DNA of 41,536 nucleotides from Prevotella sp. (GTDB taxonomy: Bacteria > Bacteroidota > Bacteroidia > Bacteroidales > Bacteroidaceae). This document shows positions 1 through 41,536 of the stretch, in pieces. Below the pieces are notes generated by a model, which had not been told where the DNA came from, searched no databases, and saw nothing but the letters and a program-made list of their open reading frames with translations. A program made the translations under genes and the position numbers. The stretch lies in the NCBI GenBank assembly GCA_017449025.1, contig JAFSKJ010000027.1:1-41536 (forward strand). The letters run 5' to 3'. How positions within the stretch are numbered: position 1 is the first letter of the stretch; each line of letters starts with the position of its first letter.

Positions 1-273
1 CCCATGATGCTTCGCACGTGCTTGGGCGGAAGGATTGTCGCCATCGACGCGACTCTGACGTTTGTGAGCGACGACAACATAGGCACATCGTGGGATCCCT
101 ACGTGATAAACCTGCAGAACGTTGCCACGGGCATCGGTTCGATAGACGGCTTGTCGGATGACGACGATGCGGAATGGTACACCCTGCAAGGCTTCAAGAT
201 AGGGCACCGGCCCACAGTGACGGGAGTGTATATCCACCGAGGTCAGGTGGTGACTTTGAGAGTTAAGAATTAA
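1..273 (+). CDS. C-terminal end of a secreted protein (partial, truncated by window start)
   Basis: The frame is open from the first base, so this is the 3' end of a longer gene; the internal ATG at base 4 need not be the start. The last 35 residues (YTLQGF...GVYIHRGQVVTLRVKN) have the layout of the C-terminal tails on many Prevotella secreted proteins: a short LQG strand, a Gly-x-Tyr-Ile turn and a basic end. The arabinanase at 21244-23808 ends the same way. Such tails are thought to act in export or surface attachment; whether this is a type IX secretion signal cannot be told from sequence. The upstream part (about 50 residues, Asp/Gly rich) has no motif I recognise, so the enzymatic function, if any, is unknown. 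The final codons are written in a 7-bp repeat (259-279). Confidence 0.7.
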   Translation, partial: PMMLRTCLGGRIVAIDATLTFVSDDNIGTSWDPYVINLQNVATGIGSIDGLSDDDDAEWYTLQGFKIGHRPTVTGVYIHRGQVVTLRVKN

Positions 274-286
274 GAGTTCTGGATGA

Positions 287-311
287 GGGAACGGGGCTTG
301 GCCCCATTCCC
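287..311 (+). terminator. Hairpin after the first gene
   Basis: GGGAACGGGGC and GCCCCATTCCC pair around a 3-nt TTG loop, with one C/A mismatch in an 11-bp stem. It sits 14 bases after the stop at 273. No T run follows, so termination here is less certain than at the next hairpin. Confidence 0.45.
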
Positions 312-321
312 TATAATCAAC

Positions 322-354
322 AAAAAGGCCTCCCTTTGCTGGGGAGGCCTTTTT
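322..354. terminator. Bidirectional intrinsic terminator between converging genes
   Basis: A perfect 13-bp stem (AAAAAGGCCTCCC / GGGAGGCCTTTTT) with a 7-nt loop. It has an A run on the left and a T run on the right, so it can work in both directions. Its right edge touches the last base of the ftsZ stop codon (354-356), so the dcw operon ends with no trailer. It also serves the plus-strand gene ending at 273. Confidence 0.9.
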
Positions 355-1691
355 CAGAACTTTATAGTGCTCTGTACGGGTGTGGTTGGTTCCTTTGAGG
401 GGTCGTTGCCTTTGTCTACGAGGTCTTCTCCGTTGGCGCGGCTGTGTATGCTCTCAAGAATCTCCCTGGTGCGCTTGTATGTGGGTGTTGACTCTACTGC
501 AGATATTACATCGTCGTTGTCAAGGTCTTCAGCTCGGAAGAGGTAGATGTGTGGACGGCGCTTGTATCGTTTGGTGCCTGCCTCGTTGCCGTAATATCGT
601 CCGCGTCGCTCCTCTCTCTGTGCTGCTTTCTCCTGTTCCTCTGCCATGCGGCTGAGCTCGTCTTCTGTGCGTCGGCGCACATGTCCGCCCATTCCGTCGA
701 CATTCTCTATTCCGAATCCTGTGGCGAGGATGGTTACCTTGACTTTCTTGCCGAGGTCTGGGTCTACGGCGAGTCCCCACTTTATTTCGAAGTCGCCGAA
801 CTTTGCCATGAAGTCGTTTACGTCGTTCATCTCCTCCATCATGAGTGAGTCTTTGCCGTCCTTAGAGCCGGCGAAAGATATTGAGAGAAGTATTTTCTTT
901 GAGTTGAACACGTCGTTGTCGTTGAGCAGCGGTGAGTTGAGAGCGTCGTCGATGGCCTTCTTCACTCTTCCTTCGCCTTCGCCGTAGCCCGTCGACATGA
1001 TGGCTACGCCGCCGTCCTTAAGCACTGTCTTGACGTCGTTGAAGTCGAGGTTGATGAGTCCGTGTACGGTTATGATTTCGGCTATGGACTTAGCTGCTAC
1101 TGAGAGTGTGTCGTCGGCCTTGCCGAATGCGTCGAGTACTGTGAGGTCGGGATAAATCTCGCGCAGGCGCTCGTTGTTGATGACGAGTAGTGCGTCGACG
1201 TGCTGTGCCATGCGCTCTACACCGTCGAGTGCTTGGTCTATTTTGCGGTCGCCCTCGAAGCGGAAGGGTATGGTTACGATACCTACGGTGAGTATGCCCA
1301 ACTCCTTGGATACCTGTGCAATGACGGGTGCCGCTCCTGTTCCTGTTCCTCCGCCCATGCCTGCGGTGATGAATGCCATGCGTGTTCCGTCGGAGAGCAT
1401 GTTCCTGATGTCTTCTATGCTTTCCTCGGCAGCCTGTCTGGCTTTCTCGGGTTTGTTGCCTGCACCGAGGCCTTCGCGTCCGAGTTGCAGGTGTACTGGC
1501 ACTGGCGAATCGTTGAGTGCCTGGTTGTCGGTGTTGCAAAGCACGAATGTTACATCGTGTATGCCTTCGCGGTACATGTGGTTGACGGCATTGCCTCCTC
1601 CTCCTCCAACGCCGATAACTTTGATTATGCTGTGCTCCTTCTCCGGCTCGCCGAAGTCAAGGATGTCTAATATGTTGTTCTTGTCTGCCAT
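354..1691 (-). CDS. ftsZ: Cell division GTPase FtsZ
   Basis: 445-residue tubulin homologue that polymerises into the Z ring at midcell. The GGGGGNAVNHM nucleotide-binding loop is near residues 29-39, the tubulin signature GGGTGTG at 113-119, and the T7 synergy loop NLDFND near 215. After the GTPase core (about residue 320) comes a long, highly charged Glu/Arg linker (EEQEKAAQREERRGRYYG), then a second conserved-looking stretch and the end TTPVQSTIKF, which probably binds FtsA. The extended C-terminal region is usual for Bacteroidota FtsZ and longer than in E. coli. It is the last gene of the dcw operon, 77 bp after ftsA, and stops on the terminator at 322-354. Confidence 0.98.
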   Translation of the reverse strand: MADKNNILDILDFGEPEKEHSIIKVIGVGGGGGNAVNHMYREGIHDVTFVLCNTDNQALNDSPVPVHLQLGREGLGAGNKPEKARQAAEESIEDIRNMLSDGTRMAFITAGMGGGTGTGAAPVIAQVSKELGILTVGIVTIPFRFEGDRKIDQALDGVERMAQHVDALLVINNERLREIYPDLTVLDAFGKADDTLSVAAKSIAEIITVHGLINLDFNDVKTVLKDGGVAIMSTGYGEGEGRVKKAIDDALNSPLLNDNDVFNSKKILLSISFAGSKDGKDSLMMEEMNDVNDFMAKFGDFEIKWGLAVDPDLGKKVKVTILATGFGIENVDGMGGHVRRRTEDELSRMAEEQEKAAQREERRGRYYGNEAGTKRYKRRPHIYLFRAEDLDNDDVISAVESTPTYKRTREILESIHSRANGEDLVDKGNDPSKEPTTPVQSTIKF

Positions 1692-1723
1692 GGGAAGTTA
1701 ATTTTTGGGTTTGTGAGTTTTTT

Positions 1724-1759
1724 GTAGGTGTGGTGGGTTTTGTAGGTGTTGTAGGTGAG
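1724..1759. repeat. 9-bp degenerate tandem repeat in the ftsA-ftsZ gap
   Basis: Four consecutive 9-mers on the plus strand: gtaggtgtg, gtgggtttt, gtaggtgtt, gtaggtgag. GTAGGTG recurs at 1724, 1742 and 1751. On the coding strand it reads as CACCTACAA-type units. It fills nearly half of the 77-bp gap before the ftsZ start. Confidence 0.75.
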
Positions 1760-1768
1760 AGTTTGGAA

Positions 1769-3232
1769 TTATTCGTCTTCTGAGACGATTATGTTTCCGA
1801 TTCTCTTGACGCCCTTCTTGAACTTGTTCCAGGGGCTGTTCTCGCGGCGTATTCTCTCTTCCTCTTGCTTTCTGAGTGCTTCTTCCTCTGCCTTCTTGCG
1901 CTCTTCTTCCTCGCGCTTGATGCGTGCTTCCTCCTCAGCCCTCTGTCGTTCGGCCTCGGTGCGTACCACTCCTGTTGGTGTTTCATATCCCTGTCGTGGC
2001 TTGCGTATGTCGGGTTTTGCGGCAGCAGTGCCAGACGCTGTGGTGGCGAAGAGGTCTCCGTTGGGGTCGATTTCGTTTCCGGCGCAGTTTATGTCTCCCC
2101 TGCCCTTGATGAGTAGTCCGAGGAGTGTGTTCATCATGCCGTTGTGTGCCTTTATCAGCTCGTTGGAAGAGTTGATGGTCTGGTTGACGAACTTTGCAAT
2201 GCGTACCTTGTCGATGTGGGTGTGGTTGATGAAGGCGCGGTCTATGTTCTTCATGTTTGAGCCACCTCCGGTTATGATTATTCCTCCGAGCAGCTTGTCG
2301 TAGAACTCGGAAGGAATCTGGTACCAGACGTTCTCAATGATTTCCTCCGTGCGCCCCTCGACAATCTCGATGAAGCGCCTGCTTTCCACCTGCCGTGTAG
2401 GGTCTATTGAGTAGTTGAGTGAGTTGTCAATCTCGTTGTTCTCCGTGTAGGCCGAAGCATATTTGAGCTTCATGGCCTCTGCCTCCGTTTCCTCCATGCG
2501 GAGTGATGTGGCAATGTCCTTGGTGATGTTAGCACCTCCGAGAGGTATGACAGCGAGATGTCGGAGAATGTTTTTGGAGTAGACGGCTACGGTTGTGGTG
2601 TCGGAGCCTATGTCTACGAGTGCGCATCCCGACCTTTTCTCGGCCTCGGTGAGCACGCTCTCGGCCAATGCCAATGGTGCTGTGTACATGTCGGCAATGT
2701 TGATGTCCGCCATCTCGAAGCATTTGTTGAGGTTTTTCCAGAAGGTCTTGCGCTGGAGTATGGTGAGGAAGTTGCCCTCGAGGCGTGTGGCCTGTATTCC
2801 CACGGGGTCGAGCTGGTACTGTGAGTCCACCTTGTACTCCTGTGCTGCTGCGTCGAGTATTTCAAGGTCGTTGTACTGCATGAACCTGTTCTCGTCCATG
2901 ATTTCGTTTATCATGTTCTGTGTGATGATGGTGTCGTGTGGCAGTTCGCGTACGATGACGTTTCGCACGCTTCTTACCGACTGTCCTCCAACGCCGACGT
3001 AGACCTGTGTTATCTGTCTCTTAAGCTGTGCTTCCAGCCTTTTTACGATGCTTGCTATGCATTGCGCTGTCTTCTCAATGTTGTAGACCACGCCCTTTCT
3101 TATGAAGAGCGATGAGTCTTCTTTTACTACGGCCAGCACGTTGATGCTCCCGTCAAGGTTTTTCTGTCCCGCGATGCCGGTCATCTTTGATGAGCCAAGC
3201 TCAATTGCTACGATAAATTCCTTTGCTGCCAT
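1769..3232 (-). CDS. ftsA: Cell division protein FtsA
   Basis: 487-residue actin-fold ATPase that anchors FtsZ filaments to the inner membrane. It starts with the phosphate-binding strand EFIVAIELGSSKMTGIAG (residues 4-21). Later come VDIGSDTTTVAVY (about 217-229) and IITGGGSNMKNI (about 315-326), the phosphate 2 and adenosine motifs of the family. The C-terminus is long: an Arg/Glu-rich predicted coiled coil (KREEEERKKAEEEALRKQEE), then NKFKKGVKRIGNII, a likely amphipathic membrane-targeting helix, and an acidic end. E. coli FtsA is about 420 residues; the extra length is this charged stretch. It lies between ftsQ (53 bp) and ftsZ (77 bp). Confidence 0.97.
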   Translation of the reverse strand: MAAKEFIVAIELGSSKMTGIAGQKNLDGSINVLAVVKEDSSLFIRKGVVYNIEKTAQCIASIVKRLEAQLKRQITQVYVGVGGQSVRSVRNVIVRELPHDTIITQNMINEIMDENRFMQYNDLEILDAAAQEYKVDSQYQLDPVGIQATRLEGNFLTILQRKTFWKNLNKCFEMADINIADMYTAPLALAESVLTEAEKRSGCALVDIGSDTTTVAVYSKNILRHLAVIPLGGANITKDIATSLRMEETEAEAMKLKYASAYTENNEIDNSLNYSIDPTRQVESRRFIEIVEGRTEEIIENVWYQIPSEFYDKLLGGIIITGGGSNMKNIDRAFINHTHIDKVRIAKFVNQTINSSNELIKAHNGMMNTLLGLLIKGRGDINCAGNEIDPNGDLFATTASGTAAAKPDIRKPRQGYETPTGVVRTEAERQRAEEEARIKREEEERKKAEEEALRKQEEERIRRENSPWNKFKKGVKRIGNIIVSEDE

Positions 3233-3285
3233 AGGACTTAAGATTTAAAAGTTTAGAATTAAGATGTATTTTCTCTTAGCTGTGA

Positions 3286-4059
3286 TTAAGAATTAGTATG
3301 TTGGTTGCTTCTGCGTTTGCAGATAATCTGGTTGTCGAACTCTACGCTTATGCGCTCGTACTTGTTCCATCCCGCCACGCTTAGGCCGTACTTGTAGAAC
3401 TTCCGTAGCCTTGCCAGCTTTTGCCCAGTGTTGTCAGGCGAGCCTAAGTAGGCTATGTGGTCGCCAACCCTTGGCACGAGTTCCAATGATCCGTCGAAGA
3501 GCACGTTGAGCTGCTCCGTCTGGCTCTGCCAGAAGTTGTCGGTAACCAGTGAGCATGCCAATGGTGCGAGCACGCGTCGGGCGTAGCTGCGGCTTATCCA
3601 TCCCGTTGCCACTATCAGGTCGTTGGCATACTGGGTGTAGGGCATTATTTCGCCGTGGCTGTCGAGGTAGTAGTTGTCGCCGTTGTTGGCAATGACGCGT
3701 AGCACGGGTAGCCTCTGCTCGACGCTGATCCTGATGTGCCCGCCCTTGGTCTTGTAGCACTCCACGTGCTCGGCAAAGGGGCTTGACGACAGCTCCTCCT
3801 CAATCTGGCGTGTGTTGATGTTGTCCATGGTCTTTGCCAATGGGTAGAGCTTCTTGCGCTCGAGCATGCGCTGTACCTCGGCAGGTGTGAGGAAGCCGCC
3901 GGTGATGCCGTCGGCAATGTCGATCTTCACCTCTGTGCACACGGTGGCTTTCTCGTCGGGCTTGTTGAACACGGTGACGGCCATGACGAGATAGGCGGCG
4001 ATGGAGATGTCGAAGATGACGATGGCCATATATTTCCAATTGACAGAAGGCATGTTCAT
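3286..4059 (-). CDS. ftsQ: Cell division protein FtsQ (POTRA-type)
   Basis: 257 residues: a short cytoplasmic N-terminus, one membrane segment (about 12-30, MAIVIFDISIAAYLVMAVTV), and an extracytoplasmic part. The latter contains a POTRA-like section (FLTPAEVQRMLERKKLYPLAKT...) followed by the FtsQ/DivIB-type domain with HIRISVEQRLPVLRVI and YYLDSHGEIMPYT. It probably links late divisome proteins in the periplasm. Identity rests on topology, these motifs and position between murC and ftsA; Bacteroidota FtsQ diverges strongly from E. coli. The start could be Met1 (4059) or Met3 (4053). No ddl lies beside it, unlike in E. coli. Confidence 0.88.
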   Translation of the reverse strand: MNMPSVNWKYMAIVIFDISIAAYLVMAVTVFNKPDEKATVCTEVKIDIADGITGGFLTPAEVQRMLERKKLYPLAKTMDNINTRQIEEELSSSPFAEHVECYKTKGGHIRISVEQRLPVLRVIANNGDNYYLDSHGEIMPYTQYANDLIVATGWISRSYARRVLAPLACSLVTDNFWQSQTEQLNVLFDGSLELVPRVGDHIAYLGSPDNTGQKLARLRKFYKYGLSVAGWNKYERISVEFDNQIICKRRSNQHTNS

Positions 4060-4063
4060 TTAC

Positions 4064-4105
4064 TATTTACAATTCACAATTAATAATTAACAATTAACAA
4101 TTTAA
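4064..4105. repeat. 7-bp degenerate tandem repeat in the murC-ftsQ gap
   Basis: Six consecutive 7-mers on the plus strand: tatttac, aattcac, aattaat, aattaac, aattaac, aatttaa. The array occupies most of the 62-bp gap between the murC stop and the ftsQ start and codes for nothing. Confidence 0.75.
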
Positions 4106-4121
4106 TGGTACGCTAAGGCGC

Positions 4122-5516
4122 TCAGTTTTTTTCTTTGCATCTTTGCGTACAAGTTAGCATCTCTGCAATCTGCGGAACCATGGCATCGAGGTCGCCGGCG
4201 CCGAGCACTATGAGCACGTCGAACTGGTGGGTGGCCACAAAGTCGATGACGTCGGCCTTGGCTATGAGGTGTTTCTCGACGCCAGGGGCCAGATTGTCGT
4301 AGATGAGCTGTGAGGTGACGCCCTCGATAGGCTCTTCGCGTGCTGGATATATCTCGGTGAGCACCACCTCGTCGAGCAGGCTCAGGGCTTGGGCAAACTC
4401 GCGGTAGAAGTCGCGGGTGCGTGTGTAGAGGTGGGGCTGGAAGATTGCCGTGATGTGGCGGTGGCTGTAGAGTTGCCGTATGCTGCGTGCGCTCTGCAGA
4501 ATCTCCTTCGGGTGGTGGGCATAGTCGGACAGAAGTACCAGACTGTCGGTCTTGACCTTGAAGTCGAAGCGGCGGTCTACGCCCCCGAATGTCTCCATGC
4601 CTTGTCGCAGCTCGTCGGCAGTACATCCTGCCATCTGCGCCATGGCCATGGCTGCCACGCCATTCTCGATGTTTATGGGAATGGGCTGTCCGAGTCTGAC
4701 GTTGCTGACGTTCTCTATGGGCGAGATGAAGTCGAATGTTATCTCTCCGTTGTCTATGTGTATGTTCTCGGCGTGGAAGTCGCCCTCGTCGAGTGCGTAG
4801 TCGTAGCGGCGCACGCCCTGTGGCAGCTGCTCGTCAACCTCCAGGCCGCGGTGCACAATGAGAGCACCCTCGGGCTGTATGAGTGAGGTGTAGTGGCTGA
4901 AGCTCTGCAGGTAGGCCTCCTTGGTGCCATAGATGTCAAGGTGGTCGGGGTCGGCCGAAGTGATGACCGTCATGTATGGCGAGAGCCAGTGGAACGAGCG
5001 GTCGAACTCGTCGGCCTCGATGACCACGTATGGGCTTTCTGAGAGTATGTAGTTTGTGCCGTAGTTCTTGGATATGCCTCCAAGGAAGGCGTTACAGTCT
5101 AAATGGCTCTGGTGCAGGATGTGTGCGCACATGGCAGACGTTGTGGTCTTTCCATGAGTTCCTGCCACGCACAGCCCCTTCATCCGTCGGGTGATTGTTC
5201 CGAGCACCTGTGCGCGCTTCTCTATGGTGAATCCGTTCTGTCGGAAGAACACCAGCTCCTTGTGGTTGTTGGGAATGGCCGGCGTGTAGACCACGAGGCA
5301 CGACTGCGGGTTGAGACATGCCTGCGGTATCAGGTTTGTGTTCTCCTCATAGTGGATAAGCATGCCTTCGCGCTCAAGCTGTAGCGTCAGCTCGGTGGGT
5401 GTCTTGTCGTAGCCAGCAACCACGAGGCCCTGCTTCAAGAAGTAGCGCTCTATGGCACTCATGCCGATGCCTCCGGCACCGACGAAGTAGACTGCTTGTA
5501 TGTCTTTGGTGGGCAT
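4122..5516 (-). CDS. murC: UDP-N-acetylmuramate--L-alanine ligase
   Basis: Mur ligase adding L-Ala to UDP-MurNAc in the cytoplasm, the first step of the stem peptide. From the chosen start it has 464 residues, normal for MurC: N-terminal Rossmann motif VGAGGIGMSAIE, ATP-binding loop AGTHGKTTT (about 107-115), acidic VIEADEFDRSF, and the C-terminal DYAHHPKEI typical of MurC. The open frame extends to 5582, but the extra 22 residues read as a Pro-rich three-residue repeat encoded by the 9-bp repeat at 5505-5558 and would overlap murG. MPTKDIQAVYFVG at 5516 is therefore preferred; Met at 5534 is possible. No clear ribosome binding site separates them. Confidence 0.96.
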   Translation of the reverse strand: MPTKDIQAVYFVGAGGIGMSAIERYFLKQGLVVAGYDKTPTELTLQLEREGMLIHYEENTNLIPQACLNPQSCLVVYTPAIPNNHKELVFFRQNGFTIEKRAQVLGTITRRMKGLCVAGTHGKTTTSAMCAHILHQSHLDCNAFLGGISKNYGTNYILSESPYVVIEADEFDRSFHWLSPYMTVITSADPDHLDIYGTKEAYLQSFSHYTSLIQPEGALIVHRGLEVDEQLPQGVRRYDYALDEGDFHAENIHIDNGEITFDFISPIENVSNVRLGQPIPINIENGVAAMAMAQMAGCTADELRQGMETFGGVDRRFDFKVKTDSLVLLSDYAHHPKEILQSARSIRQLYSHRHITAIFQPHLYTRTRDFYREFAQALSLLDEVVLTEIYPAREEPIEGVTSQLIYDNLAPGVEKHLIAKADVIDFVATHQFDVLIVLGAGDLDAMVPQIAEMLTCTQRCKEKN

Positions 5517-5558
5517 AATGGGTAATTTTGGCATTATGGGGTTAATGGGTGTTTTTGG
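5505..5558. repeat. 9-bp tandem repeat spanning the murG end and murC start
   Basis: Six consecutive 9-mers on the plus strand: tttggtggg, cataatggg, taattttgg, cattatggg, gttaatggg, tgtttttgg; most end in ATGGG or TTGG. The array covers the last codons of murG, the 25-bp gap and the first codons of murC. Confidence 0.8.
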
Positions 5559-6693
5559 CGAGTTTGATAACCTCCTTGGCAATGATCTCAGCCGAGTTGG
5601 GCAGGGCGAGCTTCAGTACGTTCTCGCTAAGTGAGCGGAGCTTGGCGTCGTCGGTCACGGTGTTCACGGCCAGTTGGAGCAGTGTGGCCGGAGCCTCGCT
5701 GTCTTTCACGTAGATTGCTGCGTTGCGTGTGGACAGGGCCAGCGCGTTCTTTGTCTGGTGGTCTTCAGCCACGTTGGGGCTGGGAACCAGTATTACCGGC
5801 TTGCCTATCAGGCAGAACTCGGATATGCTGCTGGCTCCGGCACGGCTTATCACCAGGTCGGCGGCCTTGTAGGCGGCTCCCATGTCTGTGATGAAGTCGG
5901 TCATCTTCAGGTTTGTGAGCTGAGGCTTGCGGTTGGCCATCTTCTCTTTGATGTCGGCATAGTAGTACTTGCCGGTCTGCCAGATGAACTGCACGCCGCT
6001 CTGCTCCACAATGTCGAGATGCTGGAGCACGCTCTCGTTAATGGTGCGTGCGCCGAGGCTTCCGCCCACTAAGAGAATGGTTTTCTTGGCTGGGTCGAAG
6101 CCGAAGCTGCGCACGGCATCGTTGTGGGTTACGGTTGTGTCGAGCAGCGACTGCCGTACGGGGTTACCAGTGAGCATCAGCTTGTCGGCAGGGAAGAAGC
6201 GCTCCATGCCCTCGTAGGCCACGCATATCTTTGCCGCCTTCCCGGCGAGCTTCTTGTTGGCCAGGCCGGCATAGCTGTTCTGTTCCTGTATGAGCGTCGG
6301 GATGCCTAAGCTGTTGGCAGCTCCGAGGGCTGCACTGCTGGCATAGCCGCCCACGCCTACTGCCACGTCGGGCTTGAACTTGTTGAGTATCTTCTTTGCG
6401 AGCCACTTGCTGCGGAGGTAGTCGATGGCCACGCCTATGTTGGCCGGTTTCCACAGCGGGCGGTAGAATCCCCTGATGGGCAGACCCTTGATCTCGTAGC
6501 CGGCTGCCGGTACGCGCTGCATCTCCATGCGCCCCAAGGCTCCGACGAACAGAATCTCTGCCTTGGGTTCCAACAGTCTGACGGCATTGGCAATGCTGAC
6601 GGCGGGGAAGATATGGCCTCCCGTGCCACCGCCGCTGATGACCACTCTCAGTGCTTGGCTCCGCATGTCTGCCTTATTGTTTTCTGTGTTCAT
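5542..6693 (-). CDS. murG: Undecaprenyldiphospho-muramoylpentapeptide beta-N-acetylglucosaminyltransferase
   Basis: GT-B glycosyltransferase that adds GlcNAc to lipid I, making lipid II on the inner face of the membrane. The N-terminal loop SGGGTGGHIFPA, the GVGGYAS loop, and the UDP-GlcNAc-binding ISRAGASSISEF and PSPNVAEDHQTKNA segments are all present. Length is 383 residues from MNTENNKADMRSQ (6693); the open frame reaches 6717, but the upstream PPIKKKV codons are probably leader. It sits between ftsW and murC. The last codons (KNTH) are written in the 9-bp repeat that continues into murC. Confidence 0.97.
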   Translation of the reverse strand: MNTENNKADMRSQALRVVISGGGTGGHIFPAVSIANAVRLLEPKAEILFVGALGRMEMQRVPAAGYEIKGLPIRGFYRPLWKPANIGVAIDYLRSKWLAKKILNKFKPDVAVGVGGYASSAALGAANSLGIPTLIQEQNSYAGLANKKLAGKAAKICVAYEGMERFFPADKLMLTGNPVRQSLLDTTVTHNDAVRSFGFDPAKKTILLVGGSLGARTINESVLQHLDIVEQSGVQFIWQTGKYYYADIKEKMANRKPQLTNLKMTDFITDMGAAYKAADLVISRAGASSISEFCLIGKPVILVPSPNVAEDHQTKNALALSTRNAAIYVKDSEAPATLLQLAVNTVTDDAKLRSLSENVLKLALPNSAEIIAKEVIKLAKNTH

Positions 6694-6766
6694 AACCTTT
6701 TTCTTTATTGGCGGCAAAATTACTAATTATATTTCTCTTTCCTGCAGTTTGTTCACTTATTTTATG

Positions 6767-8023
6767 TTAAGCTGCAACGGTGGCGGGCTTAACGCCCTTG
6801 TCTTTCTTCTTCTTGGCCCAGCGGCTGACGCTGAGAATGGCTCCGATGTATGCACCGTTGACTATGGTAGACGTGCCGCCCTTGGAGATGAGCGGAAGCG
6901 GCTGTCCCGTGACGGGCACGAGTCCCACGGCCACCAGCATGTTGAAGACGGCCTGCACAACCAAGAGCAGCACGAGCCCCATGACCAGCATGGCGGGGAA
7001 GTTGTTCTCGCACTGCGAGGCTATGCGTGCTGCCCGGTACAGCAGGATGATGTAGAGAAACACTACGAAGGCGGCACCCACTATGCCCATTTCCTCAATG
7101 ATGATGGCATAGATGAAGTCGGAGAATGCCTGTGGCAGATAGTCGCGCTCGACGGAGTTTCCCGGTCCTTTGCCTATTATGTTCGACGAGACGATGGCAA
7201 TGCTGGCGTGAACCTCCTGCATGTCCTTGTCTAAGTCGACACTGTCCACGGGAGTGTCCTTGGAGACCATGAACTTGGATATTCGCCCTTTCCATGTGGT
7301 GGCACGGTGGAAGAGCTTGTCAATCTTGCTTTTGTCCTTCTGTGTCTGCTCTATGCGGTTGGTGGCTGACAGCTTTTCCTCTTGAGCCGGGTCGCCGCCT
7401 GCCAGCATGATGAACGTCAGTCCGACAACCAAGATTCCTCCCAGCACTGCCATCAGCTTGCCCATCTGGCGCATGGGCACGCGCCCTATGAACATCATCA
7501 GTATGACCACCATTGCTAACAGGGCGGCCGTTGACAGGTTTTCGAGCATGATTAGGAATACCATGGGTACGGACACGAAGAGTATGTACTTGAAGGCCAT
7601 GGGGTCGGCACCGTCTTCACGCTGCATGGCACTGAGTATCTGGGCTGTACAGAGCACAATGGTGCCCTTTGCTATCTCCGAAGGCTGGAAGGTGAAGAAA
7701 CCTAAGGAAATGACGCGGTTGGCACCGTTGATGGTGTCGCCTCCGATGAGCACCCATAACAGTGTGACTACCGAGACGAAGATCATGGGCAGTGTTAGAA
7801 CCTTGAAGTACTTGCACGGTATGTTGAGCGTTAGCACGGCCACCACGAGTCCGGCAAACACCGTTCCGGCATGGAACAAGATGGGCTTCATGTAGTTCTG
7901 GCTTTTATAAGTCAGATTGCTCGAAGCCGAAAAGACCTCGACAAGACTGATCATGCAGAGGAAGAAGAATACCATCCACACTACTTTGTCGCCCTTGAAG
8001 ATGTTTATTTTTTTCTTGTTCAT
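6767..8023 (-). CDS. ftsW: SEDS peptidoglycan polymerase FtsW
   Basis: 418-residue multi-pass membrane protein of the SEDS family, polymerising lipid II at the septum with its partner PBP (the ftsI product in this operon). Family motifs: FFTFQPSEIAKG (about 150-161), the loop RDYLPQAFSDFIYAIIIEE whose Asp residues are implicated in catalysis, and PVTGQPLPLISKGGTS near residue 375. A hydrophilic Lys-rich segment (about 222-268, RIEQTQKDKSKIDK...) lengthens the large extracytoplasmic loop. FtsW rather than RodA is called from its place between murD and murG. Confidence 0.95.
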   Translation of the reverse strand: MNKKKINIFKGDKVVWMVFFFLCMISLVEVFSASSNLTYKSQNYMKPILFHAGTVFAGLVVAVLTLNIPCKYFKVLTLPMIFVSVVTLLWVLIGGDTINGANRVISLGFFTFQPSEIAKGTIVLCTAQILSAMQREDGADPMAFKYILFVSVPMVFLIMLENLSTAALLAMVVILMMFIGRVPMRQMGKLMAVLGGILVVGLTFIMLAGGDPAQEEKLSATNRIEQTQKDKSKIDKLFHRATTWKGRISKFMVSKDTPVDSVDLDKDMQEVHASIAIVSSNIIGKGPGNSVERDYLPQAFSDFIYAIIIEEMGIVGAAFVVFLYIILLYRAARIASQCENNFPAMLVMGLVLLLVVQAVFNMLVAVGLVPVTGQPLPLISKGGTSTIVNGAYIGAILSVSRWAKKKKDKGVKPATVAA

Positions 8024-8029
8024 TGTCTG

Positions 8030-8074
8030 AATGGGGCATATAAGGCCTATGGGCCTAATTGGGCCAATTAATTA
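8030..8074. repeat. 9-bp degenerate tandem repeat in the murD-ftsW gap
   Basis: Plus-strand 9-mers tggggcata, taaggccta, tgggcctaa, ttgggccaa, ttaattaaa run without interruption from just upstream of the ftsW start into the murD stop codon. Units are related by a GGSCYAA-like core and lie exactly 9 bp apart. Confidence 0.75.
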
Positions 8075-9403
8075 AAGATTCCTGACCAGGGTCTTGAACT
8101 GCTCGCCGCGGTCTTCCATGTTCTTGAACAGGTCGAACGAGGCGCAGCAGGGGGAAAGGAGCACCGTTTCTCCGGGCTTGGCCAGCTCATAGCATGCAGC
8201 CACGCATTCGGCCATGGAGTGGGTGTCGCGGATGGTTATTCCCATGTTGTCGAAGTTGTCGTGCAGCTTCTTGTTGTCGGCGCCGAGAAAGACCAGCGCC
8301 GAGCACTTCTCGCTCACTAAGGGCAAGATGGGTGTGTAGTCGTTGCCCTTGTCCTTGCCTCCGATGATCAGTACCACTTTCGTCTTCATCGACTCCAGCG
8401 CATACCAGCAGGCGTCTACGTTGGTGGCCTTGGAGTCGTTGACATAGCTTACGCCGCGCACGTTGCACACCTTCTCCAGACGGTGTTCCACGCCGGGGAA
8501 GTCGCTCAGTGCCTTGCGTATGTCCTCTTTCTTTATTCCAGAGATGTTGGCAGCTATGCCGGCGGCCAGCGAGTTGTAGATGTTATGGCGGCCGGTGAGG
8601 CTCAGGCTTTCCTGCTCCATGTTGAATGGGGTGGGGTAGTCAATCTTGTACTGTCCCTCCTCGATATATCCGATAACGCCTTTCTCCTTGATGTCGGAGA
8701 ATGGGCACTGCACAGACTTGATGTCGTACTTTTCCAGCTCCTTCTTGATTATTGGGTCGTCGGCCCAATAGATGAAGGCATCCTGTGGAGTCTGGTTCTG
8801 GGTGATTCGCATCTTTGAGTCGGTATAGTTCTGCATGCAGTTGTCGTAGCGGTCCAAGTGGTCGGGGGTGATGTTCAGCAGTATTGCGATGTTGGCGCGG
8901 AAGTCATACATGTTGTCAAGCTGGAACGACGACAGCTCGATGATGTAGTACTCGTGCGGCTCAAGTGCCACCTGCAGCGCCAGCGACTTGCCAATGTTGC
9001 CTGCAAGGCCGGCATCGTAGCCCGCCTGCTTGAAGATGTGGTAGATGAGCGAGGTGGTGGTGGTCTTTCCGTTGGAGCCGGTTATGCATATCATCTTAGA
9101 CTGAGTGTAGCGTCCGGCAAACTCAATCTCGCTGATGATGTGAATGCCCTTTTCCTTGGCACTCTTCACCATCGGCGCGGTGTCGGGAATGCCGGGACTC
9201 TTGATGATTTCGTCGGCATTGAGTATCAGCTCCTCTGTATGCTGCCCCTCTTCCCATGCAACAGAGTTGTTGTCGAGCTGCTTCTTGTATTTGTCGGCAA
9301 TCATCGACATGTCGCTGACAAACACGTCGAACCCTTCCTTCTTTGCCAGCACAGCGGCACCTGCACCGCTTTCGCCGGCTCCTAATATAACTATTCTCTT
9401 CAT
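8072..9403 (-). CDS. murD: UDP-N-acetylmuramoylalanine--D-glutamate ligase
   Basis: 443-residue Mur ligase adding D-Glu to UDP-MurNAc-L-Ala. It has the N-terminal VILGAGESGAGAA, the ATP loop ITGSNGKTTTTSL (about 108-120), LNITPDHLDRY and YVNDSKATNVDACWYAL, all typical of MurD, and ends LLSPCCASFDLFKNMEDRG. Its ATG overlaps the mraY stop by one base (TAATG), which implies translational coupling. Downstream is ftsW after a 48-bp gap made of 9-bp repeats. Confidence 0.97.
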   Translation of the reverse strand: MKRIVILGAGESGAGAAVLAKKEGFDVFVSDMSMIADKYKKQLDNNSVAWEEGQHTEELILNADEIIKSPGIPDTAPMVKSAKEKGIHIISEIEFAGRYTQSKMICITGSNGKTTTTSLIYHIFKQAGYDAGLAGNIGKSLALQVALEPHEYYIIELSSFQLDNMYDFRANIAILLNITPDHLDRYDNCMQNYTDSKMRITQNQTPQDAFIYWADDPIIKKELEKYDIKSVQCPFSDIKEKGVIGYIEEGQYKIDYPTPFNMEQESLSLTGRHNIYNSLAAGIAANISGIKKEDIRKALSDFPGVEHRLEKVCNVRGVSYVNDSKATNVDACWYALESMKTKVVLIIGGKDKGNDYTPILPLVSEKCSALVFLGADNKKLHDNFDNMGITIRDTHSMAECVAACYELAKPGETVLLSPCCASFDLFKNMEDRGEQFKTLVRNL

Positions 9404-10674
9404 TATCTTATCTTCAGTGTTATTATTGTCATGGCCGCCAGTATGATGGTGACAATCCAGAATCGGAACGTAACCTTGGACTCCAGGAACACACGCTGGG
9501 GCCAGTTCCAGAATATATATCCGCTGTCTTTAGGCAGCATTTCGTTGGTCTTGCGGAAGGTGTCGTGGATGGGCGTTGCGCGGAACACTCTCATGGGATG
9601 TCCTTTCCGCTTGGTGTACTTGAAGTATGTGCGCTGTATTATCACGCTGAGACTCTCGACGAAGAATATGCCGCAGAGTATAGGCAGCAGCAGCTCCTTG
9701 TGGATGATGAGGGCACACACGCCAATGATGCCGCCAATGGTAAGCGACCCGGTGTCGCCCATGAAGATCTGTGCGGGGTAGGCGTTGTACCACAGGAAGC
9801 CTATCATTGCCCCGATGAAGGCCGAGAGGAATACCACAAGCTCCTCGGCATGGGGTATGTACATGATGTCAAAGTAGGCGGCAAAGACAATGTGTCCTGA
9901 CACGTATGCGAGTATTAGCAACGCTACGCCGATGATGGCCGAGTTGCCGGCGCACATGCCGTCAAGGCCGTCATTAAGGTTGGCTCCGTTCGACACTGCC
10001 GTCACCACCAGAATGGTCATCAGCACGAAGAGCACCCATCCGGCTGCTACTTTGTACTTGCCCAAGAACTTGAACACCGACGAGTAGTTGAGGTTGTGGT
10101 TCTTGACAAAGGGAATGGTGGTCTGAAGCGACTTCACGGCCTCGCTCTTGTGCTTGACCACTATCTCCTGGTTCTGGTGCTGTATGTTGACGTTTTCGCG
10201 TATCACGGCGTCGGGGCTGAGCCATAGTATCAGGCCGACGATGAATCCTATCGACACCTGTCCCACAATCTTGTACTTGCCTTTCAACCCGTCCTTCTTG
10301 TGCTTGAACACCTTGATGTAGTCGTCGAGGAATCCAAGGAACCCTAACCATACGGTGGTGATAATCATCAGGATGATGTAGATGTTGCGTATGCGGCACA
10401 ACAACAGCACCGGCACCAGTATGGAGACTATGATGATGATGCCTCCCATGGTGGGCACGCCCTTCTTGTTCACGCCAAAGGGGTCTATCTTCGGGTCGCG
10501 CTCGGTCTCGAAGATCTTCTTCTTCTTCATCCACTTGATGAACCACTCGCCGAACCACGCCGATATTATCAATGCCAGAATCAGCGTGAGCATTGACCTG
10601 AAGGAGATGTACGACCACAGGTGTGAGCCGGGGATGTCGTACTGGTCTAACAGTCTGAAAAGATAGTAAAGCAT
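9403..10674 (-). CDS. mraY: Phospho-N-acetylmuramoyl-pentapeptide transferase
   Basis: Polytopic membrane enzyme that makes lipid I by moving phospho-MurNAc-pentapeptide to undecaprenyl phosphate. The catalytic signatures FLDDYIKVFKHKKDGLKGKYK (about 115-135), ANLNDGLDGM and GDTGSLTIGG are present. At 423 residues it is about 60 longer than E. coli MraY (360). The excess is a hydrophilic, His/Gln-rich insert near residues 160-205 (NIQHQNQEIVVKHKSEAV), probably an extracytoplasmic loop; insertions here are usual in Bacteroidota as far as I know. It starts 79 bp after murE and its stop overlaps the murD start. Confidence 0.97.
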   Translation of the reverse strand: MLYYLFRLLDQYDIPGSHLWSYISFRSMLTLILALIISAWFGEWFIKWMKKKKIFETERDPKIDPFGVNKKGVPTMGGIIIIVSILVPVLLLCRIRNIYIILMIITTVWLGFLGFLDDYIKVFKHKKDGLKGKYKIVGQVSIGFIVGLILWLSPDAVIRENVNIQHQNQEIVVKHKSEAVKSLQTTIPFVKNHNLNYSSVFKFLGKYKVAAGWVLFVLMTILVVTAVSNGANLNDGLDGMCAGNSAIIGVALLILAYVSGHIVFAAYFDIMYIPHAEELVVFLSAFIGAMIGFLWYNAYPAQIFMGDTGSLTIGGIIGVCALIIHKELLLPILCGIFFVESLSVIIQRTYFKYTKRKGHPMRVFRATPIHDTFRKTNEMLPKDSGYIFWNWPQRVFLESKVTFRFWIVTIILAAMTIITLKIR

Positions 10675-10753
10675 AATCTTCTGTATTTAAGTTGGCTTTA
10701 GAGCAAAGGAGTTGGAGCATTTGCGGCCAGTCGCTACCAGCCGCCATTGGCTC

Positions 10754-12241
10754 CTAAACTCCTCCTCTCTCAAAAATTTCACGCACCACCTCACGATCGT
10801 CAAAGTGGTGCTTCACACCTAAGATGTCTTGATAGTCCTCATGCCCCTTGCCGGCAATGAGTATTACGTCGCCCTTCTGGGCCATCATGGCTGCCGCGCG
10901 TATAGCCTCGCGGCGGTCAACTATTGATACCACCTTCCGCATCTGCCTCTGGTCGAGTCCGGCAAGCATGTCGTTAATAATGGCCTGCGGCTCTTCGAAG
11001 CGGGGGTTGTCGGACGTGATGATTACCTTGTCGCTCTGGCGCACTGCCTCCTGGGCCATCAGCGGGCGCTTGCCCTTGTCGCGGTTGCCGCCGGCTCCGC
11101 ACACGGTGATGATGCGGGGCACCGGGGCGTTGGAGGCCGGACGCCTGGTGCTGTCCAACACCTCATGTATGGCGCGCAGCACATTGTCGAGGGCGTCGGG
11201 CGTGTGGGCGTAGTCGACTATGGCGGTGACGCCCTCGGCCGAGCGGATGGGCTCCAGGCGGCCTGCCACGCTGTGCAGGGTGCTCATAACCACCAGCACC
11301 TCCTCAGGCTGCTTGCCAAGCATGAGTGCTGCCCCGTAGACGCAGAGTAGGTTGCTCACGTTGAACTTCCCGATGAACTGCACGCCCACCTCGTGTCCGT
11401 CGATTTCAAGATACATTCCCTCGAAGTGGCACTCCACGATGCGGGCGCGAAAGTCGGCCATCTGCCTTATGGAGTAGGTCTTCACCTGTGCCTGTGTGTT
11501 CTGCACCATGAACATGCCGTTCTTGTCGTCGGCATTGACAATGGCGAACGACCCCTTTGGCAGCATGTCGAAGAAGGCCTTCTTGGCGTCGCGGTAGTTC
11601 TCGAACGTCTTATGATAGTCTAAGTGGTCGCGCGTCAGGTTGGTGAACAGCCCGCCGGCAAACGTCAGGCCGCCTATGCGCTTCTGGGCTATGGCGTGGC
11701 TTGAGCACTCCATGAACGCATACTCGCATTTGGCCTCCACCATGCTCTCCAGCAGCTCGTTCAGCTCTATGGCGTCGGGGGTGGTATGGCTGGCGGGCAC
11801 TGCCTCGCCCTCAATGTAGTTGCAGACGGTGGAGAGCAGACCGCAGCGGTGACCCAGCTTGCGGAACATATTATATAATAAGGTGGCAATGGTGGTTTTA
11901 CCGTTGGTGCCGGTCACACCCACCAGCTTAAGCTTCGAGGTGGGGTTGCCGTGGAATGTCGTTGCCACGGGGCCTACAGAGTCCTCGGTCGATGCCACCT
12001 GTACGTATGTTACGCCTTCGGCAAGCTCTTCGGGCATGTCCTCGACAAGCACCGCCTTTGCCCCCAGCTCAATGGCCTTGGGTATGAAGCTATGGCCGTC
12101 GACCTGCGTGCCCTTAATAGCCACGAAGAGGAATCCCGGCTCCACCTGTCGCGAGTCTATCTTCACTCCGCTGATGTCTACGTCGGTCTCGCCCACAATG
12201 TTAAGTGTCTTTACACTTTTCAGCAGTTTGCTCAGTTCCAT
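10754..12241 (-). CDS. murE: UDP-N-acetylmuramoyl-tripeptide synthetase (meso-diaminopimelate adding)
   Basis: 495-residue Mur ligase adding the third stem-peptide residue. The ATP loop [13 protein letters not shown] is near residues 111-123. The SDNPRFEEP motif near 400 is the DNPR box that predicts meso-diaminopimelate rather than lysine as substrate. The start MELSKLLKS at 12241 leaves a 16-bp gap after ftsI; the frame continues to 12268 (MDYKKEKQY), overlapping ftsI by 11 bases, and I consider that start less likely. murF, which usually follows murE in Proteobacteria, is absent, so the next ligase gene must be elsewhere. Confidence 0.96.
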
Positions 12242-12257
12242 ATATTGTTTCTCTTTT

Positions 12258-14447
12258 TTATAGTCCAAGTCTAAGCGAGCATATCATTCCCTTTGCCACG
12301 GGCTTGCCGGCAGCCAGGCTTTGCTCTTTCACCTTTCCGCAGCCAGACAGCTGCACCTTCACTCCGCTGCGCTCCATCATGTAGACGGCATCGCGCGCTC
12401 CCATTCCAATCACATTGGGCACTACGTCGCTGTTTTGTGCCACCTGGGTGAGCTGTACTCCCTTGTCCAACCGTATGGCCTTACCCCATACCGGGTTGCC
12501 ATAGGCGTAGGAGCCGTCCCAGTTGCTGTTGCTGTTCACGCCTAACTGGCTGAGAACGTAGCCGGCAGCCTTCACGTCGCCGTCCTTGACGTCGGGGATG
12601 GCTATCGAATTCTCGTCCTTTGCATCGTTGACGTGCATCTTCAGGTGCTTCGACATCACGCCCTCGGCAATCCTGTGGAATACCACGCCGCTCATGCCGC
12701 CGCCCGAAGCAGGCAGGCCCGACTTCTCAAGGCATACTATGCAGCTGTATTTGGGGTTGTCGGCGGGGAAGTATCCTGCGAACGACAGCCAGTAGTCCAC
12801 CACGCCGCTCCTATATCCTGCTCGGCCCTTCGACATCTGCGCGGTGCCGGTCTTTCCTGCCACCTTGAACATCTTCGAACCCGCCTTTTTGCCCAGTCCC
12901 TGGCTCACCACGTGCTCCAGTATGGTCTGCATGGTGCGTATGGCCTCAGGGCGGGCTATCTGCTGCTTTATTACCTCGGGTTCCAGTTCGCGCACCACCT
13001 CGCCGTCCTTCACTATCTGTTTTACGAAGCGCGGGCGCATCATCTTGCCGTTGTTGGCAATGGCATTGTAGAAGGCCAGGGTGTTGATGGGTGCTATCTG
13101 CGTCTCATAGCCTATCGACATCCAGGGCAGCGTGGTCCTGCTCCAGTACTCTGCCTTGTTGCTGGTCTTGGTGTTTGGCATGCGGATCTTCGGGGGATGA
13201 TAGCCCACGATGGGCAGCTGCAAGTCCTCGTTTATGCCAACGCGGTACAGTCCTTCCACATATCTCTTGGGGTTGCTGCCGTAGAAGTGGTCTATGACGT
13301 AGCTCACTCCTACGTTCGAGCTTACCTCCAATGCCCGTGCCACGTTGATGTCCTGGTATCCGCCGCGACGCCAGTTGTGGTCTTTCATCTCGCGCCCGTG
13401 CATGGGCATGATGCCGCAGCCAGTATGTATGACGTAGCTTGTGTCCACCACGCCGTCGTCGAGCGCCACGAGAAACGATGCCACCTTGAACACCGAGCCT
13501 GGCTCGCAGCGGAAGCTGACAGCACTGTTGATGGCCTCGGCATACTGTCCGTCGTCCATGCGGGTCATGTTGACGATGGCTTTCACGTCGCCGGTCTTCA
13601 CCTCCATGACAATGGCTACTCCTGTCTTGCCGTTGATTTCGCGCAGCTCGTCGATGACGGCTCGCTCAGCCAGGTCCTGCATGTTGACGTCGATGGTGGT
13701 TACTATGTCGCTGCCGGCCTCTGCGGGCTTCACCACCAGGTCGAGGCGCTTGTTGAGAACCTTCTGCCGGCGCATGATGCCTATGTTGCCGCGGAGTATG
13801 GAGTCGAACGACATCTCCAGTCCGAAGCGTGCGGAGTCTTTCGCCCCGAAGAGGTCGCCGACGGTGCGCTTGGCCAGCGACCCGAACGGGCGGCGGCGGG
13901 CGTTGAACTCTTCCCAGTGGAAGCCGCCCTTGTTGGCTGGGAAGCAGAGCATGGACAGCTGGCGCACTTCCTTGAAGGTGTTGTAGTCGATGCGCGAACG
14001 CCATAGCGGCCAGTGGCGCGAACCCACGCCTGTGCGCGTCTGCGCCTTCATGCCTTCTTCTATGCATTTGCGGAACTCCTCGGCGCTCTGCTTGGGAAAC
14101 AGGTGGTTGAGGCCGCGGCAGATGGAGTCCATGTCCACCCGCCAGATGGAGTCGTACTTGTTCTTCCAAGCGGTGTCGGCCAAGGCTCCTGGCTGGAAGT
14201 CCATATAGATGCGGTATTCGGGAATGCTGGTGGCCATTAGCTGACCGTCGCTGCTGAGTATGTTGCCGCGCGTAGGCTTCATGGGTATGCTGTCGTGCTT
14301 GAGGCGGCTGGCAACCTCGGTCCAGTACTCCTTCTTAGCCGTCATCAGATACAGAGCGCGACCCACAATGGCGATGCCTACCACTGTCATTACGACGGCA
14401 ATGGCCAGGTATCGCGGCATTATCTTTCGTGTGTCAAACTTGCTCAT
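12258..14447 (-). CDS. ftsI: Septal penicillin-binding protein (FtsI/PBP3) with C-terminal PASTA domain
   Basis: 729-residue class B transpeptidase that cross-links septal peptidoglycan. There is one N-terminal membrane segment (about 12-32), a pedestal domain, then the active-site motifs SVFK (318-321, SxxK), SSN (near 380) and KTGTAQ (near 533). The last 60 residues ([26 protein letters not shown]...) form one PASTA domain, as in Bacteroidota and Gram-positive enzymes but not E. coli PBP3. It lies 25 bp after the ftsL-like gene and is probably paired with FtsW as the septal synthase. Confidence 0.96.
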
Positions 14448-14472
14448 GTCTGTCTGTCTTTATTGCTGAGGC

Positions 14473-14982
14473 TTATTCCTCGGGTACATTAATAATATAT
14501 GGCGGCTGCTCTGAAGCGCGCAGCAGGCTGTCGCTGTTGCTGTTCAGCACTTCTAACACGTGGCTCTCGCGACAGCGCTCTGTCAGTATGCTTGAGCTTG
14601 ACAGCGCCTTGTACTTGGCGTCGATAAGCTCTTTCTGCATGCGGTCTATCTGTATCATGTCTTGCTGGCACTGATAGCGTACGGCTATGTAGACTATGGT
14701 GAACAGCACCACAATGATGAAGAGCCATATCTGGTGGCGTACCATCTCGGCCGACAAGATGTCGCCGCCCAGGATTTTCCTTAGCGTCAGGGCTGCCACG
14801 GGAGTGTTGTCGCTCTCGTGGACATTCTCGGTGATCTTCTTCAGCGTGTCACGGGCGCGCTGCTCCGTGGCTTTCAGCTCCTTGCGCAGCGACTCGTCCG
14901 AGTTGTCCTGGCTGCTGTCGGCAGTCGGCTCCTCGCCGAGGATGATTTCCTCTTCCTGGTTGATGTCTGTGTATGTCGTCAT
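14473..14982 (-). CDS. FtsL-like divisome protein
   Basis: 169-residue bitopic protein: an acidic cytoplasmic region with a predicted helical segment (about 1-85, DESLRKELKATEQRARDTLKKI), one membrane segment (about 86-104, IWLFIIVVLFTIVYIAVRY), then a coiled-coil-prone extracytoplasmic part (QQDMIQIDRMQKELIDAKYKAL). Size, topology and position between rsmH and ftsI are those of FtsL, which bridges FtsQ/FtsB and FtsWI. Bacteroidota versions have a long cytoplasmic tail and little sequence identity to E. coli FtsL, so the call rests on context and topology. It is 3 bp from rsmH. Confidence 0.8.
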   Translation of the reverse strand: MTTYTDINQEEEIILGEEPTADSSQDNSDESLRKELKATEQRARDTLKKITENVHESDNTPVAALTLRKILGGDILSAEMVRHQIWLFIIVVLFTIVYIAVRYQCQQDMIQIDRMQKELIDAKYKALSSSSILTERCRESHVLEVLNSNSDSLLRASEQPPYIINVPEE

Positions 14983-14985
14983 GTC

Positions 14986-15948
14986 CTATATGGTCGTGTC
15001 AGGCCTGGTAGAGGCCTGTCGTTCGGCTATTCTCAGTTTCGCGCTGCGGCTGCGCGGGTTGCGCTGCAGCTCGTCGGCCCCGGGAACAATCACCTTGCCC
15101 GTCACTGGGCGCAGAGGGGCGGTTGTGCGTCCGAAGAAGTCTTGCTCGCGGCGGCCTTCGGCGTTTCCCGTCTTCATCATGTTCTTCACTATGCGGTCTT
15201 CTAACGAGTGGTAGGTGATGACCGCCAGCCGGCCACCGTCGGCGAGAAGGCTGCATGCTCCGCAGAGCATCTCCCTCAGGGCCTCCATCTCGTGGTTGAC
15301 CTCTATGCGCAGTGCTTGGAACAGTCGGGCCATGTCTTTCTTCCACTGCGTGTTGCCTGTCGGCGAATCGACCGTCGCCGGGTCGATGCCTAATGCCAGC
15401 AGCAAGTCGGCCGTGGTGGCTATCGGCTTGCTCTGCCTGGCTCTCACGAGCGTTGATGCTATCCGGCGGGCGTTCTTCAGCTCTCCGTAGAGATAGAAGA
15501 TGTCGGCCAGCTGCTGCTCGTCGTAGTTGGCTACTATGTCGGCGGCCGTGCGCCCTGCACGCTTGTTCATGCGCATGTCTAAGGGCGCCAGAAAGCGGAA
15601 GGAGAACCCCCGCTCTGCATCGTCGAAGTGATGGCTCGACACTCCTAAGTCGGCAAGCAGGCCGTCGATGTGGTCTTCGCCGTAATAGCGCATCCATTGG
15701 GCCACATATCTGAAGTTGCTCCTTACGAAGGTGAATCTGCCATCGCCGATGATGTTTCTTTCTGCGTCGGCATCCTGGTCGAAGCCGTAAAGGCGGCCTT
15801 CAGGCCCTAAGTGCCTCAGTATCTCACGGCTGTGGCCACCTCCGCCAAATGTTGCGTCAACATAGATTCCATCGGGCTTAATAGCCAGTCCGTCAATGCT
15901 TTCAGGGAGAAGCACTGGTACATGATAGGTCTCTGCCGTTACAATCAT
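14986..15948 (-). CDS. rsmH: 16S rRNA (cytosine(1402)-N(4))-methyltransferase RsmH (MraW)
   Basis: 320-residue SAM-dependent methyltransferase that modifies C1402 of 16S rRNA in the ribosomal P site. It has the opening YHVPVLLPESIDGL, the SAM motif VDATFGGGGHSREIL (about 30-44), GLLADLGVSSHHFDDAERGFSFR and the late ITYHSLEDRIVKN signature. Its start codon directly abuts the mraZ stop (no intervening base), so the two are translated as a unit. Length is normal for the family (about 310). Confidence 0.98.
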   Translation of the reverse strand: MIVTAETYHVPVLLPESIDGLAIKPDGIYVDATFGGGGHSREILRHLGPEGRLYGFDQDADAERNIIGDGRFTFVRSNFRYVAQWMRYYGEDHIDGLLADLGVSSHHFDDAERGFSFRFLAPLDMRMNKRAGRTAADIVANYDEQQLADIFYLYGELKNARRIASTLVRARQSKPIATTADLLLALGIDPATVDSPTGNTQWKKDMARLFQALRIEVNHEMEALREMLCGACSLLADGGRLAVITYHSLEDRIVKNMMKTGNAEGRREQDFFGRTTAPLRPVTGKVIVPGADELQRNPRSRSAKLRIAERQASTRPDTTI

Positions 15949-16422
15949 TTATCTCGATTCTGCGTCAGTGCCGAAGACACCTCCGCCCATGATTTCTTCA
16001 AGTGCCTGCCCGAATTCCGCACTCTCCATCTGCGACTCCTTGACGCGCTCGGCGGCCCATATCTCTATGGTGTCGTCCATGCCCAAGAACTTGATGTCCT
16101 GCTCAATGCCTACCAGCTGTAGGTAGCGCTTGGGAATAAGGAAACGGCCGTTGCCGTCGAGCGACATCATCTCTACCTCCGACACGAACTGGCGGAAGAT
16201 TTGCTGGTGATGGGCGTTGTAACGGTTGAGGCGGGAACGCATGGTGTCTAACTGCTCGTTCCATACTGCTTCAGGGTAGAGAACAAGGCAGTTCTGGAAT
16301 ATGTCCTTCCGAAGCACAAGACCTTCTGAGCCCGATGCCTGGAGCACCTTGCGGAACGTGGAGGGCAGAAAAGCGCGGCCCTTTGCGTCAATCTTCGCTT
16401 CTATGTTTCCTATGAATCGCAT
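15949..16422 (-). CDS. mraZ: Transcriptional regulator MraZ
   Basis: 157-residue SpoVT/AbrB-type DNA-binding protein that forms ring oligomers and represses its own dcw operon in bacteria where it has been tested. Two AbrB-like halves are visible: MRFIGNIEAKIDAKGRAFLPSTFRKVL (residues 1-27) and EVEMMSLDGNGRFLIPKRYLQLVGIEQDI (about 86-114), each with the DxxGR core. The start is MRFIGN at 16422; the open frame continues 45 codons further, but that part is promoter and operator DNA. Three MraZ-type boxes sit 39-63 bp upstream. It is the first gene of the operon. Confidence 0.97.
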   Translation of the reverse strand: MRFIGNIEAKIDAKGRAFLPSTFRKVLQASGSEGLVLRKDIFQNCLVLYPEAVWNEQLDTMRSRLNRYNAHHQQIFRQFVSEVEMMSLDGNGRFLIPKRYLQLVGIEQDIKFLGMDDTIEIWAAERVKESQMESAEFGQALEEIMGGGVFGTDAESR

Positions 16423-16443
16423 GCTATGTGAGAAATTCAGCCA

Positions 16444-16451
16444 CAAAGTTA
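16444..16451 (-). promoter_or_regulatory. -7 element of the mraZ (dcw) promoter
   Basis: Coding-strand TAACTTTG matches the Bacteroidota -7 consensus TAnnTTTG, 21 bp before the mraZ ATG. No good TTTG lies 19-21 bp further upstream; that position is occupied by the MraZ boxes. Confidence 0.65.
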
Positions 16452-16460
16452 CAAAATTTC

Positions 16461-16485
16461 TCCCACTTCGCCCCACTTTACTCCA
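16461..16485 (-). promoter_or_regulatory. MraZ operator: three direct repeats at 10-bp spacing
   Basis: On the coding strand TGGAG-N5-TGGGG-N5-TGGGA, at plus positions 16481-16485, 16471-16475 and 16461-16465. Known MraZ sites in other bacteria are direct TGGG-type repeats separated by about 5 bp. The boxes lie immediately upstream of the -7 element, where binding would block RNA polymerase, so autorepression is the natural reading. Confidence 0.85.
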
Positions 16486-16562
16486 AAAAAATAGAAAATT
16501 AACATAATTTATTGATATAAGTGGGCAAAAGACGCACATTTTTGTATTTGTGTGCATGAATA

Positions 16563-16678
16563 AGGTGCCACTTGTCTGTCATTAAGTGGCACTTAACGGA
16601 GCAGGAGTGGCACTTAACGGAGCTAAAGTGGCACTTTTTTGAAATTAAGTGGCACTTTACGGTCGTAAAGTGCCACTC
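16563..16678. repeat. Six-unit 21-bp array of the palindrome AAGTGSCACTT
   Basis: Cores of 11 bp start at 16563, 16584, 16605, 16626, 16647 and 16668, each exactly 21 bp after the last. Consensus AAGTGSCACTT is its own reverse complement apart from the central base; end units vary (AGGTGCCACTT, GAGTGGCACTT, AAGTGCCACTC). Linkers are 10 bp and share ACGG in three units. The array is about 140 bp upstream of the mraZ start. A second array with the same core and period lies at 38700-38773. The period is two DNA turns, so all cores face one side of the helix, as expected for co-operative protein binding. Confidence 0.92.
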
Positions 16679-16698
16679 TGTGGATGAGGTGCTTTATC

Positions 16699-16715
16699 TG
16701 ACCGCGTTGCGGTCA
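16699..16715. other. Small hairpin
   Basis: Perfect 7-bp inverted repeat TGACCGC-GTT-GCGGTCA between the 21-bp array and the larger palindrome. Too short and without a T run to call a terminator. Confidence 0.4.
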
Positions 16716-16793
16716 TACAGCTGTTCCACCGCACGAACACGACAATTTATATATATTCCCCATAAATAGGTATTCCCATGAATATGGGTATGA

Positions 16794-16834
16794 AGCAGTG
16801 TAGGGGCAGGCTCTGTGCCTGCCCCTACACTGCT
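16794..16834. repeat. 18-bp-stem palindrome of the GTAGGGGCAGG type
   Basis: A perfect inverted repeat with arms 16794-16811 and 16817-16834 around TCTGT. The core GTAGGGGCAGGC/GCCTGCCCCTAC resembles short palindromic interspersed sequences seen in many unrelated bacterial genomes. It lies 60 bp after the proC stop and could also end that transcript, though no T run follows. Confidence 0.8.
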
Positions 16835-16894
16835 GTAAACATTTGCTTGGAGGTTTCGTTGTTTGTTTCCGCGAGCGTGCGCGGTAACTAAGGC

Positions 16895-17674
16895 TTATTT
16901 GAGGCCTGCTTTCAGTCCACATATGACGGCAGAGGTAAATCCTGCGTGTTCCATCTCGTTGAGGCCCTTGATGGTTACGCCGCCAGGAGTGGTCACCAGG
17001 TCGATAGCCTCTTCCGGGTGCATGCCTGTGGAGGCAAGCAGCTTCACGGCGCCCTCAACTGTTTGCATCACTATCTGCTTGGCGTCGTCGGCCTTGAAGC
17101 CCAGCTCCACGCCGCCTTCGGCAGCTGCGCGTATGTATCGCATGGCGTAGGCAATGCCGCATGAGGCGAGGGTGGTGCCTGCGGCAAGGTGCTGCTCGTC
17201 GGTGATGAGTGTAGACCCCATCTCGTCGAAGATGCTCTTCACGGTTGTTGTTTGTTCCACGGAAGCTATCACGGGCACTATGAATGTCATGGACTGCTGC
17301 TCGGCGATGGCGATGTTGGGTATTACGAGGAAAAGTGGTGGGCAGTTGTCGGCTAACCACCCGCGGATGCTGGCTGATGGAACGCCGGCGGCTATGACTA
17401 TGAGTATCTGGCGCGACGGGGTTAGTGAGTTGCGGATTTCGTCGAGCACCGGCTCTACCAACCATGGCTTTACAACCACACACACTATGTCGGCGGTCTC
17501 TGCGGCCAGGCGGTTGTCGGTGGTCACGCTTACGCCCAATGCCATGAACTTGTCGAGAACCTTCTGCGACGGGTCGCTGACGGTGATTTCGTCATTCTTG
17601 AACAGCTGGCCTTTCACCAGTCCCTCTACGGTTGCGCCGCCCATGGCGCCGGCACCGATAATTGCTATCTTCAT
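16895..17674 (-). CDS. proC: Pyrroline-5-carboxylate reductase
   Basis: 259-residue NAD(P)H-dependent enzyme catalysing the last step of proline synthesis in the cytoplasm. It opens with the Rossmann loop IAIIGAGAMGGATVEGLV (3-20), then VCVVVKPWLVEPVLDEI, the VIAAGVPSASIRGWL segment and the C-terminal signature MHPEEAIDLVTTPGGVTIKGLNEME (about 218-242) that defines P5C reductase. Length is normal. It follows argD by 10 bp in the same direction, so proline and arginine genes share an operon here, possibly with gyrB upstream. Confidence 0.97.
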   Translation of the reverse strand: MKIAIIGAGAMGGATVEGLVKGQLFKNDEITVSDPSQKVLDKFMALGVSVTTDNRLAAETADIVCVVVKPWLVEPVLDEIRNSLTPSRQILIVIAAGVPSASIRGWLADNCPPLFLVIPNIAIAEQQSMTFIVPVIASVEQTTTVKSIFDEMGSTLITDEQHLAAGTTLASCGIAYAMRYIRAAAEGGVELGFKADDAKQIVMQTVEGAVKLLASTGMHPEEAIDLVTTPGGVTIKGLNEMEHAGFTSAVICGLKAGLK

Positions 17675-17684
17675 GATTCTTATG

Positions 17685-18812
17685 TTAGATTACTTTCTTG
17701 AACTTCTCGATAAACTCGTCAGCCTCGGCCTTGGAAAGGCAGAGTGGCGGCAGCAGGCGCAGGATGTTGGTGCCTGCGCAGCCGGTGAAGCAGTGCTGCT
17801 CGTAGATGAGCGGCTGCCGCACTTCCTTGTGCGGGCATTCCAGGTCTATGCCTATCATCAGTCCGCGACCGCGTACCTCGCGGATGCGCGGGTTGCTGAT
17901 GGCCTTTAGTTGCTCCATGAGGTAGGTGCCCACCTCGTGGGCGTTGTCTATCAGCTTCTCGTCTTCCATCACGTCGAGCACGGCCAGTGCAGCGGCACAG
18001 GCCAGGTGGTTGCCGCCGAAGGTGGTCCCTAACTGTCCGTAGACAGGCTCAAAGTCGGGCGAAATCAGCACGGCGCCCATGGGGAAGCCGTTGGCTATGC
18101 CCTTGGCAACGGTGATGATGTCGGGGCGGATGCCTAACCACTGGTGGGCAAAGAACTTGCCGCTACGGCCGTAGCCGCACTGTATCTCGTCGCAGATGAG
18201 CACTGCTCCATAGCGTTGGCATGCGTAAGCCAGTCCCTGTGCAAACTCAGGAGTAGCCATCTGTATGCCGCCCACACCCTGTATGCACTCGAGGATTACT
18301 GCCGACACGCCACCCTTTGACAGCTCGCGCACCCAAGGCTCAAGGTCGTTGAGCGGAAGGAAGCGCACATGGTGGTTGTCGTTGATAGGGGCAATGATCT
18401 TGGGGTTGTTGGTGACCTCCACGGCCAGCGAAGTGCGTCCGTGGAAGGCTTTCTCGCATGAGAGCACGCGGGTGTTGCCTGTTTTGAACGATGCCAGCTT
18501 CAGTGCGTTCTCGTTGGCCTCGGCGCCGCTGTTGATGAGGAACAGCTGATAGTCGTCGTAGCCGCAGAGCGGCCCTAAGCGCTTTGCCAGCTCCACCTGC
18601 AGTGTGTTGACGACAGAGTTGGAGTAGAAGCCGAGCTTTGACAGCTGTTCGTTCACCTTATTTATATAGTGGGGGTGCGAATGGCCGATGCTGATAACGG
18701 CGTGTCCGCCATAGAGGTCCAGATACTCCTGTCCCTTGTCGTCCCACACCTTGCATCCCCTGCCCTTGGTGATGTTGACATTGAAGAGGGGGTAGACGTC
18801 GAAAAGTTTCAT
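17685..18812 (-). CDS. argD: Acetylornithine/succinylornithine aminotransferase family protein
   Basis: 375-residue class III PLP aminotransferase. Motifs: FINSGAEANENALKLA-like LINSGAEANE (about 93-102), the PLP-interacting ICDEIQCGYGRSGKFFAHQ, and the Schiff-base lysine in TVAKGIANGFPMGAV. It interconverts N-acylornithine and its semialdehyde in arginine synthesis; some Bacteroidota use N-succinyl rather than N-acetyl intermediates, so the acyl group is not settled by sequence. The start MKLFDVYPLF at 18812 fits the family; the frame runs to 18863 but would overlap gyrB. It lies 22 bp after gyrB and 10 bp before proC. Confidence 0.93.
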   Translation of the reverse strand: MKLFDVYPLFNVNITKGRGCKVWDDKGQEYLDLYGGHAVISIGHSHPHYINKVNEQLSKLGFYSNSVVNTLQVELAKRLGPLCGYDDYQLFLINSGAEANENALKLASFKTGNTRVLSCEKAFHGRTSLAVEVTNNPKIIAPINDNHHVRFLPLNDLEPWVRELSKGGVSAVILECIQGVGGIQMATPEFAQGLAYACQRYGAVLICDEIQCGYGRSGKFFAHQWLGIRPDIITVAKGIANGFPMGAVLISPDFEPVYGQLGTTFGGNHLACAAALAVLDVMEDEKLIDNAHEVGTYLMEQLKAISNPRIREVRGRGLMIGIDLECPHKEVRQPLIYEQHCFTGCAGTNILRLLPPLCLSKAEADEFIEKFKKVI

Positions 18813-18834
18813 CTTCAGTTTAGTTTTTATTTGT

Positions 18835-20838
18835 TTATGCGTCGATGTTAGCGTATGTGGCATTGCGCTCGATGAACTCGCGGCGCGGCTCCACGTCGTC
18901 GCCCATGAGCATTGAGAAGATTTCGTCGGCTTCGGCGGCGTTTTCGATGGTCACCTGTTTCAGCAGCCGGTTCTCGGGGTTCATGGTGGTTTCCCACAGC
19001 TGTTCGGGGTTCATCTCGCCGAGACCTTTGTAGCGCTGTGTGTGCAGGGCCTTGTCGTCGCCGTTGCCTGCCACAAACTTGTCGATGAATGCCTGGCGCT
19101 GCTGCTCTGTATAGCAGTACTCGGAGTTTTTCTTGTAAGTGCACTTGTAAAGGGGCGGTGTGGCAATGTAAAGGTGGCCTCCCTGTATTACCTGCGGCAT
19201 GAAGCGGTAGAAGAGGGTCATGATGAGAGTGTCGATGTGGGAGCCGTCGACATCGGCGTCGGTCATGATAATGATCTTGTCGTAGCGCAGCTTGTCGATA
19301 TTGGCTTCGCGGTCGCCCTCGCCGTCAACGCCGAAGCGTACGCCGATAGACTGTATGATGTTCATTACCGACTCGGCCTCGAACACCCTGTGCCACTGAA
19401 CTTTCTCCACGTTAAGAATCTTGCCGCGCAGTGGCAGGATGGCCTGGAAGTGGCGGTCGCGGCCCTGCTTGGCCGAGCCGCCGGCGGAGTCGCCCTCGAC
19501 AAGGAATATCTCGCAGTCCTTAGGGTCTTTGTTCGAACAGTCGGCCAGTTTGCCGGGCAGTCCGCCGCCTGTCATGGGATTCTTGCGCTGTACGCTCTCG
19601 CGGGCCTTGCGCGCGGCGATGCGCGCCGTGGCAGCAAGCACCACCTTGTCGCAAATCATCTTGGCCTCTTTCGGGTGCTCCTCCAAGTAGTTGGCAAGGG
19701 CCTCGCCCACAGCCTGTTGCACGGCACCGGCTACTTCTGAGTTGCCGAGCTTGGTCTTGGTCTGGCCCTCGAACTGCGGCTCTGCCACCTTGATGCTGAT
19801 GACAGCCGTAAGCCCCTCGCGGAAGTCCTCGGGGGCAATCTCTATCTTGGCCTTCTCTATCTGCTTGGAGATTTGCGGGTCGTTGTCAGCATATTTCTTC
19901 AGGGTACGGGTGAGGGCTGCGCGGAAACCGGCCAGATGGGTACCGCCCTCTATTGTGTTGATGTTGTTCACATACGAGTGTATGTTCTCGCTGTAGTCGG
20001 TGTTGTACATCACGGCCACCTCGATGGGTATGCCCTGCTTTTCTGTCTTCAGGTAGATGACGTCGTCAACCAGATGCGTGCGGTGGCGGTCAACGTAGCG
20101 CACAAACTCCTTCAGGCCGTCCTTGGCGTGGAACACTTCTTCCTTCTGCTTGCCGTCCTCGTCGGGGCGCAAGTCTTTCAGCGTGATGGTGATGCCGGCA
20201 TTAAGGTAGGCCAGCTCGCGCATACGCTTGGCTATGGTGTCATACTTGTATTCAGTGGTGGTGAAGATGGTGGGGTCGGGCCAGAACTGCTGGCGGGTAC
20301 CAGTGATGTCGGTGTCGCCCACAATCTTAACGTCGTAGAGTGGCTTGCCTTTCTCGTACTCCTGCTGGTAGATGTGTCCGTTGCGGAATACCTGCGACAT
20401 CATGTGCGTTGACAGGGCGTTTACGCACGAGACGCCCACGCCGTGTAGTCCGCCGGACACCTTGTACGAACCTTTGTCGAATTTTCCGCCTGCGTGCAGG
20501 ACGGTCATTACCACCTCAAGTGCCGACTTGTGCATCTTTTCGTGCTCGTCTACGGGAATGCCGCGGCCGTTGTCTTGCACTGTGATGGAGTTGTCCTCGT
20601 TGATGGTAACTTCTATGTGGGTACAATATCCGGCCATGGCCTCGTCGATGGAGTTGTCGACGGTCTCGTTTACCAGATGGTGGAGGCCCTTCTCACTAAT
20701 GTCGCCTATATACATGGCCGGGCGCTTGCGCACGGCTTCCAGTCCTTCAAGCACTTGTATGTTGCTCGCGGAATAGTTGCTTTCTCCTTCGGAAATGTTC
20801 CGAACGTCTTGCTCTTGGTTCACTTGTTCTTCTGTCAT
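18835..20838 (-). CDS. gyrB: DNA gyrase subunit B
   Basis: 667-residue ATPase subunit of gyrase. The GHKL ATP site is shown by [30 protein letters not shown] and the glycine lid [14 protein letters not shown]. The TOPRIM domain has [32 protein letters not shown] and the metal-binding [11 protein letters not shown]. The end [15 protein letters not shown]...[15 protein letters not shown] is the gyrase-type C-terminus, favouring GyrB over ParE. Length is usual for Bacteroidota, which lack the large insert of E. coli GyrB (804). A -7 promoter element lies 26 bp upstream. Confidence 0.97.
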
Positions 20839-20863
20839 TTTCAGTCTTTTCGCAATTTGGATG

Positions 20864-20871
20864 CAAAATTA
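20864..20871 (-). promoter_or_regulatory. -7 element of the gyrB promoter
   Basis: Coding-strand TAATTTTG fits TAnnTTTG, 25 bp before the gyrB ATG. I do not see a TTTG at the usual 19-21 bp upstream. Confidence 0.55.
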
Positions 20872-20969
20872 CTAAATTTCTGCGACTTTAGGGGAATTTA
20901 TTTGCTAAAAAACCACAAAAAATCCTCTCTTTCCTTTTCCGTCACGGTGCTTTGTGGCCAGCAGGTGTC

Positions 20970-20984
20970 CTTTCCACTGGAAAG
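20970..20984. promoter_or_regulatory. Palindrome CTTTCCACTGGAAAG
   Basis: Perfect 6-bp inverted repeat with a 3-bp centre, in the gyrB-arabinanase gap. A close relative, TTTCCACGGAAA, lies at 21089-21100 inside a promoter spacer, which suggests a shared operator. Confidence 0.4.
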
Positions 20985-21080
20985 AATACATCTGCCATGC
21001 TCTCGCGTTGTTGGAAAACTCTACTAAATTATTCGTTATGGTGGTTATGTGTCACTTATTTGAAAATTTCTTATAAAAGA

Positions 21081-21112
21081 TTTGTTCGTTTCCACGGAAA
21101 TCTTTACCTTTG
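21081..21112 (+). promoter_or_regulatory. Strong-looking promoter with no gene behind it
   Basis: TTTG (21081-21084), 20-bp spacer, TACCTTTG (21105-21112): the full Bacteroidota consensus at ideal spacing. The palindrome TTTCCACGGAAA (21089-21100) lies in the spacer. Transcription would start near 21119 and run toward the 3' end of the minus-strand arabinanase; the first ATG (21116) is followed at once by TAA. It could make a small RNA or be the remnant of a lost gene. Confidence 0.6.
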
Positions 21113-21162
21113 CGCATGTAAAAGACAGATAAAAATCTATTACTATCATAAAAAACACATTT

Positions 21163-21196
21163 GCGGCCTGCCTCGTATTGTAACGCGACAGGCCGC
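21163..21196 (-). terminator. Terminator of the arabinanase gene
   Basis: GCGGCCTG and CAGGCCGC pair across an 18-nt loop; on the minus strand the stem is followed by AAATGTGTTTTTT. It lies 48 bp after the stop at 21244. Confidence 0.7.
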
Positions 21197-21243
21197 CGTA
21201 AGTTTCTATTGGAAATAAATTGCTGTTGGGCCTTTATTGTATG

Positions 21244-23808
21244 CTACCTCACCACGTATTTCCTCCCGTTGCGTATGTAGATGCCTTTCTGCGGAGCCGT
21301 CACGCTGCGGCCTTGCAGGTCGAATGTCTTGTCGGCAAACTGGCCGCTGTGGTTATTGCCGCTGAAGGTGATGGCATCGATGCCTAAAGGAAAGCTTCCT
21401 ACTGTCAGCTCCTTTTGGTAAAGTGCCTGGGCCTCTTCTGCGGTCAACGGACGGTTGTAAACCAATAGCTCGTCGAACAGGGCATTGGCGGAACCCCAGA
21501 ATGAGCCGAAGCCGAGGTACATGTCGGACGACTGCTGTATATGGTCTGTTATGAGGTTGTAGTCATACGCCTGCGCACTCGTAATGGTGGTGCCGTTGAT
21601 TTCTCCGTTGCATGTGCTTATGGCTTTCTGCGTTCCGTCGACGTAGATGGTGAACCCGTCCTTCCTCGACAGCGTAATGGTGATGAAGTTCCACGTGTCG
21701 AAGTTCAGGTTCTTTGTGGTGACGGCGCTGCTGTGGTTCAGGTCAATCCAGTTGCCGGACATGGAGTTGTAGCCTATATACGTGTTGCCGGTCATGAAGA
21801 TGCGGGCGGTGGTTTGCGGATTGAAGAACGAGAAAAGTGCATCCCAGAGGTTCTCTGTTGCTACGTTCACCCACATGGCAATGGTCATGCCGTCGCTGAG
21901 CGTTGTTCCGTAGAGCGGGTTGGGCATCTTGGCGTAGCTGGTGTTCTTTTCTGCTCCGAAGTTGGTGTGCAGCACCATGCTGTTGCGCGAGGCGGCGTTT
22001 TGCAGCTTTGGTGCGGTGTTGGTGCCCTCTTTGCCCAAGGTGGCCGTCTGTGCGCTGTTCAGCTGGTTGGCAATGGGTGTGGCTTCGAAGTTGTAGTAGG
22101 CACAGAGGCCGCTGTTGATGTCGCTCGTTTGCGACTCTTCCGGCAGTGCCTCTTCGCGGTAGCCCCATACCGTCACGCCTACCTTCGACATTGCCGTGAA
22201 AGCCGACACCTTGTCGTTTTTAGGCTCCATCATCTGCTCAACCATGACTCCCTTATACTCCACTCCGCCCAGTGTCAGTGTGAAGTAGGATGTTCCGCTT
22301 TCAGCTTTCCAGCGTCCGCTCATTGCTCCTGTCACGCTTCCGTCTCTGTTCAGCTGCACTTGCACGGGCGTGGCCAGTTCTTTGTTCGTGTGGTTCAGTC
22401 CATACTTGTGCACAAGCAGCTTGTACTTGCCGGGAATGTTGTTGTCGGCCACCTGCTGTGTTGACGGTATGTCGGCACTGGTCACTGTCTCGCCGGTATA
22501 TTCGAACGGAGCAGCAACAAGCCATCCGTCGGAATTCTGGAACACCTGGTGCACACGCACCTGATGGCCTTCGCCGAGGTTCTGGAAGCGGGTGTGATAG
22601 ACAAGGTATGTGCGACCGTCCTCGGCGGCTATTATCGAGTTGTGGCCTTGCGAACGCTCGCTGTTGTTGCCCACTGCCACATTGCCCCACTCTCCGTAGG
22701 CTCCGAAGATGTTGACGCCGCGGTTGTCGGAGCTTGGGCCGTAGTTCATTACGTAACGGGTATAGATGGCACTGACGCCGTTGGCATCCTTATACGGTCC
22801 GTCGGGCTTGTCTGAGCGGAACACGCGCATCTGGTAGCCTTCGGCAGCGCTGAAGCCGCCGTTGGAAATAAATAAGAAGTAGTGGTTGCCTATATGCTCA
22901 ATATAGGAGCCTTCGCCGGAGACATAGTAGCCGCCGGCAATCTTCTTGCCGTAGTAAGGGTCGCTGGTTACACCTTCGCCCGACCCTGTCACTGGGTAGG
23001 TGGCGTCGTAGTCGCGAAGGCCGTTGTTGGCGTTCAGCTTCAGCATCCAGATGCCGCCGCTCCACGAGCCGTAGCTCATCCACAGCTGTCCTTCCTCGTC
23101 GAAGAACACGCAGGGGTCAATGCAGTGCGGCAGGTAGCTGCCCCATTTGTTGCCACGGTTGTATCTCGCCGGCAGCGATGCCTGAGTGCCTATTACCAGC
23201 TCCAGGTCGGTGTTCTTGTAGCTCAAGGCTGACAGGGAGTTCATGTTGAATCCAGAGTAGACCACCGGCCCCTGGTAAACGTAGGGACCGTTGACGCGGT
23301 CGGCGGTGAGCAGGATAATGCTTGAGTTCCACTTGAAGCCGTTAATGCTGAGATACATGCACCACTTGCCCATCACCTTATTATATATAACGTCGGGTGC
23401 CCACATGTTGCCGTCAATGTTCCACTTGCTGCCGTCGCTGCTTTCGGCAATGGCGGCCGACCAGGCGTGTGCGTCGAAGTTGCCGAAGCTAACCTCATTG
23501 CCGCCCTTGGTTATGGTCTTTGTCATGTTCTTCTTGAAGGCAACGCTGTTCTGGGCATTGCGGTTGCTCAGCGAGCCGTTGTCGTTGGCCAAACCCCACG
23601 GCGCTGTGCCCGAATACCAGTTCATAAGGTCGGAGGTGCGCGCGAATCCGCGATGGGAACCGAAAATATAGTAGTCGCCCGTGGAAGAGTCGTATACAAT
23701 CGACGGGTCGTGCACTGTCACGCGCGTCATCTTGTATGCGCTGGCACTTGTGGCTGTTATTGCCGAAATGATTATGACAGAAAGCAGCTGCAGTATGTTT
23801 CTTTTCAT
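21244..23808 (-). CDS. Secreted GH43 arabinanase-like glycosidase with GH43_C2, LamG-like domain and C-terminal tail
   Basis: 854 residues, probably an extracellular endo-alpha-1,5-L-arabinanase. The signal peptide is MKRNILQLLSVIIISAITAT plus SASA (start 23808; the frame continues to 23937 but the signal fits this Met). The GH43 five-blade propeller (about 25-450) shows the base Asp in VHDPSIVYDSSTGDYYIFGSH, MWAPDVIYN, HCIDPCVFFDEEG and the acid Glu in VSGEGSYIEHIGNHYF. A GH43_C2-like domain (about 455-580, KYKLLVHKYGLN...TVWGYREE) is typical of endo-arabinanases. A concanavalin-type LamG domain (about 595-810) probably binds glycan. The end, TFDLQGRSV...GIYIRNGRKYVVR, matches the tail of the gene at 1-273. 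It is divergent from the xylan operon. Confidence 0.9.
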   Translation of the reverse strand: MKRNILQLLSVIIISAITATSASAYKMTRVTVHDPSIVYDSSTGDYYIFGSHRGFARTSDLMNWYSGTAPWGLANDNGSLSNRNAQNSVAFKKNMTKTITKGGNEVSFGNFDAHAWSAAIAESSDGSKWNIDGNMWAPDVIYNKVMGKWCMYLSINGFKWNSSIILLTADRVNGPYVYQGPVVYSGFNMNSLSALSYKNTDLELVIGTQASLPARYNRGNKWGSYLPHCIDPCVFFDEEGQLWMSYGSWSGGIWMLKLNANNGLRDYDATYPVTGSGEGVTSDPYYGKKIAGGYYVSGEGSYIEHIGNHYFLFISNGGFSAAEGYQMRVFRSDKPDGPYKDANGVSAIYTRYVMNYGPSSDNRGVNIFGAYGEWGNVAVGNNSERSQGHNSIIAAEDGRTYLVYHTRFQNLGEGHQVRVHQVFQNSDGWLVAAPFEYTGETVTSADIPSTQQVADNNIPGKYKLLVHKYGLNHTNKELATPVQVQLNRDGSVTGAMSGRWKAESGTSYFTLTLGGVEYKGVMVEQMMEPKNDKVSAFTAMSKVGVTVWGYREEALPEESQTSDINSGLCAYYNFEATPIANQLNSAQTATLGKEGTNTAPKLQNAASRNSMVLHTNFGAEKNTSYAKMPNPLYGTTLSDGMTIAMWVNVATENLWDALFSFFNPQTTARIFMTGNTYIGYNSMSGNWIDLNHSSAVTTKNLNFDTWNFITITLSRKDGFTIYVDGTQKAISTCNGEINGTTITSAQAYDYNLITDHIQQSSDMYLGFGSFWGSANALFDELLVYNRPLTAEEAQALYQKELTVGSFPLGIDAITFSGNNHSGQFADKTFDLQGRSVTAPQKGIYIRNGRKYVVR

Positions 23809-23873
23809 TCTTCTGATTGGTTTTAGTGAGTTTTGCTTAGTCTTCATTCTGACTATGATGCTCTTTTCTGTTG

Positions 23874-23905
23874 CAAAGTTAGCAATTATTGCTGTAATTG
23901 CCAAG
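23874..23905 (-). promoter_or_regulatory. Promoter of the GH43 arabinanase gene
   Basis: Coding-strand TAACTTTG (23874-23881) with CTTG (23902-23905) 20 bp upstream, a three-of-four match to the -33 TTTG. The transcript would have a leader of about 55 nt. Confidence 0.6.
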
Positions 23906-23972
23906 TCGTTGGCTGCAAATTGCGATTTTTTTAACACTTGTGATGCTTTTTGTAAAGATTGTGAAACATAGA

Positions 23973-23986
23973 GTGAACGTTTTCAC
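23973..23986. promoter_or_regulatory. Possible operator GTGAACGTTTTCAC
   Basis: Inverted repeat GTGAA-N4-TTCAC lying 12 bp before the TACCTTTG of the symporter operon. A further GTGAAA is at 23961. Its place between the divergent glycosidase promoters would suit a sugar-responsive regulator, but no regulator gene is nearby. Confidence 0.4.
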
Positions 23987-23998
23987 GCATTATTTTTG

Positions 23999-24006
23999 TA
24001 CCTTTG
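23999..24006 (+). promoter_or_regulatory. -7 element of the symporter-xylanase operon promoter
   Basis: TACCTTTG matches TAnnTTTG. Transcription from about 24013 excludes the in-frame TTG at 23996 as a start for the symporter. Confidence 0.65.
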
Positions 24007-24049
24007 CCAACTGAAAATAATGAAAATAATTAAAAACAAACCAGAAACT

Positions 24050-25474
24050 ATGGAAAATAATGAGACAAAAGGCTTTTACAAGCTTTCATGGCTACAGCGC
24101 ATAGGCTTCGGTTCCGGCGACTTGGCCCAGAACCTTATCTATCAGACGATATGCATGTACCTGCTGTTCTTCTACACCGACATTTACGGCCTCAACCCGG
24201 GCGTGGCCGCCACAATGTTCCTCGTCGTGCGTCTTGTGGACGTGCTGTGGGACCCCTTGGTGGGTACTTATGTAGACAAGCACAACCCGCGCTGGGGTAA
24301 ATACCGTAGCTATCTGGTTTTGGCTGGCATACCGCTTACAGTCCTGGCAATACTCTGCTTCTGGAACGGCATGGAGGGGCAGACCGACACCGTAAAGCTG
24401 ATATATGCCTACGTCACATACGTGGGGCTGTCTATGCTCTATACCTTGATTAATGTGCCCTACGGCGCACTCAACTCCTCGCTCACCCGCGACACCGACG
24501 AAATCACCATACTCACCTCCGTGCGCATGTTCATGGCCAACGTCGGAGGCCTCTGCGTGTCGGCCGGCGTGCCCATACTTGTGGCCATCCTCGCTGCCGC
24601 CAAGGATCTGCCTACGGAGATGGCACTCTTCATGGGCCTTGGCTCGCTGCCCTCGTTCATCTTCATGCCACTTGTTCCTGCCATCAAGCGCAAGGTGGGC
24701 AAGAAAAACATGTTCTACATCTTCCTTACCGTGGCCATCGTGGGTATGATGATGCTCTACGTCATCAGCAAGATGGGACCTGTGAAGGAGAATATCACCC
24801 TCGTCTACATTGCACAGTTCATCAAGTCTACAGGCGTCATCGTTGCCACCGGTTACATGTGGGCTCTCATTCCCGAGGTGATTTCCTTCGCCGAGTTCAC
24901 AAGCGGGAAGCGCATAGCTGGCATCGTCAATGCGCTCACGGGCATCTTCTACAAAGCAGGAATGGCTCTCGGAGGAGTGGTGCCAGGAGCGGTGCTCGCA
25001 TGGACAGGCTATCAGGCTACGGCAGAGCAGGCAAGCACACTGCCGACTAACTCCAACGCATGGTTCTATACCATGCTCATCTACGCCCTCGTGGGTCTTG
25101 CACTCCTCATCTTCTGCTTCACACAGACCAAGGAGCGCGTGGTGATGGACGAGAGCGAGACCAAGAACGTGAAGGTCAGCGACCTCTGGACAGAGTTCTT
25201 CCACAACCGCCCGCTGCGCGTAGTGGCCCTCTTCTTTATCACTGCCTTCGCCATGATGTCGGTGGGTAACGCTGCCGGTGCATACTTCATGAACGACCTT
25301 GAGCAGCAGACACCGATGGCTCAGGAGGGCATACGCTGGTTGGTGTGCATAATTCCCGCACTGTTGCTCCTCCTCGCCATGTTCATCATCTCGAAGTACG
25401 AGCTTACCGACGAGGTTATCGACGACATCAACATGAAAATTGAAGACCGCAGCAAGAATGAAAAAAATCTTTAA
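24050..25474 (+). CDS. GPH-family (MFS) sugar cation symporter, XynD-like
   Basis: 474-residue membrane protein with about 12 hydrophobic segments. FGSGDLAQNLIYQTICMYLL and DVLWDPLVGTYVDKHNPRWGKYRSYLV (about 62-88) are the glycoside-pentoside-hexuronide:cation symporter signatures. It probably carries xylo- or arabino-oligosaccharides across the inner membrane. The gene order symporter, GH10, GH43 matches the Prevotella bryantii/ruminicola xylan cluster (xynD, xynA, xynB). The start is MENNETKGF (24050) or MKIIKNKPE (24020), both downstream of the promoter. Its 3' end overlaps the xylanase start by 17 bases, so the two are translationally linked. Confidence 0.9.
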   Translation: MENNETKGFYKLSWLQRIGFGSGDLAQNLIYQTICMYLLFFYTDIYGLNPGVAATMFLVVRLVDVLWDPLVGTYVDKHNPRWGKYRSYLVLAGIPLTVLAILCFWNGMEGQTDTVKLIYAYVTYVGLSMLYTLINVPYGALNSSLTRDTDEITILTSVRMFMANVGGLCVSAGVPILVAILAAAKDLPTEMALFMGLGSLPSFIFMPLVPAIKRKVGKKNMFYIFLTVAIVGMMMLYVISKMGPVKENITLVYIAQFIKSTGVIVATGYMWALIPEVISFAEFTSGKRIAGIVNALTGIFYKAGMALGGVVPGAVLAWTGYQATAEQASTLPTNSNAWFYTMLIYALVGLALLIFCFTQTKERVVMDESETKNVKVSDLWTEFFHNRPLRVVALFFITAFAMMSVGNAAGAYFMNDLEQQTPMAQEGIRWLVCIIPALLLLLAMFIISKYELTDEVIDDINMKIEDRSKNEKNL

Positions 25475-26576
25475 GCATTTATTCTTGGCGGCTATGCTGC
25501 TTTCTGTTGCCCCGGCTTCGACAGAGGCGCAGGGCTTGAAGGATGCCGTGGGCAAGTACTGCCTTATAGGCGCAGCCATCAACCAGTGGCAGAGCGACGG
25601 ACAGGTGCCTGAGGCTGATGCCATCACCGACAGGCACTTCAACTGCGCCGTGGCAGAGAACTGCATGAAGCCGGAGACACTGGCCCCGGCAGAGGGCATC
25701 TTCGACTTCCGCGTGGCCGACAAGTTCGTGAGCTACTGCCAGCAGCATAGCCTGAAGGTCATAGGCCACTGCCTGGTATGGCACTCACAGGCCCCCGACT
25801 GGTGGTTCACCAACGGATACTGCGCCGCACCGGCATCTAAGGAGGTGGTAAGGGAAAGGCTCATAAAGCATGTGAAAACCGTGGTGGGACACTTCAGGGG
25901 ACTGGTGCACGGATGGGACGTGGTGAACGAGGCCATCGAGGACGACGGCTCCTTCCGCAAGTCGCCATACTACAACCTGCTGGGCGAGGAGTTCATAGAG
26001 ATAGCATTCCGTACTGCCCACGAGGCCGACCCCGACGCCGAACTCTACTATAACGACTACTCCATGGCTAAGCCGGCCAAGCGGGAGGCCGTCTGCCGGC
26101 TTGTCAAAAATCTCAAGGCAAAGGGGCTGCGTATCGACGGAGTGGGGATGCAGAGCCATAACGGCATGGACTATCCAAACCTCGACGAGTACGAGAAGTC
26201 CATCGATGCATTCGCTGCTGCCGGCGTCAAGGTGATGATTACAGAGCTTGACCTTAACGTGCTGCCCAACCCTGAGGGCTTTGGCGGGGCCGACATCAAC
26301 CAGAGCTTCGAACTCAAGCAGAAGTATAACCCTTACGCCGACGGTCTGCCCAAGGACAAGGCCAAGGAGATTGAGAAGCGATGGATGCAGTTCTTCGACA
26401 TCTACTATCGCCACCGCGCACAGATTTCACGCATCAACCTCTGGGGCGTCAGCGACGGAGGCTCGTGGCTCAACGGATGGCCCATCAAGGGGCGCACCAA
26501 CTATCCACTGCTCTTCGACCGACATTATCAGGCCAAGCCCGTGGTCGAGCAGATTGTCAGGCTATATCAAGACTGA
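25458..26576 (+). CDS. Secreted GH10 endo-beta-1,4-xylanase
   Basis: 372 residues. Signal peptide MKKIFKHLFLAAMLLSVAPA plus STEA, so it acts in the periplasm or outside the cell. One GH10 (beta/alpha)8 barrel: NCAVAENCMKPETLAP, CLVWHSQAPDWW, the acid/base Glu in HGWDVVNEAIEDDG (near residue 157), YYNDYSM, and the nucleophile Glu in VMITELDLNV (near 265), then INLWGVSDGGSWL. The catalytic domain is nearly the whole protein; no carbohydrate-binding module interrupts or follows it. Met at 25458 is chosen because it begins the signal peptide; it lies inside the last codons of the symporter. Product oligosaccharides would be taken up by the symporter and cut by the GH43 downstream. Confidence 0.95.
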   Translation: MKKIFKHLFLAAMLLSVAPASTEAQGLKDAVGKYCLIGAAINQWQSDGQVPEADAITDRHFNCAVAENCMKPETLAPAEGIFDFRVADKFVSYCQQHSLKVIGHCLVWHSQAPDWWFTNGYCAAPASKEVVRERLIKHVKTVVGHFRGLVHGWDVVNEAIEDDGSFRKSPYYNLLGEEFIEIAFRTAHEADPDAELYYNDYSMAKPAKREAVCRLVKNLKAKGLRIDGVGMQSHNGMDYPNLDEYEKSIDAFAAAGVKVMITELDLNVLPNPEGFGGADINQSFELKQKYNPYADGLPKDKAKEIEKRWMQFFDIYYRHRAQISRINLWGVSDGGSWLNGWPIKGRTNYPLLFDRHYQAKPVVEQIVRLYQD

Positions 26577-26623
26577 CAATAAGGGCTTGGCGAAAAAAAA
26601 GACTCAAAACCTCAAAAACTATA

Positions 26624-27667
26624 ATGACAATGAAACCAAGGTATCTTTTCCCTAACGACTACATGGCCGATCCTGCCGCACACGTGTTTAACGGTAAGCT
26701 CTATGTCTATCCATCACACGACCGCGAGGGCGGCACTGCCTTCGACGACGACGGCGGACACTTCCAGATGCGCGACTACCACGTGCTCTCCTTCGACAAC
26801 GTTGAGACCGACCCCGCAACCGACCACGGCGTGATACTCGACCAGGACCAGGTGGCGTGGGTGCAGAGCCAGATGTGGGACAGCGACGTGGTGGAGAAAG
26901 ACGGCAAGTACTACCTCGTGTTCTCTGCCAAGGACTACAACGGCGAGTTCCACCTCGGCGTAGCCATTGCCGACCGTCCCGAAGGCCCGTTCATCCCGCA
27001 GGAGCATCCCATCCGTGGCGCATATAGCATAGACCCCTGCGTGTTCAAGGACGACGACGGCAAGATATACTGCTACTACGGCGGACTGTGGGGCGGACAG
27101 CTGCAGTGGCACCAGCCGCTGAGCGCTCCTTTTGTGCCTAAGGCACAGCCCGACACTGAGCCGGCCCCCGACGGATATGTTGACATCGGCCATGCCTCTG
27201 ACAAGAAGACACAGCTCTATGCTCCTGCCGACGCTCCAGCACTGCCCAGCTTCGTGGCGCTCATGAGCGACGATGTGCTGCAGTTCACAGAGGCTCCGCG
27301 CCCTGTCGTCATCTTAGGCAGCGACGGACAGCCGTTGAAGGCCAGCGATCCGCACCGCTTCTTCGAGGCATCGTGGATGCACAAGTACAACGGCAAGTAC
27401 TACTTCTCCTACTCCACCGGCGACAGCCACTTCCTCTGCTATGCCATCGGCGACAACCCCTACGGCCCCTTCACATACCAGGGCGTAATACTTGAGCCGG
27501 TAGTAGGCTGGACAACTCACCATTGCATTGTTGAGTATCGTGGACAGTGGTATCTGCTCTATCACGACTGTGTGCCCTCTAACGATGTCACACACCTGCG
27601 CTCACTCAAGGTGCAGCGCCTGTTCTACAATGCCGACGGCACCATACAGACCGTGGTCAACGAATAA
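26624..27667 (+). CDS. Cytoplasmic GH43 beta-xylosidase / alpha-L-arabinofuranosidase (XynB-like)
   Basis: 347 residues with no signal peptide, so intracellular. GH43 motifs: base Asp in NDYMADPAAHVFNGKLYVYPSHD, pKa-modulating Asp in AYSIDPCVFKDDDGKIY, and acid Glu in HRFFEASWMHKYNGKYYFSYS. Single-domain GH43 enzymes of this size next to a GH10 xylanase in Prevotella are exo-acting xylosidases with arabinofuranosidase activity, which I infer here. The open frame begins upstream at 26381, inside the xylanase gene, but residues before MTMKPRYLFP are a shadow frame. The gap to the xylanase is 47 bp; the operon seems to end here. Confidence 0.9.
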   Translation: MTMKPRYLFPNDYMADPAAHVFNGKLYVYPSHDREGGTAFDDDGGHFQMRDYHVLSFDNVETDPATDHGVILDQDQVAWVQSQMWDSDVVEKDGKYYLVFSAKDYNGEFHLGVAIADRPEGPFIPQEHPIRGAYSIDPCVFKDDDGKIYCYYGGLWGGQLQWHQPLSAPFVPKAQPDTEPAPDGYVDIGHASDKKTQLYAPADAPALPSFVALMSDDVLQFTEAPRPVVILGSDGQPLKASDPHRFFEASWMHKYNGKYYFSYSTGDSHFLCYAIGDNPYGPFTYQGVILEPVVGWTTHHCIVEYRGQWYLLYHDCVPSNDVTHLRSLKVQRLFYNADGTIQTVVNE

Positions 27668-27718
27668 CAACTCTCTCCTCTTCAAACCTTTGTTATATTT
27701 TTAAACGTTTCCGACTCT

Positions 27719-28219
27719 GTGACCATCGACAGGCAATCACTGATTCGTAACTATTACGAGAACCACCGCGACGAGCTGCTACACTTTGTAGGCAGCCGTC
27801 TCGGTGGCATATCTTCTGCCGAAGACGTAGTGCAGGATGTGTTTGTGCGCCTGCTCACCACCGACAAGCTTATCAGCGAGGTGACGCTCCCGGCACTTGT
27901 CTACACCATAGCCCGCCGGCTGGTCATCGACCTGCGACGGCGCCACTTCTTCCGCTGCGAGTTCGAGCAGTATTTCGCTGCCGTGGCATCCATGGAATCG
28001 TCGGGAGAGTCCGTCATCTACGGGCGCGACCTCGTCAGGCGTGTGGAGCACTGCATAAGCTGCCTGCCGGAGAAATGCCGCGTGGTCTACAGCCTCCACC
28101 TTTTCCAGGGCATGAAGGTTGGTGAAATATCAAAGCAGCTTGGAGAGGGATATAAGTCGGTGGAACAGCGGTTAGGCCTGGCACGCAAAGAGGTACGCCG
28201 CAGACTTGCAGCAGGATAA
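27719..28219 (+). CDS. ECF-type RNA polymerase sigma factor
   Basis: 166 residues. Region 2: SLIRNYYENHRDELLHFVGSRLG...SAEDVVQDVFVRLL, followed by a -10-reading stretch VYTIARRLVIDLRRRHFFR. Region 4 HTH: LPEKCRVVYSLHLFQGMKVGEISKQLGEGYKSVEQRLGLARKEVRRRL (about 115-162). The start is GTG at 27719, as no in-frame ATG precedes region 2. In Bacteroidota such genes usually precede a FecR-like anti-sigma gene and SusC/SusD genes; here the next gene converges on it and no partner is seen. It begins 52 bp after the xylan operon, and could control it or respond to it, but nothing in the sequence proves this. Confidence 0.88.
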   Translation: MTIDRQSLIRNYYENHRDELLHFVGSRLGGISSAEDVVQDVFVRLLTTDKLISEVTLPALVYTIARRLVIDLRRRHFFRCEFEQYFAAVASMESSGESVIYGRDLVRRVEHCISCLPEKCRVVYSLHLFQGMKVGEISKQLGEGYKSVEQRLGLARKEVRRRLAAG

Positions 28220-28273
28220 GTGCCACCACTCATGGTTTAGGGGCGTGGTAAGAGCTGTCCCGGAAGTCTGCCA

Positions 28274-29737
28274 TCAACGGTTTCCAAACAAGTTGTCCAG
28301 CACAACAGACTGGTTGACAATGCTGGCATGTTCTCCCCGTGCAATGCCCATCGTCGTAACCATCACCAGTTGAATGCTATGCGTCTTGTTGTGCATCTTG
28401 CTTTCCGCAAAGGCTTCAATCTTATTCAGTAAAACATCTTCGTCTGTTTTCGTTATGGCGTATTTTCCGCCAGTGAATTTCATTTCGCAGAGATAGTCTG
28501 TCCTGTCAGCCTTACTTTCTATGAGCAAGTCAATCTGAGCCCCCCTCCCGTCGGGGCTCTTCCCGTTCCAACAATAATTCCGGTCGATGGAGGCTATACG
28601 CAAGGCATCTTGGATTTGGGGCAAGTGTTCAACGCAAAGCAGTTCAAAAGTGTCTCCTGCCCAAGTGTAGAAAATGGGAGTGCCATGAATAGAATTCCAT
28701 ATCCCTTTCTTCGCCTGTTTGCCCTGTATGAAACGCAAATAGAACAGCGAAAAGAAATCTTTCAGCTGATAGACAGTCTCCACACGCTCCTTGCCATAGC
28801 GTGGATATGTCCTTATGATGCCAGACTCTATGAGGTTTTCGAGCAACTTGGTCAGCGTTCCGCCACTTTTGATGTCTATCGCTGTACTAATCTCCTTCTG
28901 GGTCATACCATAGAATTGTTTTCCCAGCTCTTTGACTATATCCACATACCGTTCCTTACTGGCATAAAGGCCGGCATACACATCTACAAACTCCTGATGT
29001 ATCTTTTCGTCTGCAAAGAAAATACGGTCTATATTCTCCGTAATGGTCTGGCTGTTGCGTAACTTGTCGAGATAAAAAGGAATGCCGCCCAATGCCATGT
29101 AGCTGATACACATCTCGTATGGGGAAAGGCGGAAACCGTTTCGTCGGTAGTACTTCTGACATTCGGCCAGTGTGAAAGGCAAAAGCTTGATGGTTTCCGT
29201 GAGTCGTCCGTGCAGCCCTCCGTAATCGCGTATCACATTGTCAAGCATCCAGCTCGTGGCAGAGCCGCATACCACCAAAATGATATTCCTCTGACTGTCT
29301 GCCCATGAGTTCCAAAAATAGCCAAGTTCTGAAATAAGCTCGGATGACTGAGGACCGGCTAACCAAGGCAACTCATCGATAAGAATCACCTTACGGCGGG
29401 AGCGTATGCCTTCAAGCAACCTGCGCAGAAGAACGAAAGCTTCACGCCAGCATGTGGGTCTTTCTGCCGTGGGAGTGTTCAGCCCTGACAATAATAGTGA
29501 ATCGTAGAAATGATCCAACTGGAGCTTTCGGTATGTCTCGTAATTCTTGTCACCGTCCTTTAAGTATGTTCCGACGGCAGAAAAAACAATCTTGCTGCCA
29601 TACACTTCACTTACCAGATATGACTTGCCAATGCGTCGGCGCCCATAGATGGCGACAAACTCGGATTTCTTCGATTTATACAGGCGTTCGAGAGCGGATA
29701 TCTCCACCTCTCTGCCAATGATAGTGGGGTATTTCAT
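28274..29737 (-). CDS. AAA ATPase with C-terminal DUF234-type PD-(D/E)XK-like domain
   Basis: 487 residues. Walker A YGRRRIGKSYL (31-41), Walker B VILIDELPWLAG (about 116-127), sensor-like ILVVCGSATSWM. A winged-helix region follows (about 270-330, MTQKEISTAIDIKSGGTLTKLLENLIESGIIRTYPRYG), then a DUF234-type domain with QIDLLIESKADRTDYLCEMKF (near 414-434), whose Asp...Glu-x-Lys spacing resembles PD-(D/E)XK nucleases. The family (archaeal and Bacteroidota ATPases) has no settled function; mobile-element association and DNA binding have been suggested. It is monocistronic, converges on the sigma factor (54 bp), and has a composite repeat upstream that also accompanies the ATPase at 37016. Codon use looks more A/T-rich than in neighbours. 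Confidence 0.9.
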   Translation of the reverse strand: MKYPTIIGREVEISALERLYKSKKSEFVAIYGRRRIGKSYLVSEVYGSKIVFSAVGTYLKDGDKNYETYRKLQLDHFYDSLLLSGLNTPTAERPTCWREAFVLLRRLLEGIRSRRKVILIDELPWLAGPQSSELISELGYFWNSWADSQRNIILVVCGSATSWMLDNVIRDYGGLHGRLTETIKLLPFTLAECQKYYRRNGFRLSPYEMCISYMALGGIPFYLDKLRNSQTITENIDRIFFADEKIHQEFVDVYAGLYASKERYVDIVKELGKQFYGMTQKEISTAIDIKSGGTLTKLLENLIESGIIRTYPRYGKERVETVYQLKDFFSLFYLRFIQGKQAKKGIWNSIHGTPIFYTWAGDTFELLCVEHLPQIQDALRIASIDRNYCWNGKSPDGRGAQIDLLIESKADRTDYLCEMKFTGGKYAITKTDEDVLLNKIEAFAESKMHNKTHSIQLVMVTTMGIARGEHASIVNQSVVLDNLFGNR

Positions 29738-29760
29738 GACAAATTGTTGTTATTGTTCTG

Positions 29761-29768
29761 CAAAAGTA
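29761..29768 (-). promoter_or_regulatory. -7 element of the DUF234 ATPase promoter
   Basis: Coding-strand TACTTTTG (TAnnTTTG) 23 bp before the ATG; no convincing -33 element at standard spacing. Confidence 0.5.
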
Positions 29769-29801
29769 CAATTTTTATTCCGGAATCATGCAACCATAAC
29801 T

Positions 29802-29850
29802 TAAAAATCAGCGAAAACGAGAAAAAATCTTCGATTTTCGCTGATTTTTA
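29802..29850. repeat. 16-bp-stem hairpin upstream of the DUF234 ATPase
   Basis: Perfect inverted repeat TAAAAATCAGCGAAAA / TTTTCGCTGATTTTTA around a 17-nt loop that itself has CGA/TCG ends. It lies just upstream of the ATPase promoter and could terminate incoming transcripts on either strand. Confidence 0.75.
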
Positions 29851-29960
29851 GACAAGGAAAGGCCTCGCCTCAGCACTCCATGAATATTCTCTTCAGCGAA
29901 CAACATAAAATTAGTCGCCTACGGCGAGAAGGTTTAGCTCGACGGCCGAAGGGAAAGTCA

Positions 29961-29994
29961 AATCTTACAAATCTATTCAAAATCTTCCAAATCT
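29961..29994 (+). repeat. Direct repeat AATCTTMCAAATCT, 20-bp period
   Basis: Copies at 29961-29974 (AATCTTACAAATCT) and 29981-29994 (AATCTTCCAAATCT). Inverted relatives (TTGTAAGATT at 30121, CAGATTTG at 30135) lie on the other side of the 68-bp palindrome, so the whole segment is roughly symmetric. The stretch 29851-29960 before it holds no gene that I can support. Confidence 0.6.
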
Positions 29995-30016
29995 CTTATG
30001 GAAATATCTATTAATC

Positions 30017-30084
30017 GTAGGGACTTACTTTATGTATGTCCGCAAAACCGCATAGAATCGGACATACATAAAGTAAGTCCCTAC
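30017..30084. repeat. 68-bp palindromic repeat, copy A
   Basis: Perfect 26-bp arms (GTAGGGACTTACTTTATGTA plus TGTCCG and its complement) around a 16-nt loop caaaaccgcatagaat. A second copy is at 38433-38500 with the loop in the opposite orientation. No protein is encoded. Confidence 0.92.
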
Positions 30085-30125
30085 TGAAAAACATATTTAT
30101 AGAACATACCTTATTTCTTTTTGTA

Positions 30126-30187
30126 AGATTTGGTCAGATTTGTTCGATTTCTGCCCCGAAAGGGGCACTCATCTTGAGGGTGCCGAG
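30126..30187. repeat. Two-hairpin repeat block, copy A
   Basis: A 62-bp block that recurs inverted at 38364-38427 (64 bp) with a 2-nt indel and three substitutions. It contains TGCCCC-GAAA-GGGGCA and an overlapping GGCAC...GTGCC pairing. Together with the adjacent 68-bp palindrome it forms the composite repeat found beside both AAA ATPase genes. Confidence 0.85.
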
Positions 30188-30229
30188 CAGTTACTTATGG
30201 GCTTAACTGCGTTAATTCTCCAAAATCGT

Positions 30230-30260
30230 TTTGCTACGTCAGCATTATTTCGTAACTTTG
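30230..30260 (+). promoter_or_regulatory. Promoter of the LTA-synthase-like gene
   Basis: TTTG (30230-30233), 19-bp spacer, TAACTTTG (30253-30260): full Bacteroidota consensus, 28 bp before the ATG. Confidence 0.8.
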
Positions 30261-30288
30261 CCCGCCGAACGAGAAGAAAACAGACAGG

Positions 30289-32289
30289 ATGAAGAGAATT
30301 AAGATTCGCATGCCGGACGAGCTGCGGCCATTGGTGGCCGTGGTGTGCAACCTGTTGCTGGTCTATGTGGCATATTTCCTTGCTCGCGTGGCCTACCTTG
30401 CAGAAAACTACAGCTACTTTGCCGACAGCAACCTGACAGAAATCTTCAGCGGCGGCATGGTGTTCGACACGTCGGCAATCCTCGTCACCAACATACCATA
30501 CATTGTGCTGGCCCTGTTGCCCCTGCCGTGGTGGTACACCCGCGGCTATCAGCTCACGGTGAAGAGCCTCTTCGCGGGCATAAACGCCGTGGCGGTGGCC
30601 ACCAACCTCGCCGATGCCGTCTACTTCCGGTTCACCATGCGCCGCACCACTACCACCGTCTTCGGTGAGTTCTCAAACGAGGGCAACCTTTTTGGCATCT
30701 TAGGCACTGAGTTGGTAAGCCACTGGTATCTCGTGCTGCTCTTCGCCTTGATGGTGGCTGCTTTCTGGCTGCTGTACACCAACCCAAACACTGTGAGTGG
30801 AGACAAGCAGCTGCAGAGGAAGAGGCCTACGGCAGGAGTGTGGCTGCGAAGAGGCGTCGCCGGTCTGCTGTCGCTATCCGTAGTAGCACCGTTTGTGGTG
30901 GCTGGCATCAGGGGAGGCTTCACCACTGCTGTACGCCCCATCACCATTTCAAATGCCAACCAGTATGCCCGCCGCCCCACAGAGGCGGCCCTTGTGCTCA
31001 ACACTCCCTTCTCGCTCTACCGCACCATCGGCAAGAGTGTTTTTCAGGTTCCTGCCTATTTTGACAGCGAGGAACAGTTGGAACAGATTTACTCGCCCGT
31101 ACACAAGCCTCTTGACGCCCGTCACACGATGGCCGACAGCATTCACACTACGCCCAACGTGGTGGTGCTGATAGTAGAGAGCTTCGGTCGCGAATACATA
31201 GGAGCCTTGAACAGCACTTTGGAGAACGGCACCTATCGCGGCTACACACCCTTCACCGACTCGCTCATAGCCCGAAGCGTCACCTTCAGCCACAGCTACT
31301 GCAACGGTCGCAAGAGTATCGACGGCATGCCGTCGATATTGTCGGGCATCCCCATGTTCGTAGAGCCTTTCTTCCTTACGCCCGCCTCCATGAACCATGT
31401 CAGCGGACTGGCCTCGCTGCTTGGCTCCGAGGGCTATCAGACGGCGTTCTTCCACGGAGCGCAGCGCGGCTCCATGGGGTTCCAGGCCTTCGCACGCGCC
31501 ACAGGCTTCGACAGCTACTATGGCCGCGAGGACTACGTGGCCGACAGTCGCTTCGGCGGCGATGCCGACTTCGACGGCACCTGGGCCATCTGGGACGAGC
31601 CTTTCCTCCAGTACTACTGCGCCAAGATGAGCGAGATGAAGCAGCCCTTCATGACCGCCATCTTCACAGCATCCAGCCACCACCCCTACGCCGTGCCTGA
31701 GAAGTACAGCAGCCGCTACCCTGAGGAGGGCATAGTCATTCACAAGTGCATACGATATACCGACATGGCCCTGGGCCGCTTCTTCCGCGAGGCTCGCCGC
31801 CAGCCGTGGTATAAGAACACGCTCTTCGTGCTTACCAGCGACCATACCAACCTCTCCGACCACGACTACTATCAGACCGACATCGGCGGGTTCTGCTCTC
31901 CAATAGTCTTCTTCGACCCTTCAGGCAAGCTGCTCGGAGAGCCGCGCATGGAGCAGAAGATAGCGCAGCAGATAGACATCTTGCCAACAGTGCTGGGGCT
32001 GCTCAACTATCGGAAGCCTTATCTCGCCTTCGGCATCGACCTGTTCAACACCCCGGCCGAGGAGACGTGGGCCGTGAACTATCTTAACGGCATCTACCAG
32101 TTTGTGGAAAAGGGACATGTGCTGCAGTTCGACGGACAGAAGACACGCGCCGTCTATTCCCTCAGCGACTCGCTCATGCAGCACAACCTTGTTGGCCGCT
32201 GTCAGGAACAGGCGTCAATGGAGCAGAAGCTGAAGGCCATAATACAGCAGTATATGGAGCGGATGACCACCGACAGGCTCCTGCCGTAG
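30289..32289 (+). CDS. LTA synthase-like sulfatase-fold membrane protein
   Basis: 666 residues: about five N-terminal membrane segments (roughly 14-37, 60-80, 90-110, 143-163, 187-207) followed by an extracytoplasmic sulfatase/alkaline-phosphatase-fold domain. Metal and active-site motifs: VVVLIVESFGREY (metal Glu near 297), CNGRKSIDGMPSILSGIP, ASSHHPY and LTSDHTNLSDHDYY. In LtaS the nucleophile is Thr; here the aligned residue seems to be Ser343. Relatives transfer phosphoglycerol or phosphoethanolamine to envelope glycans. Gram-negative cells have no LTA, so a role in modifying a lipid-linked or surface glycan is inferred. It has its own promoter and converges on the GT11-like gene with 2 bp between stops. 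Confidence 0.85.
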   Translation: MKRIKIRMPDELRPLVAVVCNLLLVYVAYFLARVAYLAENYSYFADSNLTEIFSGGMVFDTSAILVTNIPYIVLALLPLPWWYTRGYQLTVKSLFAGINAVAVATNLADAVYFRFTMRRTTTTVFGEFSNEGNLFGILGTELVSHWYLVLLFALMVAAFWLLYTNPNTVSGDKQLQRKRPTAGVWLRRGVAGLLSLSVVAPFVVAGIRGGFTTAVRPITISNANQYARRPTEAALVLNTPFSLYRTIGKSVFQVPAYFDSEEQLEQIYSPVHKPLDARHTMADSIHTTPNVVVLIVESFGREYIGALNSTLENGTYRGYTPFTDSLIARSVTFSHSYCNGRKSIDGMPSILSGIPMFVEPFFLTPASMNHVSGLASLLGSEGYQTAFFHGAQRGSMGFQAFARATGFDSYYGREDYVADSRFGGDADFDGTWAIWDEPFLQYYCAKMSEMKQPFMTAIFTASSHHPYAVPEKYSSRYPEEGIVIHKCIRYTDMALGRFFREARRQPWYKNTLFVLTSDHTNLSDHDYYQTDIGGFCSPIVFFDPSGKLLGEPRMEQKIAQQIDILPTVLGLLNYRKPYLAFGIDLFNTPAEETWAVNYLNGIYQFVEKGHVLQFDGQKTRAVYSLSDSLMQHNLVGRCQEQASMEQKLKAIIQQYMERMTTDRLLP

Positions 32290-32291
32290 TA

Positions 32292-33113
32292 TCACAGAAT
32301 CTTACGGAAAAGAGTGTCGAACGTGCCGAAGCTATCGGCGGCTACTAGGGCCGCCATGTCCTTTACCCAGTAGAGCAGTGCATCGTGGTACATGGCAGCC
32401 ACCAGGGTGAACGTGCTCGGCGGGCCTATGAGATAGTGGCAGTGGCTGAGCAGGCACAGGTCTTCGCCCGGCGAGCCGTCGGGGAAGGTCACGCAGTCTC
32501 CCAGCACGCGGACAAACAGCTCGCGGTTCATCTGAGGGTCATTGCCGCAGATGTAGACGCGGACGGGGCGGTCGCCATGCAGTGCCATGAAGCGCTTGGC
32601 AACGTCGGCATACTGCTCGTCGGTGTAGAGGAAGTCGCCATTATGCCACGTGGCATAGTCGCCACGGCGCAGGTGCAGACCTAAGCGCACCACGTCTTCG
32701 CTGCCTCTCTCAGCAACGGCCATCGCGCTGGCTACACGGCTTTCAATCTCGGCGTCGAAAGCGAAGAGGTCTGTAATCTCGGCCTTGTATTTCAGGAAGA
32801 GGTCATACCACCGGGCATACCATCCCTGGGCCACCACCCAGCGCCTGCTCATCAGCAGCTCCTCCTCGCGGCTGTAGTCGGCCCCGTCAACGTCGAAGCT
32901 CACCACGGGGAAGAAGCCCGCCTTGGCTCCGTACTTGGCCAGCAGATAGGTGGCGAAGTTATGGTGTGGGGTGTGACAGATGCGGAAATATCGGTACTTG
33001 TATGCAAAGCGCATCGACATGGTCTGCCGGCCATGCTCGCGCCCCCATGCATACAGGTGTCCGTATTGCAGCATGTTGTTGCACATCCGTCCCTTGTCTC
33101 TTACGAATATCAT
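32292..33113 (-). CDS. GT11-like alpha-1,2-fucosyltransferase family protein
   Basis: 273 residues. GMCNNMLQYGHLYA-like RMCNNMLQYGHLYAWG at the start, VVRLGLHLRRGDYATW (HxRRGD at 147-152, the GDP-fucose-binding motif of GT11 and related families), VYICGNDP, and the C-terminal LLSHCHYLIGPPSTFTLVAAMY. Probably adds a sugar, by family most likely L-fucose, to a surface glycan. The start is MIFVRDKGRM (33113): its ATG overlaps the TGA of the acyltransferase gene as ATGA. The frame extends to 33233 only as a shadow of that gene. Acceptor unknown. Confidence 0.82.
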   Translation of the reverse strand: MIFVRDKGRMCNNMLQYGHLYAWGREHGRQTMSMRFAYKYRYFRICHTPHHNFATYLLAKYGAKAGFFPVVSFDVDGADYSREEELLMSRRWVVAQGWYARWYDLFLKYKAEITDLFAFDAEIESRVASAMAVAERGSEDVVRLGLHLRRGDYATWHNGDFLYTDEQYADVAKRFMALHGDRPVRVYICGNDPQMNRELFVRVLGDCVTFPDGSPGEDLCLLSHCHYLIGPPSTFTLVAAMYHDALLYWVKDMAALVAADSFGTFDTLFRKIL

Positions 33114-34069
33114 TTCACGTTGTTGTTGCGCTCTGCCGCTATCTCCCTTGGCAGCACCTTGCCGTCGACCACCACGAACCTGCGGTCGAACTCCTCGCGT
33201 GTGCGCTTCCACCGCTTGTGTGTCCACAGCCACAGCTCGGGCTGGTGGCGTATGGCGCTCTCCAGCTCGCGGAAGTATATGTCGGTAATCTCGTATTCGC
33301 TGGTTTCCTTAGGCTCGCGCGTGATGAGCCTCATGTCGGCCTCGTAGTAGCCGCGCCGCACGCGCCTCACGTCGGCGAAGAACACCGCATGGCCGGCACT
33401 GCGCGCTATGCGCTCGGTGCCTGTGAGCACGGGCGTGTCGTGGTGTAGGAACTGGCACCAGTGGTGTATGTTGTTCCAGAAGGGCACCTGGTCGGAGATG
33501 TAGCCAATGACCACGGGCTGCCCGTCGCGCCGGTAGGCTGTCAGGCGCCTCAGCGTCTCGGCCATTGGTATGCACACCGCCCCGAAGCGCTGGCGCACGC
33601 TGAGCAGCAGCTTGTCCATGTTCTTGTCCTCCATGGCGTGGTATATCTGCCCGCACTGGGCTTTCGGCGTCACCCACAGCGGCAGCGACGTCACCCACTC
33701 CCAGTTGAACGTGTGGCCTAAGTAAACGGCGCACGACTGCCCCTCGGCCACGCACTTGTCAATATCCTCGATGTTCTTGAACACCATGCGGCGCTTCATC
33801 TCGCTACGGCTCATGGTCATCAGCTTAACCGTCTCCACAAAGTAGTCGCAGAGCCGGTGGTAGAACCGCCGCTCTATTTCCTGCCGCTGGGAGTCGTCCA
33901 GCTCGGGCATTGCCGAGGCCATGTTGCTGCGCACAACCTTCACGCGATAGTGGAACACGCGGTAGAGCAGCACGTAGATAATGTCGCTGAAAATATAGTG
34001 TACGCGGAGTGGAAGCAGTGACAGCAGCCACCACAGGCCATAACTGATGTAGTATACCAATTTGCTCAT
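33110..34069 (-). CDS. LpxL/HtrB-like lipid A acyltransferase
   Basis: 319-residue lysophospholipid acyltransferase-fold protein with one N-terminal membrane segment (about 5-22). The catalytic HxxxxD/E motif is HTFNWE (119-124) in AVYLGHTFNWEWV; further family features are GYISDQVPFWNN and the C-terminal PELWLWTHKRWKRTREEF. Probably adds a secondary acyl chain to lipid A at the inner membrane; Bacteroidota normally carry one such enzyme. It belongs to the rhomboid - EEP - lpxL-like - GT11 run: 21 bp after the EEP gene and overlapping the GT gene by 4 bases. Confidence 0.88.
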   Translation of the reverse strand: MSKLVYYISYGLWWLLSLLPLRVHYIFSDIIYVLLYRVFHYRVKVVRSNMASAMPELDDSQRQEIERRFYHRLCDYFVETVKLMTMSRSEMKRRMVFKNIEDIDKCVAEGQSCAVYLGHTFNWEWVTSLPLWVTPKAQCGQIYHAMEDKNMDKLLLSVRQRFGAVCIPMAETLRRLTAYRRDGQPVVIGYISDQVPFWNNIHHWCQFLHHDTPVLTGTERIARSAGHAVFFADVRRVRRGYYEADMRLITREPKETSEYEITDIYFRELESAIRHQPELWLWTHKRWKRTREEFDRRFVVVDGKVLPREIAAERNNNVK

Positions 34070-34090
34070 TGCAGATAATTGTGATTCGTA

Positions 34091-35182
34091 CTATTTGTCC
34101 TTTATCTTCAGCCAGCACAGCATGGGGTAGTGGTCGCTGATGTCGGTCTCTGCGTCCACCTCGCACCTCACCGGCTCAAAATCCTGCGAACAGAAGATGT
34201 GGTCGATGCGGAAGAAGAAACCCTTCTGCCTGAATGTCAGGCCGAGGCCGCGCCCGGCCTTCTCGAAGCAGTCGGTAAGCCCCCGGCTGATGATGTGGCG
34301 TGAGTAGGAGATGGGGGTGTCGTTGAAGTCGCCGCAGACAATGGTCGGGTACTGGCTGTGCTCGCTGATGTAGCGGTGGACGGCATCGGCAGCCGACGCC
34401 CTTATTACCGACGCACGTGTCAGCTTGCCTGCCAGCAGCATCGACTCCTCGCGCAAGGTGTCACTGCCCATCTCGCCCTTTATCAGATGCTTGTACTGCG
34501 CGCGGTCTTTGATGGTGAGATGCGTGGACTCCAAGTGGTTGTTCACTACGAGCAGTGTGTCGCTGCCCATCTTGAGATAGTAGGCCACCGACCCGTTAGC
34601 CTCCGACTTGTACTCTATCTGCTCACGCTTCACTATAGGAAACCGGCTGTGGATGCCCAGCCCGTTGGAGTATGACTTTGTCACCTTCAGGCACAGAGTG
34701 TCGTTGTATGGGTAGACAGTGGAGTATTTCTGCATCACGTAGCGCCGCCAGGTGTCATAGTCCTCCTGCAGGCACACAATGTCGGCATCCTGTGCTTCAA
34801 GGTATGCCAGCACCCGCTCGAAGCCGTCCTTGTACTTGAAGTTGCCGCCATAGCCGCACACGTTGTACGACACCACCTTTAGCATCTTGCCGCCGTCTTC
34901 CTTGGCAGCATTCATTGGCATATATATACTAATAGGTACGTACGCGAGCGCGAAACCTGCCAACGGCAGCCAGGCCATCTTCCATTTCAGTGTTACCCAC
35001 AGCAGGAGGAAGGCCAGGTTGAGCAGAACAAACACAGGAAGCGCCATGCCCATGCATGCCAGCAACGGATAGTCGGCCGGAGAGAGACGGTCGGAGTAGC
35101 CGGAGACGAGCATAAGCAAGATTACGGCAATGTTGGCAGCAGCCGTCAGCCTGAGGGTAAGGGTCTTCAGAATCTTAAACAT
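34091..35182 (-). CDS. Membrane-anchored endonuclease/exonuclease/phosphatase family protein
   Basis: 363 residues. Three N-terminal membrane segments (about 13-30, 40-63, 70-88), then an EEP (DNase I-like) domain: LKVVSYNVCGYGG, ADIVCLQEDYD (metal Glu), VVNNHLEST, VCGDFNDTP and a final SDHYPMLC. All metal and His/Asp residues of the fold seem present, so it is probably an active phosphodiesterase or phosphatase facing the periplasm; the substrate is unknown. Rhomboid followed by an EEP gene is a common Bacteroidota pair. It starts 31 bp after the rhomboid stop. Confidence 0.88.
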   Translation of the reverse strand: MFKILKTLTLRLTAAANIAVILLMLVSGYSDRLSPADYPLLACMGMALPVFVLLNLAFLLLWVTLKWKMAWLPLAGFALAYVPISIYMPMNAAKEDGGKMLKVVSYNVCGYGGNFKYKDGFERVLAYLEAQDADIVCLQEDYDTWRRYVMQKYSTVYPYNDTLCLKVTKSYSNGLGIHSRFPIVKREQIEYKSEANGSVAYYLKMGSDTLLVVNNHLESTHLTIKDRAQYKHLIKGEMGSDTLREESMLLAGKLTRASVIRASAADAVHRYISEHSQYPTIVCGDFNDTPISYSRHIISRGLTDCFEKAGRGLGLTFRQKGFFFRIDHIFCSQDFEPVRCEVDAETDISDHYPMLCWLKIKDK

Positions 35183-35213
35183 CTTTCATAAATAAGTAGG
35201 CCGGAAAACAACC

Positions 35214-36146
35214 TTACACCTCCTTGCTGGCCTCGAACAGCCGCTTCTTCTCGTCCTTAGTTAGGCTGTCGTAGCCGCTCTTGCGTATCTTGTCGAGTAT
35301 GGCGTCAATCTCGTCCTGCCGCGCCTTCTTGCGGGCGTTGTAGTTCCAGTCGTCCTCGCGCGACCCACCACGCTCCTCGGTGGCCGTGCCCTGCGGAGCA
35401 TTGCCCTTGCGGCGGTCGAAGCTGCGCTTAAGGTTGTCGAAGAACACCTGGCCGCTGGAGCGGTTGTAGCGCGAGTCGGGATGCTTGTTCCAATAGCGAA
35501 TGAGAAGGAATCCGAAGAGCATGCCGCCAAGATGAGCCGTATGTGCAACATTGTCGCCCGACGACTGCATGGCCATGAACAGCTCTATAGCCACGTATCC
35601 TAACACGAACCACTTGGCCTTGATGGGCACGGGCAGGGGGAAGATGAATATCCGCTCGTTGGGAAAGGTCATGCCGAAGGCCAGCAATATGGCATAGACA
35701 GCACCAGAGGCTCCTATCGTGGTCCATCCGTTGAGCTGACCGGCATACTGGTGACCTATCATCATCAGCTCGCCGAACGACACATCAGGCGTCTGGCTGG
35801 CAATGGTAACATAGAACGAGCCTAACTGCGCCAGCTCTTGTGTCAGGCCAGCACCTATGCCGCAGAAAATGTAATAAAAAAGGAACTTCTTCCCTCCCCA
35901 CACATTCTCTATCACCACGCCGAACATCCACAGCGCAAACATGTTGAAAAAGATGTGCGTCAGGTTGGCATGGAGAAAGAGGTAGGTCACAAGCTGCCAA
36001 AGGCGGAAATCGCTCGCCAAGAAAAAGTGAAGACCGCCTGTGTCGGCAAGGTCGATACCCCTCGTCTCGAGCACCCACGTGGCGATAAAAGCCAGCACGT
36101 TGATTGTCAGCAGATTTTTTGTGACAGCGGGCATGTTTTGGAACAT
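35214..36146 (-). CDS. Rhomboid family intramembrane serine protease
   Basis: 310 residues with about six membrane segments. Catalytic dyad: Ser147 in IGASGAVYA and His205 in HTAHLGGMLFG; the oxyanion residues His64 and Asn68 lie in HANLTHIFFNM. A soluble, charged C-terminal tail (about 225-310, RRKGNAPQG...YDSLTKDEKKRLFEASKEV) follows, usual in Bacteroidota homologues. Substrates are unknown. It begins the four-gene minus-strand run, with a promoter shared back-to-back with HU. Met5 (36134) is an alternative start. Confidence 0.93.
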   Translation of the reverse strand: MFQNMPAVTKNLLTINVLAFIATWVLETRGIDLADTGGLHFFLASDFRLWQLVTYLFLHANLTHIFFNMFALWMFGVVIENVWGGKKFLFYYIFCGIGAGLTQELAQLGSFYVTIASQTPDVSFGELMMIGHQYAGQLNGWTTIGASGAVYAILLAFGMTFPNERIFIFPLPVPIKAKWFVLGYVAIELFMAMQSSGDNVAHTAHLGGMLFGFLLIRYWNKHPDSRYNRSSGQVFFDNLKRSFDRRKGNAPQGTATEERGGSREDDWNYNARKKARQDEIDAILDKIRKSGYDSLTKDEKKRLFEASKEV

Positions 36147-36221
36147 ATCGCAAATTTTTATTTTTCAGTTCAACAATTCTTCAATGCTTTTCCGGCACGC
36201 TATTGAGCACCGTTTCGGCTG

Positions 36222-36256
36222 CAAAATTACTAAAAATATCTCTTTCCACCCCCAAA
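36222..36256 (-). promoter_or_regulatory. Rhomboid operon promoter
   Basis: Coding-strand TAATTTTG (36222-36229) with TTTG (36253-36256) 23 bp upstream, slightly longer than the usual 19-21. Confidence 0.55.
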
Positions 36257-36307
36257 ACAGGGCACAAACAAAGAAATTTTCATTAAAAAAGTGATTTTTT
36301 CTGATTT

Positions 36308-36342
36308 TTTGTTGCTTTTCTGAATTCTTTAACCTATATTTG
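36308..36342 (+). promoter_or_regulatory. HU gene promoter
   Basis: TTTG (36308-36311), 23-bp spacer, TATATTTG (36335-36342), 59 bp before the ATG. Back-to-back with the rhomboid promoter. Confidence 0.6.
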
Positions 36343-36401
36343 TGGCGCGAAACGTGATTTTTTTTAGTTTAACACTCAATATTTTACCAAAAAATTAAAT
36401 T

Positions 36402-36671
36402 ATGAACAAGACAGAATTAATCGACAAGATTGCTGCTGGTGCAGAAATCACCAAGGCTGACGCCAAGAAAGCTCTTGACGCTACCGTTGCTGCTATTAAG
36501 GACGCCCTCATCGCAGGCGACAAGGTTTCTCTCATTGGTTTCGGAACGTTCAGCGTCAGCGAGCGCCCCGCACGCGAGGGTATCAACCCCGCCACTAAGC
36601 AGAAAATCCAGATTGCTGCCAAGAAGGTGGCAAAGTTCAAGGCTGGCGCTGAGCTTGCAGAGGCTCTCTAA
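36402..36671 (+). CDS. HU family DNA-binding protein
   Basis: 89-residue nucleoid protein: MNKTELIDKIAAGAEITKADAKKALDATVAAIKDAL forms the helical dimer body, and LIGFGTFSVSERPAREGINPATKQKIQIAAKKVAKFKAG the beta-arm with the conserved GFGTF and the Pro-containing arm tip that intercalates in DNA. Length and motifs are standard HU. Monocistronic with a promoter at 36308 and terminator at 36699; the codon choice looks typical of a highly expressed gene. Confidence 0.96.
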   Translation: MNKTELIDKIAAGAEITKADAKKALDATVAAIKDALIAGDKVSLIGFGTFSVSERPAREGINPATKQKIQIAAKKVAKFKAGAELAEAL

Positions 36672-36698
36672 ACCGCAACTTTGTAATAAAAAAGTCAT

Positions 36699-36733
36699 CG
36701 TGCGGCTGCCTATGCGGGCAGCCGCACGCTTTC
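36699..36733 (+). terminator. Terminator of the HU gene
   Basis: Perfect 12-bp stem CGTGCGGCTGCC / GGCAGCCGCACG with a 6-nt loop, followed by CTTTCTTT, 27 bp after the stop. Confidence 0.88.
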
Positions 36734-36947
36734 TTTATCCTAACTCCTGTTCGCTACGGGGACCTGCCTTCTCATTGACTCTAACCAGCATTTATTGTGG
36801 CTTTCGTCATCTAACCTTGGCCTGCGACTTGCCCTCCGAGTTACTTTAAAGGATTGACAAATAAGCCTCTCTTATGCGCTCAACACAAAAATGCCAACTA
36901 TACAATCACAAAAAGCCAAAGCAAAATGCCACAAAAACCAAAAATCG
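36734..36947. other. Non-coding stretch with a possible 3' gene remnant
   Basis: I see no gene here. At 36846-36862 the sequence ttaaaggattgacaaat matches 15 of 17 bases of the end of the ATPase gene and its trailer (38300-38316), where it encodes the last residues and stop. It may be the remains of an earlier related gene. Confidence 0.35.
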
Positions 36948-36979
36948 CTTGGCGGTATCGATTATTTCTACTAACTTTG
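36948..36979 (+). promoter_or_regulatory. Promoter of the DUF4143 ATPase gene
   Basis: CTTG (36948-36951), 20-bp spacer, TAACTTTG (36972-36979), 36 bp before the ATG. Confidence 0.65.
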
Positions 36980-37015
36980 CACACAAAACGCAAGAATATC
37001 TAAACACTATATTAT

Positions 37016-38311
37016 ATGGGATATTTGAAACGAACAGCCGATGCCGTCCTGGAACAGCACCTTGAAGCCTTTGGCGCAGTCTTGATTGAAGGGCCAAAAT
37101 GGTGTGGTAAAACCACTACTGCCGAGCAGGTGGCCAAGAGCGTTATAAAACTGCAAGATACTGATATGCGCGATGAGTATCTGGCCACTGCTGCCGCAAA
37201 ACCTTCATTGTTGCTGAAGGGTGACACACCGCGTCTGATTGACGAGTGGCAGGATGCGCCGGTATTGTGGGATGCCGTGCGCACAACGGTCGACGACAGA
37301 GGAGGTATGCCTGGGCAATTCATCCTGACAGGTTCCAATACCGTGGATAAGACGAAGATTCATCATTCTGGCACAGGCCGTATATCCAAGTTGGCCATGC
37401 TGCCAATGAGTCTCTGGGAGTCGGGAGAATCGAATGGAAAGATATCGTTGACGGAACTGTTTAACAATCCCTGTCTGGATATTGACGGCATAACCTCTGA
37501 CCTGACAGTGGAAGAACTCATTTTCTGCGGATGCAGAGGAGGATGGCCTGCCACGGTCAACATCAAAAGCGACAAGGCTAAGCTCCTCGTTGCACGCAAT
37601 TACGTCAAGACCATTTGCTCTGAAGACATCAGCCGCGTGGATGGGGTGAAGCGCGATGAACTGCTTGCCCGCATGATTATTCGTGCATACGCCAGAAACA
37701 TTTCTACACTGGCCAAGAAGACAACGCTTATCAAGGATGTGGCAGCATCGGGCGAAGTGTCTTGTTCAGAGCCTACCTTTGACGACTATGTAGAGGCATT
37801 GCGCAAACTCTTTGTGGTATGCGACCTTGATGCCTGGTGTCCTGCCATTAGAAGCAAGACGGCCATCCGCACTGGGCCAAAACGTGCATTTGTCGACCCG
37901 TCAATTGCTGTTGCCGCTTTGGGATTAACCCCTGAAGCCATGTTGAATCAGCTGAAGACTTTCGGCTTCCTTTTCGAGCAAATGTGTATTCGTGACTTCA
38001 AGGCCTACACCCTTGACTTTGAGAGCCACATCTCACACTATAGAGACCGCTATGGATTGGAGTCAGACCTCGTGCTACATCTTGGCGATGGCCGCTATGC
38101 CCTGATAGAATGTAAGCTCGGCAGTCGGGAGATTGAGGATGGCGCGACACACCTGGTGGAGTTGAAACGACTGATCAGAGAATACAACAAACAGGAGAAG
38201 CAAGTGCCTTTACGCGAACCTGATCTGATGATAGTGGTTACGGGGGGGAAGATGGCCTATACTCGCCCTGACGGAGTGAAAATTATTCCCTTAGGGTGTT
38301 TTAAGGATTGA
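37016..38311 (+). CDS. AAA ATPase with DUF4143-type C-terminal domain
   Basis: 431 residues. Walker A GPKWCGKTT (26-34), Walker B PRLIDEWQDAP (about 72-82), sensor FILTGSNT. Residues about 190-300 form a helical and winged-helix part. The DUF4143-type C-terminus carries ESDLVLHLGDGRYALIECKLG (about 347-368), whose Asp...Glu-x-Lys spacing resembles PD-(D/E)XK nucleases. The family is abundant and often multicopy in Bacteroidota, function unsettled; nuclease, toxin-like and mobile roles have all been guessed. It has its own promoter and no partner. Downstream it is followed at once by the same composite repeat that lies upstream of the ATPase at 28274, in inverted orientation. Confidence 0.92.
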   Translation: MGYLKRTADAVLEQHLEAFGAVLIEGPKWCGKTTTAEQVAKSVIKLQDTDMRDEYLATAAAKPSLLLKGDTPRLIDEWQDAPVLWDAVRTTVDDRGGMPGQFILTGSNTVDKTKIHHSGTGRISKLAMLPMSLWESGESNGKISLTELFNNPCLDIDGITSDLTVEELIFCGCRGGWPATVNIKSDKAKLLVARNYVKTICSEDISRVDGVKRDELLARMIIRAYARNISTLAKKTTLIKDVAASGEVSCSEPTFDDYVEALRKLFVVCDLDAWCPAIRSKTAIRTGPKRAFVDPSIAVAALGLTPEAMLNQLKTFGFLFEQMCIRDFKAYTLDFESHISHYRDRYGLESDLVLHLGDGRYALIECKLGSREIEDGATHLVELKRLIREYNKQEKQVPLREPDLMIVVTGGKMAYTRPDGVKIIPLGCFKD

Positions 38312-38363
38312 CGAATCGAGTTGGCAAAGCCGACAAAAGTTAGTTGGAAAGACTGTGAGTCTA

Positions 38364-38427
38364 CTCGGCACCCTCAAGATGAGTGCCCCATCCGGGGCAG
38401 AAATCGAACAAATCTGACCAAAAATCT
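38364..38427. repeat. Two-hairpin repeat block, copy B
   Basis: Inverted copy of 30126-30187. GCCCC-ATCC-GGGGC replaces the GAAA loop of copy A while the stem is unchanged, and the GGCAC...GTGCC pairing is also kept. It ends 5 bp before the 68-bp palindrome, against 41 bp in copy A. Confidence 0.85.
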
Positions 38428-38432
38428 CTTTA

Positions 38433-38540
38433 GTAGGGACTTACTTTATGTATGTCCGATTCTATGCGGGTTTGCGGACATACATGAAGTAAGTCCCTAC
38501 GATGTATGTCCGATTCTATGCGGTTTTGCGGACATACATA
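38433..38540. repeat. 68-bp palindromic repeat, copy B, plus a partial nested copy
   Basis: Full copy 38433-38500 with 26-bp arms (one mismatch) and a loop that is the reverse complement of copy A, bar one base. A partial copy follows at 38502-38540: 11-bp arm ends, the same loop and the matching right arm end. The intact partial loop is the exact complement of loop A. Confidence 0.9.
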
Positions 38541-38590
38541 ATGGACTCGCTACGCGCTTTGCTCGTCGAAGAAGTATAGTTTTATGAAAT

Positions 38591-38669
38591 AGGGTGTCAG
38601 GGTGACAGAATGTCATGCCACAAAGCGTTTGCACCCTGTTTGAGGGTGACAGAGGGTGACAGGAGGGTG
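38591..38669 (+). repeat. Left inverted repeat with GGGTGACA iterons
   Basis: 79 bp: 20 bp identical to the right arm, 17 bp divergent, 42 bp identical. GGGTGWCA occurs at 38592, 38600, 38644, 38654 and 38665. A CACCCT-GTTTG-AGGGTG hairpin lies at 38632-38648. Confidence 0.93.
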
Positions 38670-38699
38670 ACATGTCTGTGGCAATGGACTTTACACACC

Positions 38700-38773
38700 A
38701 AGTGCCATTGGATTTCCGTAAAGTGGCACTTTAGCGCCGTAAAGTGGCACTTTAGCTCAGATAAGTGCCACTT
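38700..38773. repeat. Four-unit 21-bp array of AAGTGSCACTT
   Basis: Cores start at 38700, 38721, 38742 and 38763, exactly 21 bp apart. The first is degenerate (AAGTGCCATTG). Same core and period as the array at 16563-16678; the inner edge is about 125 bp before the start of the gene at 38899, as the other is about 140 bp before mraZ. Confidence 0.92.
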
Positions 38774-38801
38774 AATTTCCAATCGACCACACCTGACGGG
38801 C

Positions 38802-38822
38802 TGTGTCATCATGTATGACACA
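38802..38822. promoter_or_regulatory. Palindrome TGTGTCAT-N5-ATGACACA
   Basis: Perfect 8-bp arms just upstream of a promoter-like TACTTTTTG (38835-38843) for the primase-helicase gene. TGACA is shared with the GGGTGACA iterons of the flanking arms, so one protein might recognise both. Confidence 0.6.
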
Positions 38823-38898
38823 ATGTTTATGGCATACTTTTTGCTTGTTGCAAATTTTGGTAAAATCAAAAAAGTTGAACTAAAAATCTGTTAATCAC

Positions 38899-41016
38899 AT
38901 GAGAGGAATTATTAAAGTAAGGATGAACTATCTCTACCGCCATAAGCAGAGAGATAAGATGGTGACGCTGAACGAAATAGCCAAGTGGACGAAAGAAGGC
39001 AAGTACAAACGGCGCGTCGAAATCGTCAGAGGCACCGACATGATGCCACTCAAGGGAAGAATGGCCTACAGGCCGCTGGCTATCGATGACCTGCCGACGG
39101 TTATGCCTGCTTGCGGACTAACAACAGACAACCCAACGTCCGCGCTGAAGAAACATGGTGAGGACTATGCTTACACTGGACTGGTGCTACTGTCATTCCG
39201 CATCACCGATGGCGTGGATACGCTGGAAAGGCTGCGCCACGTGGTCAACCTGTGGGAGCAGACACTGATGTCGTTTGCAGGAACGAGCGGAAGGTCGCTG
39301 AAGGTGCTGACAGCCTATCGCCTGACAGGCGGTGGGCTACCTACAGACCCGGCGCAAACAGCTCTGTTCCAGCAGTATGCATACAAGCGGGCAGCGGACT
39401 TCGCCTTTGCGTCGACAGGAATCAAGCCCGAGGAGGTTGAGCACAACGGCAGCGAGAGCTTCCGTATGTCATACGATCCGGCAGTTTACTACCAGCCTGA
39501 AGCGCGTCCCGTTGAGATGGAGCAACCCACGGAGCCGCTGACGGAAATGTCGGTACTGCCCATAGAGACCAAGGAGGCAACGCTCGACACTAAGATACTG
39601 CCCGGCTACACCCGCCGAGAGATGGAGGCCACGATGTACAACTTCATCTACCGCAAACTGGCATACGGAGAGAAGCTGGACAAGGAAGTATATCTCGCCA
39701 TTATTGCCACGGAGTGCAGGAATAGCGGCATTGACAAGGAGCTGGCCACGTCACTGACACTCGCAAATGGGGAGTTCTTCGGAAAGGAAGTTCTTGTGCG
39801 CTCTGCCTTCAATGCTGCCTACGAGAAGCACCCGTTGGGCATGCAGAACCCAGTAGAAACCACGCTCATGCACCAGCAGCTGTTGGAGGAGTTCCTGCGC
39901 CGACGCTACATGTTCCGAAAAAACTGCGTGACGGGCGACATAGAGTATCAGGAGAAACATCGCTACATGCTGCAGTGGAAACCGCTCACCGAGGAGGCAC
40001 AGAACGGAATAAACAACGCTGCTATCAGGGAGGGTATCAAGGCATGGCCCAAAGACTTCGAACGCTACATCAATAATGACCACACAGAGAGGTACGACCC
40101 CGTGCGCCAATGGCTCGACGACCTGCCACAGTGGGACGGCCGCGACCGTCTTGGCGAAATGGCCGACCGCGTGCCGACGTCGGTGCCCGACTGGCGCGAC
40201 AACTTCAAAATATGGATGCGCTCGATGGTTAGCCAGTGGCGCTCGGGCCGCGATGCCATGTACGGCGCACAGATGGTGCTGATGCTGGTGGGCGGACAGG
40301 GCACCCGCAAGTCTACCTTCATGCGCATGCTACTGCCAAAGGAGCTGATGCCTTTCTATATCGATCGCATTGACTTCACCAACAAGAAGGAGGCCCTGCG
40401 AGCGCTGAGCCGTTTCCTGCTCATCAACATCGACGAGTACGACCAGGTGTCGAAGGCACAGACTGCCTACCTCAAGCACCTTATCCAGCGCACCGACGTG
40501 AAGGAGCGCAAGCTCTACTCCACCACCTTCGAGCAGAGCCAGCGCTACGCCGCCTTCTGCGCCACCACCAACTCGCTGATGCCGCTGAAGGACGAGAGCG
40601 GCAGCCGCCGATACATGGTGGTAGAGGTCGACGGAACCATTGACACCGACACCCAAGGCGACAAGACCATAGATTACCGTCAGCTCTATGCCCAAATCGT
40701 CTACGAGATTGAGAACGGCGAGGAATATGCCTTCAAGGGCGAGCGCGAGCAGCTGATCATCAGCAGGAACGCCGACTACTATGAGCTGCCCAACGTCGTT
40801 AGCCTCTTCAACGACCATTTCCGCAAGCCAGAGAAGGGCGACATAGTATTTACGGTGAGTCCCACGGAAATCCTCAGCCTCATCAAGAGCGATCTGAAGG
40901 CAAACGTCGTGAATCAGTCAAACGCCACGCTCATAGGCAGTTACCTTCATAGGAACGGCTTTCAGAAAGGCAAAGGTGACAAGCGCCGCTGCTATCTCAT
41001 AGCCCGCAAATCCTGA
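38899..41016 (+). CDS. VapE/VirE-family primase-helicase-like protein
   Basis: 705 residues. The N-terminal part (about 55-205) resembles the BT4734/VirE N-terminal primase-like domain, with TSGRSLKVLTAYRL near 129-142; where family members tend to have acidic residues this one reads LLSFRITDG, so primase activity may be lost. A Pro/Glu linker (200-235) follows, then a helical region and a VirE/VapE helicase-type P-loop domain: QWDGRDRLGE (411-420), Walker A VGGQGTRKSTF (464-474), Walker B FLLINIDEYD (506-515), sensor FCATTN (553-558) and arginine SGSRRYMV. Homologues sit in Bacteroidota prophages and islands and in staphylococcal pathogenicity islands. Here it is the only gene between 79-bp inverted repeats. 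ATG 38899 is used; Met9 and Met21 are alternatives. Confidence 0.88.
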   Translation: MRGIIKVRMNYLYRHKQRDKMVTLNEIAKWTKEGKYKRRVEIVRGTDMMPLKGRMAYRPLAIDDLPTVMPACGLTTDNPTSALKKHGEDYAYTGLVLLSFRITDGVDTLERLRHVVNLWEQTLMSFAGTSGRSLKVLTAYRLTGGGLPTDPAQTALFQQYAYKRAADFAFASTGIKPEEVEHNGSESFRMSYDPAVYYQPEARPVEMEQPTEPLTEMSVLPIETKEATLDTKILPGYTRREMEATMYNFIYRKLAYGEKLDKEVYLAIIATECRNSGIDKELATSLTLANGEFFGKEVLVRSAFNAAYEKHPLGMQNPVETTLMHQQLLEEFLRRRYMFRKNCVTGDIEYQEKHRYMLQWKPLTEEAQNGINNAAIREGIKAWPKDFERYINNDHTERYDPVRQWLDDLPQWDGRDRLGEMADRVPTSVPDWRDNFKIWMRSMVSQWRSGRDAMYGAQMVLMLVGGQGTRKSTFMRMLLPKELMPFYIDRIDFTNKKEALRALSRFLLINIDEYDQVSKAQTAYLKHLIQRTDVKERKLYSTTFEQSQRYAAFCATTNSLMPLKDESGSRRYMVVEVDGTIDTDTQGDKTIDYRQLYAQIVYEIENGEEYAFKGEREQLIISRNADYYELPNVVSLFNDHFRKPEKGDIVFTVSPTEILSLIKSDLKANVVNQSNATLIGSYLHRNGFQKGKGDKRRCYLIARKS

Positions 41017-41095
41017 CACCCTCCTGTCACCCTCTGTCACCCTCAAACAGGGTGCAAACCCTTTGCACATCGGCGTTCTGTCACCCTGACACCCT
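41017..41095 (-). repeat. Right inverted repeat with GGGTGACA iterons
   Basis: Reverse complement of the left arm: 42 bp identical (41017-41058), 17 bp divergent, 20 bp identical (41076-41095). The divergent part makes a private palindrome GTGCAAA-CCC-TTTGCAC (41052-41068). The arm begins directly after the TGA of the primase-helicase gene. Confidence 0.93.
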
Positions 41096-41135
41096 TTTTC
41101 TGAAAAATCTGCATAGCAAAAACAAATCTTTAACC

Positions 41136-41208
41136 ACAGCCCAGACAACTTAAGACAATGGACGCTTTTCTACTGGATGGAATCTGTCTTGAGTTGCCAG
41201 GGTTGTGT
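41136..41208. other. Imperfect inverted repeat downstream of the element
   Basis: Arms of about 22-24 bp (41136-41157 and 41185-41208) share 19 of 24 positions when one is inverted. It could fold in RNA as a long hairpin. It lies outside the 79-bp repeats. Confidence 0.45.
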
Positions 41209-41317
41209 TATTATTAATCCACTAACTTTTGTGTCGCGCAATAGCACCTTTCAGAAAAAAGTGATTGTTTTCTTACACTTTTTTGCCATTTTTCTTGCTC
41301 GTTTCATTTTTTTGTCT

Positions 41318-41325
41318 TATCTTTG
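41318..41325 (+). promoter_or_regulatory. -7 element before the last gene
   Basis: TATCTTTG fits TAnnTTTG, 22 bp before the ATG at 41348. A TTTG at 41282 is too far (32 bp) to be a normal -33. Confidence 0.5.
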
Positions 41326-41347
41326 CACCATCGCTCATTTGTTCTGT

Positions 41348-41536
41348 ATGAGAATCAGCATGTCTGAAAGCTCTAAAGTCACGAGTGATCATATTTGTAA
41401 GAAAGACGTTTTCGAACGTCTGTCGTTGTGGAACACGAATCTCGCAAGTTCCGAAACCCACAGCAGGCAGATGACAACGAGGCGTCTGCGTGGTACGTTA
41501 TATACCTTATTTATATACGTACTGGCGTGGGCTAAC
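41348..41536 (+). CDS. 5' end of an unidentified protein (partial, truncated by window end)
   Basis: The frame is open for 63 codons to the last base. The first 40 residues (MRISMSESSKVTSDHICKKD...) are hydrophilic; from about residue 42 (MTTRRLRGTLYTLFIYVLAW) a basic stretch precedes a hydrophobic one, as in a signal anchor or signal peptide, so Met42 (41471) could be the real start. A -7 promoter element lies 22 bp before the first ATG. I do not recognise the family; it may be a membrane or secreted protein. Confidence 0.45.
   Translation, partial: MRISMSESSKVTSDHICKKDVFERLSLWNTNLASSETHSRQMTTRRLRGTLYTLFIYVLAWAN

Follow-up and report, generated by a model that had tools for sequence, protein, structure and literature searches.

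A replication initiator gene between inverted iteron arrays marks a candidate mobile element family in Prevotella-like bacteria

What kind of genetic unit consists of a single replication gene enclosed by two origin-like repeats? The question arises from a window of 41,536 nt, the whole stretch of DNA analysed here (Prevotella sp., assembly GCA_017449025.1, contig JAFSKJ010000027.1), in which an earlier note had described a primase-helicase gene between 79-bp inverted repeats. Direct reading confirmed these repeats at 38591–38669 and 41017–41095, where a 20-bp match, 17 divergent positions and 42 identical bp follow one another, as well as the five GGGTGWCA units claimed for each. The full arms are 93 nt long, 86% complementary (BLAST E = 8e-28 for the pair) and separated by 2,341 nt, the left at 38580–38672 on the + strand and the right at 41014–41106 on the − strand. 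In each, a divergent spacer and an inverted half-iteron lie between two outer and three inner iterons. The left arm carries its outer iterons, GGGTGTCA GGGTGACA, at 38592–38607 (+) and its inner iterons, of the GGGTGACA word, at 38644–38672 (+); the corresponding positions in the right arm are 41079–41094 and 41014–41042 (both −). The inverted half-iteron opposes the first inner iteron (CACCCT-GTTTG-AGGGTG, 38632–38648, no strand assigned). The exact word GGGTGACA occurs eight times in the window, seven of them inside the arms, against 1.57 expected, and a count of eight was reached in 0 of 100 shuffles. In relatives, homology runs about 23 nt beyond the first iteron and stops at a TATA-type end, and by analogy the outer termini here are probably TATAG on the left (38575–38579, +) and CATA on the right (41112–41115, −).

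The gene between the arms (38899–41016, + strand) encodes a 705-aa protein, and its TGA stop codon forms the first three bases of the right arm, read on the + strand. Pfam detects BT4734-like_N (PF08800, E 4.8e-16) and VapE-like_dom (E 4.7e-32); other matches of the long open reading frame are weaker helicase/ATPase models. The protein is composed of a degenerate AEP-type domain (residues 90–198), a VapE-type AAA+ helicase domain (406–627) and a C-terminal part that aligns with PDB 7PDS. Over residues 293–705, the scope of the fold comparison, it matches VapE-type initiator helicases, and it is one as judged from sequence and predicted fold. Catalytic motif I of archaeo-eukaryotic primases is hhhDhD/E (PMC5862659); VLLSFR stands at that place in the window protein, and the motif is present in 0 of 30 aligned proteins. 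The designation primase-helicase is therefore only half supported, the catalytic DxD of the primase domain not having been found. The primase domain is inactive-looking and the helicase active-looking. The gene is under strong purifying selection.

Little else lies inside the arms. The interval between left arm and gene holds a leader module of tandem palindromic AAAGTGGCACTTTA-type units (38715–38783, no strand assigned), and two leader reading frames (90 and 94 aa) matched nothing in Pfam. As the earlier note had claimed, no transposase or integrase was found between the arms by Pfam searches of the unit's reading frames, leader frames included. These gave no match to an HUH tyrosine transposase, and no Cas1-type integrase or DNA polymerase gene was found inside the repeats. 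Packaging-interference, att, integrase and mobilisation genes were not seen between the ends, which enclose one gene, or one gene plus an HU gene; tRNA genes were not found in the window. Palindromic stretches similar to the AAAGTGGCACTTTA leader occur elsewhere in the window (16581–16677) and in its genome, and the leader palindrome of another member stands alone upstream of rho in genome G259.

The gene was present at E ≤ 1e-130 in 34 of 398 genomes of the genus, with 40 matches in total. Arms were examined at 32 of the 40; the other eight (G197:C7, G191:C1, G380:C47, G131, G024, G421 and two of G290) had no locus in that arm comparison. Three of the 32 loci are cut by contig ends, and in 28 of the remaining 29 the arms hug the gene, the exception (L095, in G034) having a complete left arm and a truncated right arm. 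In 27 members, a generic pattern, written after the words were seen and missing the words of some members, recovers two outer and three inner iterons in 35 of 54 arms; the others depart from this layout or have words that it misses. The iteron word differs between members, for example GGGTGACA versus GACTGACA types, and the inverted half-iteron varies together with it (CACCCT/AGGGTG, CAGTCT/AGACTG, CAACCT/AGGTTG). Stems of at least 6 bp occur in 44 of 54 arms (a fraction of 0.815), compared with 9% of shuffles, the longest stem in some arms being another than that of the half-iteron. Protein distance correlates with arm distance among members, and the left arm is closest to its own right arm in 20 of 27, a count somewhat favoured by the definition of arms through their mutual match. 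By open reading frame call, 16 of 22 loci have an HU-HIG gene immediately after the right arm, and HU remnants are kept in at least two of the six others.

Named genomes extend the family; most of the genomes compared in this work are drafts. A scan gave 79 loci from the best 80 of 410, a set that overlaps the 32 loci above. The close clade comprises Prevotella, Prevotellaceae and Bacteroidales drafts, many with ruminant names, while Bacteroides, Parabacteroides and Segatella isolates are among the distant members. With enough flank, inverted arms were detected at E < 1e-4 in 41 of 43 close loci and in 9 of 27 distant loci, the other 18 of 27 showing no arm pair at this threshold. Mismatched flank pairs gave a repeat in 29 of 60 close cases, because close members share iterons, and in 0 of 60 distant cases, which is the cleaner control. 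Distant relatives in Bacteroides and Parabacteroides bear the NCBI name BT4734/BF3469. They resemble the unit in Pfam architecture (one tested) and, in one B. finegoldii copy, in iteron arms; they differ in their mostly 30–40% identity and in the arms undetected at 18 of 27 loci, and in the three regions viewed the HU gene is not directly downstream. Tandem member-specific palindromic or direct repeats were seen by eye upstream of the gene in six distant Bacteroides loci (L154, L307, L311, L318, L329, L330). The one-contig genome G024 has four copies of a distant relative, about 95% identical, at dispersed sites (L088–L091); their common stretch is at most 3.7 kb, and an upstream reading frame ends like a single-stranded-DNA-binding protein.

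The earlier note had proposed separate searches with arm and gene. One arm used as query, with two candidates scored per genome, was found at E 1e-6 in 29 of 396 genomes. Arm and gene co-occur in 24 of these; the gene was not found in the other five (G001, G155, G238, G289, G370), all less than 90% complete, among which G001 has two arms in the same orientation. The query arm was absent from ten gene-bearing genomes, and at least G148, G343, G422 and G024 have arms with other words. A census of pairs covered 171 arms in the window genome and 11 arm-bearing genomes in which all or nearly all candidates were scored. Neighbouring arms within 12 kb formed 41 inward, one outward and two same-way pairs. 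The inward pairs comprise 31 of 239–1,078 bp, eight of 2,374–2,527 bp and two of 8.4 and 11.9 kb. All eight of the middle class coincide by position with a full-length gene, the G051 copy being interrupted by a frame change, and in the 25 short pairs examined (of 31) the longest ATG reading frame is 1–121 aa. Terminal inverted repeats, then, bound both gene-bearing copies and gene-less, MITE-like derivatives. The 16 ends of eight MITEs in G236 give a consensus in which the TATA-type terminus lies about 23 nt out from the first iteron, although it is missing from several single ends; no consistent target-site duplication was found in 20 MITE loci. Unpaired arms are common in the window genome (G000), G034 and G245, and those of G000 lie among other repeats; some spread may therefore be passive. 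The reading as a general intergenic repeat, which the earlier note had named as contrary to its own, holds to the extent that arms also occur alone, chiefly in these three genomes, but all eight pairs of about 2.4 kb hold the gene. As the whole story, a repeat unrelated to the gene was rejected by orientation, size classes and gene association.

The window genome, a 3.5-Mb draft in 134 contigs that is 80.65% complete, allows these copies to be compared directly. The 45-bp arm core has 33 matches with up to three mismatches, against 0 for the reversed control, and a 101-nt stretch holding the left arm gives 38 BLAST matches at E 1e-3, among them the two arms of the window unit. Contig C18 has another full-length gene, 71% identical to the window gene, between its own diverged arms (91 bp, 97.8% alike). 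The C18-type arm is a separate family, 16 of its 22 matches being at least 93% identical before values fall to 76–83%; this genome thus has two arm families and a full-length gene for each. Five window-type inward pairs of 239–393 bp lack a full gene (C72, C119, C10, C97, C50). The first four, 335–393 bp by arm matches and mutually 91–95% identical, are internal deletions keeping the left arm and leader together with the last 11–31 codons and the right arm; C50 is 77–83% identical to them. Contig C63 bears a deletion derivative of C18, 98–99% identical, and the stretch common to both reaches 115 bp past the left arm and into the HU gene. Many arms in this genome are single, beside other intergenic repeat modules or at contig ends, and the alignment of solo arms is too mosaic for use. 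Fourteen arms (within L026–L051) have a common outer flank with ATTACCTTTG...CAAAGGTAAT-like boxes, amid intergenic-repeat mosaics; the boxes resemble Bacteroidetes −7 promoter elements.

Where the unit sits varies between genomes. Immediate neighbours differ across 22 loci, except for the HU gene and a rho site common to two, and a few gene families recur further out, with wider synteny between some close relatives (L145/L146, L137/L143). A single fixed syntenic locus, raised beforehand as the reading contrary to mobility, was rejected on these differences, and near-identical copies occur at unrelated sites. Comparison of 14 kb each from G197:C1 and G300:C141 (E 1e-10) revealed 2,897 aligned bp at 96.4% as the sole homology, a sharp-ended unit at unrelated sites in two genomes whose rho genes are only 78.9% identical. 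The stretch starts at CATATACTA and stops at the HU stop codon. Two-gene cassettes end at this HU stop, not at the right arm, and in the one-gene version of G107 homology stops where the HU start codon would be. In G051 and G336 (rho 96.3%) the unit is 98–99% identical and both immediate flanks are different; both genomes are drafts, therefore misassembly is possible and the comparison is secondary evidence. The unit lies upstream of rho in G243, G415 and G146 and was not seen there in 14 other loci compared, with left flanks not alignable. For two MITE loci, a search of five genomes with joined flanks matched flank halves only; what looks like a rearrangement at one locus may come from an indel close by together with contig ends. 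The same search for the G197 site in 388 genomes (two candidates per genome) listed no junction-spanning match. The empty sites that the earlier note had looked to were thus not found in clean form at the rho locus, the two MITE loci or the G197 site. Together, these comparisons speak for horizontal movement; once the MITE-like copies are added, they speak for movement inside genomes as well. Weakly similar gene fragments lie beside the G197 and G300 insertions (L134:8274–8411 and L150:5086–5181), on opposite sides. They encode a similar C-terminal peptide, of which G107 (L338) has a longer version with no arm sequence in the surrounding stretch that was read; the placement may reflect an insertion preference.

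We conclude that the unit, which occurs in Prevotella-like bacteria from ruminant guts, has travelled between species, leaving gene-less copies behind, and that it very probably represents a mobile family with a cognate initiator. The earlier interpretation is supported in part: the replicon-derived unit, initiator plus origin-like repeats, stands, whereas the family with member-specific iterons, the MITE-like derivatives, the HU partner in most copies and the degenerate primase had not been foreseen. There is in our estimate an even chance that this is a mobile element whose only gene is a SaPI-type self-loading replication initiator, with an iteron origin duplicated in inverted orientation as its ends. 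That the initiator's replication drives the spread we hold to be nearly as probable. A bolder reading is more tentative, its chance somewhat below even: a transposase-free transposable element in which an initiator helicase has its own duplicated, inverted origin as ends, over-replicated copies are captured by host recombination, and iteron specificity diversifies into independent coexisting families.

In the initiator-replication model that we propose, the element would descend from a SaPI-like Rep/origin module, and inverted duplication of the origin would have yielded a unit copied by its initiator from both ends. We infer that the protein binds the iterons, presumably with its C-terminal part as the DNA-binding part, and that replication starts from the arms; replication rather than a transposase would then drive the spread. 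On each arm the initiator would load helicase hexamers and melt the DNA, whereupon host polymerase would begin to replicate the unit or its ends. Surplus copies could be inserted elsewhere in the genome, where host end-joining, recombination or a helper's recombinase may integrate them. Gene-less derivatives with both arms would be copied in trans, giving MITE-like copies, and broken ones would leave single arms. The iteron word would change with the protein in each lineage, allowing several families to coexist in one genome. Against the initiator-replication model, no integration enzyme, consistent target duplication or clean empty site was found, and no arm pair was detected at threshold in 18 of 27 distant relatives. 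The many unpaired arms in G000, G034 and G245, the same-orientation arms of G001, the C18/C63 duplication running 115 bp beyond the left arm, and the two-gene cassettes ending at the HU stop rather than the right arm also count against it.

Terminal repeats together with MITEs usually point to a transposase, and an ordinary transposase or recombinase encoded elsewhere could recognise the ends, with the initiator gene as passenger or accessory. The unit shares with insertion sequences and their MITEs the terminal inverted repeats, the single gene, the internally deleted gene-less derivatives and the several copies at different sites per genome, and the TATA-type terminus outside the iterons in the MITE-end consensus fits as well. 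Unlike in insertion sequences, however, the gene is a replication initiator, no transposase was found and the arms are iteron arrays; consistent target duplication was not seen in the 20 MITE loci. All eight inward pairs of 2.4–2.5 kb hold this gene, and in the 25 short pairs examined (of 31) no reading frame exceeds 121 aa. Divergence of the arms goes along with that of the protein, and a single genome has two arm families with a full-length gene apiece. We regard an unlinked transposase as unlikely, roughly one chance in a handful; if it were the mover, the element would join a known kind instead of a new one.

Less probable still is a minimal satellite, a Rep/origin module amplified with an active helper phage or conjugative element and transferred and inserted by the helper's enzymes. 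The likeness to SaPIs speaks for it: the VapE-type initiator fold over residues 293–705 resembles those of PriRep1 (PDB 7PDS) and the SaPI5 primase-helicase (7OLA), and the description of SaPI Rep places an iteron cluster directly downstream of the rep gene, as here, where position and layout fit and the cluster is origin-like by sequence. Transfer between species is likewise indicated, and eight phage-collection records cover at least 80% of the protein in one place, those listed being faecal contigs with 24–35% identity. Unlike in SaPIs, the cluster is present twice as inverted ends, gene-less derivatives are dispersed in the genome, and the primase DxD was not found. No packaging, att, integrase or mobilisation gene was seen in the cassette, IMG/VR viral contigs gave nine pattern matches and 0 confirmed relatives, and no relative of at least 60% identity was found among phage or plasmid records; the satellite reading alone also leaves the MITE-like copies within genomes unexplained. 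A phage or plasmid origin was rejected, no close relative being found in IMG/VR, phage or plasmid records. Full-length relatives (32–34%) were noted in two unannotated faecal 'Bacteriophage sp.' contigs of 8.8 and 9.0 kb (L157, L158).

The unit might instead be a chromosomal locus that serves its host or is addictive, such as a defence or a decoy origin, with the arms as regulatory sites of the gene and dispersed arms as secondary REP-like repeats. This reading would suit the purifying selection, the HU-HIG gene after most copies, the unpaired arms of three genomes and a sequence outside the left arm in G243 and G415 that is promoter-like by the Bacteroidetes consensus and would put the left arm in a 5′ leader, but it is quite improbable given the differing sites, the sharp ends of the transferred copy and the 31 pairs that keep both ends without a full gene.

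Two further systems resemble the unit in part. In REP/BIME systems, the RAYT mother gene is flanked by a repeat that is dispersed between genes, as here; unlike in RAYT systems, no HUH tyrosine transposase was found in the unit, and its arms are iteron arrays of about 90 bp, not short palindromes. Casposons and self-synthesizing transposons likewise place a replication protein between terminal inverted repeats, together with a Cas1-type integrase and a polymerase, neither of which was found here. We know of no kind in which transposon-like ends and MITEs go together with a replication initiator as the sole gene enclosed by those ends, and no description of such an element was found in the literature searched, where coverage is thin for subscription papers and preprints. 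Because no known or found kind has this combination, we rate the arrangement as new in kind. A replication initiator is the sole conserved gene that the arms enclose, and the ends resemble origins. Should this initiator drive the spread by itself, origins can act as transposon ends, and plasmid or phage replicons would have a path towards insertion elements. This would also account for one class of the lone BT4734/VapE genes that Bacteroidales carry, as well as for part of the intergenic repeats in these bacteria.

Just upstream of the element, at 38433–38541, lie two tandem, near-identical hairpins (ATGTATGTCCG...CGGACATACAT) with 38-bp units at 54-bp spacing. The left neighbour gene (37016–38311) encodes an AAA_14/DUF4143 ATPase.
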